A stretch of DNA of 64,000 nucleotides from Tsuneonella troitsensis (GTDB taxonomy: Bacteria; Pseudomonadota; Alphaproteobacteria; Sphingomonadales; Sphingomonadaceae), in assembly GCF_001441535.1 (NCBI RefSeq), contig NZ_LMAU01000003.1, forward strand, positions 372,001 through 436,000, read 5' to 3'. Within the stretch, counting starts at the first letter, position 1. Every line of letters begins with the position of its first letter. The notes under the pieces were generated by a model. That model made no database searches. It was not told the DNA's origin and saw only the letters and a program-made list of their open reading frames with translations. Below are positions 1 through 64,000 of this stretch, piece by piece. Both the position numbers and the translations under genes were made by a program.

Positions 1-146
1 AGGGCATCGCCGACGAAGAGTCCGATGCCAACGCAAAGGCGGCTGCCGCGAAGCCGGTCCATACCCTCGAAGGGCCGCACCACGAGGCCAAGCCCGCGGG
101 CGAGGCGGCGAAGGACATCCACCTCGGCGCCGAACACCGCGACTGA
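1..146 (+). CDS. tatA: TatA, C-terminal end (partial)
   Basis: The window opens inside a reading frame (codons from base 3) that ends at a TGA at 144-146. The last 47 residues are hydrophilic and rich in Ala, Glu, Lys and His (for example AKAAAAKPVHTLEG), as in the unstructured tail of the Tat translocase pore protein TatA. The diagnostic N-terminal membrane helix lies outside the window. The assignment rests on position: tatB starts 22 bases downstream and tatC follows, the usual tatABC order. TatA would oligomerise in the inner membrane to let folded proteins through. Identity is inferred from context rather than from a motif. Confidence 0.72.
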   Translation, partial: GIADEESDANAKAAAAKPVHTLEGPHHEAKPAGEAAKDIHLGAEHRD

Positions 147-168
147 CGTTCGCGCGAAAGGCTGATCC

Positions 169-537
169 ATGTTCGGAATAGACTGGCAGGAACTGCTGGT
201 CATCGTGTTCGTCGCGGTGCTGGTAATCGGTCCGAAGGACCTGCCCCGCGCGATGCGTACGGCGGGCAAGTGGATCGGCAAGGTCCGGCGCACCTCGAAC
301 CATTTCCGCGCCGGGGTCGAAGCGATGATCCGCGAAGCCGAGCTCGAGGAAATGGAAAAGAAGTGGGCCGAGCAGAACGCGCAGATCATGGCGCAGGTGC
401 CGCAGGTCGACCTGTCGGATCACGAAATGCGGCCCTTGCCCGGGTCGAACGCCGAAGCGAGAGTGGAAGAGGTCGCGCCGCCGAAGCCTGACGCCGAGAC
501 TTCGCCGCCCGACGAACCCCAGCTTCCGCTGCGCTGA
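169..537 (+). CDS. tatB: Sec-independent translocase protein TatB
   Basis: A 122-aa protein with a single N-terminal membrane helix (about residues 6-21), then the TatA/B hinge IGPKDLPRAMR (about 20-30), an amphipathic helix and a charged, Pro/Glu-rich tail. TatB together with TatC forms the receptor that binds twin-arginine signal peptides. The Glu-containing N-terminus (WQELLVIVFVAVLVIGP) fits TatB rather than TatA. It sits between tatA and tatC with an 11-base gap to tatC, so one operon is likely. Likely clients in this window are the PhoX phosphatase and the intradiol dioxygenase, both with RR-type signal peptides. Confidence 0.93.
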   Translation: MFGIDWQELLVIVFVAVLVIGPKDLPRAMRTAGKWIGKVRRTSNHFRAGVEAMIREAELEEMEKKWAEQNAQIMAQVPQVDLSDHEMRPLPGSNAEARVEEVAPPKPDAETSPPDEPQLPLR

Positions 538-547
538 GCACTCGCCG

Positions 548-1342
548 ATGGCCTTCAAGCTTTCCGACATCGACGATACGCAAGCGCCGCTGCTCGATCA
601 CCTGATTGAGCTGCGGACCCGGCTGCTCCGCGCGTTCGCCGCGCTGCTGGTGACGTTCTTCGTCTGCCTCTATTTCGCCAAGCCGATCCTGGGTTTCCTG
701 CTCCAGCCGCTGCTCGATGCCGGGCAGTCGAAGCTGATCTTCACGAAGCTCTACGGGCAGTTCTTCGTCGAGCTGAAGGTCGCGATGTGGGCGGCGTTCT
801 TCGTCAGTTTCCCGGTGATCGCCAACCAACTATGGGCGTTCGTTGCGCCGGGACTGTATGCCAAGGAAAAGAAGGCGTTCCTGCCGTTCCTGCTGGCGAC
901 CCCGGTCCTGTTTCTAGGCGGCGGTGCGCTTGCCTATTACGTCGTCATGCCGACCGCGTTTCACTGGTTCCTCGGCTTCGAAGGGACGCAGGGCGGGGTG
1001 GAGATCGAGGCACTGCCCAACAGCGAGGATTACCTCAGCCTCGTTATGCAGTTCATCCTGGCGTTCGGATTGTCGTTCCTGATGCCGGTCCTGTTGCTGC
1101 TGCTCAATACGGCGGGCATCGTCAGCCGCGCGCAACTGGTCGGCGCGCGGCGCTACATGATCGTCGCCGCGTTCGTGATCGCGGCAGTCGCCACGCCGCC
1201 CGACGTGATCAGCCAGATGATGCTGGCCGTTCCGCTGATCCTTCTGTTCGAAGGCGCGCTGATCGTGATGCACTTCACCGAGAAACGGGCAGCGAGCAAG
1301 GCGACGGACGAGGAATCCGAAGCGCCCGTATCGGCGGAATAA
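548..1342 (+). CDS. tatC: Sec-independent translocase protein TatC
   Basis: A 264-aa polytopic inner-membrane protein with about six hydrophobic segments. It carries the TatC signatures: an N-terminal HLIELRTRLLRAF (about residues 17-29) and NQLWAFVAPGLYAKEKK (about 97-113), the first periplasmic/cytoplasmic loop region that contacts twin-arginine signals. It is the core receptor of the Tat pathway and follows tatB directly. The C-terminal 25 residues are charged and cytoplasmic. Length and motifs are normal for the family. Confidence 0.97.
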   Translation: MAFKLSDIDDTQAPLLDHLIELRTRLLRAFAALLVTFFVCLYFAKPILGFLLQPLLDAGQSKLIFTKLYGQFFVELKVAMWAAFFVSFPVIANQLWAFVAPGLYAKEKKAFLPFLLATPVLFLGGGALAYYVVMPTAFHWFLGFEGTQGGVEIEALPNSEDYLSLVMQFILAFGLSFLMPVLLLLLNTAGIVSRAQLVGARRYMIVAAFVIAAVATPPDVISQMMLAVPLILLFEGALIVMHFTEKRAASKATDEESEAPVSAE

Positions 1343-1370
1343 AGCTTCGGCCTTGGGCTCTAGTGGCCGT

Positions 1371-1721
1371 TCAAGCTGTGATTGGCTTGGCGTTGGCGCC
1401 AAGCAGAACCCCTGCCGTATCACCGTCATGCTTCCATGAGAGGTAGGTCAGGTATGGCAACAGGAAACCAGCCCCACCGACGAAGGCCACCAGCGCCAGC
1501 CCCAGGCCAGCCACCGAAAAGCGATTGCGCCACGCGGTCCAAGCGGCCGCGAGGAACAGCATCATCGTGAAGTCGAGATTGAATTGGCCCGGCCACTCCC
1601 AGCGCGCGATGTCGCCCAAGAAAATCGGGAAAAGGTTCGAGCCGTGATCGAGGATCACCTTGCCGGTGTAGAACGCCAGCGCGCCCCACAGGACCATGAG
1701 GAACAGGTAGAACGGCCGCAT
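1371..1721 (-). CDS. Small membrane protein of unknown function
   Basis: A 116-aa protein with three hydrophobic stretches (about residues 3-22, 50-64 and 69-92) and charged loops between them (for example the DIARWEWPG segment). It ends with a short soluble tail. It starts one base away from the stop of the enoyl-CoA hydratase gene at 1723, so it is probably the last gene of that operon. I do not recognise the family; nothing in it suggests an enzyme. It converges on tatC with a 28-base gap. Confidence 0.7.
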   Translation of the reverse strand: MRPFYLFLMVLWGALAFYTGKVILDHGSNLFPIFLGDIARWEWPGQFNLDFTMMLFLAAAWTAWRNRFSVAGLGLALVAFVGGAGFLLPYLTYLSWKHDGDTAGVLLGANAKPITA

Positions 1722-1722
1722 T

Positions 1723-2517
1723 CTATCGTCCTTTCCATTTGCCGTCGCGCTTTTCGATGAACGCCGCCATGCCCTCGGCCTTGTCTTCGCTGGCGGCGAG
1801 GATCTGAAAGATGCGGCGTTCGACTATCAGGCCCTGATCGAGCGTGGTCTCGAACGCGGCATTGACCATTTCCTTGTTCGCGATCGCGGCCATCGGCGGC
1901 ATTCCGGCGATCGTTGCAGCAGTCTTGAGCGCTTCGTCGAGCAGTTCGGCATGCGGAACCACCCGCGCGACGAGGCCGCTGGCCTCCGCTTCGGCGGCGT
2001 CCATCATCCGGCCGGTCAGGCACATTTCCATCGCCTTGGCCTTGCCCACGGCACGCGTAAGTCTTTGACTTCCGCCCATTCCTGGAGCGACGCCGAGCTT
2101 GATTTCGGGCTGGCCGAACTTGGCCTTGTCCGACGCGATGATGAAATCGGCCATCATGGCCAGCTCGCAACCGCCGCCCAGCGCAAAGCCGTTCACCGCC
2201 GCGATCCAAGGCTTGCGGGTCGCCTTGACGAGGTGGCTGGTCCAGCGGGCGAAGAAGTCGTCGAGGTAGAAATCGGCTGCCGGTTTGTCGGCCATTTCCT
2301 TGATGTCCGCGCCCGCAGCAAAGGCCTTGTCGCCGCTGCCGGTAAGGACCGCGCAGCGTTGGTCGGGGTCGGCTTCGTAGGCGGAAAAGACGAAAATCAG
2401 CTCGTCCAGCACCGTAGAATTCAGCGCATTCAGCGCCTGCGGGCGATTGAGCGTGATGAGGGTGACTGGTCCCCGCAATTCGACGGTAACGGTCTCGTAG
2501 GTCAAAGCGGCTTCCAT
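1723..2517 (-). CDS. Enoyl-CoA hydratase
   Basis: A 264-aa crotonase-fold enzyme that adds water to trans-2-enoyl-CoA. Visible family marks are [11 protein letters not shown] near the N-terminus, the oxyanion-hole loops [12 protein letters not shown] and [15 protein letters not shown], and both catalytic Glu contexts: [16 protein letters not shown] and [11 protein letters not shown]. The ATG at 2517 was chosen because the frame is open far upstream but the homology begins there. It overlaps the 3' end of the hydroxyisobutyryl-CoA hydrolase gene by 16 bases. With its two upstream partners it would hydrate methacrylyl-CoA in valine breakdown; broader short-chain use is possible. Confidence 0.93.
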
Positions 2518-3548
2518 TCTTCTTCGGCTGGCAGGGGAGCGAAAATCGAGTCGATCAGGTCCTCGCTCACGCCCTCGGGCGTCGCCGGGTTCCACTTGGG
2601 ATCGTTCGTCTTGTCGACGATCACCGCGCGGACGCCTTCGGCAAAGTCCGGGCGGGTAAGGACGCGGCTGGCGATGCGGTATTCCATCCGCATCTCGTCG
2701 GCGAAATCGGTTAGCTGCGCGGCTTCGGCGAGCTGGCGCAGCGCGACCTTGCAGGTCTGCGGGCTCTTGGTGTGGAGCGTCGCCAGCTCCTTCATCGCCC
2801 ACTCGCTGTCGTCGCCTTCCAGGCTGGCGAGGATGTCTTCCAGCCGGTCGGAGCGGAAATGGTGCGCGATCCGCTCGGCATTGGCCTCGATCCGGGCGAG
2901 CGGCGGGGTGATCGAAAGTTCCGAGAGGATGCCGGCGATACGATCCGGGTGATCGGCGATGCGCGCCTTGGCCTCGGCCAGCTTGTCGGCCGGAAGGTAA
3001 TGCGTGGCGAGGCCCGCCCAGAGGCATTCCGCCCCGTCGAGCCGCGCGCCGGTCAACGCCAGGAACTGCCCGAGCCGTCCCGACAGGCGCGAAAGGTACC
3101 ATCCGCCGCCAACGTCGGGGAACAGGCCGATGCCGGTCTCGGGCATGGCGAAGCGGGTATGTTCGGTGGCGACGCGGAACCGGGCGGGCTGCGAGATGCC
3201 GACACCGCCGCCCATCGTCACCCCGTCCATGAAGGCGACGATCGGCTTGGCATAGCCGAACATCCAGTGGTTGAGCTGGTACTCGTCGTGAAAGAACCTG
3301 CGCCCCGACACGCCGTTATCGGTGAGCGCGCTGTGCCGCAGCAGGTTGATGTCTCCCCCGGCGCAGAAACCACGCCCTTCGGCATGGTCAAGGATCACGA
3401 CCTCGACCGCATCGTCGTTCGACCATCCAGCCAGCGCCGCGCTCATCGCGTGACACATGTCGAGGGTGAGCGCGTGCAGCGCCTTGGGCCGGTTCAGCGA
3501 GATATGCCCCGCGCGGCCGTGAGTGTGGATGTTGACCACTTCCGTCAT
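2502..3548 (-). CDS. 3-hydroxyisobutyryl-CoA hydrolase (enoyl-CoA hydratase/isomerase superfamily)
   Basis: A 348-aa crotonase-superfamily protein of the longer HIBCH type. It has [34 protein letters not shown] and the hydrolase-specific [21 protein letters not shown], in which Glu and Asp supply catalysis. The enzyme releases CoA from 3-hydroxyisobutyryl-CoA, the committed step of valine degradation. It overlaps the acyl-CoA dehydrogenase stop by 4 bases (ATGA) and the hydratase start by 16, so the three genes are translationally coupled. No mmsA or mmsB gene lies next to it in the window. Confidence 0.92.
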
Positions 3549-4690
3549 TGGCGCAGCATGTCCCGGCCCACGATCATACGCATGACCTGGTTGGTTCCTT
3601 CGAGGATCGAGTGGACGCGCAGGTCTCGCCAGAAGCGTTCGATCGGATAGTCCTTGAGATAGCCGTAACCGCCGAACAGCTGCAGCGCGTCGTTGACGAT
3701 CTTGCTGCCGCTGTCGGTCGCCAGCCGCTTGGCCATCGCGGAAAAGCGCGTCTTGTCAGGCGCATTGTCGGTCACCTTGGCGGCGGCGAGGTAAAGCAGC
3801 GCGCGCGCCGCTTCGAGGTCGGTCGCCATGTCGGCGAGCATGAACTGGGTGTTCTGGAAGTCGGCGATCGGCTGGCCGAACTGCTGGCGCTCCTTGGTGT
3901 ACTTCACCGCCTCGTCGAGGCAGCGCTGCGCTCCGCCCAGGCTGCACGCGCCGATGTTGAGCCGCCCGCCGTCCAGCCCGGCCATCGCGAAGCGAAAGCC
4001 TTCGCCTTCGCCGCCGACGCGGTTGGCGACCGGAACGCGGCAATCCTCGAAGATGAGCTGCGCGGTGGGCGATGCGTTCCAGCCGAGCTTCTTCTCCGGC
4101 GCGCCGTGGCTGAGGCCGGGCGTGTCCTTTTCGACGACGAGGCAGGTGATGCCCCTGGATTTGTCGTCGCCGGTGCGGACCATCACGACGTAGATGTCGT
4201 TGAACCCGCTGCCGCTGATAAACTGCTTGGTGCCGTTTATGACGTAATGATCGCCATCGAGGCGGGCGGTGGTCTTGAGCGCCGCCGCGTCCGACCCGCT
4301 GCCGGGTTCGGTGAGCGCGTAGCTCGCGATCTTTTCCATGCTGACGAGGCTCGGCAGGAACCGCGCCTTGACGTCCTCGCCGCCGAACCGGTCGATCATC
4401 CACGCGGCCATGTTGTGAATCGAGATATAGGCGCTGGTCGCGGGACAGCCATAGGCCATCGCCTCCATGATCAGCGCCGCCTCGAGCCGGCCTAGTGCGA
4501 TCCCGCCGCTTTCCTCGGACACATAGATCGACCCGAAGCCGAGCTCGCCCGCGGCCTGCACCACGTCGCGCGGGAAGTGATGATCCTCGTCCCATTGCGC
4601 GGCGAACGGCGTGATCCGGTCGGCGGTGAACTTGCGCGCCATGTCCTGGATGGCGAGCTGGTCGTCGGTAAGCTGGAATTGCCCTGTCAT
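3545..4690 (-). CDS. Acyl-CoA dehydrogenase (isobutyryl-CoA dehydrogenase-like)
   Basis: A 381-aa flavoenzyme. Visible motifs are YALTEPGSGSDAAALKT (FAD/substrate binding, central beta domain), KYTKERQQFGQPIADFQ and the C-terminal LFGGYGYLKDYPIERFWRD plus HSILEGTNQVMR, whose Glu is in the position of the catalytic base of short/branched-chain members. The ATG at 4690 (MTGQFQLTDDQ) was preferred over an in-frame upstream ATG because family homology starts there. Clustering with an enoyl-CoA hydratase and HIBCH points to isobutyryl-CoA as substrate. It heads the operon, divergent from the gene at 4771. Confidence 0.92.
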   Translation of the reverse strand: MTGQFQLTDDQLAIQDMARKFTADRITPFAAQWDEDHHFPRDVVQAAGELGFGSIYVSEESGGIALGRLEAALIMEAMAYGCPATSAYISIHNMAAWMIDRFGGEDVKARFLPSLVSMEKIASYALTEPGSGSDAAALKTTARLDGDHYVINGTKQFISGSGFNDIYVVMVRTGDDKSRGITCLVVEKDTPGLSHGAPEKKLGWNASPTAQLIFEDCRVPVANRVGGEGEGFRFAMAGLDGGRLNIGACSLGGAQRCLDEAVKYTKERQQFGQPIADFQNTQFMLADMATDLEAARALLYLAAAKVTDNAPDKTRFSAMAKRLATDSGSKIVNDALQLFGGYGYLKDYPIERFWRDLRVHSILEGTNQVMRMIVGRDMLRQ

Positions 4691-4770
4691 GGCTTTGCCC
4701 CTAGCCAACTGCGCGGGGTGTTGGAAGTGGGGCGTAGCCGCTTCGCCTCGTCGCACGAATCGAGAGCCGG

Positions 4771-5151
4771 ATGACAGCCGAACAACCCCGCCTGCTGATG
4801 ATCTACAACGCCGACGGCGGCCTGTTCGCGATGGTCAGCGATGCGGTGCACAAGGTGCTGTCGCCCTCGACCTATCCATGCTCGCTGTGCGCGATCACCT
4901 ATGGCGCGACGCGGATGAAGGGCGAATGGCGCGCGTACATCGAACGGTTGCCCTTTGCCGTGACGTTCCACCACCGCGACGACTTTGCCGCCGCCTGGCC
5001 GGATGCCCGGGTCGAGCTGCCCGCGATCCTGATCGAGCGCAGCGGCCGGCTTCAGGAGCTCGTCACCGCCGCCGAACTCGACGTGGTGCCCGACGTGACG
5101 GCCCTCATGGCCCTGCTGGATGAGCGACTGGCTCAGCTACAGCGGGTGTAG
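4771..5151 (+). CDS. Conserved protein of unknown function with a CxxC motif
   Basis: A 126-aa soluble protein. It begins with a hydrophobic strand and LLMIYNADGGLFAM, followed by YPCSLCAITYG (about residues 35-45), a CxxC that could bind metal or be redox active, and a C-terminal alpha/beta segment. The layout loosely recalls a thioredoxin-like or metal-binding fold, but I do not recognise the family and make no functional claim. It is divergent from the acyl-CoA dehydrogenase operon, and its 3' end overlaps the convergent lipoprotein gene by 19 bases. Confidence 0.75.
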   Translation: MTAEQPRLLMIYNADGGLFAMVSDAVHKVLSPSTYPCSLCAITYGATRMKGEWRAYIERLPFAVTFHHRDDFAAAWPDARVELPAILIERSGRLQELVTAAELDVVPDVTALMALLDERLAQLQRV

Positions 5152-5618
5152 GTAAACGGCCCGCCCGGCTCGTCCCCGCCGCGGTCGGTGCGGGTCATCG
5201 TGTCGCCGGACACGGACAGTTCAACGTCACGCGTCCAGTTCATGCCTTCGCCAGTAAAGGCATAGTCTGCCCGGATGGCCATATCGCTGCTGGACCGCAC
5301 GGTGCCCAGGCGCCCGACCGATTCGTAGAAGGTGAGCGTGGTGGGCGCGATCGTCAGTAGGCCCTTGGCGTCGCCGCGCGTGCTCGTGCAGTCGGCCGGC
5401 ACCATGCCCCATCGACCGTGCAGCGCTGCGGGAATGGCGGTCGCGACATCGCCCGTCGGAGCCGCGGTCGGGGCGGGGGAGGCGGTGTCGGCGGCAGGAA
5501 CGGTCGAAGGCGCGACGGTTCCTTCCGTATCGGCGGTCGTCATTTCGCTATCGGCTTGCTGGCACCCGGCGAGGGCCAAGGTCAGGACGACGGAAAGCAG
5601 GATAGGACGCACGGGCAA
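5133..5618 (-). CDS. Putative lipoprotein of unknown function
   Basis: A 161-aa protein with a lipoprotein signal peptide: MPVRPILLSVVLTLALAGC, lipobox LAGC with Cys at residue 19. A low-complexity Thr/Ala/Pro linker (about 20-58) leads into a compact domain with GRWGMVPADCTSTRGDAKG and a terminal Cys (TYTRCS). The two Cys of the mature domain could pair in the periplasm. The domain looks like a small beta-rich fold but I cannot name it. It is convergent with, and overlaps, the 3' end of the CxxC protein gene. Confidence 0.75.
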   Translation of the reverse strand: MPVRPILLSVVLTLALAGCQQADSEMTTADTEGTVAPSTVPAADTASPAPTAAPTGDVATAIPAALHGRWGMVPADCTSTRGDAKGLLTIAPTTLTFYESVGRLGTVRSSSDMAIRADYAFTGEGMNWTRDVELSVSGDTMTRTDRGGDEPGGPFTYTRCS

Positions 5619-5813
5619 TCTCCCAGTTCGGTATGCAATGCCGGAACAACTTCCAACCTTGCGACTGGGTCCGGTCTTCGCAAGCCGAAAATTTCGCTGA
5701 TCGACACATGCTCCGATCCGGTCGACGTCTCGGCGCGATGTCGATTGACCCTTGCTGCTTGCCCACGCTAAGGCCCGCGCCGCGTCGGCGGGTCTCCGCT
5801 GGAGATCCGATGC

Positions 5814-5887
5814 GCGGGTATGATGTAATGGTAGCCTGTCAGCTTCCCATGCTGAACGCGCGGGTTCGATTCCCGCTACCCGCTCCA
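5814..5887 (+). tRNA. tRNA-Gly (anticodon CCC)
   Basis: A 74-base cloverleaf. The acceptor arms GCGGGTA (5814-5820) and TACCCGC (5877-5883) pair perfectly, followed by discriminator T and an encoded CCA. The anticodon stem TCAGC/GCTGA encloses the loop TTCCCAT, giving anticodon CCC. The T arm GCGGG-TTCGATT-CCCGC is perfect. It decodes GGG. It stands alone between the lipoprotein gene (5'-facing away) and the hydrolase gene; the run CTTTT follows. Confidence 0.97.
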
Positions 5888-5965
5888 GCCCTTTTCATCG
5901 CGTCGGCTTGCCAAGCGCATTGGCGCCCGCAATGGTGGCTCTTTGCAACCTGATCGGGGCAGGAC

Positions 5966-6910
5966 TTGAACGACGTCGCATCGCTGGACCCGAATTACGA
6001 CGGAACGCTGCTTGGCCGCTTCGACGGCGAGGTGCCGCCGCGCGCCGCGTGGTTTGCCGAAGCGATCGCCCATGAACCCGAGCGTTCCACCTTCGAGGTG
6101 GAAGGCGCGGCTATCGAGCTGCTGACCTGGGGCGAGCGGGGGAAGCCGGGCTTGCTTTTCCTGCACGGCAATGCCGCCCACGCGGACTGGTGGAGCTTCA
6201 TTGCGCCGCAATTCGCCGACACCCATCGCTGCGCGGCGATATCGTGGTCCGGCATGGGGCGTTCGGGCTGGCGGGCGGCCTACAACATCCCGATCTTTGC
6301 CAGGGAAGCGATCGCGGCGATCGAGGTCGCGGGGCTGGCCGCTTCGGGCATGCTGCCGGTCGTGGTCGCGCACTCGTTCGGCGGCTTTCCCACACTGCGC
6401 CTCGCCAGCCACCATCCCGAGGCCATTTCGGGGGCGATCCTCGTCGATTCCGCGCCACCGCGCGCCGAAGGCGGGCCGCCGCCGCGCCTGGCGCAGGGGC
6501 GTGCGCACAATCCGCGCTATCCCTCGATCGAATCGGCGCTGCGGCGGTTCCGGTTCCTGCCCGAACAGGACGAGGGCCTGCCCGAAATCATCGACTGGAT
6601 GGCGCGATGCGCCCTGCACGAGGTGCCTGAAACCGACGATGCCCCCGGCGGGTGGACTTGGCGCTTCGACCCGCAATTCTGGGCCAAGTTCGAACGCGGG
6701 GATTTCTCCGCAGTCACGAAGGTGCCGACGGGGATCGTGATCGGCGAAAAGTCCGCGCTGTTCCCGCCCGGCCGGCTGGAAGACCTTCAGGCGTTGATCC
6801 CCGATCTGCGCTTCACCACCGTGATCGAGGACGCGTATCACCACGTCCTGGTCGATCATCCGCTCGAACTGGTGGCGGCGATCCGCGAAGGGCTGCCGAA
6901 GCTCGCCTGA
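5966..6910 (+). CDS. Alpha/beta hydrolase
   Basis: A 314-aa alpha/beta-hydrolase. It shows LLFLHGNAAHADWW (oxyanion-side HG), the nucleophile elbow VVAHSFGGFPT with Ser at about residue 136, an acid in the strand after PTGIVIGEKSALFP, and the catalytic His in DAYHHVLVDHP (about 293). A hydrophilic cap lies between about 165 and 235. The start is a TTG at 5966, the only start matching the homology; GGGGCAGGA lies just upstream as a ribosome site. The substrate cannot be told from sequence. It converges with the SDR gene, 3 bases apart. Confidence 0.85.
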   Translation: MNDVASLDPNYDGTLLGRFDGEVPPRAAWFAEAIAHEPERSTFEVEGAAIELLTWGERGKPGLLFLHGNAAHADWWSFIAPQFADTHRCAAISWSGMGRSGWRAAYNIPIFAREAIAAIEVAGLAASGMLPVVVAHSFGGFPTLRLASHHPEAISGAILVDSAPPRAEGGPPPRLAQGRAHNPRYPSIESALRRFRFLPEQDEGLPEIIDWMARCALHEVPETDDAPGGWTWRFDPQFWAKFERGDFSAVTKVPTGIVIGEKSALFPPGRLEDLQALIPDLRFTTVIEDAYHHVLVDHPLELVAAIREGLPKLA

Positions 6911-6913
6911 GCT

Positions 6914-7708
6914 TTACCGGGGCGGCATCCGGATGCCGCCGTCGAGCCGGAACTGGTGCGCGTTGAGATAGCCGTTGCGCGCGATCTCGAGCACCAGCGA
7001 CGCGAATTCCTCGGGCTCGCCGAGCCGCTTGGGGAAGGGCACGCTGGCGTTGAGTTGGTCCCACATTGCCGGGTTGCGGTCCTTCATCCCCAGCATCAGC
7101 GGCGTCGCGAAGATGCCCGGCATGATCGAGTTGACCCGGATGCCAAGGTCCATGAGGTCGCGCGCCATCGGCAGGACGAGGCCGTTCACGCCTGCCTTGC
7201 AACTGCCATAGATGACCTGGCCGATCTGGCCGTCCTGTGCGGCGACCGATGCGGTCAGGACGATGCAGCCGCGCTCGCCATCTTCATTGAGGGGATCGGC
7301 GTTCGCCATGCCGAGCGCCGACAGCGACGCGACGCGGTAGCTGGACACGAGCACGCCCTCGGCCCCGAAGGCATAGTCCTCGGTCGACAGGCGCTTGTAG
7401 CCGCCGGTTTCCTTGTCCCAGCCCACGGTCTTGCCGCGCCGGCTGGTCATCGCGCAGTGGACCGTCACTCGCTCCTGCCCGTGCGCGGCGCGCGCCTTGT
7501 CGAAGCCGGCGACGACCGATTCCTCGCTGGTGATGTCCACCCGGCAGAACACGCCGCCGATCGCCGCGGCATGGGCTTCGCCCGCCTCTTCGTTGACGTC
7601 GAAAATCGCGACCCTGAAGCCGGCATCGGCCAGTGCCTCGGCGCTAGCCTTGCCCAGACCCGATGCGCCCCCGGTCACCACCGCTGCCATCCCCGCTTCG
7701 AACTTCAT
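6914..7708 (-). CDS. Short-chain dehydrogenase/reductase (3-hydroxyacyl-CoA dehydrogenase type 2-like)
   Basis: A 264-aa SDR. The cofactor loop TGGASGLGKASAEAL is near the N-terminus, Asp of VAIFDVNEE suggests NAD(H) preference, the catalytic Ser lies in VLTASVAAQDG and the YxxxK pair in YGSCKAG. The FATPLMLGM and RLGEPEEFASLV segments match the 17-beta-HSD10/HADH2 subgroup, which oxidises short 3-hydroxyacyl-CoA. An ATG at 7708 preceded by GGGAGAG was taken over an upstream in-frame ATG. It faces away from the TonB receptor gene. Confidence 0.88.
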   Translation of the reverse strand: MKFEAGMAAVVTGGASGLGKASAEALADAGFRVAIFDVNEEAGEAHAAAIGGVFCRVDITSEESVVAGFDKARAAHGQERVTVHCAMTSRRGKTVGWDKETGGYKRLSTEDYAFGAEGVLVSSYRVASLSALGMANADPLNEDGERGCIVLTASVAAQDGQIGQVIYGSCKAGVNGLVLPMARDLMDLGIRVNSIMPGIFATPLMLGMKDRNPAMWDQLNASVPFPKRLGEPEEFASLVLEIARNGYLNAHQFRLDGGIRMPPR

Positions 7709-7931
7709 CGCACTCTCCCGCCAAGTAACCGGCCCTGTCGTGGGTCTCTTACCCGTTGCTATCGCAGGACGAGCAGCGGCGCGCAAAGGGACAAAAGGGC
7801 GAGTTCAATGACAGCTCGCCATGACCTGCGCATAAAACCGACACGAAAGCGACCCGATCCCGCAACAAAAGCGTCGTCGCACAGTCACCGATGCGCACTA
7901 GCGGCTACTCCAGACGGACTGGAGACCCACA

Positions 7932-10277
7932 ATGACGAATCGCCGCATCCCGATCAAACCGTGCCTCTTCGCGCTCGCCGCCGGCCTCGCCACTCCGGCG
8001 ATGGCGCAGGTGGAGGGCACCGTCGCCGGCGAAGAGCCGGACGACATCCAGACCAGCCAGGAAATCGTGGTGCAGGCCGATATCGGCTATCGCAACCGTA
8101 GCGAGGCTTCGGAACCGGTGCTGGTGTACGACGAGGAATACTTCCAGCGCTTCGAGCCGCTGACCGCAGGCGATGCGCTCAAGCGCGTGCCCTCGGTCAC
8201 GTTCCTGTCGGACGTGATCGAAAGCGACGGCGCCCGCCTGCGCGGCCTCGATCCCGGCTACACCCAGATCCTCATCAACGGCGAGAAGGTCCCCGGCAGC
8301 CAGGCCGACCGGTCGTTCTTCCTCGACCGGGTCCCGGCCGAACTCATCAAGCAGGTGGAGATCGTCCGCTCCTCGTCCGCCCGCCGGACCGGCGATGCGG
8401 TCGCCGGCACGCTCAACATCGTGCTGCGCGACGGCTACAGCCTCGACGGGGGCTATGTCCGCGCCGGTGCGATCCACTTCGACGACGGCGAGATCAAGCC
8501 GAACGGCGGCGTCTATCTCGGCGCGCCGCTCGCCGGGGGGCGCGTGTTGTTCGGGGCCAACGTGCAGGGCCGCTACAACCCCAAGCTCAAGTCCAGTCTG
8601 CGCTATGGCGATTCGCCCGAGAACGATCCCGATTTCGCCGCCAACAGCTTCGACAACCGCGAAGACCAGACAGATACCCGCGACGGGACCGACTATGCCG
8701 GCAACTTCGCGTGGGGCATCGAGGGGGCCAGCACCGACTTCGAGATCGCCGCGAACTTCGTTCGGACCGAGCGGACCGAAACCGAGCGCTCGTTCGAGTA
8801 CGACGATCCCACGGCGATCACCGGCCCCGTGCGCAACACCCCACCCGGCAACCTGCTGACCGACAACGCCAACGTGAACGCGATCGAGCAGGAGAGCTGG
8901 TCGCTCGGCACTAAGCTCGATCATCGCTGGGGCCTGGGCGAAACGAAGCTGCGGGTCGGCTTCTCGCGCTTCGACGACCGACAGGACGAGTTCGAATACG
9001 AAGTCGATTTCGACCGGACCCGCCCGCGGTTCACCGGCGATCTGACCGCGCGCAGCATCCGCGACGAGGAACTGTTCGCCAACCTCGAGCACGTGTTTTC
9101 GCTGGGCACCGACTTCAACCTTGCCATCGGCGGCTTCGCGCAGAACAAGGATCGGGACACCGACATCGCGGAAATCCGCAGTCGGTTCGACCTGACGGCC
9201 GCGGACCGGACCAGGTACGACCAGTTCGCCCGCGATCCCGGCGAATTCGCCCCGGCGACCTTCGACCCGCTCGAACCATCGGTAGGCGGGCTCAGCACCA
9301 TCGAGGAGGACCGCCGCGATCTCTACGCACTCGTCGAAGGCAAGAGCGGACCGCTGTCTTTCGAAGTGGGCGTCCGCTGGGAGAACACTTCGGTCGACAT
9401 TACCGACCTGACGGCAGCGGCGGGCAGCGGCCTGACGCAGGTCGATTACGACGCCTTCCTGCCGTCGGCTTCGGTGAAGCTGGCCGTGGGCGGCGGCGGC
9501 CGCATCACGGCCTCGGTCGCACGCACGCTGCGCCGGCCACAGTTCGACTACATTTCGCCCGCGCTGCTCGAGGCGGAGCTGGGCGACAACGACCTGCTCG
9601 GCAATCCGCTGCTCGCCCCTGAGACCGCCTGGGGCGCCGATCTGGGCTTCGAACAGCGGCTCGGCCGGACCGGGATTGTCGGCGTGAACTTGTTCTACCG
9701 CGACGTGAGCGACCTGGTGGAACTGGCCAATACCGGCGTCGAGGGTTCCGAAGGCGCGGGTACGTTCGTTTTCCAGCCGCGCAACACGGGCGACGGCAAG
9801 GTTTACGGCATCGAGTTCGACCTATCGACGAGCCTCGATTTCGTCGGCTTGCCCGACACCGGGATTTTCGGCAACTTCTCGTTCTTGGACAGCGATATCG
9901 AGGATGCCTTCGGCCAACGCCGCTTCAACGGGCAGTCGAAATACGTCTACAACTTCGGGGCGATCCAGAACCTGCGGGGGATCGGGGCCTCGTTCGGCGC
10001 GACCTACCGCAAGCAGGGTCGGGCATTCGACCGCGTGATCGGGGAGGAAGTGGTGACGTCGTACGGGGCAGACCTGGAAGTGTTCGTCGAAAAGCGCTTC
10101 GGCAAGTCGTTCACGATCCGCGCGGTCGGATCCAACCTGCTCGACGGGACGAAGGACGAGACGTTCAACAAGTTCACGACCGTCGCCGACCAGGTCGCAC
10201 GCGATTTCGACGAGTACGAGGTCGAGAGCGAGCGCGCCGGACCCGTGTTCCAGCTCGTCGCGCGGTACGCGTTCTGA
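7932..10277 (+). CDS. TonB-dependent outer-membrane receptor
   Basis: A 781-aa receptor with a cleavable signal peptide ending TPAMAQ (about residue 26), a plug domain (about 55-180: DALKRVPSVTFLSD, RGLDPGYTQILINGEKVPG, VEIVRSSSARRTGDAVAGT) and a beta barrel ending in the C-terminal aromatic ARYAF. The barrel motif TASVARTLRRPQFDYISP is typical. Substrate is not readable from the sequence, but its stop overlaps the phytase start (TGATG) and PhoX follows, so import of a phosphorylated compound such as inositol phosphate or phosphoester breakdown product is the best inference. Confidence 0.93.
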   Translation: MTNRRIPIKPCLFALAAGLATPAMAQVEGTVAGEEPDDIQTSQEIVVQADIGYRNRSEASEPVLVYDEEYFQRFEPLTAGDALKRVPSVTFLSDVIESDGARLRGLDPGYTQILINGEKVPGSQADRSFFLDRVPAELIKQVEIVRSSSARRTGDAVAGTLNIVLRDGYSLDGGYVRAGAIHFDDGEIKPNGGVYLGAPLAGGRVLFGANVQGRYNPKLKSSLRYGDSPENDPDFAANSFDNREDQTDTRDGTDYAGNFAWGIEGASTDFEIAANFVRTERTETERSFEYDDPTAITGPVRNTPPGNLLTDNANVNAIEQESWSLGTKLDHRWGLGETKLRVGFSRFDDRQDEFEYEVDFDRTRPRFTGDLTARSIRDEELFANLEHVFSLGTDFNLAIGGFAQNKDRDTDIAEIRSRFDLTAADRTRYDQFARDPGEFAPATFDPLEPSVGGLSTIEEDRRDLYALVEGKSGPLSFEVGVRWENTSVDITDLTAAAGSGLTQVDYDAFLPSASVKLAVGGGGRITASVARTLRRPQFDYISPALLEAELGDNDLLGNPLLAPETAWGADLGFEQRLGRTGIVGVNLFYRDVSDLVELANTGVEGSEGAGTFVFQPRNTGDGKVYGIEFDLSTSLDFVGLPDTGIFGNFSFLDSDIEDAFGQRRFNGQSKYVYNFGAIQNLRGIGASFGATYRKQGRAFDRVIGEEVVTSYGADLEVFVEKRFGKSFTIRAVGSNLLDGTKDETFNKFTTVADQVARDFDEYEVESERAGPVFQLVARYAF

Positions 10278-11296
10278 TGCGCCGGGCATCGCCTCTTGCC
10301 GCGACCGCCGTCCTCGCCCTGCTGGGCGGTTGTGCGACCACGCCCATCGTCGGTGGACCGGCGGTTACCGTCGTCGCGCTCGTCGAGACGCCGCCGGTGG
10401 GAACCGCGGCGGCCGACGCGGCCGACGACATCGCCATCTGGCGCAACCCCGACGACCCGTCCAAAAGCCTGATCGTGGGGACCGACAAGAAGGCCGGCCT
10501 GCACGTTTACGGCATCGACGGACGCGAACGCAGCTTTGCCGGGGGCGGCCTGCTCAACAACGTCGACCTGGTCGACCTAGGCCCGTCCGGAGTCGTCGTC
10601 GTCGCGAGCGACCGCAACGATCCGCTCCAGGCCAAGCTGCAGGCGCATCGCCTGAACAAGGACGCGGGCACCCTTTCGCCGATGGGTACGCTTCCGGTCG
10701 GACCCGGCGAATCGTACGGCGTGTGCCTCAGCTACATCGACTTCAATCTCGACCTTTACGCAGTCCTGAAGGATGGGCGCATCGAGCAGCTCAGGAGCAA
10801 CGAGCGCACCGGAGCCGTCGATCCCGTGCTGTCGCGGCGCGTGGCGACCCAGGCCGAAGGCTGCGTCGTCGACCCGCGTGACGGGACGCTCTACGTCGGA
10901 GAAGAGAACGCCGGCATCTGGCGCTTCGCGGCCGGGTCCGCGACCGGAGAACTGGTTGCCCGGGTCGACAACGTCCAATTGGTGGCCGACGTCGAAGGCC
11001 TCGCCATCGCGCCGGAGGGCGAAGCGGGCGGATACCTTGTCGCATCGAGCCAAGGTGACAATGCCTATGCCGTTTTCCGCCTGCCCGACATGACGCCGGT
11101 CGGCCGGTTCCGGATCGGGCAGGGGGCGCTCGGCGCGGTCGAGGAGACCGACGGCATTGCCCTCGATACCGGTGACTTCGGCCCGCAGTTCCCCGGCGGT
11201 CTCTTCATAGCGCAGGACGGTAGGAACGAGCCCCGCGCCCAGAATTTCAAGTTCGTCTCGTGGGCCGCCATCAAGGAGGCTCTGGGGCTGGAATGA
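10277..11296 (+). CDS. Beta-propeller phytase (3-phytase), lipoprotein
   Basis: A 339-aa lipoprotein: signal ending LLGGC (Cys about 19). The mature part carries the full set of beta-propeller phytase marks in order: DDIAIWRNPDDPSKSLIVGT, KKAGLHVYGIDG, NNVDLVDL, ATQAEGCVVDPRDGTLYVGE, GIWRF, DVEGLAIAP, GGYLVASSQGDNAYAVF and FIAQDGRNEPRAQNFKFV. These acidic loops bind the calcium ions that hold phytate. It would hydrolyse inositol hexakisphosphate at the cell surface or in the periplasm. It overlaps the TonB receptor stop by one base, implying coupled translation. Confidence 0.95.
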   Translation: MRRASPLAATAVLALLGGCATTPIVGGPAVTVVALVETPPVGTAAADAADDIAIWRNPDDPSKSLIVGTDKKAGLHVYGIDGRERSFAGGGLLNNVDLVDLGPSGVVVVASDRNDPLQAKLQAHRLNKDAGTLSPMGTLPVGPGESYGVCLSYIDFNLDLYAVLKDGRIEQLRSNERTGAVDPVLSRRVATQAEGCVVDPRDGTLYVGEENAGIWRFAAGSATGELVARVDNVQLVADVEGLAIAPEGEAGGYLVASSQGDNAYAVFRLPDMTPVGRFRIGQGALGAVEETDGIALDTGDFGPQFPGGLFIAQDGRNEPRAQNFKFVSWAAIKEALGLE

Positions 11297-11378
11297 CGCC
11301 CACAGATTAGGGCTGTCATCGGCGCGTTCTCGGGCTATCGAAATGCGCAAGGCCACACGCCAAGAGGGATCGCCTGCA

Positions 11379-12698
11379 ATGACCGTCCAGATGCACCGCC
11401 GCAGCTTCCTGTCCGCGACCGCCAGCGCGTTCGCCGCGCTCGCCGCAAGCGGCTGTTCCACGATCGGCGTCGGTAGCCCGAGCCGGGACGGCAAGATCGG
11501 TTACGGCGGGCTGGTTTCGGACCCGAACGGCCTGCTCGACCTGCCCGAAGGCTTTTCGTACCGCGTGCTGTCGCAACTGGGCGAAACGATGAGCGACGGG
11601 TTCACCGTGCCCGACGCGGCGGACGGCATGGGCTGCTTCGCGCTTCCCGGCGGCAAGATCGCGTTGGTCCGCAATCACGAATGCATGCCCGGCCGCCACG
11701 ACGGCGGCGGCGTGGTGGGTAAGGCCTACGACTACGTGGCGCGCAGCCTGGTGCCGCTGCCCGGCGGGACGACCACGATCGTCCTCGACGCCCGGACGCT
11801 CGCGGTCGAGAAGCAGTATCGTTCGCTCGCCGGGACCATCCGCAACTGCGCGGGCGGCGAAACGCCGTGGGGTAGCTGGCTGACCTGCGAGGAAGCGGTG
11901 GTCTCCGCCGACGGCCGTATCAACAAGGATCACGGCTGGACCTTCGAAGTCCCTGCGGATGCGACGGGGCTGATCGACCCCGTTCCGCTGAAGGCGATGG
12001 GCCGCTTCAACCACGAAGCAGCCTGCGTCGATCCGCGCACCGGCATCGTCTACCAGACCGAGGATCGCGACGACTCGCTGCTCTATCGTTTCATCCCGAA
12101 CGTGAAGGGCAAACTGGCCGAAGGCGGCCGGTTGCAGGCTCTCGCGCTGACCGACGGGGTTCGCGACACGCGCAACTGGGGCGGGGTGGCATTCGCGCCC
12201 TACAGCAAGCGCAAGGTCAGCTGGATCGACCTCGACGACGTGGAATCGCCCAAGGACGACCTGCGCACCCGCGGCGCGGCCAAGGGCGCGGCGCTGTTCG
12301 CGCGGGGCGAGGGTATCTGGATGGGCGAGGGCGAGATGTATTTCTGCTGCACCAGCGGCGGCACCGCCAAGCTGGGCCAGATCTACCGCCTCGACGTTTC
12401 GGGCCCGGACGACCAGCTCGACCTGTTCTTCGAATCGACCAGCCCCGACCAGTTCAACTACGGCGACAACCTGACTATCGCGCCGTGGGGCGACCTGATC
12501 GTGTGCGAGGACCAGTACGGCAAAACGGTCGACAACTACCTGCGCGGCATCGCGCCTTCGGGAGTGGCTTATCCGCTCGGACGCTCGCGCGTGCAGAGCG
12601 AGTGGGCGGGCGCGTGCTTCTCGCCCGATGGGCGCACATTGTTCGTGAACCTGTACAGCCCGACCAAGACGCTCGCGATCACGGGGCCGTGGATCTGA
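11379..12698 (+). CDS. phoX: PhoX-family alkaline phosphatase (DUF839), Tat-exported
   Basis: A 439-aa protein of the PhoX family of calcium/iron phosphatases. The signal MTVQMHRRSFLSATASAF contains a twin-arginine RRSFL motif, followed by a possible lipobox ASGC. Family marks are GMGCFALPGGKIALVRNHE, CAGGETPWGSWLTCEE, GRFNHEAACVDP and VYQTEDRDDSLLYRF. It releases phosphate from phosphomonoesters outside the cytoplasm. The ATG at 11379 was chosen over one at 11343 because it puts the Tat motif at the N-terminus and has GAGGG upstream. It follows the phytase gene by 82 bases. Confidence 0.9.
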   Translation: MTVQMHRRSFLSATASAFAALAASGCSTIGVGSPSRDGKIGYGGLVSDPNGLLDLPEGFSYRVLSQLGETMSDGFTVPDAADGMGCFALPGGKIALVRNHECMPGRHDGGGVVGKAYDYVARSLVPLPGGTTTIVLDARTLAVEKQYRSLAGTIRNCAGGETPWGSWLTCEEAVVSADGRINKDHGWTFEVPADATGLIDPVPLKAMGRFNHEAACVDPRTGIVYQTEDRDDSLLYRFIPNVKGKLAEGGRLQALALTDGVRDTRNWGGVAFAPYSKRKVSWIDLDDVESPKDDLRTRGAAKGAALFARGEGIWMGEGEMYFCCTSGGTAKLGQIYRLDVSGPDDQLDLFFESTSPDQFNYGDNLTIAPWGDLIVCEDQYGKTVDNYLRGIAPSGVAYPLGRSRVQSEWAGACFSPDGRTLFVNLYSPTKTLAITGPWI

Positions 12699-12712
12699 CA
12701 CGGCGGGCCTGA

Positions 12713-13273
12713 ATGGCCGCCGCGTTCCTACTGGCGCTTACCGCTGTCTTCGTGGTCTCGCTCGGCGGGCGCGACCAGTTGCTCGTCGCGCGGCTGTCCG
12801 AGCGACTGGGCAGGGGCGGCGGGCTCCTTGCGGTCAGCGCGCTGGCCTCTACCGCGTCGGCGATGCTGATGGCCGCGGCGGGCCTCGCGATGACCCTGGT
12901 TCTTCCCGGGCCCGCGGCGGACATGCTGGTGGCGATGGCGCTGTTGATTGCAGCGGTGGAACTGGCCTGGCCGCGTGCCGGACGCCTGCCGAAGGAGCCG
13001 ACCGCCTCGCTGTTCGCCACGTTCGTGGTCCTGCTCGCACGCCAGGTGGGCGATGCGGCGCGCTTCTGCGTGTTCGCATTCGCCGCGGGCGGTTCGGCGT
13101 GGATCGCCGGGGCCGGCGGCGCGATCGGCGGGATCGCCGCGCTGGCACTCGGCATCGCGATGGGCGGGGAATTGGCCGGGTGGCCCCTGCGCGCGATCCG
13201 GCTGGTGATCGCCGCTTTCCTGGCGGTCACCGCGATATGGGTCGCGTTGTCGGTTCGCGGAGTGATCGGGTAA
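12713..13273 (+). CDS. Membrane protein, divergent TMEM165/GDT1-like
   Basis: A 186-aa protein with six hydrophobic segments in two similar halves. The first half begins VVSLGGRDQLLVARLSERLG and the second VVLLARQVGDAARFCVFAFA. These sit where GDT1/UPF0016 cation transporters carry the ExGDK(T/S) motif, but the Glu is replaced by Leu or Gln/Arg and only GRD or VGD remains. I infer a degenerate or specialised relative; transport of Mn or Ca cannot be assumed. It lies 14 bases after phoX and may be cotranscribed. Confidence 0.6.
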   Translation: MAAAFLLALTAVFVVSLGGRDQLLVARLSERLGRGGGLLAVSALASTASAMLMAAAGLAMTLVLPGPAADMLVAMALLIAAVELAWPRAGRLPKEPTASLFATFVVLLARQVGDAARFCVFAFAAGGSAWIAGAGGAIGGIAALALGIAMGGELAGWPLRAIRLVIAAFLAVTAIWVALSVRGVIG

Positions 13274-13358
13274 GGCGATTATCGCAAGCGCAATTGATCA
13301 CGAAACTCTATCACTGTTGTATCGTTGAGCTGATGAGACCCGAACCAAGGAGGCAGAC

Positions 13359-13820
13359 ATGGCCGACAAGGGCGACAATTCCAGAAAGGCGCTGATCGAG
13401 CATCTCAACCGGACGCTGGCCGATCACTTCGCGCTCTATTTCAAGACCAAGAGCTATCACTGGCATGTGAAAGGGCCGCAGTTTCGCGATCTTCACCTGC
13501 TGTTCGACGAACAGGCGACCGCTATTTTCGGTGTCACCGACGTGATTGCCGAACGCGTGCGCAAGCTCGATGCAGGCACCCTGACCTCCGTCGGGGCGAT
13601 TGCCGAACATTCGACGATCAAGGACGACGACCGCACCGACATCGATGCGAAGTCGATGATAAAAGCGCTTGGAGACGACAACGCCGCTCTCGTCGACGGC
13701 TTGAAGGCGCTCAAGGAAGTGGCCGACGAGGCCGGCGACAACGCGACCAGCGCACTGGTGGACGAATGGCAGGACGCCGCCGAAGAGCGCGTCTGGTTCC
13801 TGCGGCAGTCCCTCCGCTAG
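13359..13820 (+). CDS. dps: Dps family DNA-binding ferritin-like protein
   Basis: A 153-aa Dps. Ferroxidase-site residues are visible: KTKSYHWHVKGPQFRDLH (two His) and LLFDEQATAIF (Asp and Glu). The N-terminus is basic (MADKGDNSRKALIEHLN), as in members that bind DNA. Dodecamers oxidise and store iron with peroxide, protecting DNA. A strong ribosome site AAGGAGG sits 6 bases before the ATG. The 85-base upstream gap carries several ATCA(C) repeats (13295-13330), possibly a peroxide- or iron-responsive regulator site, but no clear consensus. Confidence 0.95.
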   Translation: MADKGDNSRKALIEHLNRTLADHFALYFKTKSYHWHVKGPQFRDLHLLFDEQATAIFGVTDVIAERVRKLDAGTLTSVGAIAEHSTIKDDDRTDIDAKSMIKALGDDNAALVDGLKALKEVADEAGDNATSALVDEWQDAAEERVWFLRQSLR

Positions 13821-13889
13821 AATACGAATTCCCCGGCCAAGGCCCGCTGCGCGATGCCCGCGCCGCGGGCTTTGTGCTACCGGCGCCGG

Positions 13890-14510
13890 ATGGACAACCT
13901 CACGATCATCGAAGGGGCGGACGATTCCGCGATCGCCGAATGGATCGGCGATGCGCTTGGCGCGGCGCTTTCGGCGACCGGCGGGCCGGTGGCCATCACC
14001 GTGCCGGGCGGCTCGACCCCCTTTCCGATACTGGAACGCCTCGCCGCCATGCAGCTCGACTGGAGCCGGGTCACCGTATGGCCCGGCGACGATCGCGTGG
14101 TGCCCGAGGATCACCCGGCGTCCAACACCGGTCGTATCCGGACACTCCTCGAACCCGCCGGCGCGGAAGTCGTCACGCTGACGGAAATGGAGGCCGTTCC
14201 CCGCTTCGCGATCGCCTGGCTCGGCATGGGGGAAGACGGGCACGTGGCCTCGCTGTTTCCCAACACCGATCCCCGGACCGACGATCCTTCGTCCATCCGC
14301 CGCCTGACGCCCGATCCGCTGCCGCCCGAAGCGCCATTCGATCGGATCAGCCTCACCTTGCCTGCGCTGCTGGCGTCCGACCGGCTGATGTTCGTGATCC
14401 GTGGCGAGGCGAAGCGCGCCGTGTTCGAAGCGGCGGTGCGCGGCGAGCACGACCTGCCCGTCGCGCGCCTTCTGGGCGCAGCAAGCCAGCCGGTCACATG
14501 CTTTACCTGA
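13890..14510 (+). CDS. pgl: 6-phosphogluconolactonase
   Basis: A 206-aa enzyme of the pentose phosphate/Entner-Doudoroff entry. Motifs are ITVPGGSTPFPILERL (phosphate binding), VTVWPGDDRVVPEDHPASN and IAWLGMGEDGHVASLFPNT, the glucosamine/galactosamine-6-phosphate isomerase superfamily signature with its catalytic His. The ATG at 13890 (MDNLTIIEG) is preferred over an upstream in-frame ATG with a basic, unrelated extension. The gene overlaps the Nudix gene by 13 bases. zwf and edd are not in the window. Confidence 0.93.
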   Translation: MDNLTIIEGADDSAIAEWIGDALGAALSATGGPVAITVPGGSTPFPILERLAAMQLDWSRVTVWPGDDRVVPEDHPASNTGRIRTLLEPAGAEVVTLTEMEAVPRFAIAWLGMGEDGHVASLFPNTDPRTDDPSSIRRLTPDPLPPEAPFDRISLTLPALLASDRLMFVIRGEAKRAVFEAAVRGEHDLPVARLLGAASQPVTCFT

Positions 14511-14968
14511 TCCCTCGATCGTTCCATCGAACCGCGCTGCGCTTTGCGCACCGGATGCGCCATCGCTGGCGGACGCTCGCGAAGACGCCGCTGGCCGGTG
14601 TTTCGGTTTTCGTGACCGACATGGAGGGGCGACTGCTGCTAGTACGCCACAGCTACGGCCCGGGTGGCTGGGCGCTGCCCGGGGGCGGCGTGGGGCGCGA
14701 CGAGGACGCGCTTCTGGCAGCGCGGCGCGAAGTCGCCGAGGAAGTCGGCTGCGCGCTGGAGAGCGCGCACGTGTTCGATAGCATCGAAGAGACCATCTCC
14801 GGCTCCCCGCACACCGCTTATCTGGTGACCGGTCGCACGCAGGATCATCCTCGGCCCGATCGTCGCGAGGTGGTCGATGCACGGTTCTTCCCGCTGCATT
14901 CGCTTCCCGAACCCCTGACCAGGTTGACCCGCCAGCGGATCGACGACTGGCGCGCGTCGCGAAGCTAG
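14498..14968 (+). CDS. Nudix hydrolase
   Basis: A 156-aa protein with a complete Nudix box, GGVGRDEDALLAARREVAEEVG (G-x5-E-x7-REUxEExGU) at about residues 62-83, which binds the metal that helps cleave a nucleoside diphosphate-X bond. The strand before it reads GVSVFVTDMEGRLLLVRH. The N-terminal 25 residues are basic. Its ATG lies inside the 3' end of pgl (13-base overlap), so translation is probably coupled. Substrate is not predictable. The stop overlaps the convergent dinB stop by 4 bases. Confidence 0.9.
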   Translation: MLYLIPRSFHRTALRFAHRMRHRWRTLAKTPLAGVSVFVTDMEGRLLLVRHSYGPGGWALPGGGVGRDEDALLAARREVAEEVGCALESAHVFDSIEETISGSPHTAYLVTGRTQDHPRPDRREVVDARFFPLHSLPEPLTRLTRQRIDDWRASRS

Positions 14969-16080
14969 AGCAGCGAAAGCTGCGGATCGTTGCGGGGCTT
15001 TTCCTGCGCGACGTCGCCCCGGTCGAGATTCGACAGGGTCAGGCCCATCAGCCGGATCGGCAGGGGCAACGGCAATGATTCGTCGAGCAGGGTGCGCGCG
15101 ATCCCGGCGAACGTGGCCTTGTCCGGCACCGGTGCGGCCAGGGACTTCGCACGCGTGGTGATCTGGAAATCGGTGTACTTCATTTTCAGCGTGACCGTGC
15201 GGCCCCTGGCCTGCGTCCGCTCGATCGACTCCCAGACGATGTCGATGATGGTCTCCAGCGTGTCTCGGAGCGCGGGGCCGCTGGAGATGTCTTCGGAGAA
15301 CGTGCGTTCGCCGCCGACCGACTTGCGGATGCGGTTGGCGCGCACCGGCCTGAGGTCGATGCCCCGCGCGGCGCGGAAAAGGTAGTCCGCCATGCTGCCG
15401 AAGTGCGCGCGGAGCCACGGAAGGTCCTTCGCGGCGAGATCGGCGCCGGTCTCGATCCCCAGCCGTGCCATCTTCTCCGCGCCCTTGGGACCGACCCCGT
15501 GGAACCGGCGGATCGGCAGGCCCTGCACGAACGCCGCCCCTTCTCCCGGCCGGATCACGCAGATGCCGTCGGGCTTGTTCTGGTCGCTCGCCAGCTTGGC
15601 GAGGAACTTGTTGTAGCTCACCCCCGCGCTCGCGGTCAGGCGAGTCTCCTCGCGGATGCGGCGGCGGATTTCCTCGGCGATGAGGGTGGCGCTGCCGATC
15701 CCTTTCAGGTCGTCGGTCACGTCGAGATAGGCCTCGTCGAGGCTCAGCGGCTCCACGTGGGGGGTGTAGTCGCGGAATATCGCGCGGATCTGCTGGCTGA
15801 CTTCCTTGTACACCTCGAACCGGTGGCGCACGAAGATGAGGTCGGGGCACAGCCGGCGCGCGGTGACGCCCGGCATCGCGCTGCGGACGCCGAACTTGCG
15901 CGCTTCATAGCTTGCTGCGGCCACGACTCCGCGTCCGCCCGATCCGCCGACCGCGACCGGCTTGCCGCGCAACTCGGGATTGTCGCGCTGTTCGCAACTG
16001 GCGAAAAAGGCATCCATGTCGACGTGGATGATCTTGCGCAGGCCCTGCGATTCGTCTCCGTCGTCATCGTCATCGGCCAT
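14965..16080 (-). CDS. dinB: DNA polymerase IV (Y-family)
   Basis: A 371-aa lesion-bypass polymerase. Catalytic acids lie in IIHVDMDAFFASCEQ (about residues 17-31) and PLSLDEAYLDVTDDL (about 105-119). VAAASYEARKFGVRSAMP is the fingers signature, GVGPKGAEKMARLG the thumb helix-hairpin-helix and KSVGGERTFSEDI the little-finger start. The N-terminal run of Asp/Glu (MADDDDDGDES) is unusual but may be a local extension. No LexA box was recognised upstream. It catalyses error-prone synthesis past damaged bases. Confidence 0.96.
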   Translation of the reverse strand: MADDDDDGDESQGLRKIIHVDMDAFFASCEQRDNPELRGKPVAVGGSGGRGVVAAASYEARKFGVRSAMPGVTARRLCPDLIFVRHRFEVYKEVSQQIRAIFRDYTPHVEPLSLDEAYLDVTDDLKGIGSATLIAEEIRRRIREETRLTASAGVSYNKFLAKLASDQNKPDGICVIRPGEGAAFVQGLPIRRFHGVGPKGAEKMARLGIETGADLAAKDLPWLRAHFGSMADYLFRAARGIDLRPVRANRIRKSVGGERTFSEDISSGPALRDTLETIIDIVWESIERTQARGRTVTLKMKYTDFQITTRAKSLAAPVPDKATFAGIARTLLDESLPLPLPIRLMGLTLSNLDRGDVAQEKPRNDPQLSLL

Positions 16081-16156
16081 CGGCGGACGCTAGGCCGATG
16101 CGGGCGATTCCTCCAGCCGCGGCGCTAAGGGCTTCCCATGCTGCGCCGCAACAGGC

Positions 16157-17437
16157 ATGGCCCGCGTGATGACCGGACCCATCTCCGCCAGCGACGGCAC
16201 GCAGCGCGTAGTGGGCCGGTTCGAATTCGTCGCGCTTATGGCGGCAGTGATGAGCCTCGGCGCTTTGGCGATCGACGGCATGCTCCCCGCGCTCGACGAA
16301 ATCGCGAAGTCGTTCGGTGTCGACGATCCCAACCGGCGACAGCTGGTTGTGGGCGTCTATTTGCTCGCTGCAGGTGCTGGCGCGCTGGTTCCGGGCAGCC
16401 TGGCCGACCGGTACGGGCGGCGGCGCGTCCTGTTCGTCAGCTTCGCGTTCTATGTCGTTGTCTCGCTGCTGTGCGCGGTCGCGCCGACGTACGAGGCGTT
16501 GCTCATCCTGCGCGGGATCCAGGGCGTGGGCGTGGCGGGGCTTGGCGTGGTGCCCGCAGCCGTGATTCGCGACCGCTTCGAAGGCGACGCGATGGCGCGG
16601 CTTATGAGCACGATCTTCATCGTGTTCATGGTCGTGCCCGTTCTCGCGCCGACGTTTGGGCAGGCGATCCTCGAATTCGCCGATTGGCCGTGGGTTTTCG
16701 TCGGTATGGCGGCGCTCGCGGGGATCGTCTGGGCGTGGACCTGGGCGCGGCTCCCCGAAACGCTTGCCGAGGAGGATCGGCAGCCGCTCGATTTCGCCAG
16801 CGTCGCGCATAATCTGCTCGCCACATTCCGCACGCGCGAGGCGGTGGGCTACGTGCTCGGCAGCGGCCTCGTGTTCGGGGCGATGTTCGGATACATCAAC
16901 AGCGCGCAGCAGCTTGTCGGAGAGCACTTCGGCGCGGGCGACGACTTCCCGTTCATCTTCGGCGCGACCGCGAGCACGCTGGCGGTGTCGAGCTTCGCGA
17001 ACAGCCGCATCGTCGAACGCTTCGGCGCGCGCCGGGTCAGCCATACCGCGCTCGTTACCTTCATCGCCATTGCCACGCTGCAGGTCTGGGCCGCGCTGTT
17101 CAAGGGAGACAGCCTGCAACTGTTCGTGCCCCTGATGGCGGGCAACCTGTGCCTCCTCGGCTTCATGGGCGCGAACTTCGGGTCGATCGCGATGCAGCCG
17201 TTCGAAAAGTCGGCCGGCGCGGCATCGAGCGCGCAGAGCTTCGTGCGGATGTCTCTGGGCGCGGTGATGGGTATCGCGATCGGCCAGCTTTACGACGACA
17301 GCGCGCGTCCGCTGGCCTTTGCGCTGCTTGGCTGCAGCCTGCTGTGCCTGGCACTCGTGCTGTTCAGCGAGCGGGGCAAGCTGTTCCGCCGCGTGCTTCC
17401 GCCCGGCTCGCGCCGCGAGACGGTCATCCCGCGCTGA
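16157..17437 (+). CDS. MFS drug exporter, Bcr/CflA family
   Basis: A 426-aa major-facilitator protein with about 12 membrane segments. GVYLLAAGAGALVPGSLADR with YGRRRV is the loop 2-3 MFS motif in its Bcr/CflA form, and LLILRGIQGVGVAGLGVVPA is the antiporter-type helix 5 region. IRDRFEGDAMARLMSTIF is also typical of the family. It would export drugs or metabolites by proton antiport. Its 3' end overlaps the convergent carboxylase beta gene by 14 bases. The start at 16157 is an ATG; MTGP at 16169 is an alternative. Confidence 0.9.
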   Translation: MARVMTGPISASDGTQRVVGRFEFVALMAAVMSLGALAIDGMLPALDEIAKSFGVDDPNRRQLVVGVYLLAAGAGALVPGSLADRYGRRRVLFVSFAFYVVVSLLCAVAPTYEALLILRGIQGVGVAGLGVVPAAVIRDRFEGDAMARLMSTIFIVFMVVPVLAPTFGQAILEFADWPWVFVGMAALAGIVWAWTWARLPETLAEEDRQPLDFASVAHNLLATFRTREAVGYVLGSGLVFGAMFGYINSAQQLVGEHFGAGDDFPFIFGATASTLAVSSFANSRIVERFGARRVSHTALVTFIAIATLQVWAALFKGDSLQLFVPLMAGNLCLLGFMGANFGSIAMQPFEKSAGAASSAQSFVRMSLGAVMGIAIGQLYDDSARPLAFALLGCSLLCLALVLFSERGKLFRRVLPPGSRRETVIPR

Positions 17438-18974
17438 GCTTCCTCCATGCCAGCTCCGCGAACTCGCACAGCAGCGGGCGGGTGTCGCGCGGGTCGATGA
17501 TGTCCTCGACGTTGAAGCGCTCAGCGCTGCGGAAGGGCGAGGTCACCTTGGCGAGGCGGGCCCGGATCGCATCGAGCTCGGCCGCGGGGTCCTCTGCCGA
17601 CTCGATCTCGGACTTGTAGGCGACTTCCAGCCCGCCCGCGATCGGCAGCGATCCCCAGTCGCCCGAGGGCCAGCAATAGCGGTACTGGTAGAGGTCCGCG
17701 TTCGACATCGCGCTTCCCGCGATGCCATAGGCGCGGCGCATCACGACCGAGGCGAGCGGCACGGTGGCCTTGTAGACCGCGTTCATCGCCTGAACGCCGT
17801 AGCGGATCGTGCCCGCCACCTCCGCCTCGCGCCCGATCATGAAGCCGGGATTGTCGACCAGGTGGACGATGGGGAGGCGGAACAGGTCGGCGAGCTTTAC
17901 CCAGCGTTCGACCTTCTCGCTGGTCTTTGCGTCCCACGATCCGCCCAGGAAGCTGGGGTCGCTGGCGAGCACCATCACCGGCCACCCGTCCAGCCGGGCC
18001 AGCGCGGTGATGCACGCGCGGCCCCAGTTGCGACCGATCTCGAAAACGGTGCCCTTGTCGCAGACCATTTCGAGCGCGCGGCGCATCGAATAGACGTCTT
18101 TCTCGCCGCGCGGGACAAGGCTGAGCAGCGCCTCCTCGCGGCGATCAGCCGGGTCACCGGTCTCGATGCGTCGCGCCGCCTGCCCGGCGTATTCGGGCAT
18201 GAAAGACAGGAAATGCCGCGCGCGGGCAAAGGCTTCGGCCTCGCTGGCGACCTCGTCGTCCACCACGCCGTTGCGGGTATGGATCGCGCTGCCGCCGAGC
18301 GCTTCCTTGGCGTCCTCGTGATTGGCCGTGCCGTCTTTCCACGCATCGCCCATCGCGTCGACCACAGCGGGACCGGCGGCGAATATCTGGCTGAGCCCGC
18401 GCACCATCACCGAATAGTGGCTGGCGACGATCCGGGCCGCGCCCAGACCCGCGGTCGGACCCAGAGCCAGCGCCACGACGGGCACGGTCTCGAGGTTCTT
18501 CACCACCGCGCCCCAAGGCGTCACCGCCGGGATGTAGGTCGCGCCGATCTGTTCGAGCGTCTTGACCGAGCCGCCGCCGCCGGTGCCGTCGATCATGCGG
18601 ACCAGGGGCAGTCGTAGCTCGTTGGCCATCTTTTCGGCCTGCACCATCTTGCGCCCGATCCCGGCGTCCGCCGCGCCGCCGCGAATGGTGAAATCGTCCG
18701 CCGTGGCGACGACCGAGCGGCCGTTGATGGTCGCTTTGCCGAACAGGAACGGGGCGGGGAGGACACCGGTGAGGTCGCCGTTCTCGTCGTACGAGGCCTT
18801 GCCCGCGATCTTGCCGATCTCGCGGAAGGAGCCCGGATCGACCAGCGCCGCGAGCCGCGCACGGGCATCCATCTTGCCGCGCCCGTGCTGGCGGGCGACC
18901 TTGTCAGCGCCGCCCATTTCCTCGGCCAGCGCCTCGCGGCGGCGCAGTTCCTCGAGTTCCTTCGCCCAGGTCAT
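17424..18974 (-). CDS. Acyl-CoA carboxylase, carboxyltransferase (beta) subunit
   Basis: A 516-aa carboxyltransferase with two crotonase-like halves. Visible marks are GRGKMDARARLAALVDPGSF near the N-terminus, RMIDGTGGGGSV, ALGPTAGLGAARIVASHY, and the second-half HLVDNPGFMIGREAEVAGTI. It transfers carboxylate from biotin to an acyl-CoA; propionyl-, methylcrotonyl- or geranyl-CoA are possible and sequence inspection cannot decide. The ATG at 18974 was preferred over a 19-residue upstream extension that reads through the palindromic repeat. It pairs with the biotin carboxylase gene at 19117-21003. Confidence 0.92.
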   Translation of the reverse strand: MTWAKELEELRRREALAEEMGGADKVARQHGRGKMDARARLAALVDPGSFREIGKIAGKASYDENGDLTGVLPAPFLFGKATINGRSVVATADDFTIRGGAADAGIGRKMVQAEKMANELRLPLVRMIDGTGGGGSVKTLEQIGATYIPAVTPWGAVVKNLETVPVVALALGPTAGLGAARIVASHYSVMVRGLSQIFAAGPAVVDAMGDAWKDGTANHEDAKEALGGSAIHTRNGVVDDEVASEAEAFARARHFLSFMPEYAGQAARRIETGDPADRREEALLSLVPRGEKDVYSMRRALEMVCDKGTVFEIGRNWGRACITALARLDGWPVMVLASDPSFLGGSWDAKTSEKVERWVKLADLFRLPIVHLVDNPGFMIGREAEVAGTIRYGVQAMNAVYKATVPLASVVMRRAYGIAGSAMSNADLYQYRYCWPSGDWGSLPIAGGLEVAYKSEIESAEDPAAELDAIRARLAKVTSPFRSAERFNVEDIIDPRDTRPLLCEFAELAWRKLSAG

Positions 18975-18976
18975 GA

Positions 18977-19117
18977 ATCCTCCCCGGCACGGGGAGGGGG
19001 ACCACCCGCAGGGTGGTGGAGGGGCACCCACGGGTTGGCGAGCCCGGGCAATGTCACGCCATCGGCCCGTGCCCCTCCACCAGCTTCGCTGGTCCCCCTC
19101 CCCCGATGGGGGAGGAT
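18977..19117. repeat. Palindromic intergenic repeat (REP/MITE-like)
   Basis: A long imperfect inverted repeat fills the gap between the two carboxylase genes. The left arm (18977-19027) starts ATCCTCCCCGG and ends GGTGGAGGGGCAC; the right arm (19069-19117) starts GTGCCCCTCCACC and ends GGGGGAGGAT. Each arm holds its own small hairpin (for example ACCACCCGCAGGGTGGT). The 41-base centre is unpaired. It has no coding content and resembles the dispersed GGTGGAGGGGC-type palindromes common in sphingomonad genomes (from memory, not searched). It could attenuate or process the carboxylase mRNA. Confidence 0.8.
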
Positions 19118-21003
19118 CAAGCTGCGTTCTCTTGGGCAGCCTCGACCCGCACCAGCAGCGCCTCGACCTGCACCTGGCTCCCGGCGCTGACCGACAGCCC
19201 AGTCACCGTCCCGTCGAACGGCGCGGTGAGCGCGTGCTCCATCTTCATCGCCTCGAGCACCATCAGCCGCTGTCCGGCGGTGACGGTCTGCCCTTCTGTC
19301 ACATCGACCGCGATAACCTTGCCCGGCATGGGGGCGATGATGTCGCCGTCGTGGGCGGAGTGGTGGCCGGTGCCTCGCGATGTTCGATTGAACGCAAACA
19401 CCTGTCCGTGCTCGAAAACGAGAATGTGCTCCTCATCGGTATATCCGGTGGCGTGCGGAAGTAGGCGTTCCCCTACAAGCGTTCTTGTCTCACCGGCGCG
19501 CGACAGGGTGATGGACCTAGCGGGAGGGGCGTTCAACCTAAAGCCGATTGGCAGCGTATCATCGGGAGTAGGATAGTCACTGGCGAAGCAGGCGGCGGCC
19601 TGCCAGATTTCCTCGTCCGGCATCTCGTCGGGAACCAAATTGGCGAGCCTGTCGCCTATGAAACCCGTGTCGAGTTTCGCTTCCCTGAAGTCGTCTTCTC
19701 CAAGCGTGTTCCATAGGAAGCCTGCATTGGTTCGCACCGGCCAGACTTCCAAGCCACCTAGCAGATTAGCAAGCGCATCGATGGCCTCGGCTCGGCTGGT
19801 TCGGTGCACTATGACCTTCGCCACCATCGGGTCGTAGAAGGGCGAGATGGAATCGCCTTCCTCAACTCCTGCATCCATTCGACCCAACGTCTTGTCGAAC
19901 GTCAGCGGCGACATGAAGTGCTCCAACCGCCCAGTGCTCGGCAAAAAACCCTTCGCCGGGTCCTCTGCATAAAGTCGCGCTTCCATCGCCCAGCCGTTAA
20001 TGCTGAGCTCCTCCTGACGCTTCGGCAGCGGCTCGCCGCTCGCCACGCGCAGCTGCCACTCGACGAGGTCGACCCCGGTAATCTCCTCGGTCACCGGGTG
20101 CTCGACCTGCAGGCGGGTGTTCATCTCCATGAAGAAGATGCGGTCGGCGCGCAGGCCTTCGCTGGCGTCGGCGATGAATTCGATCGTGCCCGCGCCTTCG
20201 TAATTCACAGCCTTGGCGGCGCGGACGGCGGCGGCGCAGATCGCCTCGCGGGTCGCCTCGTCCATTCCGGGGGCGGGGGCTTCCTCGATCACTTTCTGGT
20301 GGCGGCGCTGCAATGAGCAGTCGCGTTCGAACAGGTGGACGACGTTGCCGTGGCTGTCGCCGAACACCTGCACCTCGATGTGGCGGGGGGAGGTGATCCA
20401 CTTTTCCAGCAAGACCTGGTCGTTGCCGAAGCTGGCGGTCGCCTCGCGCCGGCAGGATTGCAGCGCGGCCTCGAATTCGGCGGCATCGTCGACCTTGCGC
20501 ATCCCCTTGCCGCCGCCGCCCGCGACCGCCTTGATGAGGACGGGAAAGCCGATCTTGTCGGCTTCAGCGGCGAGCCGCTCGACCGACTGGTCTTCGCCCA
20601 GATAGCCCGGCGTCACCGGCACCCCGGCGGCGATCATCCGCTCCTTGGCCGCGTCCTTGAGGCCCATCGCCTCGATGCTTTCGGGCTTCGGACCGACCCA
20701 GATCAGGCCCGCCGCGATCACGCTGCGCGCGAAGTCGGCGTTCTCGGAGAGAAACCCGTATCCCGGATGGATCGCGTCCGCCCCGGTCTCTTTCGCCGCG
20801 GCGATGATCTTCGCCCCGACGAGGTAGCTTTCCGCCGCGGGCGAGGGGCCGATATGGACCGCCTCGTCGGCGGAACGCACGTGCAGCGCCTTGGCATCGG
20901 CATCCGAATAGACCGCGACCGTCGCGATCCCCATCCGGCGCGCGGTGCGCATGATGCGGCAGGCGATCTCGCCGCGATTGGCGATGAGGAGCTTGGTGAT
21001 CAT
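19117..21003 (-). CDS. Acyl-CoA carboxylase, biotin carboxylase/carrier (alpha) subunit
   Basis: A 628-aa fusion: biotin carboxylase (about 1-450) with LLIANRGEIACRIMRTARR, HPGYGFLSENADFA, VAGGGGKGMRKV (ATP-grasp) and FMEMNTRLQVEHPVTEEITG; a less conserved linker (about 450-555); and a C-terminal carrier domain with the biotinylated Lys in VLEAMKMEHALTAPF (about 587). It carboxylates biotin with ATP and bicarbonate. Bases 19380-20000, covering the linker, are visibly less GC-rich and use more A/T third positions than the rest. It lies 41 bases from crtB on the same strand. Confidence 0.94.
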   Translation of the reverse strand: MITKLLIANRGEIACRIMRTARRMGIATVAVYSDADAKALHVRSADEAVHIGPSPAAESYLVGAKIIAAAKETGADAIHPGYGFLSENADFARSVIAAGLIWVGPKPESIEAMGLKDAAKERMIAAGVPVTPGYLGEDQSVERLAAEADKIGFPVLIKAVAGGGGKGMRKVDDAAEFEAALQSCRREATASFGNDQVLLEKWITSPRHIEVQVFGDSHGNVVHLFERDCSLQRRHQKVIEEAPAPGMDEATREAICAAAVRAAKAVNYEGAGTIEFIADASEGLRADRIFFMEMNTRLQVEHPVTEEITGVDLVEWQLRVASGEPLPKRQEELSINGWAMEARLYAEDPAKGFLPSTGRLEHFMSPLTFDKTLGRMDAGVEEGDSISPFYDPMVAKVIVHRTSRAEAIDALANLLGGLEVWPVRTNAGFLWNTLGEDDFREAKLDTGFIGDRLANLVPDEMPDEEIWQAAACFASDYPTPDDTLPIGFRLNAPPARSITLSRAGETRTLVGERLLPHATGYTDEEHILVFEHGQVFAFNRTSRGTGHHSAHDGDIIAPMPGKVIAVDVTEGQTVTAGQRLMVLEAMKMEHALTAPFDGTVTGLSVSAGSQVQVEALLVRVEAAQENAA

Positions 21004-21044
21004 GCGCCGGGGTTAGTGTGCCCCGCAGCGGCCTGCAAGCGACG

Positions 21045-22121
21045 TCACTCGTCGGGCAGCGGGTCCATCGGGGGCGGGGGGATCGGCTGGCTCATGCGGA
21101 TGTCGATCAGCACTTCGCCCCGGCTCCACAGCGGCGGCTCCGCGGGCTCTTCCGGCTTGTTGCGGACCGCTTCGAAGAAGGCGGCGGAGACATGGCGCAG
21201 CTTTTCCGCGCGGCCGATCACGACCCGGCGGTTCCACGCATCCTTGCCCAATTCGGCGACGCGTCTGCCGATCGCGCCATAGATGCGTGCGGCGGACAGC
21301 ACCGCCCAGCGGCTGCGGAACGGCAGCCGTGCGGCGCCCATTCGTGCCCATGCCTCGTGCCGCTCCATCCTCCGGATTAACCGCGCGACGATATCGGCCA
21401 GTTCCTGCCGGTGATGCGGATGCATCATCATGCCCGGCTCGATATCCTCCTCGACCATCCACTCGATGGGCAGGTAGCGGCGGTCGGCGCGGTCGTCCTC
21501 GTCCACGTCGCGCGCGATGTTGGCGAGCTGGAACGCGAACCCTAGGTCCGCCGCCCGGTCGAGCATCCAGCCGTCGTTGCGGTCCACGCCCATGACGACC
21601 GCCATCATCACGCCCACGGCACCGGCGACGTGATAGCAATAGCGCGCGAGGTCCGCCTCGCTGCGTGGACGCCAGTCGCGCGCGTCGAGCTCGAACCCCA
21701 TGATAACGTCCTCGGCCATCTCGCGCGTCAGGCCGCACTGCCGTGCGACGAGACCGAAGGCGTCGAATGCCGGATCGGCGGTGGGCAGGCCCTCCAGCGC
21801 GCGTTCGGTCAGCAGGCGGATCGCGACGAGGCGCTTCTCCGCACCCTCCTGATCGCCGAGCGAGCCGCCATGGTCCTGGTTGTCGGCCAGGTCGTCGCAC
21901 CGGCGACACCAAGCGTAGAGCAGCCAGACCTTCTCGCGCGTGTCTCGGTCGAACAGCTTGCTCGCGAGCGCGAAGCTCTTCGATCCCTTGGCGATCGCCT
22001 GTTCGGCGTAGTCGACCAGGTCGTCCCACTCGCGCCCGCCGCCCGCCTGCGTGGGCGTGGCGCGCAGGATGCGGCTGGGTGCGAGCATGCGCGGAACAAT
22101 TCGACGGGGGCGTGCCATCAT
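21045..22121 (-). CDS. crtB: Phytoene synthase
   Basis: A 358-aa squalene/phytoene synthase family enzyme. Both Asp-rich prenyl-diphosphate sites are present: WCRRCDDLADNQD (about residues 70-82) and ANIARDVDEDDRADRRYLP (about 190-208), with YCYHVAGAVGVMM between them. It condenses two GGPP to phytoene, the first committed step to carotenoids. The C-terminal tail is Pro-rich. It begins 4 bases after the LOG gene stop and is the last gene of the crtY-crtI-LOG-crtB operon. Confidence 0.96.
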   Translation of the reverse strand: MMARPRRIVPRMLAPSRILRATPTQAGGGREWDDLVDYAEQAIAKGSKSFALASKLFDRDTREKVWLLYAWCRRCDDLADNQDHGGSLGDQEGAEKRLVAIRLLTERALEGLPTADPAFDAFGLVARQCGLTREMAEDVIMGFELDARDWRPRSEADLARYCYHVAGAVGVMMAVVMGVDRNDGWMLDRAADLGFAFQLANIARDVDEDDRADRRYLPIEWMVEEDIEPGMMMHPHHRQELADIVARLIRRMERHEAWARMGAARLPFRSRWAVLSAARIYGAIGRRVAELGKDAWNRRVVIGRAEKLRHVSAAFFEAVRNKPEEPAEPPLWSRGEVLIDIRMSQPIPPPPMDPLPDE

Positions 22122-22125
22122 GCCC

Positions 22126-22719
22126 TCACAAATCGCTGGCCTTCATCTGGAAGATAGGCGTGTGCGGCTGATAGGCGGCCATTTTGTCGAGCAGTTCGGG
22201 GAGTGTCTTGTCGGCGATGATGATGCCCTGGTGCGCGGGGCGGACGAAGCCGACCTCGGCCATGTGGCGGTTGAACGCGATCAGGTGATCGTAGAACCCG
22301 AACGCGTTGAGCAACCCGACCGGCTTGGTGTGATAGCCGAGCTGCGACCAGCTAACGGCTTCCCAAAGTTCGTCCATCGTGCCGACGCCGCCCGGAATCG
22401 TGACGAACCCGTCGCTGAGGTCGGTGAAGCGCTGCTTGCGCTCGTGCATTCCGCCCACGGTGAACAGCTCGGTGCAATCGCGGTTGGCGACCTCGCTGCC
22501 CGCAAGCGCTTCGGGAATGACCCCGATCACTTCGCCGCCAGCCTCCAGAGCGCCCGCGGCGACGGCACCCATCAGCCCAAGCCGTCCGCCGCCATAGACC
22601 ACGCCGATCCCGCGCTCCGCCAACCCGCGCCCCACGTCGCGCGCCAGTTCGATATAGCGCGGGTCGCTCGGGCTGGCCGAGCCGCAATAGACGGCCAGCC
22701 GATTCAGGCTCGAACTCAC
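22126..22719 (-). CDS. LOG family protein (cytokinin-riboside phosphoribohydrolase-like)
   Basis: A 197-aa Rossmann-like protein. The signatures GRLGLMGAVAAGAL, ERKQRFTDLSDGFV and PGGVGTMDELWEAVSW (the PGGxGTxxE site) define the LOG/lysine-decarboxylase-like family, which cleaves ribose 5-phosphate from nucleotide monophosphates, best known for cytokinin activation. No ATG is suitable; a GTG at 22719 overlaps the crtI stop (GTGA), implying coupling. Its place between crtI and crtB is odd, since no carotenoid step needs this chemistry. The substrate in bacteria of this kind is unknown. Confidence 0.92.
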   Translation of the reverse strand: MSSSLNRLAVYCGSASPSDPRYIELARDVGRGLAERGIGVVYGGGRLGLMGAVAAGALEAGGEVIGVIPEALAGSEVANRDCTELFTVGGMHERKQRFTDLSDGFVTIPGGVGTMDELWEAVSWSQLGYHTKPVGLLNAFGFYDHLIAFNRHMAEVGFVRPAHQGIIIADKTLPELLDKMAAYQPHTPIFQMKASDL

Positions 22720-24254
22720 TTCGCCAGGTCCTCCAGCATCAACCCCGCTGTCGCCTTGGCGCTGCCCACCACGCCGGGAATGCCCGCGCCCGGGTGCGTG
22801 CCCGCGCCGACGAGGTAGAAGTTCCGGATCACGTCGTCGCGGTTGTGGCCGCGGAACCAGGCGCTTTGCGTCAGGATCGGCTCGAGCGAAAACGCGCTGC
22901 CCATGTGGGCGTTGAGGTCCATCGCGAAGTCGCGCGGGGCGTAGTGGAACTTGGTCACGATCCGTTCGTGGATGTCGGGGATCAGGCGGCGGCCGACTTC
23001 GTCGAGGATGCGCTTTTCCAGCATCGGGCCGATCTGCTCCCAGTCCACCGCCAGCTTGCCCATGTGGGCGACCGGTACCAGCGCGTAGAACGTGCTCTTG
23101 CCCGGCGGAGCCATGCTCGGGTCGGTGACCGTCGGGTGGTGGAGATAGATCGAGAAGTCCTGCGGCAGCACGCCATGCTCGTAGATATCGTCGAGCAGTC
23201 CCTTGTACCGCGGCCCAAACAGGATCGCGTGGTGCGGGATGCCCGGCCATGTCCCCTCGAGCCCGAAGTGCACGACGAACAGCGACGGGCTGAAGCGCTT
23301 GCGGCCGAGGCTTTTCGCCTGGTCGGCGCCGCGCTTGGTCCGGCCCAGCAGGTCGCGGTACGAGTGCATGATGTCGGCATTGCTGGCGACGGCGTGGAAC
23401 CGCTCGCGCCAGCCGCTCTGGGTCTCGACCTCGGTTGCGAAGGTGCCGATCGTGTGCACCTGCACTACCGGATCGTGCATCCGTACCGTGCCGCCGAGCC
23501 GTTCGAAATGGCGGACCATCGCGGCGACCAGCCGGTTGGTTCCGCCGCGCGCCCACCAGACGCCGCCGTCCTTTTCCAGCTTGTGGATCAGGGCATAGAT
23601 CGCGCTGGTGGTCATCGGGTTGCCGCCGACGAGCAGCGTGTGGAAGCTCAGCGCCTCGCGCAGCTTCTCGCTCTTCACGTAGCTCGAGACCATCGAATAG
23701 ACGCTGCGCCACGCCTGGTACTTGGCGAGCGCGGGGGCCGCCCTGATCATGCTGGCAAAGTCGAGGAACGGCTTGTTGCCGAGCTTGACGTAGCCTTCTT
23801 CGAACACCCCGGCCGAATAGCGCAGGAAATCCTCGTATCCGGCCAGGTCGCCCGGTGCGACGCGCTCAATCTCAGCGCGCAGCGAGGCGTCGTCGTTCGA
23901 ATAGTCGAAGTTCGTGCCGTCGGGCCAGTTGAGCCGGTAGAACGGCATGACCGGCATCAGTTCGACGTCCTCGGCGATGTCATGGCCGGACAGGGCCCAC
24001 AGTTCCTTCAGGCAGTCGGGATCGGTGATCACGGTCGGACCCGCGTCGAACGTGAAGCCGTCGCGCTCCCAGTAGTATCCGCGCCCGCCGGGCTTGTCGC
24101 GCGCTTCGACGAGGGTCGTCTGGACGCCCGCCGACTGGAGCCTGATGGCGAGCGCGAGCCCGCCGAAGCCTGCGCCGATGACGCAGGCGGTGCGGCCTTC
24201 TATGCGTGGAGTTGAGGCGGCGGTGTCGGTCGCTGCGTAAGCTGAGGTCGCCAT
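22716..24254 (-). CDS. crtI: Phytoene desaturase
   Basis: A 512-aa FAD-dependent desaturase. The N-terminal dinucleotide fold reads CVIGAGFGGLALAIRLQSAG, followed by KPGGRGYYWERDGFTFDAGP; the C-terminal bacterial phytoene dehydrogenase signature is FYLVGAGTHPGAGIPGVVGS. It converts phytoene to lycopene by four desaturations at the membrane. The ATG at 24254 overlaps the crtY stop by one base (TGATG); a long upstream extension of the frame is only crtY read in another frame. The downstream LOG gene starts on its stop codon. Confidence 0.97.
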   Translation of the reverse strand: MATSAYAATDTAASTPRIEGRTACVIGAGFGGLALAIRLQSAGVQTTLVEARDKPGGRGYYWERDGFTFDAGPTVITDPDCLKELWALSGHDIAEDVELMPVMPFYRLNWPDGTNFDYSNDDASLRAEIERVAPGDLAGYEDFLRYSAGVFEEGYVKLGNKPFLDFASMIRAAPALAKYQAWRSVYSMVSSYVKSEKLREALSFHTLLVGGNPMTTSAIYALIHKLEKDGGVWWARGGTNRLVAAMVRHFERLGGTVRMHDPVVQVHTIGTFATEVETQSGWRERFHAVASNADIMHSYRDLLGRTKRGADQAKSLGRKRFSPSLFVVHFGLEGTWPGIPHHAILFGPRYKGLLDDIYEHGVLPQDFSIYLHHPTVTDPSMAPPGKSTFYALVPVAHMGKLAVDWEQIGPMLEKRILDEVGRRLIPDIHERIVTKFHYAPRDFAMDLNAHMGSAFSLEPILTQSAWFRGHNRDDVIRNFYLVGAGTHPGAGIPGVVGSAKATAGLMLEDLAK

Positions 24255-25435
24255 CAGGTGCCTTTCGGGGACAGTCGGTTGCCCTTGCCGGCCAGGGCCA
24301 GCAAGGCGCGCGGTATAGATACGGGGGGCTTGCCGCAAAGGATGCGAGCCTTGTCCGCAAAGGTCGTCCTGGCGGAATAGAACCGCTCGATCAGCCCTTC
24401 GGGCAGGCGGTAGAAGCGCTGGAAGATGCGGTACCGTGCATCCGGCTCGGCGGCGTCGAACAGCATCCGGCCAAGGTCGCGATAGAAGCGCGTCGCCTGC
24501 CAGTGCCGTTCGCCGCGCGCCGCGAGCATGGCGGCAAGGTGCCCGCCGGACAGGTCGGGCGAGGCGGCGATGGCCAGCGCGTTCTCGACCGCGAAGGGCA
24601 GCGTGTAACTGGTCAGCGGATGCACGAACCCGCCACCCGCCCCGGCGCGTGCGACGCCGGAAATGGCATGCGCGTCCTGCCAGGCGCGGAAGTCGCCGCC
24701 GGTGATGACCGGCAAAACGCCGGTCTCTCCGCCGATGACTTTCCCCGACCAGCCGTGTTGATCGCAATAGCGTTCGATCCGTCCGGCAAGCGCGGGCCCG
24801 TCGAGATCGGGATCGTCGGCGTAGTAGGTGTCCTCGACGAATAGCTCGTCCGGGCCCAGCGGCAGGACATAGACGAAGCGATACGCACCGTGCTGGGTGA
24901 CGTCGGCATCCATCACCATCGGTCGTTTCAGCCCGTGTGGGCCATCGGTGCGCAGGTGCGAGCCCATGAAGACCTGCCAGCCGCCGCGCAGGTTCGCGTC
25001 GGGCGCCGCGTCGCGGCAGTCGATCACCGCGCCGGCTTCGATGCGCGTGCCGTCGGCGATGACGATCGCATCCCGCTCGAGCGACGCGACCGGCGTGCCG
25101 GTGCGAATGGTGTCCTGTCCCAGCGTGCGTCGCAGGGCGTCATCGAAATCGCGACTGGCCAGCGAATTGTATCGCGCCGCAAGCGTCCGGCGGTGCGCAG
25201 GAAAGCGGACCTCGTAGCCATCCCACCCGATCGGTTTGAACGGGGCGAGCAGGGCATGACCGGCTTCGTCGAGGTCGCTGTCGAACCAGCTCCAGCGGTG
25301 ATTGCCGCCAAGCGTTTCGCCCGCCTCGAACAGGCCGACCAACACATCGGGTCGGGCGCGGCGCAGCGCGAGCGCGGTCAGCCCGCCAGCAAGGCCGCCG
25401 CCGACAATCGCCACATCGATGCTGCGCCCGCTCAT
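24254..25435 (-). CDS. crtY: Lycopene beta-cyclase
   Basis: A 393-aa flavoprotein of the CrtY family. It begins VAIVGGGLAGGLTALALRRA and has GGNHRWSWFDSDLD, the conserved NHxWS cyclase motif. Later marks are LFVEDTYYADDPDLD and AGAGGGFVHPLTSYTLPFAV. It closes both ends of lycopene to beta-carotene. First gene of the operon; the 101-base gap to the divergent MipA gene must hold its promoter. crtE, crtZ and crtW are not in the window, so end products beyond beta-carotene cannot be told. Confidence 0.95.
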   Translation of the reverse strand: MSGRSIDVAIVGGGLAGGLTALALRRARPDVLVGLFEAGETLGGNHRWSWFDSDLDEAGHALLAPFKPIGWDGYEVRFPAHRRTLAARYNSLASRDFDDALRRTLGQDTIRTGTPVASLERDAIVIADGTRIEAGAVIDCRDAAPDANLRGGWQVFMGSHLRTDGPHGLKRPMVMDADVTQHGAYRFVYVLPLGPDELFVEDTYYADDPDLDGPALAGRIERYCDQHGWSGKVIGGETGVLPVITGGDFRAWQDAHAISGVARAGAGGGFVHPLTSYTLPFAVENALAIAASPDLSGGHLAAMLAARGERHWQATRFYRDLGRMLFDAAEPDARYRIFQRFYRLPEGLIERFYSARTTFADKARILCGKPPVSIPRALLALAGKGNRLSPKGT

Positions 25436-25536
25436 TGCCGCGATGCCCTAAGCACCAAACGCCTCCTCGGCAATCGTCTTGCCCGGAACGTGCCCGGCGA
25501 TCGGCGGTTGTGCGGGGGAACTCGGGGAAAATCTTC

Positions 25537-26385
25537 ATGAAATTCGCATCAGTCGCCTTGCCCGCCATAGTGCTTGCCGCTTCGCTCGCGCCATTGCCCG
25601 CCTTCGCTCAGGAGGGACCGCCGGCCGATACGGTCTATGACGACACCTGGGTAAGCCTGGGCGTCGGGGTCGGCCTTGGCCCCAGCTACGACGGGTCGGA
25701 CGAATATGCGGTGTTCCCCGCGCCCATCATCCAGGGGAAGGTGGCCGGGATCAGCATTCAGCCGCGTCCCGCCGGCCTCGCGCTCGATTTCACTCCCGAT
25801 GCAGACGGCGGCATGGGCTTCGCGCTCGGCCCCACGATGCGGGTGCGCAGCAACCGGGCGCGCCAGATCAAGGATCCGGTGGTGGAAGCTGCGGGCAAGC
25901 TCGATACCGCGATCGAGGTGGGCGCCGCTGCCGGCCTTTCGTTTCCCAAGGTCCTCAATCCCTATGATTCGCTGTCGGTAGGCGTGGACGCGCTGTGGGA
26001 CGTGGCCGGCGCGCATAGCGGACGCACGCTGACGCCCAGCGTGACCTATTTCACCCCGCTCAGCCGGGGTATGGCCGCGTCGCTGTCGCTATCGGCGGAG
26101 CATGCCGACGACGATTTCGCCGACTACTATTACTCGGTGTCTCCCACCCAGAGTGCAGCCAGCGGGTTGCCGCAGTTCGCCGCCGATAGCGGCTGGACCA
26201 AGGCCGGGGCCACCATGCTGCTGGCGTTCGACTTCGACGGCGATCTCACCAACGGCGGCCTGTCGGCGGTCCTGATCGGCGGGCATTCGCGGATGCTCGG
26301 CGATGCGAAGCAGACGCCTTACACGTCGATCAGGGGCAGCACCGGTCAGTGGTTCGGCGCGTTGGGAGTGGGCTACACGTTCTGA
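25537..26385 (+). CDS. MipA/OmpV family outer-membrane protein
   Basis: A 282-aa beta-barrel. The signal peptide is MKFASVALPAIVLAASLAPL ending PAFA (cut near residue 25). The barrel starts WVSLGVGVGLGPSYDGSDEY, the hallmark of MipA/OmpV proteins, and ends with the outer-membrane signature GVGYTF. Homologues include scaffold proteins for murein enzymes and uncharacterised porin-like proteins, so function is open. The ATG at 25537 was chosen because the signal peptide starts there; the frame is open upstream through non-homologous sequence. Confidence 0.9.
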   Translation: MKFASVALPAIVLAASLAPLPAFAQEGPPADTVYDDTWVSLGVGVGLGPSYDGSDEYAVFPAPIIQGKVAGISIQPRPAGLALDFTPDADGGMGFALGPTMRVRSNRARQIKDPVVEAAGKLDTAIEVGAAAGLSFPKVLNPYDSLSVGVDALWDVAGAHSGRTLTPSVTYFTPLSRGMAASLSLSAEHADDDFADYYYSVSPTQSAASGLPQFAADSGWTKAGATMLLAFDFDGDLTNGGLSAVLIGGHSRMLGDAKQTPYTSIRGSTGQWFGALGVGYTF

Positions 26386-26460
26386 CGCGGACACTTGCGC
26401 CGACCTTCCGATTGCCTCATTTTCGGCATACCGCCCATTCAGGGCGGCTGAAGGAACGCC

Positions 26461-30310
<3,850 letters not shown>

Positions 30311-30311
<1 letters not shown>

Positions 30312-30469
30312 TGGCCGACCTCTACCGAAAGAAGCTCGAATCCGAACGCAAGTCCCTCTGGGCCGCCTGCCGGCTCAAGGGACTGGCGATCCACACCCCC
30401 GAACGCCAGCGCATCGCCGAGATCGACCGGCTGCTGGTTGAGCACAAGGCGAAGCAGGGGGGCGGCTGA
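30311..30469 (+). CDS. Small basic protein coupled to thiC, unknown
   Basis: A 52-aa ORF whose ATG overlaps the thiC stop by one base. It reads MADLYRKKLESERKSLWAAC then RLKGLAIHTPERQRIAEIDRL, a charged and probably helical peptide without membrane segment. TGATG coupling and thiC co-regulation favour real translation, but I do not recognise the family and no thiamine role is shown. Too short to say more. Confidence 0.6.
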
Positions 30470-30565
30470 GGAGCACAACGGATACCTCCGCGCCTGCGAG
30501 AGCCAAGCGAAGATGCCGCCCGCCAACGGTATCGCTAGTAGCCCCAAACCACACACGTGGCCCTC

Positions 30566-30586
30566 GCAGAGTTGACCCGACTCTGC
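30566..30586. repeat. Small perfect hairpin downstream of thiC unit
   Basis: GCAGAGT-TGACCCG-ACTCTGC forms a perfect 7-bp stem with a 7-base loop, 20 bases before the ATG of the DUF1801 gene. It has no T run, so it is not a classical terminator; it could be an operator or an mRNA structure near the ribosome site. The rest of the 30470-30606 gap shows nothing else. Confidence 0.5.
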
Positions 30587-30606
30587 ATTGTGCGGAGAAT
30601 GCGCGA

Positions 30607-31050
30607 ATGGCCGAGTCCAGGCTCCTGTCCGGCGACAACCCGCAAATCCCGAAGGGATACGGCGACGAGCATGTCGCCGCTTTCCTCGATGCGGTGCCTG
30701 ATGCCGGGTCAGGCGGGTGGAAGAATGCCGCCTGCCGCAAAATCGACGAGGTGATCGCGCGCGAGGTTCCCGGTGTCCTGAAAGCGGTGAAGTGGAATAC
30801 GCCTATGTACTCCGCTCCCGATGCGGAAAGTCGCGATCATTTCTTCTGCAGCTTTCACTGCTTTACCAACTACGTGAAGGTCGGCTTCAACCGCGGCGAC
30901 GTTCTCTCACCCCCGCCGCCCGAGCCATCAAAGCACGGCGGGATGCGCTACTACCACGTCACCGAGGCCGATCTCCAAAGGGACATTGCGCAAGGCACGT
31001 TCGCGCAATGGGTGCGTCAAGCAGCCAAGTTGCCGGGCGAGAAGATGTAA
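30607..31050 (+). CDS. DUF1801 domain protein
   Basis: A 147-aa soluble protein of the DUF1801 (YdhG-like) family: residues about 43-75 read AACRKIDEVIAREVPGVLKA followed by VKWNTPMYS, and later CFTNYVKVGFNRGDVL and YYHVTEADLQRD. The fold is known but no biochemical role is established. It is preceded by a small hairpin and followed by a 231-base gap with the phased repeat array. Confidence 0.82.
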   Translation: MAESRLLSGDNPQIPKGYGDEHVAAFLDAVPDAGSGGWKNAACRKIDEVIAREVPGVLKAVKWNTPMYSAPDAESRDHFFCSFHCFTNYVKVGFNRGDVLSPPPPEPSKHGGMRYYHVTEADLQRDIAQGTFAQWVRQAAKLPGEKM

Positions 31051-31114
31051 GACCGCGTCGCCTCAGGCGGCCCTGTCCTCCGCCGACTACAGTTCTTTCT
31101 TTAATCGTTCGGTG

Positions 31115-31201
31115 CAAGGTGACGAGGTCGCTCCACAAGGTGACGTTTCGACGCGCAAGGAGACACGAACCCCTCTGGACAGTGTGACAACTGTGACATG
31201 C
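31115..31201 (+). repeat. Phased CAAGGTGAC repeat array with TGTGACA block, locus 1
   Basis: Three units begin CAAGG(T/A)GAC at 31115, 31136 and 31156 (spacings 21 and 20 bp, the last unit 21 bp long). They run straight into GGACAGTGTGACAACTGTGACATGC (31177-31201), which holds two TGTGACA copies 9 bp apart. The array follows the DUF1801 gene and precedes the lipoprotein gene at 31282 in the same orientation. A second copy lies at 63368-63496 on the other strand. The even two-turn spacing suggests repeated protein binding on one DNA face; the function is unknown. Apart from it, the 231-base gap shows nothing else I can name. Confidence 0.8.
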
Positions 31202-31281
31202 TCTCGGGCAGCACACCCTCATGCAGCGGCCGGGAATGCAGCGGCCGGGAACGCCCCGGTCCGGCGGACGCTGTATCGGTC

Positions 31282-31830
31282 ATGATCCGAAATTTCGCGA
31301 TGATCGCTACGGCGCTATCTCTGATCGCCTGCTCTCCGGAGCCTGTCGAAGCTCCCTTGCAGGACGTTTCCCCGTCGCCTGTCGCAGGCCCCGAGAACTC
31401 CGGTCGGCCTCCGTCGATGCCCCGAACCGATGCCGGCACGGCTGTCCCCTCGGGTAGCTGGGAAATGGTGTCCAGCGGAGAGGGCGACGGGCTGTTCTTC
31501 GGAGTGACCGAGGGCGAACCGGCTCGCGTCCACCTGTTCTGCCCATCCGGCGGGGGGCTTCTGGTCAACGTGAACGCTTTCCGCCCGATCGGCAGCGAGG
31601 AGCGGATGACGTTCGGCTCCGGCGCTACGGTCGTCACACTGGTCGCCGATCCGTCCGGCGACACGTTGCGCGGCGGCGTGAGCGGTGAGGGGCCGGTACC
31701 GTCCGAACTGGCCGCGATCCTGACCGGCGATACGGGACTGTCGGTCAACTACGGCTCGCAGAACGTTGGCCCGCTTCCGCCCGTTTCCACCGAGATGACG
31801 CGCGATTTTGTGGCAGGCTGCAGCGATTGA
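31282..31830 (+). CDS. Putative lipoprotein of unknown function
   Basis: A 182-aa protein with a lipoprotein signal MIRNFAMIATALSLIAC (lipobox LIAC, Cys at 17). A Pro/Ser-rich linker precedes a domain with GSWEMVSSGEGDGLFFGVTE, ARVHLFCPSGGGLLVNVN and a C-terminal DFVAGCSD; the two Cys of the domain could pair. ATG 31282 puts the signal at the N-terminus, whereas the open frame upstream is low complexity. It sits 80 bases after the phased repeat array. Family not recognised. Confidence 0.72.
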   Translation: MIRNFAMIATALSLIACSPEPVEAPLQDVSPSPVAGPENSGRPPSMPRTDAGTAVPSGSWEMVSSGEGDGLFFGVTEGEPARVHLFCPSGGGLLVNVNAFRPIGSEERMTFGSGATVVTLVADPSGDTLRGGVSGEGPVPSELAAILTGDTGLSVNYGSQNVGPLPPVSTEMTRDFVAGCSD

Positions 31831-31956
31831 CCTTGCTAGGTATCTATTTTTTTCGAGCTTCGCGCATCCCTTTGGTCGGCTCGTGCGTATCTGTCGCCGA
31901 CACGCGGGATTTCGTCCCGCACGGTCGCTCGATGAACACTTCAAGGGAAGATGGAT

Positions 31957-32544
31957 ATGAACAAGCTCGCAATCGCGCTCGCCTCGGCCGGCGCCCTCGC
32001 GCTCGCCGCCTGCAGTCAGGCGCCTGAGGAAGCCGCCGAAACCGATGCCATGGCCGAAACCACCGCCATGGACGAGGCGAACGCCGCTGCCACCGCCGGT
32101 ACCGTGGTCGAAGTTGCCCAGGGCAACCCCGATTTCTCGACGCTCGTATCGGCCGTGACCGCCGCCGACCTCGGCACGACGCTCTCGGGCGCCGGCCCCT
32201 ACACCGTGTTCGCGCCGACCAACGCCGCGTTCGAGAAGGTCCCCCAGGCCACCCGCGACACGCTGATGAGCCCGGCCGGCAAGGAAGACCTGACCGGTAT
32301 CCTGACCTACCACGTTGTCGAAGGTGAAACGCTCGCCGCCGCGCTGACCGAGGCGATCACCGCCGCCGGTGCAGAGGGCGCCAAGCTCACGACCGTCAAC
32401 GGTGCGGTCCTCACCGCGAAGTCGGAAGGCGGACGGGTCACGCTCACCGACGCCGCAGGCAACGTCGCCACCGTCACGCAGACGGACATCGACGCCTCGA
32501 ACGGCGTGATCCACGTCATCGACACGGTACTGATGCCCTCGTAA
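31957..32544 (+). CDS. Fasciclin domain lipoprotein
   Basis: A 195-aa lipoprotein: signal MNKLAIALASAGALALAAC, lipobox LAAC, then an Ala/Glu/Thr-rich linker (about 20-55) and one fasciclin (FAS1) domain. FAS1 marks are NPDFSTLVSAVTAADL, GPYTVFAPTNAAFEKV (H1 box), ILTYHVVEGE and the final ASNGVIHVIDTVLMP (H2 box). Such proteins mediate adhesion or surface interactions. ATG 31957 is favoured over 31951 because AAGGGA then lies at good distance. Upstream, 31844-31857 (CTATTTTTTTCGAG) also occurs before the adhesin pseudogene. Confidence 0.92.
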   Translation: MNKLAIALASAGALALAACSQAPEEAAETDAMAETTAMDEANAAATAGTVVEVAQGNPDFSTLVSAVTAADLGTTLSGAGPYTVFAPTNAAFEKVPQATRDTLMSPAGKEDLTGILTYHVVEGETLAAALTEAITAAGAEGAKLTTVNGAVLTAKSEGGRVTLTDAAGNVATVTQTDIDASNGVIHVIDTVLMPS

Positions 32545-32595
32545 CTTGGGTTGAAATGGCAGGGCGGGTCCGGCTTTCCGGGTCCGCCCTGTCGC

Positions 32596-33084
32596 TCATT
32601 TGCGGGCGAGCGCACCCAGTATCCGGTCGAGCGACTGGAGAAAGCGCGAACGGTCGGCGGCGGAAAACGGCGCTGGACCGCCTCCCGGTCCGTCCATTCC
32701 TGCGCGCAGATCGGCCATGATCGCCCGCGTGGCGATCGCACTTCCGATGCTCGCCAGGTCGAACGGTCGCCCGTTGTGCGCGACCACTTGCGCTCCGGCC
32801 TTGAGACAGCGATCCGCCAGCAGGATGTCGCCGGTGATTAGCACGCTGCCGGGTGCGGCCCGCTCCGCGATCCAGTCGTCCGCAGCGTCGAACGCGTCGC
32901 CCACCAGGACCCGCTTGATCGACGGGCGATCCGGCACCCGAAACGGCGCGTTGCTGACGACAAAGACCTGCGCTCCGTATCGGCCCGCGACACGGTAGAT
33001 TTCCTCCTTCACCGGGCACGCGTCGGCATCGACGAACACGACGGGTACGGAGCTCGGAGTCGGGGGCGGCGGGGCGGATTCCAT
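32596..33084 (-). CDS. UPF0178 (YaiI/YqxD) family protein
   Basis: A 162-aa protein of the YaiI/YqxD family, a PIN-like fold of unknown activity. Marks are VVFVDADACPVKEEIYRVA at the N-terminus, FVVSNAPFR, SVLITGDILLADRCL and VVAHNGRPFDLASIG, with conserved Asp residues (DADACP, GDILLAD) that could bind metal as in PIN nucleases. The N-terminal dozen residues are a Pro-rich tail that may not belong. It is convergent with the fasciclin gene and 33 bases from the 45-aa gene. Confidence 0.9.
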   Translation of the reverse strand: MESAPPPPTPSSVPVVFVDADACPVKEEIYRVAGRYGAQVFVVSNAPFRVPDRPSIKRVLVGDAFDAADDWIAERAAPGSVLITGDILLADRCLKAGAQVVAHNGRPFDLASIGSAIATRAIMADLRAGMDGPGGGPAPFSAADRSRFLQSLDRILGALARK

Positions 33085-33117
33085 CGGGGGCCAATAGACC
33101 CGGGCCGGCGCGTCTGG

Positions 33118-33255
33118 CTAGTTTGCGTTCTTCATGTTCTCCAGCCCCTTGATGCCACCCGGCTTGAGGCTGGGCTGACTGGCGTTCTGCTTGGGCGCTT
33201 TTTCCGCCTTGGGTTTGCGGACTTCCTTGTTCGACTTGCGTTGGCCCTTGGCCAT
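33118..33255 (-). CDS. 45-aa basic protein, conserved-looking
   Basis: A 45-aa ORF starting MAKGQRKSNKEVRKPKAEKA and ending GGIKGLENMKNAN. Rich in Lys and Arg, with no hydrophobic segment; probably disordered and perhaps nucleic-acid binding. The composition, clear ATG and orderly stop make it a likely gene, and I recall similar MAKGQ-KSNKE peptides in related bacteria, unverified. It is divergent from the intradiol dioxygenase gene and follows nothing in an obvious operon except the YaiI gene 34 bases downstream. Confidence 0.65.
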   Translation of the reverse strand: MAKGQRKSNKEVRKPKAEKAPKQNASQPSLKPGGIKGLENMKNAN

Positions 33256-33403
33256 GATCGGTTCCAATCGGGGGCGAAAGGCCCCGCCGCGATCCTACCC
33301 CCAATCGCCGCGAACGGCGCATACTATCTGGCGTTATGGACTCGGGCCCCGAGCGGGCGTAATCCTTTCGGTGCGGGTCGCCCTCTGGGGGAGGGACGCC
33401 GTC

Positions 33404-34021
33404 ATGGTCACGATCGTATCACGCAGGACTTTTGCCGTCGGCACGCTGGCCGGCGCGGCGCTCGGAGGGCGGGCGTTGGCGCAGAGCCTGACCGCCACGT
33501 CCGACATGGGACCGTTCTTTCCGGTCTCGCATCGCGGCGAAACCGATGCCGACCTGACCCGCGTCGCTGGCGGTGCTGGGCGGGCGAAGGGTCAGGTGAT
33601 CGAGGTCATGGGGCGGGTGCTCGACAAGTCCGGCAAACCGGTGTCCGGCGCGAAGCTGGACTTGTGGCAAGCGAACGCCGCAGGACGCTATGCCCATCCG
33701 CAGGACCCGGCGGTCATGCCGCTCGATCCCAATTTCCAGGGTTTCGCTTCGATCCGGAGCGGCGCGGATGGCAGCTGGAAGATCCTGACGGTGAAACCCG
33801 GCAGTTATGCAAGTCCGATCGGCGAACGCCCCCCGCACATCCACCTCGACGTGCAGGGAAGGGATTTTCGCGGAATCTACCAGATGTATTTTCCGGAGGA
33901 CGCCGAAGCGAACGGCCGGGACAGCTTGTTCAAGTCGTTGGGTGATGGCGCACCTACGTCGGTCGCTAGCGCGCAAGGCGACCATCGCTACAGTTGGGAC
34001 ATCGTCCTACTCGAAGGCTGA
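33404..34021 (+). CDS. Intradiol ring-cleavage dioxygenase-like protein, Tat-exported
   Basis: A 205-aa protein of the protocatechuate 3,4-dioxygenase beta family. The signal SRRTFAVGTLAGAALGGRAL has a twin-arginine SRRTF motif. The mature part shows GRVLDKSGKPVSGAKLDLWQ, GRYAHPQD (Tyr ligand), RPPHIHLDVQG (His ligands) and GIYQMYFPEDA. Non-haem Fe(III) ligands Tyr/His appear present, so it may cleave catechol-type rings in the periplasm, an unusual place for this family. GGGGAGGG precedes the ATG. No ring-degradation genes surround it, so substrate is unknown. Confidence 0.82.
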   Translation: MVTIVSRRTFAVGTLAGAALGGRALAQSLTATSDMGPFFPVSHRGETDADLTRVAGGAGRAKGQVIEVMGRVLDKSGKPVSGAKLDLWQANAAGRYAHPQDPAVMPLDPNFQGFASIRSGADGSWKILTVKPGSYASPIGERPPHIHLDVQGRDFRGIYQMYFPEDAEANGRDSLFKSLGDGAPTSVASAQGDHRYSWDIVLLEG

Positions 34022-34026
34022 GCCGG

Positions 34027-34491
34027 TCAGCCCGCCGCCGCAAGTTCCGCGGCAACGTCGATTATGCGCGGTCCGCTTGCTCCCGCCGGTTCGGTGAGGT
34101 CGAGAGGTTGGACCTGATCGGCAACTGGATGCGCGGTGATTGCCGGCGCCGGCTGCTGAATTTCTTCCACTGGTTCGTCGAAATATTCCGGTGCGGCTTC
34201 GGACACATACTCGGGCTCATCCCAACCGAAACGCCGCTGGGCATAAAGCCCCCGCGTCGACAGTTCTGCCACTTCTATTCGTCCGGCCGGCGTCACCATC
34301 GCATAGTGATCCGGAGCAGCGACGTTGGGTAAGCCGCTGTCGCTCGGATCGAACGCAATCGAGCGCTCGGGGAGTAAATCGCTGCCGATGCCGCCGTTCA
34401 ATATGGGTGTCGTGTTGGTAGTTGCGCCGCCGACCGCTCCGGCGATGGACGCAATCACGCACGCGCCCAGAAACAAGGGCGTTGCCTTCAT
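34027..34491 (-). CDS. Exported protein of unknown function
   Basis: A 154-aa protein with a signal-like N-terminus, MKATPLFLGACVIASIAGAV, then a hydrophilic region with GRIEVAELSTRGLYAQRRFG and a Pro/Glu-rich C-terminus. No recognised domain. GGAGCGACAGCC precedes the ATG. It is divergent from the lipoprotein gene at 34544 across 52 bases and convergent with the intradiol gene, 5 bases apart. An in-frame upstream extension overlaps the divergent gene and was discarded. Confidence 0.6.
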   Translation of the reverse strand: MKATPLFLGACVIASIAGAVGGATTNTTPILNGGIGSDLLPERSIAFDPSDSGLPNVAAPDHYAMVTPAGRIEVAELSTRGLYAQRRFGWDEPEYVSEAAPEYFDEPVEEIQQPAPAITAHPVADQVQPLDLTEPAGASGPRIIDVAAELAAAG

Positions 34492-34543
34492 GGCTGTCGC
34501 TCCGAAATTGAAGAATGCTTTCGCCTCGGATAATGCGCGAACC

Positions 34544-35038
34544 ATGAAAACTGTTCCAAAGTTCGCCCAGGCCCGTTTCTCGTCCGACTCCAGTCGGATC
34601 AACAAGTTGCATCCTGCGATCGTGGGATTGCTGATGCTGGCTGCTTGCAGCGGGAACTCGGTCTCCGGAAATCTGCCGGGCGACAGCGACGATTCGATGC
34701 CGTTTGCGGAGATTGGGGCGGAAGAGGTCGTACGGTTCACGGGAACCGAACCGTTCTGGGGTGGGCAGGTCAGCGGCAGCGAGTTGACCTTCAGCACGCC
34801 GGAAATTCCTGACGGTACCCCGATCTCCGTTGAGCGGTTCGCCGGGCGAGGAGGCCTCTCGTGGACGGGCACTTATGAAGGCAAGCGGTTCGCGCTCGCG
34901 ATAACCCCGGGCGAATGCTCCGACGGCATGAGCGACCGGACCTATCCACTTGTAGCCACTCTAGAGGTCAACGGCGGTCAGCAGAGCGGATGCGCGTGGA
35001 CTGATCGCCAGCCCTTTTCCGGCCCAACGAACCCCTAA
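34544..35038 (+). CDS. Putative lipoprotein, COG3650-like domain
   Basis: A 164-aa protein. After a 22-residue N-terminal region comes LHPAIVGLLMLAAC (lipobox LAAC), then a domain with FTGTEPFWGGQVSGSELTFS and CSDGMSDRTYPLVATLEVNG with a C-terminal Cys-Ala-Trp. The TEPFWG and CSDGMSDR motifs match the small heat-shock/HslJ-neighbour domain often annotated COG3650 (recognised by memory). Function unknown, cell envelope. The N-terminal region is long for a signal peptide, so a later start is possible. Confidence 0.72.
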   Translation: MKTVPKFAQARFSSDSSRINKLHPAIVGLLMLAACSGNSVSGNLPGDSDDSMPFAEIGAEEVVRFTGTEPFWGGQVSGSELTFSTPEIPDGTPISVERFAGRGGLSWTGTYEGKRFALAITPGECSDGMSDRTYPLVATLEVNGGQQSGCAWTDRQPFSGPTNP

Positions 35039-35104
35039 ATTTGCGTTCCGTTCATCGCAGGACGGCCGCATTTCATCCGGTTCCGCGAATTGCCAAGACG
35101 CGGT

Positions 35105-35275
35105 TTTTCAAGCGGTTAGCCTCTGTCTGAACCGCCGATAAACGGAACCCGCTGTTGGGCCGCAACGTTTTGTGGAGTGAACTAGCCGGTTCGTTCGAGC
35201 CGGTCGTTCACATCTCGCGAGGTCGCAAGCGAGAGGGGCGGCCCTTCTATCGAGCGGGGTCGCCCCAATCTTTTT
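35105..35275 (+). ncRNA. Candidate structured non-coding RNA
   Basis: This 236-base gap between a + gene and the convergent ygfZ is packed with stems on the + strand: GCGGTT/AACCGC (35112-35135), a long stem GTGAAC...GTTCAC (35177-35211) with inner GCC GGTTC/GAGCC GGT pairs, TCTCGC/GCGAGA (35213-35234) and a terminator hairpin with five T (35235-35275). GGGCCGC (35157-35163) can alternatively pair with GCGGCCC (35238-35244), excluding the terminator. Not coding in any frame. A 6S-like or regulatory RNA is possible; identity needs a covariance search. Confidence 0.5.
35235..35275 (+). terminator. Rho-independent terminator
   Basis: GGGGCGG (35235-35241) pairs with TCGCCCC (35260-35266), helped by CCC/GGG pairs inside the loop, and is followed by AATCTTTTT (35267-35275). 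It would stop + strand transcription from the 34544 gene or the candidate RNA just before the convergent ygfZ stop codon. Confidence 0.72.
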
Positions 35276-36003
35276 CAGGCACTCGTTTCAAGCCATGCGG
35301 GGGCAATTGCCGGATCGATAGCGTCGATCCGCAAGTGATCGACGGCCACCCCAAGTTCCGGATATGCTGCGCGCTGCCTCTGCGGGTCCGATCTAGCAAT
35401 CGGCACGACCACGAGGCGGCGGTTGACCTTCGATCGCCAGTTCATGCGCGCAGTGTTTTCCTGCCCGACATAGCATCCCTTGGTGAAGCTGACGCCGTTC
35501 AGCTCGACCGCGTTGGTTTCGAGCCACAGGATTTCGCCAAGCTCGCCATGACCTTCGGGTACTCCATGGGATAGGCGGTAGGCGCGCCACACGTCGTCGG
35601 CAGGAAGGTCTCCCGCGTCGAAGGGTGCAAGCCAGCGGTAGCCCAGACCGGGTAGCCTCGGGTCCGGCGAGGCGCCCTCATTGGCATCCTGCGACCAGTG
35701 CACCGCGACCGCATCGTCGCGCGCAATCGCCAGCTTGCGACGCAGGCGATAGAGCGACAACCGCTTGACGAGATCGTCGGCAAGGGCTGTTTCGCAATCG
35801 AGGAGCAATTCGCGTGGACCGCCGGGCCAGACGATCAAGTCGAACATCGTCTTGCCCTGCGCGCTCAGCAGCGCGGCGTATGCGGGAAGCGGGCCGGCGA
35901 CGTCGTTCGTCAGGAGACCTTGCAGGAAGGCAGACGCGCTTTCGTCGTCGGCCTGGGGGGTCACGCGAACGATCGCGCGTTCGGTCAGGTGAGTGGCGGG
36001 CAT
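35275..36003 (-). CDS. ygfZ: YgfZ/GcvT-like folate-binding protein
   Basis: A 242-aa GcvT-fold protein. The diagnostic motif KGCYVGQENTARM sits at about residues 175-187, with the Cys that marks YgfZ. It starts AIVRVTPQADDESASAFLQG and LLTNDVAG as in the family. YgfZ binds tetrahydrofolate and supports repair or assembly of iron-sulphur clusters in enzymes such as MiaB. Shorter than E. coli YgfZ, as is usual in alphaproteobacteria. Divergent from pyrC by 38 bases. Confidence 0.92.
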   Translation of the reverse strand: MPATHLTERAIVRVTPQADDESASAFLQGLLTNDVAGPLPAYAALLSAQGKTMFDLIVWPGGPRELLLDCETALADDLVKRLSLYRLRRKLAIARDDAVAVHWSQDANEGASPDPRLPGLGYRWLAPFDAGDLPADDVWRAYRLSHGVPEGHGELGEILWLETNAVELNGVSFTKGCYVGQENTARMNWRSKVNRRLVVVPIARSDPQRQRAAYPELGVAVDHLRIDAIDPAIAPAWLETSA

Positions 36004-36041
36004 GGCTGGCAGATAGGGACCGCCGCGCCTAAGGGGAAGCG

Positions 36042-37079
36042 ATGACCGAATCCCTGACGATCCGCCGACCCGACGACTGGCACGTTCACCTGCGCGACGA
36101 CGAGATGATGCGCGGCGTGGTTCCTTATACCGCTCGGCAGTTTGCGCGCGCGATCGTGATGCCGAACCTGTCGCCTCCGGTGACCACGACCGAAGCGGCT
36201 CGCGTCTATCGCGAGCGCATTCGGGCGGCGGTTCCGGCAGGGGTCGCTTTCGAACCGCTGATGACGGCGTACCTCACCGATGCGACAGACGGCGCAGACC
36301 TGGCCCGCGGGAAGGCCGAGGGGGTGTTGACGGCGGCCAAGCTCTACCCGGCGAACGCGACCACCAATTCCGCACATGGGGTGACCGACATCGACAAGCT
36401 GTCCGGGGTCTTCGCCGCGATGGAAAATTCCGGTCTCGTGCTGTGCGTCCACGGCGAGGTCACCGCGAGCGACGTCGACGTGTTCGACCGCGAGGCGGTG
36501 TTCATCGACCGCCACCTGACACGCATCGTCCAGGAGTTTCCCGGCCTCAAGGTCGTGCTGGAACACATAACCACCAGCGAGGGCGTCGCGTTTGTCGAAG
36601 GTGCGGGCCGGAACGTGGCCGGAACGATCACCCCGCAGCATCTCCATATCAACCGCAACGCGATGTTTGCGGGCGGGATGCGTCCCCACGCCTACTGCCT
36701 GCCCGTCGCCAAGCGCGAGCAGCACCGCCTCGCGCTGCGCAAGGCCGCCACCTCGGGCTCGGGGCGGTTCTTCCTGGGCACCGACAGCGCGCCCCATGCC
36801 AAGGAGGCGAAGGAGAGCGCGTGCGGGTGCGCGGGCATCTTCAACGCGCCATTCGCGCTCGAAAGCTACGTGCAGGCTTTCGAGGAGGAGGGCGCGTTGG
36901 GCAGCTTCGAACAGTTCGCCTCGCTAGCCGGTCCTGCGTTCTACGGACTGCCGGTGAACGAAGATACCGTGACGCTGGAGCGCGTGTCGGTCGACGTTTC
37001 CGAAACGCTCGACATCGGGGGCACGTCCGTTGTCCCGTTCCACGCGGGCGAGAAGCTCAGCTGGCGGCTGAGCGCCTAG
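36042..37079 (+). CDS. pyrC: Dihydroorotase
   Basis: A 345-aa class II dihydroorotase (E. coli PyrC type). Metal ligands lie in PDDWHVHLRDDEMM (HxH, about residues 11-24), the carboxylated Lys in TAAKLYPANATTNS (about 103), His in VLCVHGEVT and LEHITT, and the Asp in LGTDSAPH. It closes carbamoyl-aspartate to dihydroorotate in pyrimidine synthesis. Complete; its 3' end overlaps rarD by 23 bases. Confidence 0.97.
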   Translation: MTESLTIRRPDDWHVHLRDDEMMRGVVPYTARQFARAIVMPNLSPPVTTTEAARVYRERIRAAVPAGVAFEPLMTAYLTDATDGADLARGKAEGVLTAAKLYPANATTNSAHGVTDIDKLSGVFAAMENSGLVLCVHGEVTASDVDVFDREAVFIDRHLTRIVQEFPGLKVVLEHITTSEGVAFVEGAGRNVAGTITPQHLHINRNAMFAGGMRPHAYCLPVAKREQHRLALRKAATSGSGRFFLGTDSAPHAKEAKESACGCAGIFNAPFALESYVQAFEEEGALGSFEQFASLAGPAFYGLPVNEDTVTLERVSVDVSETLDIGGTSVVPFHAGEKLSWRLSA

Positions 37080-37950
37080 ACCACAGATCCCAAACGAAAA
37101 CGGCGATCGCGGCCCAGATCATCACGAATGAGGCCAGCTCGGCGGGGAGAAGCGGTTCTCCGAAGACGGTCAGACCCAGCACGAAGACGATCGTCGGGGC
37201 GAGGAACTGGATGAAGCCCAGTACCGAATAGTCCATTCGCCGCGCAGCTTCCGCAAAGAGCCACAACGGTATGGCAGTCACCACGCCGCCCAGCACGATC
37301 GCGGCGCTGAGGCCGAGGTCCTGCCCAAATGCCGGTCCGGCAGGCGTGGCGGCATACCAGCCCACGATGCCCAGGGCAGGCACCAGAAGAATGATCGATT
37401 CGATCGTCAGCCCCGGCAACGCGCCCACCGGTACGCGCTTGCGCACCAACCCGTAGGTGCCGAACGACAGGGCCAGCGTCAGGCTGATCCAAAGCGTCGT
37501 CAGCGCTCCGCCCAGGAGTATCGCGATCCCGATTCCCGCAAGGCCCACGGCGATCCACTGGCGGCGGGTCAGGCGTTCCCCCAGCAGCATCGTGCCGAGG
37601 AGAACGTTGACCAACGGGTTGATGTAGTATCCCAGGCTCGCGGCAAAGACCTCACCAGCCTGGATTGCCCAGATATAGACCAGCCAGTTGATTGCGATCA
37701 GCGCGGCGCTGACGGCCAGCCATCCGAGAACGCGGGGATTGCGCAGGGCGGTCACGATCTCGCCGATCTGGCGGCGGTAGGCGGCGATCGCCAGGCACAA
37801 AGGGAGCGTCCAGACGATGCGCCAGGCGACGAACTCCACCGGCGGGACCGCGGCAACGAGAATCAGGTAGAGCGGAAGAAAGCCCCAGATGAAGTACGCG
37901 CCGAGCGCCTGGGGCAGGCCATCGGCCTTCGGGCGGGGCGCTTCGTTCAT
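37057..37950 (-). CDS. rarD: RarD family permease (EamA/DMT superfamily)
   Basis: A 297-aa protein with ten membrane segments. The start GLPQALGAYFIWGFLPLYL and ASLGYYINPLVNVLLGTMLL are the RarD signatures in the EamA fold, and VLGFIQFLAPTIVFVLGLTV closes the second repeat. RarD members are linked to chloramphenicol sensitivity; the substrate is unknown. Convergent overlap with pyrC. Confidence 0.92.
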   Translation of the reverse strand: MNEAPRPKADGLPQALGAYFIWGFLPLYLILVAAVPPVEFVAWRIVWTLPLCLAIAAYRRQIGEIVTALRNPRVLGWLAVSAALIAINWLVYIWAIQAGEVFAASLGYYINPLVNVLLGTMLLGERLTRRQWIAVGLAGIGIAILLGGALTTLWISLTLALSFGTYGLVRKRVPVGALPGLTIESIILLVPALGIVGWYAATPAGPAFGQDLGLSAAIVLGGVVTAIPLWLFAEAARRMDYSVLGFIQFLAPTIVFVLGLTVFGEPLLPAELASFVMIWAAIAVFVWDLWSRRSAAS

Positions 37951-38143
37951 CTTGTCGCCCGCCTAGGCCCGCTCGCAGAGCACCGCAAGGCAGGGAAATG
38001 CGGTCCTTTTCGCCTTTTCGAAAAAAGTTCGTTCCTGAAAGCGCCGTTGCCATTCGTTCAGCTACGGACCTCTATTTATGAACGTGACAGATGGGGTGGC
38101 CCACTCAGCCTCTCGGTCGCTGGACATGCAAAGGAACTGAACG

Positions 38144-38584
38144 ATGAACAAGAGCCCCCTGAAGATCGCTGCGCTGGCCCTTGCCGTGCCGGGTCTGGCG
38201 CTCGCCGCTCCGGCTGCGGCCGCACCCGCCGCGCACAGCGCCGCCTATCAGAACAGCGCCGTGTGGGGCGACCAGTCGGTCAACCACAATCACAAGCGCA
38301 AGCACCGCGGATACGACAGCCGCTATTACGGCTCGCAGCAGAGCTATTACGGCGATCCGATCAACTCGAACACCCGCGTCTGGCGCGGTGACGACAACCG
38401 CTATTACTGCCGCAAGTCCAACGGCACGACTGGTCTGGTGATCGGCGCTGCGGGCGGAGCCCTGCTAGGCCGCGAGATCGCCGGCTCCGGCGACCGAACC
38501 CTCGGCGCGATCCTGGGTGCGGCGGGCGGTGCCCTCCTCGGCCGCGAGGTTCAGAAGGGAATCAGCGGCAGCCGCTGCCGCTGA
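38144..38584 (+). CDS. Glycine zipper 2TM domain protein (17-kDa antigen-like)
   Basis: A 146-aa exported protein. Signal MNKSPLKIAALALAVPGLAL ending AAPAAA (cut about residue 26), a Tyr/Ser/Asn/Arg-rich middle (HKRKHRGYDSRYYGSQQ) and a C-terminal glycine zipper repeat: TGLVIGAAGGALLGREIAG and RTLGAILGAAGGALLGREV. Such proteins sit in the envelope, often at the outer membrane. The upstream gap (37951-38143) has TTTTCGAAAAAAG but no defined regulator site. Confidence 0.9.
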   Translation: MNKSPLKIAALALAVPGLALAAPAAAAPAAHSAAYQNSAVWGDQSVNHNHKRKHRGYDSRYYGSQQSYYGDPINSNTRVWRGDDNRYYCRKSNGTTGLVIGAAGGALLGREIAGSGDRTLGAILGAAGGALLGREVQKGISGSRCR

Positions 38585-38597
38585 TTCAACAGACTTG

Positions 38598-38621
38598 GCG
38601 ATCGTGCCCACCCACGATCGC
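38598..38621. repeat. 9-bp inverted repeat after the glycine zipper gene
   Basis: GCGATCGTG (38598-38606) and CACGATCGC (38613-38621) form a perfect 9-bp stem with a 6-base loop, 13 bases after the stop codon. There is no T run, so termination by this alone is uncertain; it may protect the 3' end of the mRNA. Confidence 0.55.
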
Positions 38622-38716
38622 AAGCGCGAACCCTATGGGGGTCGCGGAAGGCGCTCTTCACTTCGGTGGGGGGCGCCTTCTTCCGTTGCAGGTCGCGTCC
38701 CGCTAGTGCTTGGCGC

Positions 38717-39418
38717 ATGATCCGCTCGGTTCCGATTGCGCTGGCAGCCATTCTTCTTTCGGCCTGTGGTGGCGGCGGCGAGCCGGAGGATTCCGTGCCG
38801 CAACGCGATCCGCAGGTGGCGCAGGCGCTCGACGATCCACTTCTGACCGACCCGGATCTGTCCACCCTCAACGAGGCGGGAGCGGCGCTCACCGTGATCA
38901 CCGACAGGTCGCTACCGCTTCTTCCTCCTACGCGCGAGGCGATCGAGGCCGCACGCGAGGAGGCAGCTTCGCTCGTCGGCGGGTCGGACAAACTCGTTCC
39001 CCTGGGCGAGCCGAGCGCCACCGCGAACGCGCTTCCCCTCACGGCGGCGCCGGACGAACAACTGGCTGTTGCAGGTGGCAGCGACGCGTGTGGTGCCAGC
39101 TTGCAGCGCGGGGCAATCTGGGCAGCGCGGATGCCAGTCGAAATGCCGATCTATCCGCGCGCGGGTTTGACCGCTGCTTCGGGTTCGCAATCCGCCGGCT
39201 GCGACGTTCGGGTTCTGACGTTCGTCACACCGGTCGATCTGCCGGACGTGCTGGCGTTCTATTCCGATCGCGCTCGCCGCGCCGGGCCGAAGCCGATCTA
39301 TGCAAGGGCCGGCGTCGATCTGCTTCTGCGCGGCGCCTCGGCCGCCCTGGCCTACGAAGTCCGCGCGCGCCGGGTTGGGGACCAGACCGTCGTGCGCATG
39401 GTCACCATCGGGCGCTAG
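38717..39418 (+). CDS. Putative lipoprotein of unknown function
   Basis: A 233-aa lipoprotein: MIRSVPIALAAILLSACGGG (lipobox LSAC, Cys at 17). The mature protein has an acidic, helical N-terminal half (DPQVAQALDDPLLTDPDLST, often seen in sphingomonad homologues) and a C-terminal alpha/beta half with AARMPVEMPIYPRAGL, VDLPDVLAFYSDRARRAG and ALAYEVRARRVGDQTVV. I do not recognise a named domain. The ATG at 38717 follows a short upstream extension without homology. Overlaps the astD stop by 4 bases. Confidence 0.72.
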   Translation: MIRSVPIALAAILLSACGGGGEPEDSVPQRDPQVAQALDDPLLTDPDLSTLNEAGAALTVITDRSLPLLPPTREAIEAAREEAASLVGGSDKLVPLGEPSATANALPLTAAPDEQLAVAGGSDACGASLQRGAIWAARMPVEMPIYPRAGLTAASGSQSAGCDVRVLTFVTPVDLPDVLAFYSDRARRAGPKPIYARAGVDLLLRGASAALAYEVRARRVGDQTVVRMVTIGR

Positions 39419-40860
39419 GTGTCGCCCACGCGCGGGGTCTTGCGGCGTTCGTCCCGAAATCCCGCTCCGATTGTTGCTCGCGGCTGGTCCATCTCGGTGC
39501 TCGCCACGGGATAGGCGCAATAGTCCGCTGCGTAAAAAGCGGATGGCCGGTGGTTTCCCGAAAGGCCGATCCCGCCGAACGGCGCCTTACTGCTCGCGCC
39601 GCTCGTCGGCCGGTTCCAGTTGACGATCCCGGCGCGGACGTTCGCCCAGAACCGGTTGTAGTCCTGCGGCGCGCCTCCGATCAGCGAGGCCGACAGCCCG
39701 AATCGTGTATCGTTCGCCTCTGCGATCGCCTGATCCAGGTCGTCCACCTTGATGACCTGCAACAGCGGTCCGAACAGTTCGACGTCCGGCCGATCCTTCA
39801 TCCCGGTCACGTCGATGATGCCGGGGCTCAGGAACGGCAGCGCGCCGTCGGGCCGCATCATGTGCTTGATCGCCTTGCCGCCATTGGACAGCAGATAGAG
39901 GAAGCTCTCCGAAAGCTGGTCGGCGGACTGGTTGTCGATCACCGGTCCCATGAAGGGCGCGGGATCGGCGAACGGTTCGGCAAAGATGATGCGGTCGGCG
40001 AGTGCCTTTACCTCGGAAACGAGCGCATCGTACATGCTCGCCTTGACGATCAGCCGCCGGGCCGCCGTGCAGCGCTGGCCGGCGGACGTGAATGCGCTCT
40101 GGATCACGAGCGTCGCGGCGTCGGTGATCTTGGGCGTATCGACCACCACGATCGGATTATTGCCGCCCATCTCGAGCGCAACGATCTTGCCTGGATTGGT
40201 CGCCAGCCGCTTGTTGATCGCGATGCCCGCCTGCGCGCTGCCGGTGAAGAGCACGCCATCGATATCGCGGTGGCCGACGAGAGCCTGTCCCTCCGCAATG
40301 CCGCCTTGCAAGCACTGGGCGACGTCCGGCGGGACGCCCGCATCGTGCAGGCACTTCACCAGAAACTCGCCCACCGCGGGTGTCTTTTCGCTGGGTTTGA
40401 ACACCACCGTGTTGCCCGCGATCAGCGCCGGAACGATGTGACCGTTGGGCAGGTGGGCCGGGAAGTTGTAGGGTCCCAGCACCACCAGCACGCCATGCGG
40501 CTTGTGCCGCACGGCTGCGGTGCCCTGGAGTGCGCTGTCGAATTTCTTCTGACCGGTCCGCTCGGCGTAGGCGCTGACCGAGATATCGACCTTGGCGACC
40601 ACGGATTCGACCTCGGTGCGGGCCTCCCACAGCGGCTTGCCGGTCTCGCGAGCGATCAACTCGGCGAGCGCATCGTGATACTTGCGAACCTCGTTGGCAA
40701 ATCTGCGAACGAGCTCGACCCGAGTGGCGAGCGGCTTGGCCGCCCATTCCGGCCACGCACGCCGCGCGCGCTCGATCGCGGCATCGACGTCGCCCGCCGT
40801 ACCGCGCCAGAGTTCCGCGCCGGTCGCGGGCTCGAATGAGATGAGGTCCAAGGTCGTCAA
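39415..40860 (-). CDS. astD: N-succinylglutamate 5-semialdehyde dehydrogenase
   Basis: A 481-aa aldehyde dehydrogenase of the arginine succinyltransferase pathway. AstD-type marks are VLGPYNFPAHLPNGHIVPAL, LFTGSAQAGIAIN, LEMGGNNPIVV (Glu base), TSAGQRCTAARRL (catalytic Cys), and the C-terminal GIGLSGNHRPSAFYAADYCA, which is characteristic of AstD. It oxidises succinylglutamate semialdehyde with NAD. The other ast genes are outside the window. Extra residues after STEMDQPRA form a tail longer than usual. Confidence 0.93.
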   Translation of the reverse strand: MTTLDLISFEPATGAELWRGTAGDVDAAIERARRAWPEWAAKPLATRVELVRRFANEVRKYHDALAELIARETGKPLWEARTEVESVVAKVDISVSAYAERTGQKKFDSALQGTAAVRHKPHGVLVVLGPYNFPAHLPNGHIVPALIAGNTVVFKPSEKTPAVGEFLVKCLHDAGVPPDVAQCLQGGIAEGQALVGHRDIDGVLFTGSAQAGIAINKRLATNPGKIVALEMGGNNPIVVVDTPKITDAATLVIQSAFTSAGQRCTAARRLIVKASMYDALVSEVKALADRIIFAEPFADPAPFMGPVIDNQSADQLSESFLYLLSNGGKAIKHMMRPDGALPFLSPGIIDVTGMKDRPDVELFGPLLQVIKVDDLDQAIAEANDTRFGLSASLIGGAPQDYNRFWANVRAGIVNWNRPTSGASSKAPFGGIGLSGNHRPSAFYAADYCAYPVASTEMDQPRATIGAGFRDERRKTPRVGDT

Positions 40861-41083
40861 GCGATGGCTTGGTAACCGTTAGTCGCGTGGGAGCAAAGAG
40901 CCTTTCCGCCCATTCACCAGACGATCGATCGTTCGATCGGAGAGCACGACTCCAACATTAAGTTTCTTTCTGAAATCAAAAAATGGTTAAAAATATTCTC
41001 TGCTTGAGTTGTGAGGTTGTAAGGGTTCATTAACGGCACCGAAGACGGGAGTCGTCCCGCCGAAAACTACAAGAAATTCCGAA
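40861..41083. other. AT-rich intergenic region upstream of adhesin
   Basis: No gene. Base composition drops sharply here (for example AATCAAAAAATGGTTAAAAA around 40975-40995) against GC-rich flanks. It holds the inverted repeats GATCGA-TCGT-TCGATC (40923-40938) and CGGGA-GTCG-TCCCG (about 41047-41060). It may contain the promoter of the adhesin pseudogene, and marks the edge of a region with foreign composition. Confidence 0.5.
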
Positions 41084-42587
41084 GTGGTTGCTCAAGTTTT
41101 TTGTGGCGAAGGCAAGCTATTTTTTTCGAGAAGCTCGCTAACCGCAGACGCAATAGGGTATGTTCGTCATGAGTCCAGTTTTTCACGCCTGGCCGCTCAC
41201 GGCCTTACTGCCTCGGCAAGTGTTATGGCATTTGTCGCGCTGACCGCGACGCCGGTCGCAGCGGCCGAGTGTCTCCTCGACACCAAGAATGACGGCGTGG
41301 CGGTCGCCCTCGATACGGATGGTGGCGCTGCCTCGTCGGATCCGACCGCGCTGGCCTGCGGCTTCGCTGCGAATGCCAACTGGGCGCAGACGACCGCTGT
41401 CGGCACCGATTCCCTTGCGGTAAATGCTGGCGCAAGTTCGGTTGGCGCAAATGCCCAGGCGCTCCAAACCGACGATATCGCAATCGGTCGCTACAGTGTC
41501 GCCTCTGGAGGCGTGAGCATTGCCATCGGTTCGTCGAGCAATCCCCTGATTGCGGCGACTGCTACCGGCAACACCGCAATCGCGATCGGTTTCGGTTGCG
41601 ACGCCCTGCAATTCGGTTCGCTCGCTATCGGTACCAACAGTCAGAGCGCACAGCTGGTCGCGACAGCGCTAGGCAGCAACGCCCGTGCTTTGGCCCAGTC
41701 GTCAGGCGCTATCAATGACTTCACACTTGCTACTGGGGTCTTTTCAACCGCCGTCGGCGTGAATGCCATGCTCTCGCACTTGGCACTGTCGCGGTAGGTG
41801 TTAATGCCTTGGCGAGCGGCGAACAGGCGATTGTCACCGGGTCAAACTCGGTTGCTACTGGTGTGTTCTCGACGGCAAGCGGATACATTTCACAGGCTTC
41901 GGACCGTGGATCTTCGGCTTTTGGTGCCAACGCAGTGGCTACGGGTGATCAGGCTTCCGCATTTGGTAATGGCGCTCACGCAACGGCTCAGGGCTCTGTC
42001 GCTATCGGCCACGCAGCACTCGCCACCGGTGAAGGATCGATTGCAACCGGCGATGCGGCCTTGGCCAGCGGTGCTCAGGCAATCGCCATCGTGAAGGCGC
42101 ACTAGCAAGCGACGACCTCGCGACCGCAACTGGTTACATCGCTGCCGCTACTGGCCCGGGGTGGTACCGCTTATGGTGCTGCCACCCAAGCGACCGGCTT
42201 CGAGTCGACCGCAATCGGCAACAACGCAGTGGCATCGGCTGAGCAGTCGACTGCCAACGGCACACTGGCGACAGCACACTGGCGACGGCAAGCGGAGTGT
42301 TATCGACCACCAGCGGTAACATTTCCAATGCCGCCGGTCGCGGTTCGGCAGTAAATGGTGCGAATGCCAATACAGTCGGCGATCAATCGGTCGCGGTGGG
42401 TAACCCGTCGGTTGCTGGCCTTGAGTCGGTTGCCGTTGGCCGGATCGCTTCGGCGAATGCGGCCACAGCCGTTGCCATCGGTAACGATGCGCAGGCCAAC
42501 GAAGAAGATGCAGTCGCGATTGGCGATATGACCCGCGCTGGTTTCCACTCGACCGCCATCGCGACGTCCGCTCCACGCCGCCGTTAA
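41084..42587 (+). pseudogene. YadA-like trimeric autotransporter head domain, degraded
   Basis: A signal-like start (VMAFVALTATPVAAAEC) leads into many head repeats of the Hep/Hag type (SVAIGxxAxAxG; for example ASAFGNGAHATAQGSVAIGH). The frame is broken at least four times: near 41767 and 42091 one base is lost (ATCGTGAAGG for ATCGGTGAAGG), near 42160 one is gained, and a 14-bp tandem duplication at 42261-42288 shifts it again. The coiled-coil stalk and membrane anchor are missing; it ends in APRRR at 42587. The start (GTG 41084, ATG 41225 or other) is uncertain. Composition is poorer in GC than the neighbours. Confidence 0.88.
42261..42288 (+). repeat. 14-bp tandem duplication inside the adhesin pseudogene
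   Basis: CACACTGGCGACAG (42261-42274) is followed at once by CACACTGGCGACGG (42275-42288), differing at one base. Because 14 is not a multiple of three it shifts the reading frame: TLATA is read in one frame before and TLATASGVLSTTSG in another after. It is one of the inactivating changes. Confidence 0.85.
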
Positions 42588-43996
42588 GCAGGCGCCAACT
42601 TCAGATGACCCGAGGGCAGGGGCGGTTGGCCCAGGAATTCGCCCAGTGCGCGGATGCGGTCAACCGCGTTTGTCATCGCACTCCAGTCATCGCGTTTGGC
42701 GATCGCCGCCCATATTTCCTCGACCTCGTCGATCACCATAGTCGGTCCCGGGTTGAAGTCGTCTCCGCCTGAAGCAATGCCTGCCGGGACATAACCCCGC
42801 AGCGCTTCGGCCAGTTCGCCGGTAGCCCGTTCTCCATGCCTGTGGCGGACGAAAAACCGCGCTGGGCTCTCTCCGCTTTCGGTCATCGCCGCCTCGCACG
42901 CAGCTATCAGCGCGGCGTCTCGCTCGTCGCCTTGCGAGAGCAGTCCGAGACGCCACAGCCAGTGGCGCCTTACGTTCGCCATGTAGAGCGGTCCGAACCG
43001 CTCCAGAGCTTCCATCAGCGGCGCGGATTCGACCAGCGAGCGAAGCGCGACGGCCAACTGTCCGCAGTTCCAGTACAACGCCTCGGGCTGGCGGCCGAAC
43101 GCATAGAGGCCCGCGTGGTCGAAGTAGGCCGCTGTGAATCCGGGCTGCCACGCAGGCAGGAAACGCCATGGTCCGTAGTCGAAGCTTTCGCCGGTCACGT
43201 TCATGTTGTCGGTGTTGAGTACGCCGTGCACGAACCCGGCGACCATCCAGCTTGCGGCCAGGTCCGAGAGCCGTTCGACCACCTGATGCATCAGGATCAC
43301 GCCAGGTTCCTCGCGCGCCGCCGCCTCGTCCGGCGGCAGGGGGCCGGGAAATTGCGTAAGGCAATAGTCTATGAGCTCGGCCATGTGTTCCGTTTCGCCA
43401 AGCGCTGCCAGCCGCTGAAACGTACCGATGCGGATATGGCCGTGCGACAGGCGAACGAGGACGGCCGAGCGCGTGGGCGAAGGTTCGTCGCCCCTCGAAA
43501 GCTCCTCGCCGGTTTCGACGATCGAGAAGGTCTTGCTGGTATTAACGCCCAGCGCCCCGAGCATTTCGGTTGCCAGCAGTTCGCGCACCGCGCCTTTCAG
43601 GGTGAGGCGGCCGTCGGCCGTCCGGCTCCACGGGGTCGTCCCCGACCCCTTCGTGCCCAGTTCCAGCAGGCGTCCGTCGGTCGCCCGCATCTGGGCGAAG
43701 GTGAATCCGCGACCGTCGCCCAGGTCGGGGTTGTACACCCGGAACTGATGCCCGTGATAGCGCAGGGCGAGCGGCCCGGGCAGGGTTCCATGCAGGGGTT
43801 CGAACCGGGCGAAATGGCGGATCCAATCCTCATCGGAAAGCCCGGCCAGGCCCACCGTCGCCGCCGCGCGATCGTTGCGCCAGCGCAGTATCGTCCGTGG
43901 AAAATCGGCTGGCTCTACCGGATCGCCCAGCCAATCGGCGAGGGCAAGAAGCGGACGTTCTGGCCGGAATGCGGCAGGTTGCTCTCCGGCGATCAT
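42584..43996 (-). CDS. selO: Protein adenylyltransferase SelO
   Basis: A 470-aa pseudokinase-fold enzyme (UPF0061/YdiU) that transfers AMP to protein hydroxyls. Marks are YHGHQFRVYNPDLGDGRG, LELGTKGSGTTPWSR, TLKGAVRELLATEMLGALG, FVHGVLNTDNMNVTGESFDYG and GPWRFLPAW. Lys and Asp residues of the flipped ATP site are in these segments. It lacks the C-terminal Sec/Cys tail of long members, being slightly shorter than E. coli YdiU. ATG 43996 chosen at the homology start; overlaps the adhesin pseudogene 3' end by 4 bases. Confidence 0.93.
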   Translation of the reverse strand: MIAGEQPAAFRPERPLLALADWLGDPVEPADFPRTILRWRNDRAAATVGLAGLSDEDWIRHFARFEPLHGTLPGPLALRYHGHQFRVYNPDLGDGRGFTFAQMRATDGRLLELGTKGSGTTPWSRTADGRLTLKGAVRELLATEMLGALGVNTSKTFSIVETGEELSRGDEPSPTRSAVLVRLSHGHIRIGTFQRLAALGETEHMAELIDYCLTQFPGPLPPDEAAAREEPGVILMHQVVERLSDLAASWMVAGFVHGVLNTDNMNVTGESFDYGPWRFLPAWQPGFTAAYFDHAGLYAFGRQPEALYWNCGQLAVALRSLVESAPLMEALERFGPLYMANVRRHWLWRLGLLSQGDERDAALIAACEAAMTESGESPARFFVRHRHGERATGELAEALRGYVPAGIASGGDDFNPGPTMVIDEVEEIWAAIAKRDDWSAMTNAVDRIRALGEFLGQPPLPSGHLKLAPA

Positions 43997-44082
43997 CCGG
44001 CGATAGTGGAGATCAGGGTGCGGCCATGCAAGCCGCTTGCGAGCAGGGGCTGCATGACGCCGACCAACGCGATTTTGCAATC

Positions 44083-45234
44083 GTGAGCGTGACATCGGAC
44101 GCGCCCGTGCGCCTGCTTCATCTGCATTCGACGTTTGCGCCCGGCGGCAAGGAACGGCGCGCGGTCCGCCTGATGAACGCGTTCGGGCCAAAGGTGCACC
44201 ACGCGATCGTCTCTGCAATCCCGGAGGAAACGGGGGCCGCGGCGGAGATCGACCGATCGATTCCCGTTACGTGGCCTCGCAAGTTTCCGGCCCTGAAAGG
44301 CTCGCCGACACCCGGTCGCCTGAAGCTGATCGCCGAGGCCATGCGCGGATACGATCTGGTGCTCAGCTATAATTGGGGCGCGATGGATGCGGTGATGGCG
44401 CACACCCTGTTCGGCCAGATGCTCGACCTTCCGCCGCTGATTCATCACGAGGACGGCTTCAGTGATGACGAGCGCGTGCGCCTCAGCCGGCGCCGCAACT
44501 GGTATCGCCGGATCGGGCTGGGACGGGCGCGAGCGCTGGTGGTCCCGTCCGAAACGCTCGAGGAAATCGCCCTGACCGCGTGGGCCCAACCGATCGGTCG
44601 CGTAAGGCGCATTCCAAACGGAATCGATACGGCGGCCTTCGCAGGCGAACCGCGCCCCGATGCCTTGCCCGGACTGGTGAAGCGCCCAGGCGAATTCTGG
44701 ATCGGCACGATGGCGGGTCTCCGATCGGTCAAGAACCTGACGGCCTTGGTCAGGGCATCCGCTCCCCTGCCGGAATTCTGCCATCTCGTGATCGTCGGCG
44801 AAGGACCCGATCGTGACGCCATCCGGGCGGAAGCCGAACGGCTTGGGGTCGAACACCGCATTCATTTGCCCGGGTTTGCCGCCCAGCCGGAACGCTATGT
44901 CGGTCTGTTCGACGTATTCTCCCTGTCTTCCCACTCGGAGCAGTTTCCCATATCCCTGGTCGAGGCGATGGCGGCGGGCCGGCCGGTGGTCGCGTATGGC
45001 GTGGGCGATGTCGCGGACATCGTGTCCCCCGAAAATCGCGAGCTCATCGTGCCGCCGGGCGACGAAGCTGCGCTGAGCGCGGCCATCGGGTCGCTGGTAT
45101 ACGACCTCGATCGCCGGGCTCTATTACGGAAGGCCAATCGCGCGAAAGCTCGCGCCCAGTTCGATGAAGCCGCCATGATCGCGGCCTACCGGCGACTCTA
45201 CGCAAGCGCCCTAGGCCGCGCGACCCTGCCATGA
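44083..45234 (+). CDS. Glycosyltransferase family 4-type
   Basis: A 383-aa GT-B glycosyltransferase. N-terminal half: LLHLHSTFAPGGKERRAVRL; C-terminal half: RIPNGIDTAAFAGEP, HLVIVGEGPDRDAIRAEAER and SEQFPISLVEAMAAGRPVV, the EX7E nucleotide-sugar motif. It would transfer a sugar to a lipid or polysaccharide. No ATG fits; GTG at 44083 or 44089 gives the family start, while an ATG further upstream adds unlike residues. Divergent from selO; no other polysaccharide genes follow, so the acceptor is unknown. Confidence 0.87.
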   Translation: MSVTSDAPVRLLHLHSTFAPGGKERRAVRLMNAFGPKVHHAIVSAIPEETGAAAEIDRSIPVTWPRKFPALKGSPTPGRLKLIAEAMRGYDLVLSYNWGAMDAVMAHTLFGQMLDLPPLIHHEDGFSDDERVRLSRRRNWYRRIGLGRARALVVPSETLEEIALTAWAQPIGRVRRIPNGIDTAAFAGEPRPDALPGLVKRPGEFWIGTMAGLRSVKNLTALVRASAPLPEFCHLVIVGEGPDRDAIRAEAERLGVEHRIHLPGFAAQPERYVGLFDVFSLSSHSEQFPISLVEAMAAGRPVVAYGVGDVADIVSPENRELIVPPGDEAALSAAIGSLVYDLDRRALLRKANRAKARAQFDEAAMIAAYRRLYASALGRATLP

Positions 45235-45355
45235 TGCGCTTCACTCGTGGTTCACCCGCCGGGGGACATCCGGTTTTGCACGTTGAATTGAACCACTCAT
45301 AGGCTAAAGACCGCGCGCACCCGAGCCTATCCGTAAGAAGAGACTTCAGACACCC

Positions 45356-46120
45356 GTGGCCCTTCGACCTGACAACGCGCTGACCCCCGACGACAAGCGC
45401 GCCCGCGCGCAGGCCGCACAGGAAGACGTCCTGCTGCGCGAAGTGGACGAGGCGGTCCGCCAGGATCAGTACGCCGATGCCGCGCAACGATACGGCAAGC
45501 CGATCATCGCTGCGGTCGTCCTGCTGCTGGTCGCATTCGGTGGATATCTGTTCTGGGACAGCCGCCAGGATGCCGCGCGCGAGGCGGACAGCGAAAAGTT
45601 CATCGCCGCGCTCGACTCAGTCGAGCAGGGCAACCTGTCCAGCGGCGACCAGGCGCTCGCGCCCGTGATCGCAGAGGGTGGTCCGGGATCGAAGGCGGCC
45701 GCGCAGTTGCTCAAGGGCGGCATCGCGATGGAGCAGGGCAAGGCTGCCGAAGCCGCGGCCATCTTCGATAGCGTCGCGGCGGACACTAGTGCGCCGCAGG
45801 CGATGCGCGATCTGGCCACGATCCGCGCCGTGACCGCGCGGTACGACACGTTGAAGCCGGCGGACGTCGTCGCCCGGCTCAAACCGCTCGCAACGCCGGG
45901 CAACGCGTGGTTCGGTCCCGCCGGAGAGCTGGTCGCGATGGCCTATCTCGACCAGGGTAACCAGGCCGAGGCCGGAGCATTGTTCGCAGCCATTGCCAGA
46001 TCTGACGACACCCCCGACTCGCTGAAGGTACGGGCACGCCAGATGGCCGGTCTGCTCGGCGTGGATGCGATCGACGACGTCGATACCGTGATCAATCAAC
46101 CTGCGCCGGGCGCTGAATGA
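45356..46120 (+). CDS. YfgM-like tetratricopeptide membrane protein
   Basis: A 254-aa protein with a cytoplasmic N-terminus (LTPDDKRARAQAAQEDVLLR), one membrane helix IIAAVVLLLVAFGGYLF (about residues 50-66) and a periplasmic TPR-like helical domain (AAQLLKGGIAMEQGKAAEAA and so on). This is the TPR_21/YfgM layout, linked to BamB and SecYEG in periplasmic chaperone networks. A GTG at 45356 is the start. Its stop overlaps a possible bamB ATG (ATGA at 46117), fitting the widespread yfgM-bamB order. Confidence 0.87.
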   Translation: MALRPDNALTPDDKRARAQAAQEDVLLREVDEAVRQDQYADAAQRYGKPIIAAVVLLLVAFGGYLFWDSRQDAAREADSEKFIAALDSVEQGNLSSGDQALAPVIAEGGPGSKAAAQLLKGGIAMEQGKAAEAAAIFDSVAADTSAPQAMRDLATIRAVTARYDTLKPADVVARLKPLATPGNAWFGPAGELVAMAYLDQGNQAEAGALFAAIARSDDTPDSLKVRARQMAGLLGVDAIDDVDTVINQPAPGAE

Positions 46121-46143
46121 CAACCTCGAGGACTGAATCGCGT

Positions 46144-47493
46144 ATGACCCCTGCCAAGGTTTTCCGTTCCACGGCGCGTGCCGGGGCCCTGCTCGCGATC
46201 ACGCTGGGCCTGTCCGCGTGTGGCGGCGGCCTGTTCGGCGGCGGCGACAAGAAGGTGACGCCGACCGTCGGCAATCGCATGCCGATCCTGTCGCGGATCG
46301 AAGCGGCGAAGGTCGATCCGGCGCTGGCCAGCGTTTCGGTCGTGCTCCCCCCTGCGCAGACCAACGCCGAGTGGGCGCAGGCCGGCGGAACCGCAGGCAA
46401 GAGCTACGGCCACTTGGCGCTACCCGACAATCTGGGCACTGCATGGACTGCCAGCGTCGCTGGATCCAGCGACCGGCGCCGGCTCGCTGCCGCACCGGTA
46501 ATCGGCGACGGCAAGCTGTTCGTGGCCGATACTTCGGGCGTGATCCACGCCTTCGATGCGCAGAGCGGCGGCAAGCTGTGGAACCAGGTGGCCGAAGTCG
46601 ATGCCAACCTGCGCGCGGCCAACTTCGGCGGCGGCGTGAGCTATGCCGAGGGCCGGGTCTATGCCACCAACGGCGTCGGCGAGGTTCTCGCGCTCGATGC
46701 GCAGACCGGCTCTCAGGTCTGGAAGGTCAAGCCCGCCGGGCCGCTGCGCGGCGCTCCCACCGTGGCGTTCGGCTCCGTCTATGTGATGACGCAGGACAAC
46801 CAGCTCATCGCGCTGTCGGCAGCCGATGGCAGGCAGCTGTGGAACGAGTCCGGCTCGACGACGCAGACGGGTCTGTTCGGCGTCGCATCTCCTGCGGCAG
46901 GACAGGGAACCGTGATTTCCGGCTACGCCAGCGGCGAACTGATCGCCTATCGTTACGAGAACGGCCGCGTGCTGTGGGCCGACGCCCTGGCCCGCACATC
47001 GATCTCGACCGAAGTTGGCGCCCTCTCCGATATCGATGCCGATCCGATCATCGATGCGGGCCGGGTCTATGCGCTTGGTCAGGGCGGCCGCATGGCCGCT
47101 TATGAACTGGTGACGGGCCAGCGCATCTGGGAACTCAACCTCGCGGGCGTCTCGACCCCGGCGATCGCGGGCGAATGGATATTCACCCTGACCGACGATG
47201 CGCGCCTGCTGGCGATCGCGCGCGGCAGTGGCCGGGTGCGGTGGATCTCGGATCTTGGCCAATGGCGCAATGCCGAGAAGAAGAAGGACCCGATCTTCTG
47301 GACGGGTCCGATCCTTGCCGGGAACAAGCTGTGGGTCGCCAATTCCGAAGGGCAGATTCACCGCGTGAGCGTTGAGGACGGCACCGCAACCCTGTTCCAG
47401 ACCCTCAAGGATCCGATCAGCCAGCCGCCGATAGTGGCGAACAACACGCTCTATGTTCTCGACGAAGGCGGCACGATCCACGCGTTCCGCTGA
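46144..47493 (+). CDS. bamB: Outer-membrane assembly factor BamB
   Basis: A 449-aa lipoprotein: signal RAGALLAITLGLSAC (lipobox LSAC), then an eight-bladed PQQ-like beta propeller with blade motifs IHAFDAQSGGKLWNQ, VLALDAQTGSQVWKV, LIALSAADGRQLWNE and AYELVTGQRIWEL. BamB bridges BamA in beta-barrel insertion. ATG 46144 gives a normal signal peptide; ATG 46117, overlapping the upstream stop, is an alternative with a nine-residue longer n-region. The usual downstream der gene is absent here. Confidence 0.94.
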   Translation: MTPAKVFRSTARAGALLAITLGLSACGGGLFGGGDKKVTPTVGNRMPILSRIEAAKVDPALASVSVVLPPAQTNAEWAQAGGTAGKSYGHLALPDNLGTAWTASVAGSSDRRRLAAAPVIGDGKLFVADTSGVIHAFDAQSGGKLWNQVAEVDANLRAANFGGGVSYAEGRVYATNGVGEVLALDAQTGSQVWKVKPAGPLRGAPTVAFGSVYVMTQDNQLIALSAADGRQLWNESGSTTQTGLFGVASPAAGQGTVISGYASGELIAYRYENGRVLWADALARTSISTEVGALSDIDADPIIDAGRVYALGQGGRMAAYELVTGQRIWELNLAGVSTPAIAGEWIFTLTDDARLLAIARGSGRVRWISDLGQWRNAEKKKDPIFWTGPILAGNKLWVANSEGQIHRVSVEDGTATLFQTLKDPISQPPIVANNTLYVLDEGGTIHAFR

Positions 47494-47539
47494 TCGCTCG
47501 CTTACCGGCTGCTTAACCCTTTTTCGCTAGCGCGGGCGC

Positions 47540-48922
47540 GTGACCGACGCGCGCTCGCCCGACCTGCCTCCCGCGCCGCCGACGAGCGACGTTTCGCCGT
47601 GGGTCGGCCTCGCGGGCCTTGCCGGACTTTTCGCCTGGATCGTCCTTTGCCGGGAGTGGCCAAGCCTCGTCGACGCGTTCGGCCTGCCCGGACCGCGTGC
47701 GCGGCTCGACGGACCCCATGCGGCCGTGGCGGCGCTGCTGTTTTCCACGCTGCCGATGGTCGCGATCTCGTTGCTGGTCGACAAGGTCCACTTGCGCCCT
47801 TCGACCGGAATCGACTGGTCGCAGGGCCGTCCGGTTCACGAAACGATCCGGATATCGCTTACCAAGCTCGTCGGCCTCTGGGTCACCTGGGCGCTGCTTG
47901 CCGGAGCCTATGCCTTCGGGCGTTGGTATTGGGACGGGCAATACCTGTTTGCGATGGAGGTGTTGCGCGCGTCGGCGATCCCGCTCGTCGTTCTGTCGAT
48001 CCCCTACGTGGTCTGGCTCGACCGTTACATGATCCAACCGCGCGACCACTCCTGGCACTTCGGGGCGATGCTGCTCGGGCGTGAGGTGCACGATTTCGAG
48101 GAAGTGAAGCGGCACTGGCGGGCCTGGATCATAAAGGGCTTCTTCGGCGCCTTCATGATCTCGATTCTGCCGCCCGGCTTCGCGGCGGTGGTCAATGCCG
48201 ACTTCACCGGACTGCTCGCTAACCCTGCCGCGCTCGGGATGGCGCTAATCGGCTTGCTGTTCGTAATCGACGTGCAGATCGGCACGGTCGGTTACCTCGT
48301 CACGTTCCGCCCGCTCGACGCGCATATCCGCAGCGGCAATCCGTACCTCGCCGGGTGGATCGCCGCGCTCATATGCTATCCACCGTTCGTGTTCGCGTTC
48401 ATGGGCTCGGGATTGCTCGGATACGATTACGGCACGCCGGGTCGGGGAGATGCGAACTGGACGATCTGGCTGGGCGGCCATTTCCTGCTGACCTGGCTCT
48501 GGGCGGCGCTGCTGGTAGGGCTGACCGGCATCTATGCTTGGGCGACATTCGCGTTCGGACTGCGGTTTTCGAACCTGACCTATCGCGGCGTGCTGACCAA
48601 TGGACCTTACCGCTTCACTCGGCACCCGGCCTATCTGAGCAAGAACCTGTTCTGGTGGCTGTCGACGATGCCGTTCCTGGTGGTGAACGCTTCGCCCAAC
48701 GATGCCGTTCGCAACGTGCTGGGCCTGCTGGCGGTCAACTTCATCTATTACTGGCGCGCTCGGACCGAAGAAGAGCATCTCTGGCACGAGGATGCGAAGT
48801 ACCGCGCCTATCATGCCTGGATGAGCGAGCACGGCACGATCACCGCACCGCTCGTGCGGATCAAGAAGCGGCTGGGCGTGCGCGTGCGGGGCTTCGAAGC
48901 AGCGTCCGCGCCGGCGGAGTGA
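47540..48922 (+). CDS. Membrane methyltransferase, ICMT/phospholipid methyltransferase-like
   Basis: A 460-aa protein with about eight membrane segments. The C-terminal 90 residues match the isoprenylcysteine carboxyl methyltransferase/PEMT fold: TNGPYRFTRHPAYLSKNLFW, then the SAM-binding RARTEEEHLWHEDAKYRAYH. The N-terminal 300 residues are extra membrane helices without a recognised domain, making this much longer than typical 150-200-aa members. Substrate unknown, probably a lipid or membrane-attached thiol or carboxyl. Start is a GTG at 47540. Confidence 0.78.
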   Translation: MTDARSPDLPPAPPTSDVSPWVGLAGLAGLFAWIVLCREWPSLVDAFGLPGPRARLDGPHAAVAALLFSTLPMVAISLLVDKVHLRPSTGIDWSQGRPVHETIRISLTKLVGLWVTWALLAGAYAFGRWYWDGQYLFAMEVLRASAIPLVVLSIPYVVWLDRYMIQPRDHSWHFGAMLLGREVHDFEEVKRHWRAWIIKGFFGAFMISILPPGFAAVVNADFTGLLANPAALGMALIGLLFVIDVQIGTVGYLVTFRPLDAHIRSGNPYLAGWIAALICYPPFVFAFMGSGLLGYDYGTPGRGDANWTIWLGGHFLLTWLWAALLVGLTGIYAWATFAFGLRFSNLTYRGVLTNGPYRFTRHPAYLSKNLFWWLSTMPFLVVNASPNDAVRNVLGLLAVNFIYYWRARTEEEHLWHEDAKYRAYHAWMSEHGTITAPLVRIKKRLGVRVRGFEAASAPAE

Positions 48923-50293
48923 TCAGAAGCTGTACTTGTAGACCCGTTTGATATCGCCGTTCCACTCGCCGTGGTACATGTCGAGCAGTCGCTGGGCGGG
49001 CACCTTGCCGCTGGTCACGATCTCGTCGAGCGTCTCGAGGAAGCCGCCCTCATTGTCGCCGCTGCTGTTGAGTTGACCGCGCGCATTGAGCCCGGATCGG
49101 GCGATCTTCAGCACCTCGGGCGCGATGTCGCGCAGCGTACGCCCACCCGGCACCGGCGCATCGAGCGCGAGCTTCGGAACGCTGGAGCGCAGCACCTCGC
49201 GCTCGTCCATCGTCCAGTCCTTGACGAGGTCCCAGGCGGCATCGAGCGCGCCCTGATCGTAGAGCAGGCCGACCCACAGTGCGGGCAGGGCGCAGATCCG
49301 GCTCCACGGACCGCCATCCGCGCCGCGCATCTCCAGGAAAGACTTGAGGCGCACTTCGGGAAATGCCGTCGACAAGTGATCCCACCAATCGCTCATCGTC
49401 GGCTTCTCACCGGGCAGGACCGAAAGTTTTCCGTCGATAAAGTCGCGGAAGCTGAGGCCCGCGGCATCGATGTATTTCCCGTCGCGGAACACGAAATACA
49501 TCGGCACGTCGAGCATATAGTCGGCGTATCGCTCGTACCCGAACCCGTCCTCGAACACGAACGGGATCATGCCCGTTCGCTGAGGATCGGTATCCGACCA
49601 GATGTGGCTGCGATAGCTGAGGAAGCCGTTGGGCTTGCCCTCGGTGAACGGTGAATTGGCGAACAGCGCGGTCGCCAGCGGCTGCAGGGCCAGGCTGACG
49701 CGAAACTTCTGCACCATGTCCGCCTCGCTCGAATAGTCGAGGTTGGTCTGGATCGTGCAGGTGCGCAGCATCATGTCGAGGCCAAGGCTGCCGACGCGCG
49801 GCATGTGCCGCATCATGATCTCGTAGCGGCCTTTGGGCATGATCGGCAGTTCTTCGCGGGTCTTGTCGGGCCACATGCCGAGCCCGAGGAAACCCACGCC
49901 GCATTTCTCGCCGATGGCCTTCACCTGCGTCAGGTGCCGTCCGGTCTCGGCGCAGGTCTGGTGCAGCGTTTCCACCGGAGCGCCGGACAATTCCAGCTGG
50001 CCCGCCGGTTCGAGGCTGACGGTTCCGTCGTCCCCGCGCATCGCGATGACCTTGCCGCCCTCCTCGACCGGCTCCCACCCGAACTGGGTAAGCGCCATCA
50101 GCAGGTCGCGGATGCCTCCGGCCTCGTCATACGAGGGGGCATGATGATCGGGCAGCTTGTAGACGAGCTTTTCGTGCTCGGTACCGATGCGCCACGCCAG
50201 CTTGGGCTTCTCGCCCGCCGCCATGGGCGCCACGAGCTGGTCGCGGCTTTCGATGATGGGATCGTCCGCCTCGGAGGCCTGCCGCGTGCTCAT
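48923..50293 (-). CDS. gshA: Glutamate-cysteine ligase, plant type
   Basis: A 456-aa ligase of the plant/alphaproteobacterial GshA family. It has WRIGTEHEKLVYK near the N-terminus (metal-binding Glu), GTVSLEPAGQLELSGAPVET, RTCTIQTNLDYSSEADMV and FFLEMRGAD-like SFLEMRGADGGPW. It makes gamma-glutamylcysteine, the first step of glutathione synthesis. ATG 50293 chosen; upstream extension of the frame overlaps rsmE. The C-terminus ends in IKRVYKYSF. The gene follows rsmE by 41 bases on the same strand. Confidence 0.94.
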   Translation of the reverse strand: MSTRQASEADDPIIESRDQLVAPMAAGEKPKLAWRIGTEHEKLVYKLPDHHAPSYDEAGGIRDLLMALTQFGWEPVEEGGKVIAMRGDDGTVSLEPAGQLELSGAPVETLHQTCAETGRHLTQVKAIGEKCGVGFLGLGMWPDKTREELPIMPKGRYEIMMRHMPRVGSLGLDMMLRTCTIQTNLDYSSEADMVQKFRVSLALQPLATALFANSPFTEGKPNGFLSYRSHIWSDTDPQRTGMIPFVFEDGFGYERYADYMLDVPMYFVFRDGKYIDAAGLSFRDFIDGKLSVLPGEKPTMSDWWDHLSTAFPEVRLKSFLEMRGADGGPWSRICALPALWVGLLYDQGALDAAWDLVKDWTMDEREVLRSSVPKLALDAPVPGGRTLRDIAPEVLKIARSGLNARGQLNSSGDNEGGFLETLDEIVTSGKVPAQRLLDMYHGEWNGDIKRVYKYSF

Positions 50294-50334
50294 GCCGGTT
50301 GCACTAGAAAACGCAAAAGCACTGCGCCAGCGAA

Positions 50335-51084
50335 TTAATCTTGCCAGTCGCCTTTGATGCCCATCCACAGCGCCAGCCCGGCGATCGCCGCGGTTTCGCC
50401 GCGCAGGATCCGCGGGCCGAGCGAGATGGCGACCGCGCGGGGATGGGCGCGGATCGCGGCGCGTTCGGTGTCGTCGAAGCCGCCCTCCGGGCCGGTGAGC
50501 AGGGCGGAGGGACCGCTGCTGTCGGCGAATGCGCTGGCGGCGGGAGTGCCTCCGTTCTCGTCGGCGAAGAACAGCGTGCGGCCGTCCGGCCAGCCGCGCA
50601 GCAGCGCGTCGAGCGACACGGGCTCGGCAATCGTCGGCAGCGCGGTGCGTGCGCACTGTTCGGCCGCTTCGACGACCGCGTTCCGCGCGCGATCGAGGTT
50701 GAGTTTGTCCGCCACGCAGCGGCGGGTGACGAGCGGGCGGATGGCCGCCACGCCCAGCTCGGTCGCTTTTTCCAGCAGCAGGTCGAAGCGGTCCTTCTTG
50801 AGCAGCGCCGAACAGAGCCAGAAATCTGGCACCGATTCGCGCGGCTTGAGGTTGCGTTCGACCATCAGGTCGACACGGCGCTTGTCGACCTGCGTGACGC
50901 GCGAGAGCCACTCTCCGGTCACGTCGTCGCACAGGATGACCGCGTCCCCTTCGCCGACCCGCATGACCCGCGCGAGGTAGTTCGCCTGATTGCCCTCGAT
51001 ACCAAAGGTGCGGCCCAAACCGATCTCCCCGGGCAGGAACAGGCGCGGCGCGCTTTTCGGGGGCCAGGCGGGGGTGGCGGGCAT
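50335..51084 (-). CDS. rsmE: 16S rRNA m3U1498 methyltransferase
   Basis: A 249-aa SPOUT methyltransferase. N-terminal PUA-like RLFLPGEIG...GNQANYLARVMRVGEG; catalytic half with LLKKDRFDLLLEKATELGVA, RRCVADKLN, EAAEQCARTALPTI and the knot motifs LLTGPEGGFDDTE and SLGPRILRGETAAIAGLAL. It methylates U1498 of 16S rRNA. ATG 51084 taken; a GTG at 51114 would add ten residues. It precedes gshA on the same strand. Confidence 0.94.
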   Translation of the reverse strand: MPATPAWPPKSAPRLFLPGEIGLGRTFGIEGNQANYLARVMRVGEGDAVILCDDVTGEWLSRVTQVDKRRVDLMVERNLKPRESVPDFWLCSALLKKDRFDLLLEKATELGVAAIRPLVTRRCVADKLNLDRARNAVVEAAEQCARTALPTIAEPVSLDALLRGWPDGRTLFFADENGGTPAASAFADSSGPSALLTGPEGGFDDTERAAIRAHPRAVAISLGPRILRGETAAIAGLALWMGIKGDWQD

Positions 51085-51131
51085 ATTTTGGCGATTAGAC
51101 GAGAAGTTGACCACGCGCTAGGGCGACCGGA

Positions 51132-51503
51132 ATGAGCGCGCGCATGACGCAACGCCTGATTGGCATCGTATTCCTGGTACTGGGAGGTTGGGCTCTGCTG
51201 GCGCCACGCAGCGTGATCGCGCTTGCCATCCGCCCCGATTACCAGTCGCAGGATTTCCTTGCCGTGTTTGCCGTGGCTTGTTTCGGCGCGCAGGCGTGCT
51301 TGTTCGCGCTGGTCGCGTTCACCGCGCGATTCACGAAACGCACCTTCCTCGCATACGGCATCGCCCTGTTGCCGTTCTTCGTTTTCAACTGGTGGTTCTA
51401 TTTCCGTGTGCCGCTGCTCAGCGAAGTCGGACTCCTCGATTTCGCGGGAAATGCGGTCATGTTGGCACTGTGCTGGCACGGTTGGCGCGTGGCACCCGAA
51501 TGA
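51132..51503 (+). CDS. Small membrane protein of unknown function
   Basis: A 123-aa protein with four hydrophobic helices (start MTQRLIGIVFLVLGGWALLA, then FLAVFAVACFGAQACLFALV and two more). It starts 47 bases from rsmE, divergent, and its stop overlaps the ubiA start (ATGA). I do not recognise the family; coupling to ubiA suggests, but does not show, a link with membrane quinone metabolism. Confidence 0.7.
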   Translation: MSARMTQRLIGIVFLVLGGWALLAPRSVIALAIRPDYQSQDFLAVFAVACFGAQACLFALVAFTARFTKRTFLAYGIALLPFFVFNWWFYFRVPLLSEVGLLDFAGNAVMLALCWHGWRVAPE

Positions 51504-52402
51504 GCGACACGATCGTCCCCGATAGCGAACATCGCGGCCTCGTCGCCCGCCTCCCGCAGTTGCCGCGCGACCTCGCCATGCTCGCCCGGTTCGACCGGCC
51601 GATCGGCTGGTGGCTGCTGTTCTGGCCGTGCGTCTGGGGCCTGTGGCTGGCGGGCGCGGGGTGGCAGTGGGCGCTGCTCGGCTGGTTTCTCGTGGGTAGC
51701 ATCGCGATGCGCGGGGCGGGGTGCGTCTATAACGATATCGTCGACGCCAATCTCGACCGGCAGGTGGCCCGCACGGCGAGTCGTCCTGTCGCCAGCGGTC
51801 GAATCTCGCCGAAGGTCGCGTGGATCTGGCTCGTCGTCCTGTGCCTCGTCGGGCTGGTCGTGCTGCTGCAACTTCGCTGGCAGGCGCAGTTCGTCGCGCT
51901 AGGCAGTCTCGCGCTGGTCGCTGCCTATCCCTTCATGAAGCGGATCACGTGGTGGCCGCAGGCATGGCTGGGCCTTGTGTTCACCTGGGGCGCGCTCGTC
52001 GGGTGGACGGCGCTGCGGGCCGATCACCTCGACGTCATGGCGGCGCTCTACGCCGGCGCGTTCTTCTGGTGCATGGGATACGACACGATCTACGCGTTGC
52101 AGGACCGCGAGGACGACGCGCTCGTAGGCATCCGGTCGAGCGCGCTGCGCTTGGGCGACGGGGTGCAGGCGGGCGTGCTCGCGTTCTATTGCCTCGCCCT
52201 GACGCTGTGGGGGTTGGCGTTCTGGCTGCTGCGCGCGGATTGGATCGCCTTGCTTGCCCTGGGCCCGGCGGCGGTTCACCTGCTGTGGCAGGGGCTGACT
52301 CTCGACCCCCGCGATCCGGCCAATCCGCTCGACCGTTTCCGCTCCAACCGCTGGGCCGGGGCGCTGGTCGCGGCGGCCTGCTTCGTGGTCGGAAACGCCT
52401 GA
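51500..52402 (+). CDS. ubiA: 4-hydroxybenzoate polyprenyltransferase
   Basis: A 300-aa UbiA with about eight membrane helices. Both Asp-rich prenyl-diphosphate sites are present: GCVYNDIVDANLDRQVARTA (about residues 73-92) and YDTIYALQDREDDALVGIRS. PIGWWLLFWPCVWGLWLA starts the first helix. It attaches the polyprenyl tail to 4-hydroxybenzoate in ubiquinone synthesis. ATG 51500 overlaps the upstream stop; its stop overlaps the SRAP start (TGATG). Confidence 0.95.
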   Translation: MSDTIVPDSEHRGLVARLPQLPRDLAMLARFDRPIGWWLLFWPCVWGLWLAGAGWQWALLGWFLVGSIAMRGAGCVYNDIVDANLDRQVARTASRPVASGRISPKVAWIWLVVLCLVGLVVLLQLRWQAQFVALGSLALVAAYPFMKRITWWPQAWLGLVFTWGALVGWTALRADHLDVMAALYAGAFFWCMGYDTIYALQDREDDALVGIRSSALRLGDGVQAGVLAFYCLALTLWGLAFWLLRADWIALLALGPAAVHLLWQGLTLDPRDPANPLDRFRSNRWAGALVAAACFVVGNA

Positions 52403-53031
52403 TGTGCAACCTCTACCGGATGACGAAGAACGCCGACGAGGTCGCCAAATGGTTCGAGGCGATCAACGATGCGGTCGGCGCGAACTTCGGTGAGGAACTC
52501 TACCCCGGCTATCCGGGCCTCGTCGTTGCCGAGGGCCGTGTGCGGCAGATGAACTGGGGCTTCCCGGTCGTGCTGAAGGGCAAGAAGGGTCAGCCGCTGA
52601 AGCCCAAGCCCGTGACCAACGCGCGCGACGACAAGCTGACCACGGCATTCTGGCGCGACAGCTTCGCCCGGCGCCGCTGCCTCATCCCGGTCACCCAGTG
52701 GGCCGAACCCGAAGGCACTCCGGGCAAGATGACGCGGACTTGGTATGCCCTCGCCGGGCACGACCTGTTCGCCGTCGCCGGGCTCTGGCGCCGGACCGCC
52801 GAGTGGGGCAATGCCTACACGATGGTCATGGCCGATGCCTGCGCACAGATGGTGGACGTGCATGACCGGATGCCGGTGATCCTGCCGCGCGAGCAATGGA
52901 CCGGCTGGCTCGAGGGAAGCGAGGACGAAGCGCTCGCGCTCGCGCGGACGTGCGATCTGGAACTCGCCGTGGAGCGGACCGAAGCGCTGTGGGCCAGTGG
53001 CGCGATGCCGGCGCAGCGGCCGCTGATCTGA
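52402..53031 (+). CDS. SRAP domain protein (YedK/HMCES-like)
   Basis: A 209-aa SRAP protein. The N-terminal Cys directly after Met (MCNLYRMTKNADEVAKWF) is the residue that crosslinks to abasic sites in DNA. Other marks are PKPVTNARDDKLTT (Asn), RRRCLIPVTQWAEPEGTPGK and VHDRMPVILPREQW (His). It shields abasic sites in single-stranded DNA. WAEPEG replaces the FYEW seen in many members, which is common in alphaproteobacteria. ATG overlaps the ubiA stop. Confidence 0.93.
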   Translation: MCNLYRMTKNADEVAKWFEAINDAVGANFGEELYPGYPGLVVAEGRVRQMNWGFPVVLKGKKGQPLKPKPVTNARDDKLTTAFWRDSFARRRCLIPVTQWAEPEGTPGKMTRTWYALAGHDLFAVAGLWRRTAEWGNAYTMVMADACAQMVDVHDRMPVILPREQWTGWLEGSEDEALALARTCDLELAVERTEALWASGAMPAQRPLI

Positions 53032-53045
53032 CCGCGCCCACCGAC

Positions 53046-54245
53046 ATGAACGAACCGCGTCACCTGACCTCGGGGCAGGAATACATGCTCGCCGTCGCCG
53101 CGGCGGTGGTGACGGCGAATGCCTACTACATCCACCCGATCATCGGAGACGTCGCGCGCACGTTCGGCGTCAGCATCGCGCGCATCGGCATCGTGCCGGC
53201 GCTGAACCAGCTTGCCCTGGCGATCGGCATCGTCCTTCTGCTGCCGCTGGGCGATCGCTTCTCGAACCGCCGGCTGACGATAGTGTTCTGCATCGGACAG
53301 TGCGCGGGCTTGATCCTGATGACGCTGTCCCGCGGATTCGAGGGGTTCGTCGCCGGGTCGACCGTGCTCGGGTTCTTCACGCTCGCGCCGTACCTCTTGC
53401 CGGCATACGCTTCGAAGCGGGTGGCACCGGAACGGCTGGGCCATGTCACCGCCATCCTCACCTCGGGCGTGATCTTCGGCATCCTTGTCGCGCGGGTGGG
53501 TTCCGGCGTCGTTGCGCATCACTTCGGCTGGCGCACGGTGTACTGGATCGCGAGCGGGTTGATGATCGCGATCACATTGTTGTTGCCGAAGATCATGACG
53601 CGCGAGGGCGGGACGCGGAGCGAAGCGCACGGCAGCTACCTTGCGCTGCTCGCATCGCTGGGCCCAATCGTTTCGCGAAACCGCGAGATCGTCGTCTCGG
53701 GCCTCATCCAGGGACTGGGCTTCGGCCAGTTCATCGCCCTGTGGCTGGGTCTGGCATTGCACCTGACTTCGCCGGCGATGGGATATGGCACCGACGTCGT
53801 CGGCTATCTCGCAGGCTTCGCCGCCGTCAGCGTGCTGACGACGCCTTACTGGGGCCGCCTGGCCGATCGCGTCGGTCCGCGCCGGGCGCGGGTGTGGTTC
53901 GCGATCGGGCAAACGGCGGGCACGGCGCTGCTGCTGCCCTTCGGCCACAACCTGTGGCTGCTGATGATCCCGCTGCTGGCCGCCAACATCGTCGGCCCGG
54001 CGATCGACGTGACCACCCGGATGACGTTCCTGTCGCTCGCGCCGGACCTGCGGACTCGGCTGACGACGGTCTATATCGCGATGATGTTCGCCGGCGGAGC
54101 GATCGGCAGCGTGGCCGGGACGGTGGTGTTCGAAGCATTCGGCTGGAACGGCACCGCTCTCTACGCCCTCGCTTCGTGCGCCGGCATCGCGATCCTCTCG
54201 ATCCTGGCGTACCGGCGCTATGGCGACCGGGCCGGTCAGCCGTAG
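53046..54245 (+). CDS. MFS transporter
   Basis: A 399-aa major-facilitator protein with about 12 helices: the first is YMLAVAAAVVTANAYYIHPI, followed by LLPLGDRFSNRRLTIVF (motif A) and YWGRLADRVGPRRARV in the second half. It belongs with sugar-efflux or arabinose-type exporters; substrate unknown. The ATG at 53046 follows the SRAP stop by 14 bases; the open frame upstream is SRAP in another frame. Its 3' end overlaps the convergent VOC gene by 10 bases. Confidence 0.87.
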   Translation: MNEPRHLTSGQEYMLAVAAAVVTANAYYIHPIIGDVARTFGVSIARIGIVPALNQLALAIGIVLLLPLGDRFSNRRLTIVFCIGQCAGLILMTLSRGFEGFVAGSTVLGFFTLAPYLLPAYASKRVAPERLGHVTAILTSGVIFGILVARVGSGVVAHHFGWRTVYWIASGLMIAITLLLPKIMTREGGTRSEAHGSYLALLASLGPIVSRNREIVVSGLIQGLGFGQFIALWLGLALHLTSPAMGYGTDVVGYLAGFAAVSVLTTPYWGRLADRVGPRRARVWFAIGQTAGTALLLPFGHNLWLLMIPLLAANIVGPAIDVTTRMTFLSLAPDLRTRLTTVYIAMMFAGGAIGSVAGTVVFEAFGWNGTALYALASCAGIAILSILAYRRYGDRAGQP

Positions 54246-54610
54246 CTGACGATTTCCCACTCGATCCCGTCCCAGTCGTAGAAGTAGAAGCTGCGCGGGC
54301 CGGGTTCGTATTGCCCGTGATTGAACGGCGTAAGGCCCGCTTCGGCGACGATTGCCTCCGCTTGATCGATGTCGTCGACCGAGATGCCGATATGATTCAT
54401 CGGCACGCTCTTCGCGAAGCCGCCCTTTATCCGGTCGCTGGTGTGAATCGCCACATAGGCCGTCTCGTCGCCGAGATGGATCGAGCGGCCGTTGTCGAGC
54501 GACGGACCTTCCCACCGTCGGTGCCAGCCGGTGAGCCGGGCGATGAGATCGGCAGTGCGCGGCCCGTCGGTGACCGAGATATTGACGTGTTCGAGGCGAG
54601 CGGTGGGCAT
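54236..54610 (-). CDS. VOC family protein (glyoxalase/extradiol-like)
   Basis: A 124-aa vicinal-oxygen-chelate protein with two beta-alpha-beta-beta-beta modules: LEHVNISVTDGPRTADLIAR at the N-terminus and MNHIGISVDDIDQAEAIVAE in the middle, ending YFYDWDGIEWEIVSYG. His and Glu at the expected metal positions (EHVN, NHIG, EWEIV) suggest a metal-dependent lyase, dioxygenase or resistance protein. It is divergent from soxR across an 85-base gap with a SoxR box and is probably SoxR-regulated. Confidence 0.88.
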   Translation of the reverse strand: MPTARLEHVNISVTDGPRTADLIARLTGWHRRWEGPSLDNGRSIHLGDETAYVAIHTSDRIKGGFAKSVPMNHIGISVDDIDQAEAIVAEAGLTPFNHGQYEPGPRSFYFYDWDGIEWEIVSYG

Positions 54611-54663
54611 TGCGGTCTATCCTTCGTGACGCGGATCGAATCGTCCGCTTGGCACTTGTGCAA

Positions 54664-54681
54664 CCTCAAGCTAACTTGAGG
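54664..54681. promoter_or_regulatory. SoxR operator (sox box)
   Basis: CCTCAAGCTAACTTGAGG is an 18-bp palindrome, one base from the E. coli soxS operator CCTCAAGTTAACTTGAGG. On the minus strand TTGACC overlaps its edge (TTGACCTCAAG) as a -35 element, as at soxS, so the promoter of the VOC gene is the likely target. It also lies 15 bases before the soxR GTG, so autoregulation is expected. Confidence 0.93.
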
Positions 54682-54695
54682 TCAAGGAGAAATGC

Positions 54696-55139
54696 GTGAC
54701 CCTGCGATCGAGCGACCTGCTGACCATCGGCGAACTGGCCCGGCGCACCGGCCTGTCGGCTTCGGCCATCCGCTATTACGAGGCGCGTGGCCTGGTCGAG
54801 CCGATAAGGACCGGTGGCAACCAGCGGCGTTTCCTGCGCGGCGACATCCGGCGGTTGAGCTTCGTGCTGATCGCCCAGAACCTTGGTCTTTCGCTGGGCG
54901 AGATCGAGGCGGAACTCGCCCGGCTGCCCAGAGGCCGCAACCCCGACGCGGCGGACTGGAAACGGATCAGCGGGCGCGTGCGCGATGCGATCGACGCAAA
55001 GATCGCGACGCTGGAAAAGACCCGCGCCGACCTCGACGGGTGCATCGGCTGCGGCTGTCTGAGCCTCAAGACCTGCCGCCTCTACAATCCGCAGGACCGT
55101 TGGGGCGATACGGGCGTGGGTCCCCGCGTCCTGCGCTGA
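54696..55139 (+). CDS. soxR: Redox-sensitive transcriptional activator SoxR
   Basis: A 147-aa MerR-family regulator. N-terminal winged helix: LTIGELARRTGLSASAIRYY with EARGLVEPIRTGGNQRRF; dimerisation helix about 90-118; and the 2Fe-2S motif CIGCGCLSLKTC (CxxCxCx5C, about residues 119-130). It senses redox-cycling compounds. GTG at 54696 is the start with GTCAAGGAG upstream. The sox box directly before it and the divergent VOC gene form a small regulon. Confidence 0.96.
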   Translation: MTLRSSDLLTIGELARRTGLSASAIRYYEARGLVEPIRTGGNQRRFLRGDIRRLSFVLIAQNLGLSLGEIEAELARLPRGRNPDAADWKRISGRVRDAIDAKIATLEKTRADLDGCIGCGCLSLKTCRLYNPQDRWGDTGVGPRVLR

Positions 55140-55664
55140 TCAGTGATCGGGGCCGAGCGACGGGTCGAGGTCGCGGGGGCGCTGGAAATGGACGAGGTCG
55201 CCGCAATCGCGCGTCAGGCTGGCCCAGTCGTCGATCGCAAGCTCGAGCACGGCAAACGCGGCGGTCGGGAATTTCACCGCCGCTTCGTCGAACAGGTCGT
55301 TCTCGCGGGCCGGGGGGACGAGTGCGAACAGCACGTCCTGCATCCCGGGATTGTGCCCGGCAAGCAGCACCGATTCCGCGTCGCCCGCCGAGCGCAGCAC
55401 GTCGAGCAGCGTTTCGACGTCGGCGAGGTAGATGCGCGGGTCGTAGCGCACCGGCTTGTCCGGCATCGCCTCGACCAGGGTCGCCTTCACGCGTTCAGCG
55501 GGGCTGGCGAGAACGAGGTCGAACGGGACGCCGTGAGCCGCGATGTGCTCACCGATCAGACGCGCGCCCCTGCGACCGCGATCGTTCAGTCCGCGATCGA
55601 AATCGCGCTGCCCGATGTCGTCCCAGTCGGACTTGGCATGACGCAGCAGGCCGAGGCGCTTCAC
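55140..55664 (-). CDS. sixA: Phosphohistidine phosphatase SixA-like
   Basis: A 174-aa histidine-phosphatase superfamily protein. The phosphate-binding RHG site is LGLLRHAKSDWDD (His at about 9), with LNDRGRRGARLIG, LVLASPAERVKAT and the second His in VLLAGHNPGMQDVL. The GTG at 55664 overlaps the helicase stop (GTGA), so it is coupled downstream of it. It would dephosphorylate His or small molecules. No ATG fits. Confidence 0.9.
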   Translation of the reverse strand: MKRLGLLRHAKSDWDDIGQRDFDRGLNDRGRRGARLIGEHIAAHGVPFDLVLASPAERVKATLVEAMPDKPVRYDPRIYLADVETLLDVLRSAGDAESVLLAGHNPGMQDVLFALVPPARENDLFDEAAVKFPTAAFAVLELAIDDWASLTRDCGDLVHFQRPRDLDPSLGPDH

Positions 55665-58402
55665 GTGGTTTCCGTCGTCCCTTTTGCCGCTTGTCCATCG
55701 CCGTCGATGCGCGGCGGATCGCCTTCGCATCGCCGTTCGGCGAGCCGTTGTAAAGCCTCGTCGAGCGTCACCCGCAACACCGGCGTGCCCGCGGGGAAGG
55801 CGCCGAGCAACCGGCTGGGAAAGGCCGGTGAAAGCACCAGGAAGTGCCCGGAATCGTCCTTCGAGCGGATCAGTCGCCCGAACGCCTGCGCCAGCCGGGC
55901 ACGGATGATCCGGTCGTCGTAGGCCGACCCGCCGCCTGCTGCCCGCCGCGCGCGATGGAGGATCGTCGGGCGCGGCCAAGGGACCTGCTCCATCACCACG
56001 CAGCGCAAGGAGTGGCCGGGCACGTCGACCCCGTCGCGCAGCGCGTCGGTGCCCAGCAGGCTGGCGGCGGGATCGTCGCGGAAGATGTCGACCAGCGTGC
56101 CGGTGTCGATCGGATCTACGTGCTGCGAATAGAGCGGCAGCCCGCTGCGGGCGAGCCGATCGGCGATGCGCCCGTGGACCGCGCGCAACCGCCGGATCGC
56201 GGTGAACAGGCCGAGCACCCCGCCGCCGCATGCCTCGACTATGCGGCCATAGGCACCCGCCAGCGCCGGGATGTCGCCGCGCTGGATATCGGTCACGATC
56301 AGCACTTCGGCCTTGCTGGCATAGTCGAACGGGCTTTCCGCCTCGGCCAGCCTGGGGGCGACCTCGATATGCGCCGCGCCGCTGCGGGCGATGGCCGCAT
56401 CCCAGTCGGGGCCGTCCTTTAGCGTGGCGCTGGTGACCATCACCCCGTGCGCAGGTTCCAGCACGACGCGCGCGAACGGTTTCATCGGGTCGAGCCAGTG
56501 CCGGTGAAGCCCGACGTCGAACTCGCGCGTATCGCTGCGTTCGACCGCCAGCCAGTCGACGAACTCCGGATCGCCCGGACCGCCGAGCCGATCGAGCAGC
56601 GCTTCCCACGCGGCGAGCAGGTCGCAGCGCCAGGTTAGCGAATGGCGCGCACCCTCGATCCGGGCGCGGCCCTGGGCGTCGAGCCAGTCGGGCGGATCGG
56701 CCAGGATCGCCTCGAGCCGCCCGCCGAGCCGCTGGAGCGGCGCGCGGATCGCGGCGAGTGCGCTGGCGGCTTGCGCGGCCAGTTCGACCACCGGTCCGTC
56801 GAGGCCCGCCGCCTCGGTTTCGATGCCGTATCCCGCTTCCTGTCCGCCGCTTTCGTCGCGCGCATAGGTCGTCGCCCGAACGCCGCCCAGCAATGCTTCG
56901 ACGGGTCCGTACGGGGTTCCTTCGACCAGCCGCTGGAGCCAGCCGTCGGACGGCAGAGCCTGCGCGGCGGCAAGCGCCGCCTCGATCGCCTTGCCACCGG
57001 CTTCATCGTAACTGGCGACGTCGGCCAGCCGCGCCGCCAGTCCCCTGCGGCGGCCGCGCGACTGTTTCTCGGGGCCCACGATCCAGCGGCGCAGCTCGAT
57101 CGCCTCGGCCCCGGTCAGGGCGGCGGCGAAGGTGCTGTCGGCCGCCTCGAACACGTGGTGCCCTTCGTCGAATACGATGCGCGTCGGGCGCTGTGCGTGA
57201 TCGCGACCGCGGGCTGCGTTCACCATCACGAGCGCGTGGTTGGCGATGACGAGGTCCGCCTGCGCCGAGGCGCGCGCTGCATGCTCGATGAAGCACTTCC
57301 GGTAATGCGGGCACCCGGCATAGACGCACTCGCCGCGCTGGTCGGTCAGGGCGGCGATGCCGCGCTTGCGGAACAGCGTGCCGAGCCAGCCGGGCAGGTC
57401 GCCGCCGACCATGTCGCCGTCCTGGCTGAATGCGGTCCACCGCGCGACGAGCTGGGCCAGGATCGCCGCACGGCCTCCGAACCCGCCCTGAAGCGCATCC
57501 TCCAGGTTGAGCAGGCATAGATAGTTCTCGCGCCCCTTGCGGACTACGACAGGCCGCGAACCGTCACCCCGAGCTGGCGGCCACGCCCTGCCGCTCTCGC
57601 GCCGCAACTGGCGCTGCAGGTTCTTGGTGAAAGTGGAGACCCAGACCGTCCCGCCGGACCGCTCGGACCACAAGTGCGCGGGCGCCAGGTAGCCCAGCGT
57701 CTTGCCGATTCCCGTGCCGGCCTGCGCCAGCAGCACGTGAGGCACACCGCGCTTCGCCCGCGGCGCAAACACGCTGCCGGCCTCGCGCGCATATCGGCGC
57801 TGCCCCTCGCGGCGCTCGGCTCCTTCGCCGGTCAGCCGGGCCAGGCGCGCCTCGACCTCTTCCTCCTCGATCAGCACGTGCGAGGGCTGGGCGCGCTCGG
57901 GCGCTTCCTCCCATTCGGGCAGGCGCGCGAACAGCCAGCGCTCGGCCCGCTCGGGCTTGCGGACGTGCGGCAGCAGGACCTGTGCCCACGGCCAGCGCAG
58001 ACGCACCAGCGATTGCAGCGACGACCACGCGCCCTCGCGCTCGGGCCAGTCGTCGCTTTCGCACATCTCGATCAGGCGGCCCGCCGCCGCTTGCAGGAAT
58101 AGGGGGACGTCGTCGTCGCTCGTCGGCTCCGCGATCCCCAGCGCGTGCGCCAGGCCCTTGGGCGTGGGCACCGCGAACCGCGCCGGATGCACGAAAGCGA
58201 ACAGTTCCAGCAGGTCGAGGCCGGACAGGTCGGGGTACCCCAGCCGCGTAGCCACCAGCGGTGCGTTTAGCAGAAGCAGGGGGGTATCCGCGGCGGCGGT
58301 CACCGCCTCGCCCTTGCTGCAACCGCGGGTGGACCCGCCGTCGCGCAGCCAGGTGCCCGCGTGACTGGCGTGAAGCGCGGGGAGTGCAAGCGTGCCGACC
58401 AT
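55661..58402 (-). CDS. DinG/XPD-like ATP-dependent helicase
   Basis: A 913-aa superfamily 2 helicase. Walker A is LLAQAGTGIGKTLGYLAPAH (about residues 243-262), the DEAH box is IVFDEGHHVFEAAD, and motif VI is RLAQAFGRLIRSKDDSG. Iron-sulphur-type Cys residues occur in NYLCLLNLE and GECVYAGCPHYRKCFIEHA, like XPD and DinG. A roughly 200-residue N-terminal domain without named motifs precedes the helicase. ATG 58402 gives the family-like LALPALHASHAGTWL start; an ATG at 58498 would add 32 residues. Function: unwinding of DNA or R-loops. sixA follows by GTGA overlap. Confidence 0.9.
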   Translation of the reverse strand: MVGTLALPALHASHAGTWLRDGGSTRGCSKGEAVTAAADTPLLLLNAPLVATRLGYPDLSGLDLLELFAFVHPARFAVPTPKGLAHALGIAEPTSDDDVPLFLQAAAGRLIEMCESDDWPEREGAWSSLQSLVRLRWPWAQVLLPHVRKPERAERWLFARLPEWEEAPERAQPSHVLIEEEEVEARLARLTGEGAERREGQRRYAREAGSVFAPRAKRGVPHVLLAQAGTGIGKTLGYLAPAHLWSERSGGTVWVSTFTKNLQRQLRRESGRAWPPARGDGSRPVVVRKGRENYLCLLNLEDALQGGFGGRAAILAQLVARWTAFSQDGDMVGGDLPGWLGTLFRKRGIAALTDQRGECVYAGCPHYRKCFIEHAARASAQADLVIANHALVMVNAARGRDHAQRPTRIVFDEGHHVFEAADSTFAAALTGAEAIELRRWIVGPEKQSRGRRRGLAARLADVASYDEAGGKAIEAALAAAQALPSDGWLQRLVEGTPYGPVEALLGGVRATTYARDESGGQEAGYGIETEAAGLDGPVVELAAQAASALAAIRAPLQRLGGRLEAILADPPDWLDAQGRARIEGARHSLTWRCDLLAAWEALLDRLGGPGDPEFVDWLAVERSDTREFDVGLHRHWLDPMKPFARVVLEPAHGVMVTSATLKDGPDWDAAIARSGAAHIEVAPRLAEAESPFDYASKAEVLIVTDIQRGDIPALAGAYGRIVEACGGGVLGLFTAIRRLRAVHGRIADRLARSGLPLYSQHVDPIDTGTLVDIFRDDPAASLLGTDALRDGVDVPGHSLRCVVMEQVPWPRPTILHRARRAAGGGSAYDDRIIRARLAQAFGRLIRSKDDSGHFLVLSPAFPSRLLGAFPAGTPVLRVTLDEALQRLAERRCEGDPPRIDGDGQAAKGTTETT

Positions 58403-58693
58403 CGCCGATCCCGATAGAACGAATGCCGAACACAGGGCAAGCTGTCCGGGTGCTTTCGCTGTCCTACATGCCGTTCGCTCCCTACCCTTTGCGTGCAAGT
58501 TCGGGAGGGAGCGGCAACGTTGGATTCGCGAAAGTCACACTTGGTAGTTTCAGATCGGAGTTTTCGCGTTGAAAGAAAACGGGAATGTCGGATTGGCGGC
58601 GTTTCGGAAAATCACCCGAATCCGTGACACGCCCTGCGTATCGGCGGTTGGGCACTTGCGCTGCGCCGCACCATCGGCGACTGCGCGCAGACT

Positions 58694-60298
58694 ATGACCG
58701 ACGATGCCCTGATCGAAGCCGCTCGCACCTCCAAGGCCTGGCCGTTCGAGGAGGCGCGCAAGCTGCTCAAGCGCTACCCTGACGGCCGCCGGCCAGATGG
58801 GAAGCCGGTGCTGTTCGAAACCGGATACGGTCCCAGCGGCCTGCCGCACATCGGCACTTTTCAGGAAGTCCTGCGCACCACGTTCGTGCGCCGCGCGTTC
58901 GAGGCGCTGACGGGCGGCGCCCCGACCCGGCTGGTCGCATTCAGCGACGACATGGACGGCCTGCGCAAGGTGCCCGACAACGTGCCGAACAAGGAGATGC
59001 TGACGCGCAATCTCGGCATGCCGCTCAGCCGCATTCCCGACCCGTTCGGGTCGAACGCCAGCTTCGCGTTCCACAACAACGGCAAGCTCCGCGAATTTCT
59101 CGATCGGTTTGGGTTCGATTACGAATTCGTCTCGTCGAGCGAATTGTACAACGCCGGCAAGTTTGACGACGCGTTGCGCGGCGTTCTACGCAACTACCAG
59201 GCGATCCTCGACATCATGCTGCCGACGCTGCGCGCCGAACGCGCGGCGACCTATTCACCGGTTCTGCCGGTCAGCCCTTCGAGCGGGCGCGTGCTCCAGG
59301 TTCCGGTCGAGGTGGTCGACGCGGACGCGGGCACGATCCGCTTCACCGACGAAGACGGGCGGCAGGTCGAGCAATCCGCGCTGGGCGGCCGGTCCAAGCT
59401 GCAGTGGAAAGTCGACTGGGCGATGCGCTGGGTCGCGCTGGGCGTCGATTACGAGATGTATGGCAAGGACCTGACCGACAGCGGCATCCAGTCGGGCAAG
59501 ATCGCCCAGGTGCTTGGCGGGCGGAAGCCCGAGGGGCTCGTCTACGAACTGTTTCTCGATGCCAACGGAGAGAAGATTTCGAAGTCCAAGGGCAACGGCC
59601 TGACGATCGAGGAATGGCTGACCTACGGCAGCGAGGAGAGCCTCGGCTTCTACATCTTCCCCAATCCCAAGAGCGCCAAAAGCCTTCACGCCGGGGTCAT
59701 CCCGCGCGCGGTGGACGATTACTGGCAGTTCCGCGGCGCGCTTGCCGAACAGGCGATCGACAAGCAGCTCGGCAACCCAGTCTGGCACCTGCTCGGCGTG
59801 ACGGATCCGCAGCGTACGGGAGCGGGCGATACACTGCCGGTAACATTTGCGCTGCTGCTCAATCTGGTGGGCGTTCTCGGGGCAGGGGCGACCGCCGATC
59901 AGGTGTGGTCGTACCTCGGCAATTACGTACCCGACGCGAGCCCGGCGGCGCACCCGGAGCTCGACATCCTCGTCGGTAGGGCGCTCGCCTACAATCGCGA
60001 TTTCGTCGCGCCGGGCCTCGTTCACGCCAAGCCATCGCCAAGCGAGGCGGCGGCGCTGCGCGCTCTGGACGAACAGCTTGCCGTGCTTGCGCCCGATACT
60101 TCGGCGGAAGACCTGCAGACGATGGTCTATGAGATCGGCAAGCGCGAGGAGTTCGGCTTCGCGTCGCTGCGCGACTGGTTCCAGGCGCTCTACCGCACCC
60201 TCCTCGGCAGCGAGCAGGGACCGCGCATGGGTAGCTTCATCGCGCTCTACGGCATCACCAACACCCGCCGGCTGATAGCGGAGGCGCTGGAGCGATGA
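58694..60298 (+). CDS. lysK: Lysyl-tRNA synthetase, class I
   Basis: A 534-aa class I synthetase. The HIGH motif is GPSGLPHIGT (about residues 46-55) and the KMSKS motif KISKSKGNG (about 293-301). Class I LysRS replaces the class II enzyme in many alphaproteobacteria and archaea. Length is normal. The stop overlaps the DUF1003 start (ATGA). The 291-base gap before it (58403-58693) has no clear gene; part of it is the optional helicase N-terminus. Confidence 0.97.
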   Translation: MTDDALIEAARTSKAWPFEEARKLLKRYPDGRRPDGKPVLFETGYGPSGLPHIGTFQEVLRTTFVRRAFEALTGGAPTRLVAFSDDMDGLRKVPDNVPNKEMLTRNLGMPLSRIPDPFGSNASFAFHNNGKLREFLDRFGFDYEFVSSSELYNAGKFDDALRGVLRNYQAILDIMLPTLRAERAATYSPVLPVSPSSGRVLQVPVEVVDADAGTIRFTDEDGRQVEQSALGGRSKLQWKVDWAMRWVALGVDYEMYGKDLTDSGIQSGKIAQVLGGRKPEGLVYELFLDANGEKISKSKGNGLTIEEWLTYGSEESLGFYIFPNPKSAKSLHAGVIPRAVDDYWQFRGALAEQAIDKQLGNPVWHLLGVTDPQRTGAGDTLPVTFALLLNLVGVLGAGATADQVWSYLGNYVPDASPAAHPELDILVGRALAYNRDFVAPGLVHAKPSPSEAAALRALDEQLAVLAPDTSAEDLQTMVYEIGKREEFGFASLRDWFQALYRTLLGSEQGPRMGSFIALYGITNTRRLIAEALER

Positions 60299-60843
60299 GC
60301 CGCCCGGCCGATCCGGAACGGATGGCGCGCGAGCTTCTGGGGCGCGAACTCGACGAGCTGGACGAGGAAGAGCAGGACGTTATCCGTCGCGTGGCGGCGG
60401 GGTCCTTCATCGGAGTGGACGCGGCCGAAGCGGCGCAGCTTGCCGCAACGTTTGGCGACCGGATGGCCGACCGGGTGGCGGCGGTCGGGGGAAGCTGGCC
60501 CTTCATCGGCGCGTTCCTGGCCATGATGGTAGTCTGGATGACGCTCAACGTCTCGCACGCCTTCGGCGTCAGCTTCGATCCGTTTCCCTTCATCCTTCTC
60601 AACCTGTCGCTCTCGACGCTGGCCGCGCTCCAGGCGCCGATCATCCTGATGAGCCAGAACCGGCAAGCCAAGAAGGACCGCATCGCGGCCCGCCACGATT
60701 ACGAGGTGAACCTGCGCGCCCAGCTCGAAATCGTGCGCCTGTCGCGCAAGCTCGACCGGATGATGCACCTCGCGATCCGCGAGACGAAGCGCGCGGAAGA
60801 AACGCTCGAAGAGGTGGTCGAGTCGGTGCGCGACGGAAAGTAG
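60295..60843 (+). CDS. DUF1003 membrane protein
   Basis: A 182-aa protein of the DUF1003 family: an acidic N-terminus with LGRELDELDEEEQDVIRRVA, then DRMADRVAAVGGSWPFIGAF, two membrane helices (to ILLNLSLSTLAALQAPIILM) and SQNRQAKKDRIAARHDYEVN, the family signature. A coiled C-terminus follows. Function unknown; the family is widespread in bacteria. Starts on the lysK stop. Confidence 0.93.
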   Translation: MSRPADPERMARELLGRELDELDEEEQDVIRRVAAGSFIGVDAAEAAQLAATFGDRMADRVAAVGGSWPFIGAFLAMMVVWMTLNVSHAFGVSFDPFPFILLNLSLSTLAALQAPIILMSQNRQAKKDRIAARHDYEVNLRAQLEIVRLSRKLDRMMHLAIRETKRAEETLEEVVESVRDGK

Positions 60844-60847
60844 CCGC

Positions 60848-61516
60848 CTATTTCCAGCGGCGGGTGCGGTACCACTTCGTCAGCACGTACTTCACGCCCT
60901 CGATTACCGGCGTACCGGCATGGAGGGTGTTCTCGTTGGGCGAACCGTCGGGCATGGCGTTATTCCAGACGAGGAGGACGCCGGGCTTGGGCTCGATCTT
61001 GGCGCCGACTTCGACGAAGTGCGTTTCGCCGCCCTTGTCGACCTTGTTGAGGAACGCCATCGCGGTCCACGACCGCTGCCCGCCGCGCTTGCGCTCGCCC
61101 TTCCAGTAATCCTGATCGGTGTAGAACCAGTCGTTGTGCGGCTTGAACTGCTGGCCGGGAAAATAGCGCTGCGCCTGGATCGCCTCGCCGCAGATCGCAC
61201 TCATCCCGAGCAGGTCGTCGATCCGGCGGCTGACCGCCATGACCAGCGGCTCGTGCGGAGACAGGTCGCCGGAATACGACGTGCGAAACCCGGTCGCGTA
61301 GTCCTGGTCGTAGAGCGAACTGGGCCGCGCGACCGTGTCGGTCATCCGGATGAGCCGCTCGCACTCCGACGGACTGAGGAAATCCCCGATCGCGAAGATT
61401 TCGGCCTTGTCGGTCGGCACCTTGTACACACGCGGGTCGCTCGAAAGGCGGCTGCGCACGGTTTCGCCCACGCGGCGGAGGGCATCCTTGTCCGGAATCA
61501 TGTCGGTCGTTGCCAT
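60848..61516 (-). CDS. 2-oxoglutarate/Fe(II)-dependent oxygenase (prolyl 4-hydroxylase-like)
   Basis: A 222-aa oxygenase of the prolyl 4-hydroxylase alpha type. Iron ligands HxD lie in QQFKPHNDWFYTDQDY, the distal His in LHAGTPVIEGVKYVLTKWYR with Lys for 2-oxoglutarate, and IGDFLSPSECERLIRMTD is the N-terminal family segment. TAMAFLNKVDKGGETHFVE is typical. The substrate, protein or small molecule, is not known. Convergent with DUF1003, 4 bases apart. Confidence 0.9.
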   Translation of the reverse strand: MATTDMIPDKDALRRVGETVRSRLSSDPRVYKVPTDKAEIFAIGDFLSPSECERLIRMTDTVARPSSLYDQDYATGFRTSYSGDLSPHEPLVMAVSRRIDDLLGMSAICGEAIQAQRYFPGQQFKPHNDWFYTDQDYWKGERKRGGQRSWTAMAFLNKVDKGGETHFVEVGAKIEPKPGVLLVWNNAMPDGSPNENTLHAGTPVIEGVKYVLTKWYRTRRWK

Positions 61517-61597
61517 GCGCGTTTCCTAGCAACGCGCTTGCCGCGCGCAAACCCGTCGTTACAAATGCTTGCAGCGAAACAGGCTGGAGACCGGACC

Positions 61598-62152
61598 ATG
61601 CGGGGTGAGCGGGGCGTGCGCTATTCGGGAGTGGCGATGCTGCTCCACTGGGTGATCGCCATTCTGGTGATCATGAACTGGCAGATCGTCGAGGCGGCAG
61701 AAGGCCTCGACGGACCTTTGCGGGGCGAGGTCATGGGTTATCACAAGGCGTGGGGGATGCTGATCCTTGGGCTGACGCTGGCCCGGCTAGGCTGGCGATT
61801 GTCGCACAAGCCGCCGGCATTGGCCGATACGCTAAGGCCCTGGGAAAAGACGCTTGCGCGGGTCACGCACACGATCTTCTACGTGCTGTTGATCGGGCTC
61901 CCGCTCGGCGGTTGGCTGGCAAGTTCGCTGGTGGGCAGGCCGGTCGACTTCTTCGGCCTGTTCACGATCCCCAACCTGCCGACGGGAAGCAACGACGCGC
62001 TCGGCGGCGCGATCTTCGATGCGCACGCGCTCGGGGCCAATTTCCTGCTGATCCTGATCGCGCTCCATGTTGCCGGAGCGCTGAAGCACACGTTCTTCGA
62101 CAAGGATGGCAACCTGTGGCGTATCCTGCCTTTCGGCACGCCGAAGGCCTGA
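61598..62152 (+). CDS. Cytochrome b561
   Basis: A 184-aa four-helix membrane cytochrome. RYSGVAMLLHWVIAILVIMN starts helix 1 with the first haem His; YHKAWGMLILGLTLARLGWR carries the second and LIALHVAGALKHTFFDKDG the other pair. It moves electrons from quinol in the inner membrane. ATG 61598 matches the homology start; the long open frame upstream is the prolyl-hydroxylase gene read on the other strand. Confidence 0.93.
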   Translation: MRGERGVRYSGVAMLLHWVIAILVIMNWQIVEAAEGLDGPLRGEVMGYHKAWGMLILGLTLARLGWRLSHKPPALADTLRPWEKTLARVTHTIFYVLLIGLPLGGWLASSLVGRPVDFFGLFTIPNLPTGSNDALGGAIFDAHALGANFLLILIALHVAGALKHTFFDKDGNLWRILPFGTPKA

Positions 62153-62164
62153 GCCAACGAAACA

Positions 62165-62197
62165 GGACCCCCGTCGGCACAGGGCCGGCGGGGGTCC
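62165..62197. terminator. GC-rich hairpin between convergent genes
   Basis: GGACCCCCG (62165-62173) and GGGGGTCC (62190-62197), with further TCGGC/GCCGG-type pairs inside, form a strong stem 12 bases after the cytochrome stop. The T run is short (CATTTC), so it is a probable terminator for cytochrome b561 and, in reverse, for the RcnB-like gene. Confidence 0.62.
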
Positions 62198-62249
62198 ATT
62201 TCTCCGGTCGGATCGTTCGGGCAGGCCACTCAATCCCGCCCGGACAACC

Positions 62250-63266
62250 TCACCAGAAGAAGTCGTAGATCACGTCGACCACTTCGCCGCTGTAGATATC
62301 TACCAGCAACGCATCGTCGTAGTACCGCACCCAGCGATAGGGGCCGTAAGCTTCCGGCAGGCGATACTGCCACGCGTCGTTGATCCAGTAGCGGCTACCG
62401 AAGAACACGCTGCCAAGGCGGAAGCCGATGCTCAGCCGGCTATAGCGATAATTGCTGTAGGGCGCGTAGTAGCGACCCAGCCGGTAGAGGTTCCGGTTGG
62501 AACTGCGATACTGGTACCAGTTGTAGCGATTGTCCCGGCGCCAGTCGTTGCTCCACCGACGATAGTCGCCCGAATAGCGGCGCTGGCCGTCGCGATAGTT
62601 GTCGGTGCGCACCCCGTCGCGATATCCGCTGCGATAGGCGTTCTGGGTCTGGCGCCGATCCTGCCTGTTATCGACCGTCCGACCGTCGCGATAACCGTCG
62701 CGGTAGGTGCGGTTGCGCGAGGTATCGCCATAGCTGCGATTGCGCTCCCACGTGTTGGTGCCGGACGAACGGTCGCGATCGCGGCTCCAGTCTCGCGAAG
62801 AAGTCTGACGAGCGGCGGCCTGCGCACGCGCTTGTGCCTGCGCCTGCTGCGCTTCGGCCTGGGCACGGGCGGCGCGCGCCTGGCCCCAGTCGTTGCTGGT
62901 ATTGCCGCGCTGGTTCCATTCGCGGCCCTGGCGTTCGGCCCCGGTCGCGCTGCGGTTGTCGCCGCGATTCCACTCCCGACCGCTGCGGGTCGGCGCCTGG
63001 GCACGGGCTTGGGCCTGAACCGGCGGCGCCTGATAGGTACGCTGCTGGCGTTGCTGTGGCGCGGCTTGTTGACGCTGTTGCGGCGCGGCCTGCTGGCGCT
63101 GGGCCCGCATGGTCTGCCGCGCCTCGCGCGCCTGCTGGCGAGCTTCGCTGCGGTCGGTACCGTCGCGGCGCTCCTGCGCAGCAACCGGCGCGGATATTGC
63201 GCCAAGCGTGGCTGCGGCGACCAGTGCCGACGCCCCGCATGCGCGCAGGATGGACTTCAAATTCAT
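62250..63266 (-). CDS. RcnB-family periplasmic protein, Arg/Gln-rich
   Basis: A 338-aa exported protein. Signal MNLKSILRACGASALVAAAT ending APVAAQ, a long low-complexity Gln/Arg/Ala/Ser/Asn stretch (about residues 35-260), for example REARQTMRAQRQQAAPQQRQ, and a C-terminal RcnB domain: AWQYRLPEAYGPYRWVRYYD and VDIYSGEVVDVIYDFFW. RcnB proteins help nickel/cobalt homeostasis, but this repeat-rich form may act differently. ATG 63266 is preferred, as the upstream extension overlaps the intergenic array. Confidence 0.85.
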   Translation of the reverse strand: MNLKSILRACGASALVAAATLGAISAPVAAQERRDGTDRSEARQQAREARQTMRAQRQQAAPQQRQQAAPQQRQQRTYQAPPVQAQARAQAPTRSGREWNRGDNRSATGAERQGREWNQRGNTSNDWGQARAARAQAEAQQAQAQARAQAAARQTSSRDWSRDRDRSSGTNTWERNRSYGDTSRNRTYRDGYRDGRTVDNRQDRRQTQNAYRSGYRDGVRTDNYRDGQRRYSGDYRRWSNDWRRDNRYNWYQYRSSNRNLYRLGRYYAPYSNYRYSRLSIGFRLGSVFFGSRYWINDAWQYRLPEAYGPYRWVRYYDDALLVDIYSGEVVDVIYDFFW

Positions 63267-63367
63267 TGGGCGCACTCCGTCCAAGAACCGCCCCACCACC
63301 TGCGGATCGTGTTTAACGACTCGCCAACTAGTTCAGGTTGGCTGTCGCAAGTCTGAATGGGCTGAGG

Positions 63368-63496
63368 GCATGTCACACTTGTCACACTGTCCAGAGGACT
63401 TTGTGTCGCCTTGGGCCTGGTGCCGTCACCTTGTGAGGACGCGACGTCACTTTGCGATGCATTGGTGTCGCCTTGTGAGCGGGGGGTGTCGCCTTG
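63368..63496 (-). repeat. Phased CAAGGYGAC repeat array with TGTGACA block, locus 2
   Basis: Read on the minus strand: five units with CAAGGCGAC, CAAGGCGAC, CAAAGTGAC, CAAGGTGAC and CAAGGCGAC (63496 down to 63393), spaced 21, 21, 21, 20 and then a final 21 bp, ending in GGACAGTGTGACAAGTGTGACATGC (63392-63368). The order, the short 20-bp unit and the end block all match locus 1 at 31115-31201. It follows the azoreductase gene and precedes the RcnB-like gene in the same orientation, 101 bases before its ATG. The rest of the 325-base gap (63267-63591) shows no gene. Confidence 0.8.
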
Positions 63497-63591
63497 CGAG
63501 GCCGTGCGGCCGGAAACGACGAATGGGGTGCGGTGGTTGGCCATGAATGCACAATGCCACCGCCGCACCCTTGTAGGAAAGACTAGCGAGG

Positions 63592-64000
63592 TCAGGCGAC
63601 CGGGCAGGCGGCGCCAATCTCGCGCACGGCGCGGTGTGCCGCTTCGAGCGCCGCGGCGCGCGGTTCGTCGCCCAGCGCCAGCCCTTCCGCGATCACGAAC
63701 TGCGGGACGGTGATGCCGATGAAGGCAAGGGCGTCGGTCAGGTAGCGTTCGGCGTGCTCGATCCCGCGCTGGGCGGTGCCGTGTCCATATAGGCCACCTC
63801 GCGCCAGCGCGACGATCACCTTCTTGCCGCCCGCAAGCCCCTCGGACCCGGTGTCGGTATAGCGGAACGTTTCGCCCGCGATCAGCACGCGGTCGATCCA
63901 CGCCTTGAGCTGCGAGGGAATCGTAAAGTTGTACATCGGCGCGCCGATCACGACGACGTCCGCCGCCTTGAACTCCGCCAGAACCTCGGCGGACTGGGGC
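63592..64000 (-). CDS. azoR: FMN-dependent NADH-azoreductase (partial, N-terminus outside)
   Basis: The reading frame continues past the window edge; 136 C-terminal residues are seen. VVVIGAPMYNFTIPSQLKAW is the flavodoxin-fold AzoR motif, followed by DRVLIAGETFRYTDTG, VIVALARGGLYGHG and FIGITVPQFVIAEGLALG. It reduces quinones and azo compounds using NADH and FMN. Normal for the family from this point to its end. Confidence 0.93.
   Translation of the reverse strand, partial: PQSAEVLAEFKAADVVVIGAPMYNFTIPSQLKAWIDRVLIAGETFRYTDTGSEGLAGGKKVIVALARGGLYGHGTAQRGIEHAERYLTDALAFIGITVPQFVIAEGLALGDEPRAAALEAAHRAVREIGAACPVA

Follow-up and report, generated by a model that had tools for sequence, protein, structure and literature searches.

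The phased array at 63371–63496 of the window (the whole 64-kb stretch of Tsuneonella troitsensis DNA analysed here) is present on direct inspection of the sequence, and its end block is the conserved element of a larger system. In transcript sense this core reads GGAC-NN-TGTGACA-NN-TGTGACA. It recurs at matching places in related species and genera, its 7-mers are recoded from genome to genome, and the recoding follows the recognition helix of a chromosomal TerS-like protein (the reader) whose own gene carries a copy of the block. The covariation and this self-site make it very likely that the reader binds the block. With moderate confidence, and as our best guess from sequence comparison, we further infer that the block is a transcribed, roadblock-type operator at which the bound reader stalls or ends transcription.

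Two copies lie in the window (Table 1). At locus 2 the array has five units, as a sequence-only reading of the same DNA had counted, phased at 20, 21, 21 and 21 bp rather than at the 21, 21, 21, 20 and 21 bp given there; the 20-bp step adjoins the end block. The unit core in transcript sense is AAGG[CT]GAC, with one mismatch in some units. As that reading stated, both loci lie between codirectional genes and share the end block apart from a single base (C/G); a pattern of the end block with 2 mismatches allowed has 2 matches in the window versus 0 in 100 shuffles. It missed the other conserved end of the locus 2 element, TTTCCTAC, and the start codon behind it. The small ORF is open through the block and stops at 63263. 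No TTTCCTAC lies near the locus 1 array. The claim that the element faces a gene for an exported protein holds at locus 2 (RcnB-like) but not as a general rule, the neighbours of copies including ruvA, lepB, ppdK, moaC and queE. Upstream of locus 2 stands a flavodoxin-fold gene, which we take to be azoreductase-like; T. rigui (L065) and G009 (L139) have the same upstream neighbour. Rfam matches in the window are one tRNA and a TPP riboswitch (RF00059) at 28305–28412.

Table 1. Features of the two loci, in window coordinates.
Feature	Position	Strand	Remarks
Locus 2 block, tandem 7-mer site	63371..63392	-	Transcript strand; reads GGACAGTGTGACAAGTGTGACA; end-block pattern on plus strand
Locus 2 promoter-distal 7-mer TGTGACA	63371..63377	-	
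Locus 2 promoter-proximal 7-mer TGTGACA	63380..63386	-	9 bp from distal 7-mer
Locus 2 array, five units	63404..63496	-	Plus-strand starts 63404, 63424, 63445, 63466, 63487
Locus 2 ATG, presumed start of leaderless small ORF	63542..63544	-	36 nt after first T of TTTCCTAC
Locus 2 TTTCCTAC, promoter-like motif (-35 position)	63573..63580	-	Other conserved end of the element
Gene downstream of locus 2	62250..63266	-	RcnB-like exported protein, PF11776
Gene upstream of locus 2, C-terminal part	63592..64000	-	Flavodoxin-fold protein, PF02525
Locus 1 block	31177..31198	+	Transcript sense on plus strand; end-block pattern on minus strand
Locus 1 array, three units	31115..31165	+	Starts 31156, 31136, 31115

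The T. troitsensis genome (2.9 Mb) holds 12 copies of the block, all with at most one mismatch though three were allowed; with so many further copies, the case that the sequence-only reading had raised against itself, two loci explained by one recent duplication, does not arise. Architecture was analysed in a subset of the copies, 134 from 14 genomes (left out were 12 of the 33 like copies of G016, 2 of the 11 of G012, the G001 and G005 copies except the queE copy, and the copies of G002 beyond 7 of its 18 counted pattern matches; seven chance matches outside the sphingomonads, L043, L048, L049, L052, L053, L073 and L074, the degenerate row L084 and duplicates between collections were dropped). 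Most copies belong to one directional module: TTTCCTAC (counted as T[TG]TCCTAC), a -10-like CTA/CCA roughly 15 nt later, then a start codon 35–38 nt from the first T of the motif, a small ORF, a T-rich stretch at positions -12 to -7 (T frequency 50–82% over the 134 copies) and finally GGAC-NN-7mer-NN-7mer. In 105 of the 134 copies the motif lies upstream at no more than 225 nt and is oriented towards the block; downstream of the block it points towards it in none of the 134 and away from it in one. An ATG at 35–38 nt is present in 89 of 110 motif-bearing copies (defined with a slightly looser motif and a 260-nt range), compared with 49 of 763 control windows at other offsets, and the motif-to-block distance is 102–113 in 63 of 95 copies. 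Because the start codon is so close to the -10-like motif, the transcript of the small unit is probably leaderless. Copies that lack the TTTCCTAC module lie 13–31 nt past the stop of a gene, or within genes.

The small ORF meets the block in all three frames (frame 0, 2 and 1 in 43, 38 and 14 of 95 copies), so that the peptide is not the conserved thing; a translated repeat or Cys-x-x-Cys peptide was rejected for the same reason. This also weighs against a leader-peptide attenuator, in which the small peptide or ribosome stalling would control the next gene. Of 95 copies with a start codon, 90 do have the ORF running open as far as the block, versus 28 and 75 for the two other frames, but the peptides are unlike each other and we consider such an attenuator very improbable. 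A general intrinsic terminator was rejected as well: the hairpin before the T stretch is convincing by eye at single loci (L170, L173) and weak on average (mean z -0.77, 91 copies). The block could instead act as RNA, a tandem transcript motif whose binding by a protein or small RNA sets the translation or decay of the next gene, since in every copy with the motif it shares the sense of the small unit, and at queE it stands 17 nt from the next start codon. The phasing of the array units at multiples of about 10.5 bp and the covarying HTH helix point to double-stranded DNA, and Rfam has no match at the element in the window or at nine other loci; a role as RNA is thus improbable.

The 7-mers come in several dialects: TGTGACA, TGTAACA with GGTCCA, TGTTCCA, TGTGTCA and TGTCAAC. 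A survey of 16 genomes with a general pattern (reversed-pattern controls, 0–5 per genome and strand) found 33 of 34 matches in G016 to be of TGTGTCA type (a small number of TGTGCCA or CGTGTCA among them), 15 of 15 in G004 to be TGTTCCA (two of them with one CGTTCCA) and 19 of 20 in G006 to be GGTCCA. TGTAACA and GGTCCA are mixed in G005, G012, G014 and, among the matches listed, G001, which suggests that recoding proceeds half-site by half-site. The places are shared across genomes. Among 48 groups of downstream genes, 26 are common to at least two genomes and one, presumably queE, to 11; these 11 genomes carry four site types at this place, with the architecture kept and the 7-mers differing. 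In G008, queE follows directly behind a motif of the TTTTCCAC kind, with no block. The QueE tree is mostly unresolved, with G009 grouping with G010 at 99/98. Between the block and the start codon upstream of queE, some genomes have a GTTCAG...CTGAAC hairpin (L080, L087, L088). Coding sequence is affected too: blocks inside the reader gene and inside a phage-lysozyme-like gene (PF00959) alter the encoded residues, and in the G004 reader even the frame, which speaks for a function of the nucleic acid. In the lysozyme-like gene of four genomes (L011, L127, L156, L169) the block separates the N-terminal part from the lysozyme part.

Dispersal and homogeneity within a genome are also what a mobile repeat of MITE or REP type, spread by a transposase, would give. 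It is already disfavoured, and we think it most improbable, in view of the orthologous positions across species and genera, the unrelated interiors, the two unlike ends without terminal inverted repeats (GTAGGAAA versus TGTCACA) and a recoding that goes hand in hand with a TerS-like protein rather than a transposase. Transposon ends of the Tn7/TniA type, suggested at first by the tandem repeats at the tip, were rejected on the orthologous places and the unlike ends. REP sequences with RAYT are dispersed chromosomal sites with a partner protein, and the present family resembles them in its dispersed chromosomal sites, lineage dialects and chromosomal partner; it differs in having a block without palindrome, no transposase, orthologous places and a fixed promoter module.

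The reader is an HTH protein, and the gene that encodes it, with the block inside, adjoins an rlpA-like gene. Ten of ten domains (seven from readers, three from paralogs) match the TerS profile phrog_4044, with a best E of 4.8e-27; the full reader protein gives 1.2e-16. Sequence matches of the reader among solved structures contained no TerS up to E 1, and its AlphaFold model, made from two sequences, is too poor to use (mean pLDDT 54). A block lies within the reader ORF in 34 of the 38 loci examined, themselves part of all reader loci found, and none was found in the other four. Recognition helix and dialect correspond in 30 of 30 loci (a count that ignores phylogeny), in three main classes: YRT occurs with TGTGACA (7/7), HQ[TS] with the GGTCCA group (17/17) and [PA]QT with TGTTCCA or TGCTCCA (6/6). 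Four readers with YGTCAAC-type blocks have the mixed helices FQS, HEA, PEA and HET, and G136 has four TGCTCCA blocks, yet its sole reader is of the HQT type. In the reader tree the HQ- and [PA]Q-type readers are largely clades. With the helix removed from the tree, G009 is placed apart from the main YRT clade, in one supported at only 80/89, suggesting that its helix–site pairing arose independently. G016 shows SRST beside TGTGTCA; it was left out of the helix count because its reader gene has a frame break just before the recognition helix, though the genome has 33 blocks (L193).

Reader and blocks also occur together. In a first set of 24 genomes a strong reader homolog (E < 1e-25) is present in all 13 with blocks and in none of the 11 others, whose matches are at chance level; G007, a Tsuneonella genome among the 11, has kept degenerate block copies. 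Across 149 genomes of the family, with reader presence defined at E 1e-15, at least seven block matches are found in 28 of 61 genomes with a reader versus 2 of 88 without (Fisher p 3e-11, ignoring kinship). G028 and G159 have many blocks and no reader match; 21 of the 61 reader-positive genomes have two pattern matches or fewer. A TGTCAAC pattern allowing 2 mismatches was applied to fourteen reader-positive genomes with 0–6 matches, and the prediction held in part: five (G094, G102, G112, G121, G126) have at least nine copies, of TGTCAAC or TGTCACA/TGTCAAC type. The remaining nine have at most five like copies (G144 five, G170 three, the other seven no clear set), and the controls G000, G006 and G011 gave 1, 4 and 2 matches.

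The resemblance to TerS makes packaging the main rival: the blocks would be pac-like sites at which the reader marks where the motor of a gene transfer agent or prophage starts. Three sources (PMC9611059, PMC4737164 and PMC6854486, jointly) place the pac site of P22 inside terS and describe that of SPP1 as direct repeats at the start of terS; they include a 2022 review that calls the binding of DNA by TerS unclear and controversial, and they give the TerS of RcGTA as lacking an HTH. With P22 and SPP1 our system shares an HTH protein matching a TerS profile, a self-site, direct repeats and a specificity pair, and a PF03237 terminase scored above cut-off in 8 of 12 genomes tested. On the other hand, no PF03237 or PF03354 large terminase was found in T. 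troitsensis, nor in G012, which has both reader and blocks. No reader relative was found in phages, in plasmids at E 1e-10, or in IMG/VR by a pattern scan, and the lack of an HTH in the RcGTA protein is a further mismatch. Unlike the phage pac sites, the blocks have many further counterparts at conserved places of the host chromosome, most with a promoter-like motif and small ORF that packaging would not need, and the neighbour of the T. troitsensis reader gene is the rlpA-like gene, not a phage gene. We therefore regard packaging as an unlikely account.

The 21-bp units are optional, at 0–6 per copy in fixed phase. Allowing one mismatch to the core AAGG[CT]GAC[AG], at least two phased units accompany 17 of the 55 copies of the TGTGACA dialect, in three of its seven genomes: T. 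troitsensis (6/12 copies), G003 (4/7) and T. rigui, G010 (7/13). The other 38 copies have no array, among them all those analysed from G002 (7 of up to 18), G008 (5), G009 (4) and a metagenome-derived genome (7). The first step, next to the end block, is 20 bp in 15 of the 17 arrays, across three genomes. Measured from the distal 7-mer, the units start at 33, 53, 74, 95 and 116 bp; these distances approximate multiples of 10.5 bp, which puts the units on one face of the helix. Alignment of the copies bears out the proposed constancy of end block and unit phase under a varying number of units. Comparison of related species at the locus between the flavodoxin-fold and rcnB-like genes gave 0 units in G009 (block and promoter, no array), 5 in T. 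troitsensis and 6 in T. rigui. Growth mainly by unit duplication, the explanation offered by the sequence-only reading, does not fit units that differ in sequence within one array while keeping core and phase, nor the many copies without an array. The units are probably extra sites added in one clade. The TerS-like gene L046, which has five internal units, was rejected as the array reader: of 15 genomes searched only G010 has a full match (the next best is at E 1.6e-13), which leaves the arrays in T. troitsensis and G003 unexplained by it.

The promoter-like motif extends beyond the block. TTTCCTAC with an ATG at the fixed distance occurs 19 times in T. troitsensis, 12 times in G004, 25 in G006, 12 in G016, 4 in G007 and 2 in G011, against 0–2 in controls. 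Of 38 reader genes, 37 have T[TG]TCCTAC or a close variant nearby. The motif, in either form, also stands before TerS-like paralogs in 40 of 42 rows that were selected without reference to it, a count that includes some genes twice. TTTCCTAC is found also ahead of a metallo-beta-lactamase-fold gene (which we assume to be gloB-like), of 35–36-residue peptides and of small ORFs with AAGGTGAC. The peptides form a family, membrane-like by eye, that starts directly behind TTTCCTAC at the leaderless distance in three genomes (L245 and L246 in T. troitsensis, L254 in G007, L272 in G016). AAGGTGAC, a second type of site, is present in the small ORFs L239, L243, L260, L261 and L263, doubled at 9 bp in the last two, and inside one group of TerS-like paralogs (L240, L255, L273, L303), with which it perhaps forms a parallel reader–site pair. 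Since AAGGTGAC is the core of the array units, the array may be a site of such a paralog, not of the reader. A broader possibility, to us a doubtful one, is that the TerS-like protein now forms an independent chromosomal system. It would read dozens of pac-like sites genome-wide, most of them within small leaderless transcription units, and the set would be recoded with the helix half-site by half-site; paralogs under TTTCCTAC would run parallel sets such as that of AAGGTGAC, and besides their part in regulation the sites may mark DNA for transfer.

As for the roadblock-type operator, pausing or ending of transcription by a roadblock would be in keeping with the fixed distance from promoter to block, the sense in which the block lies and the T-rich stretch. 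We envisage that the TTTCCTAC promoter starts a leaderless small transcription unit, that the reader sits on the block about 70 bp downstream, and that the bound protein makes transcription stall or end at the T-rich stretch that immediately precedes the block. Such stalling would control read-through into the next gene, and the internal site would let the reader control its own expression. Control of the next gene is not general: in copies with a gene called by our simple ORF caller the downstream gene is codirectional in 109 of 128 and opposite in 19 (e.g. L104, L112, L113, L118), and a conserved stretch between block and rcnB is possibly rcnB's own promoter. In a LexA-like regulon an autoregulated transcription factor coevolves with its operators, and the blocks are similar in having one site in the reader's own gene, conserved target places, and sites that change together with the DNA-reading residues. 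They differ in that the block stands downstream of the promoter in a transcribed stretch, sometimes in coding sequence, and in that the protein is TerS-like. The number of sites, about 12–33 per genome on both strands in several genomes, would also suit a role in organising the chromosome, as for the sites of nucleoid or partition proteins; given the coupling to promoter-like motifs and the position in transcribed stretches, we find this quite improbable.

No description of this element was found in the literature searched, a search that subscription papers mostly lay beyond. If our reading is true, the sites together are a natural code for recognition of DNA by TerS: dozens of natural protein–site pairs from environmental bacteria, in at least five dialects, are linked to a few residues of one helix, which makes the code directly testable. 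It would also give a relative of a virus packaging protein a new role on the bacterial chromosome, and would be a case of the coordinated, genome-wide rewriting of binding sites, including those inside genes.
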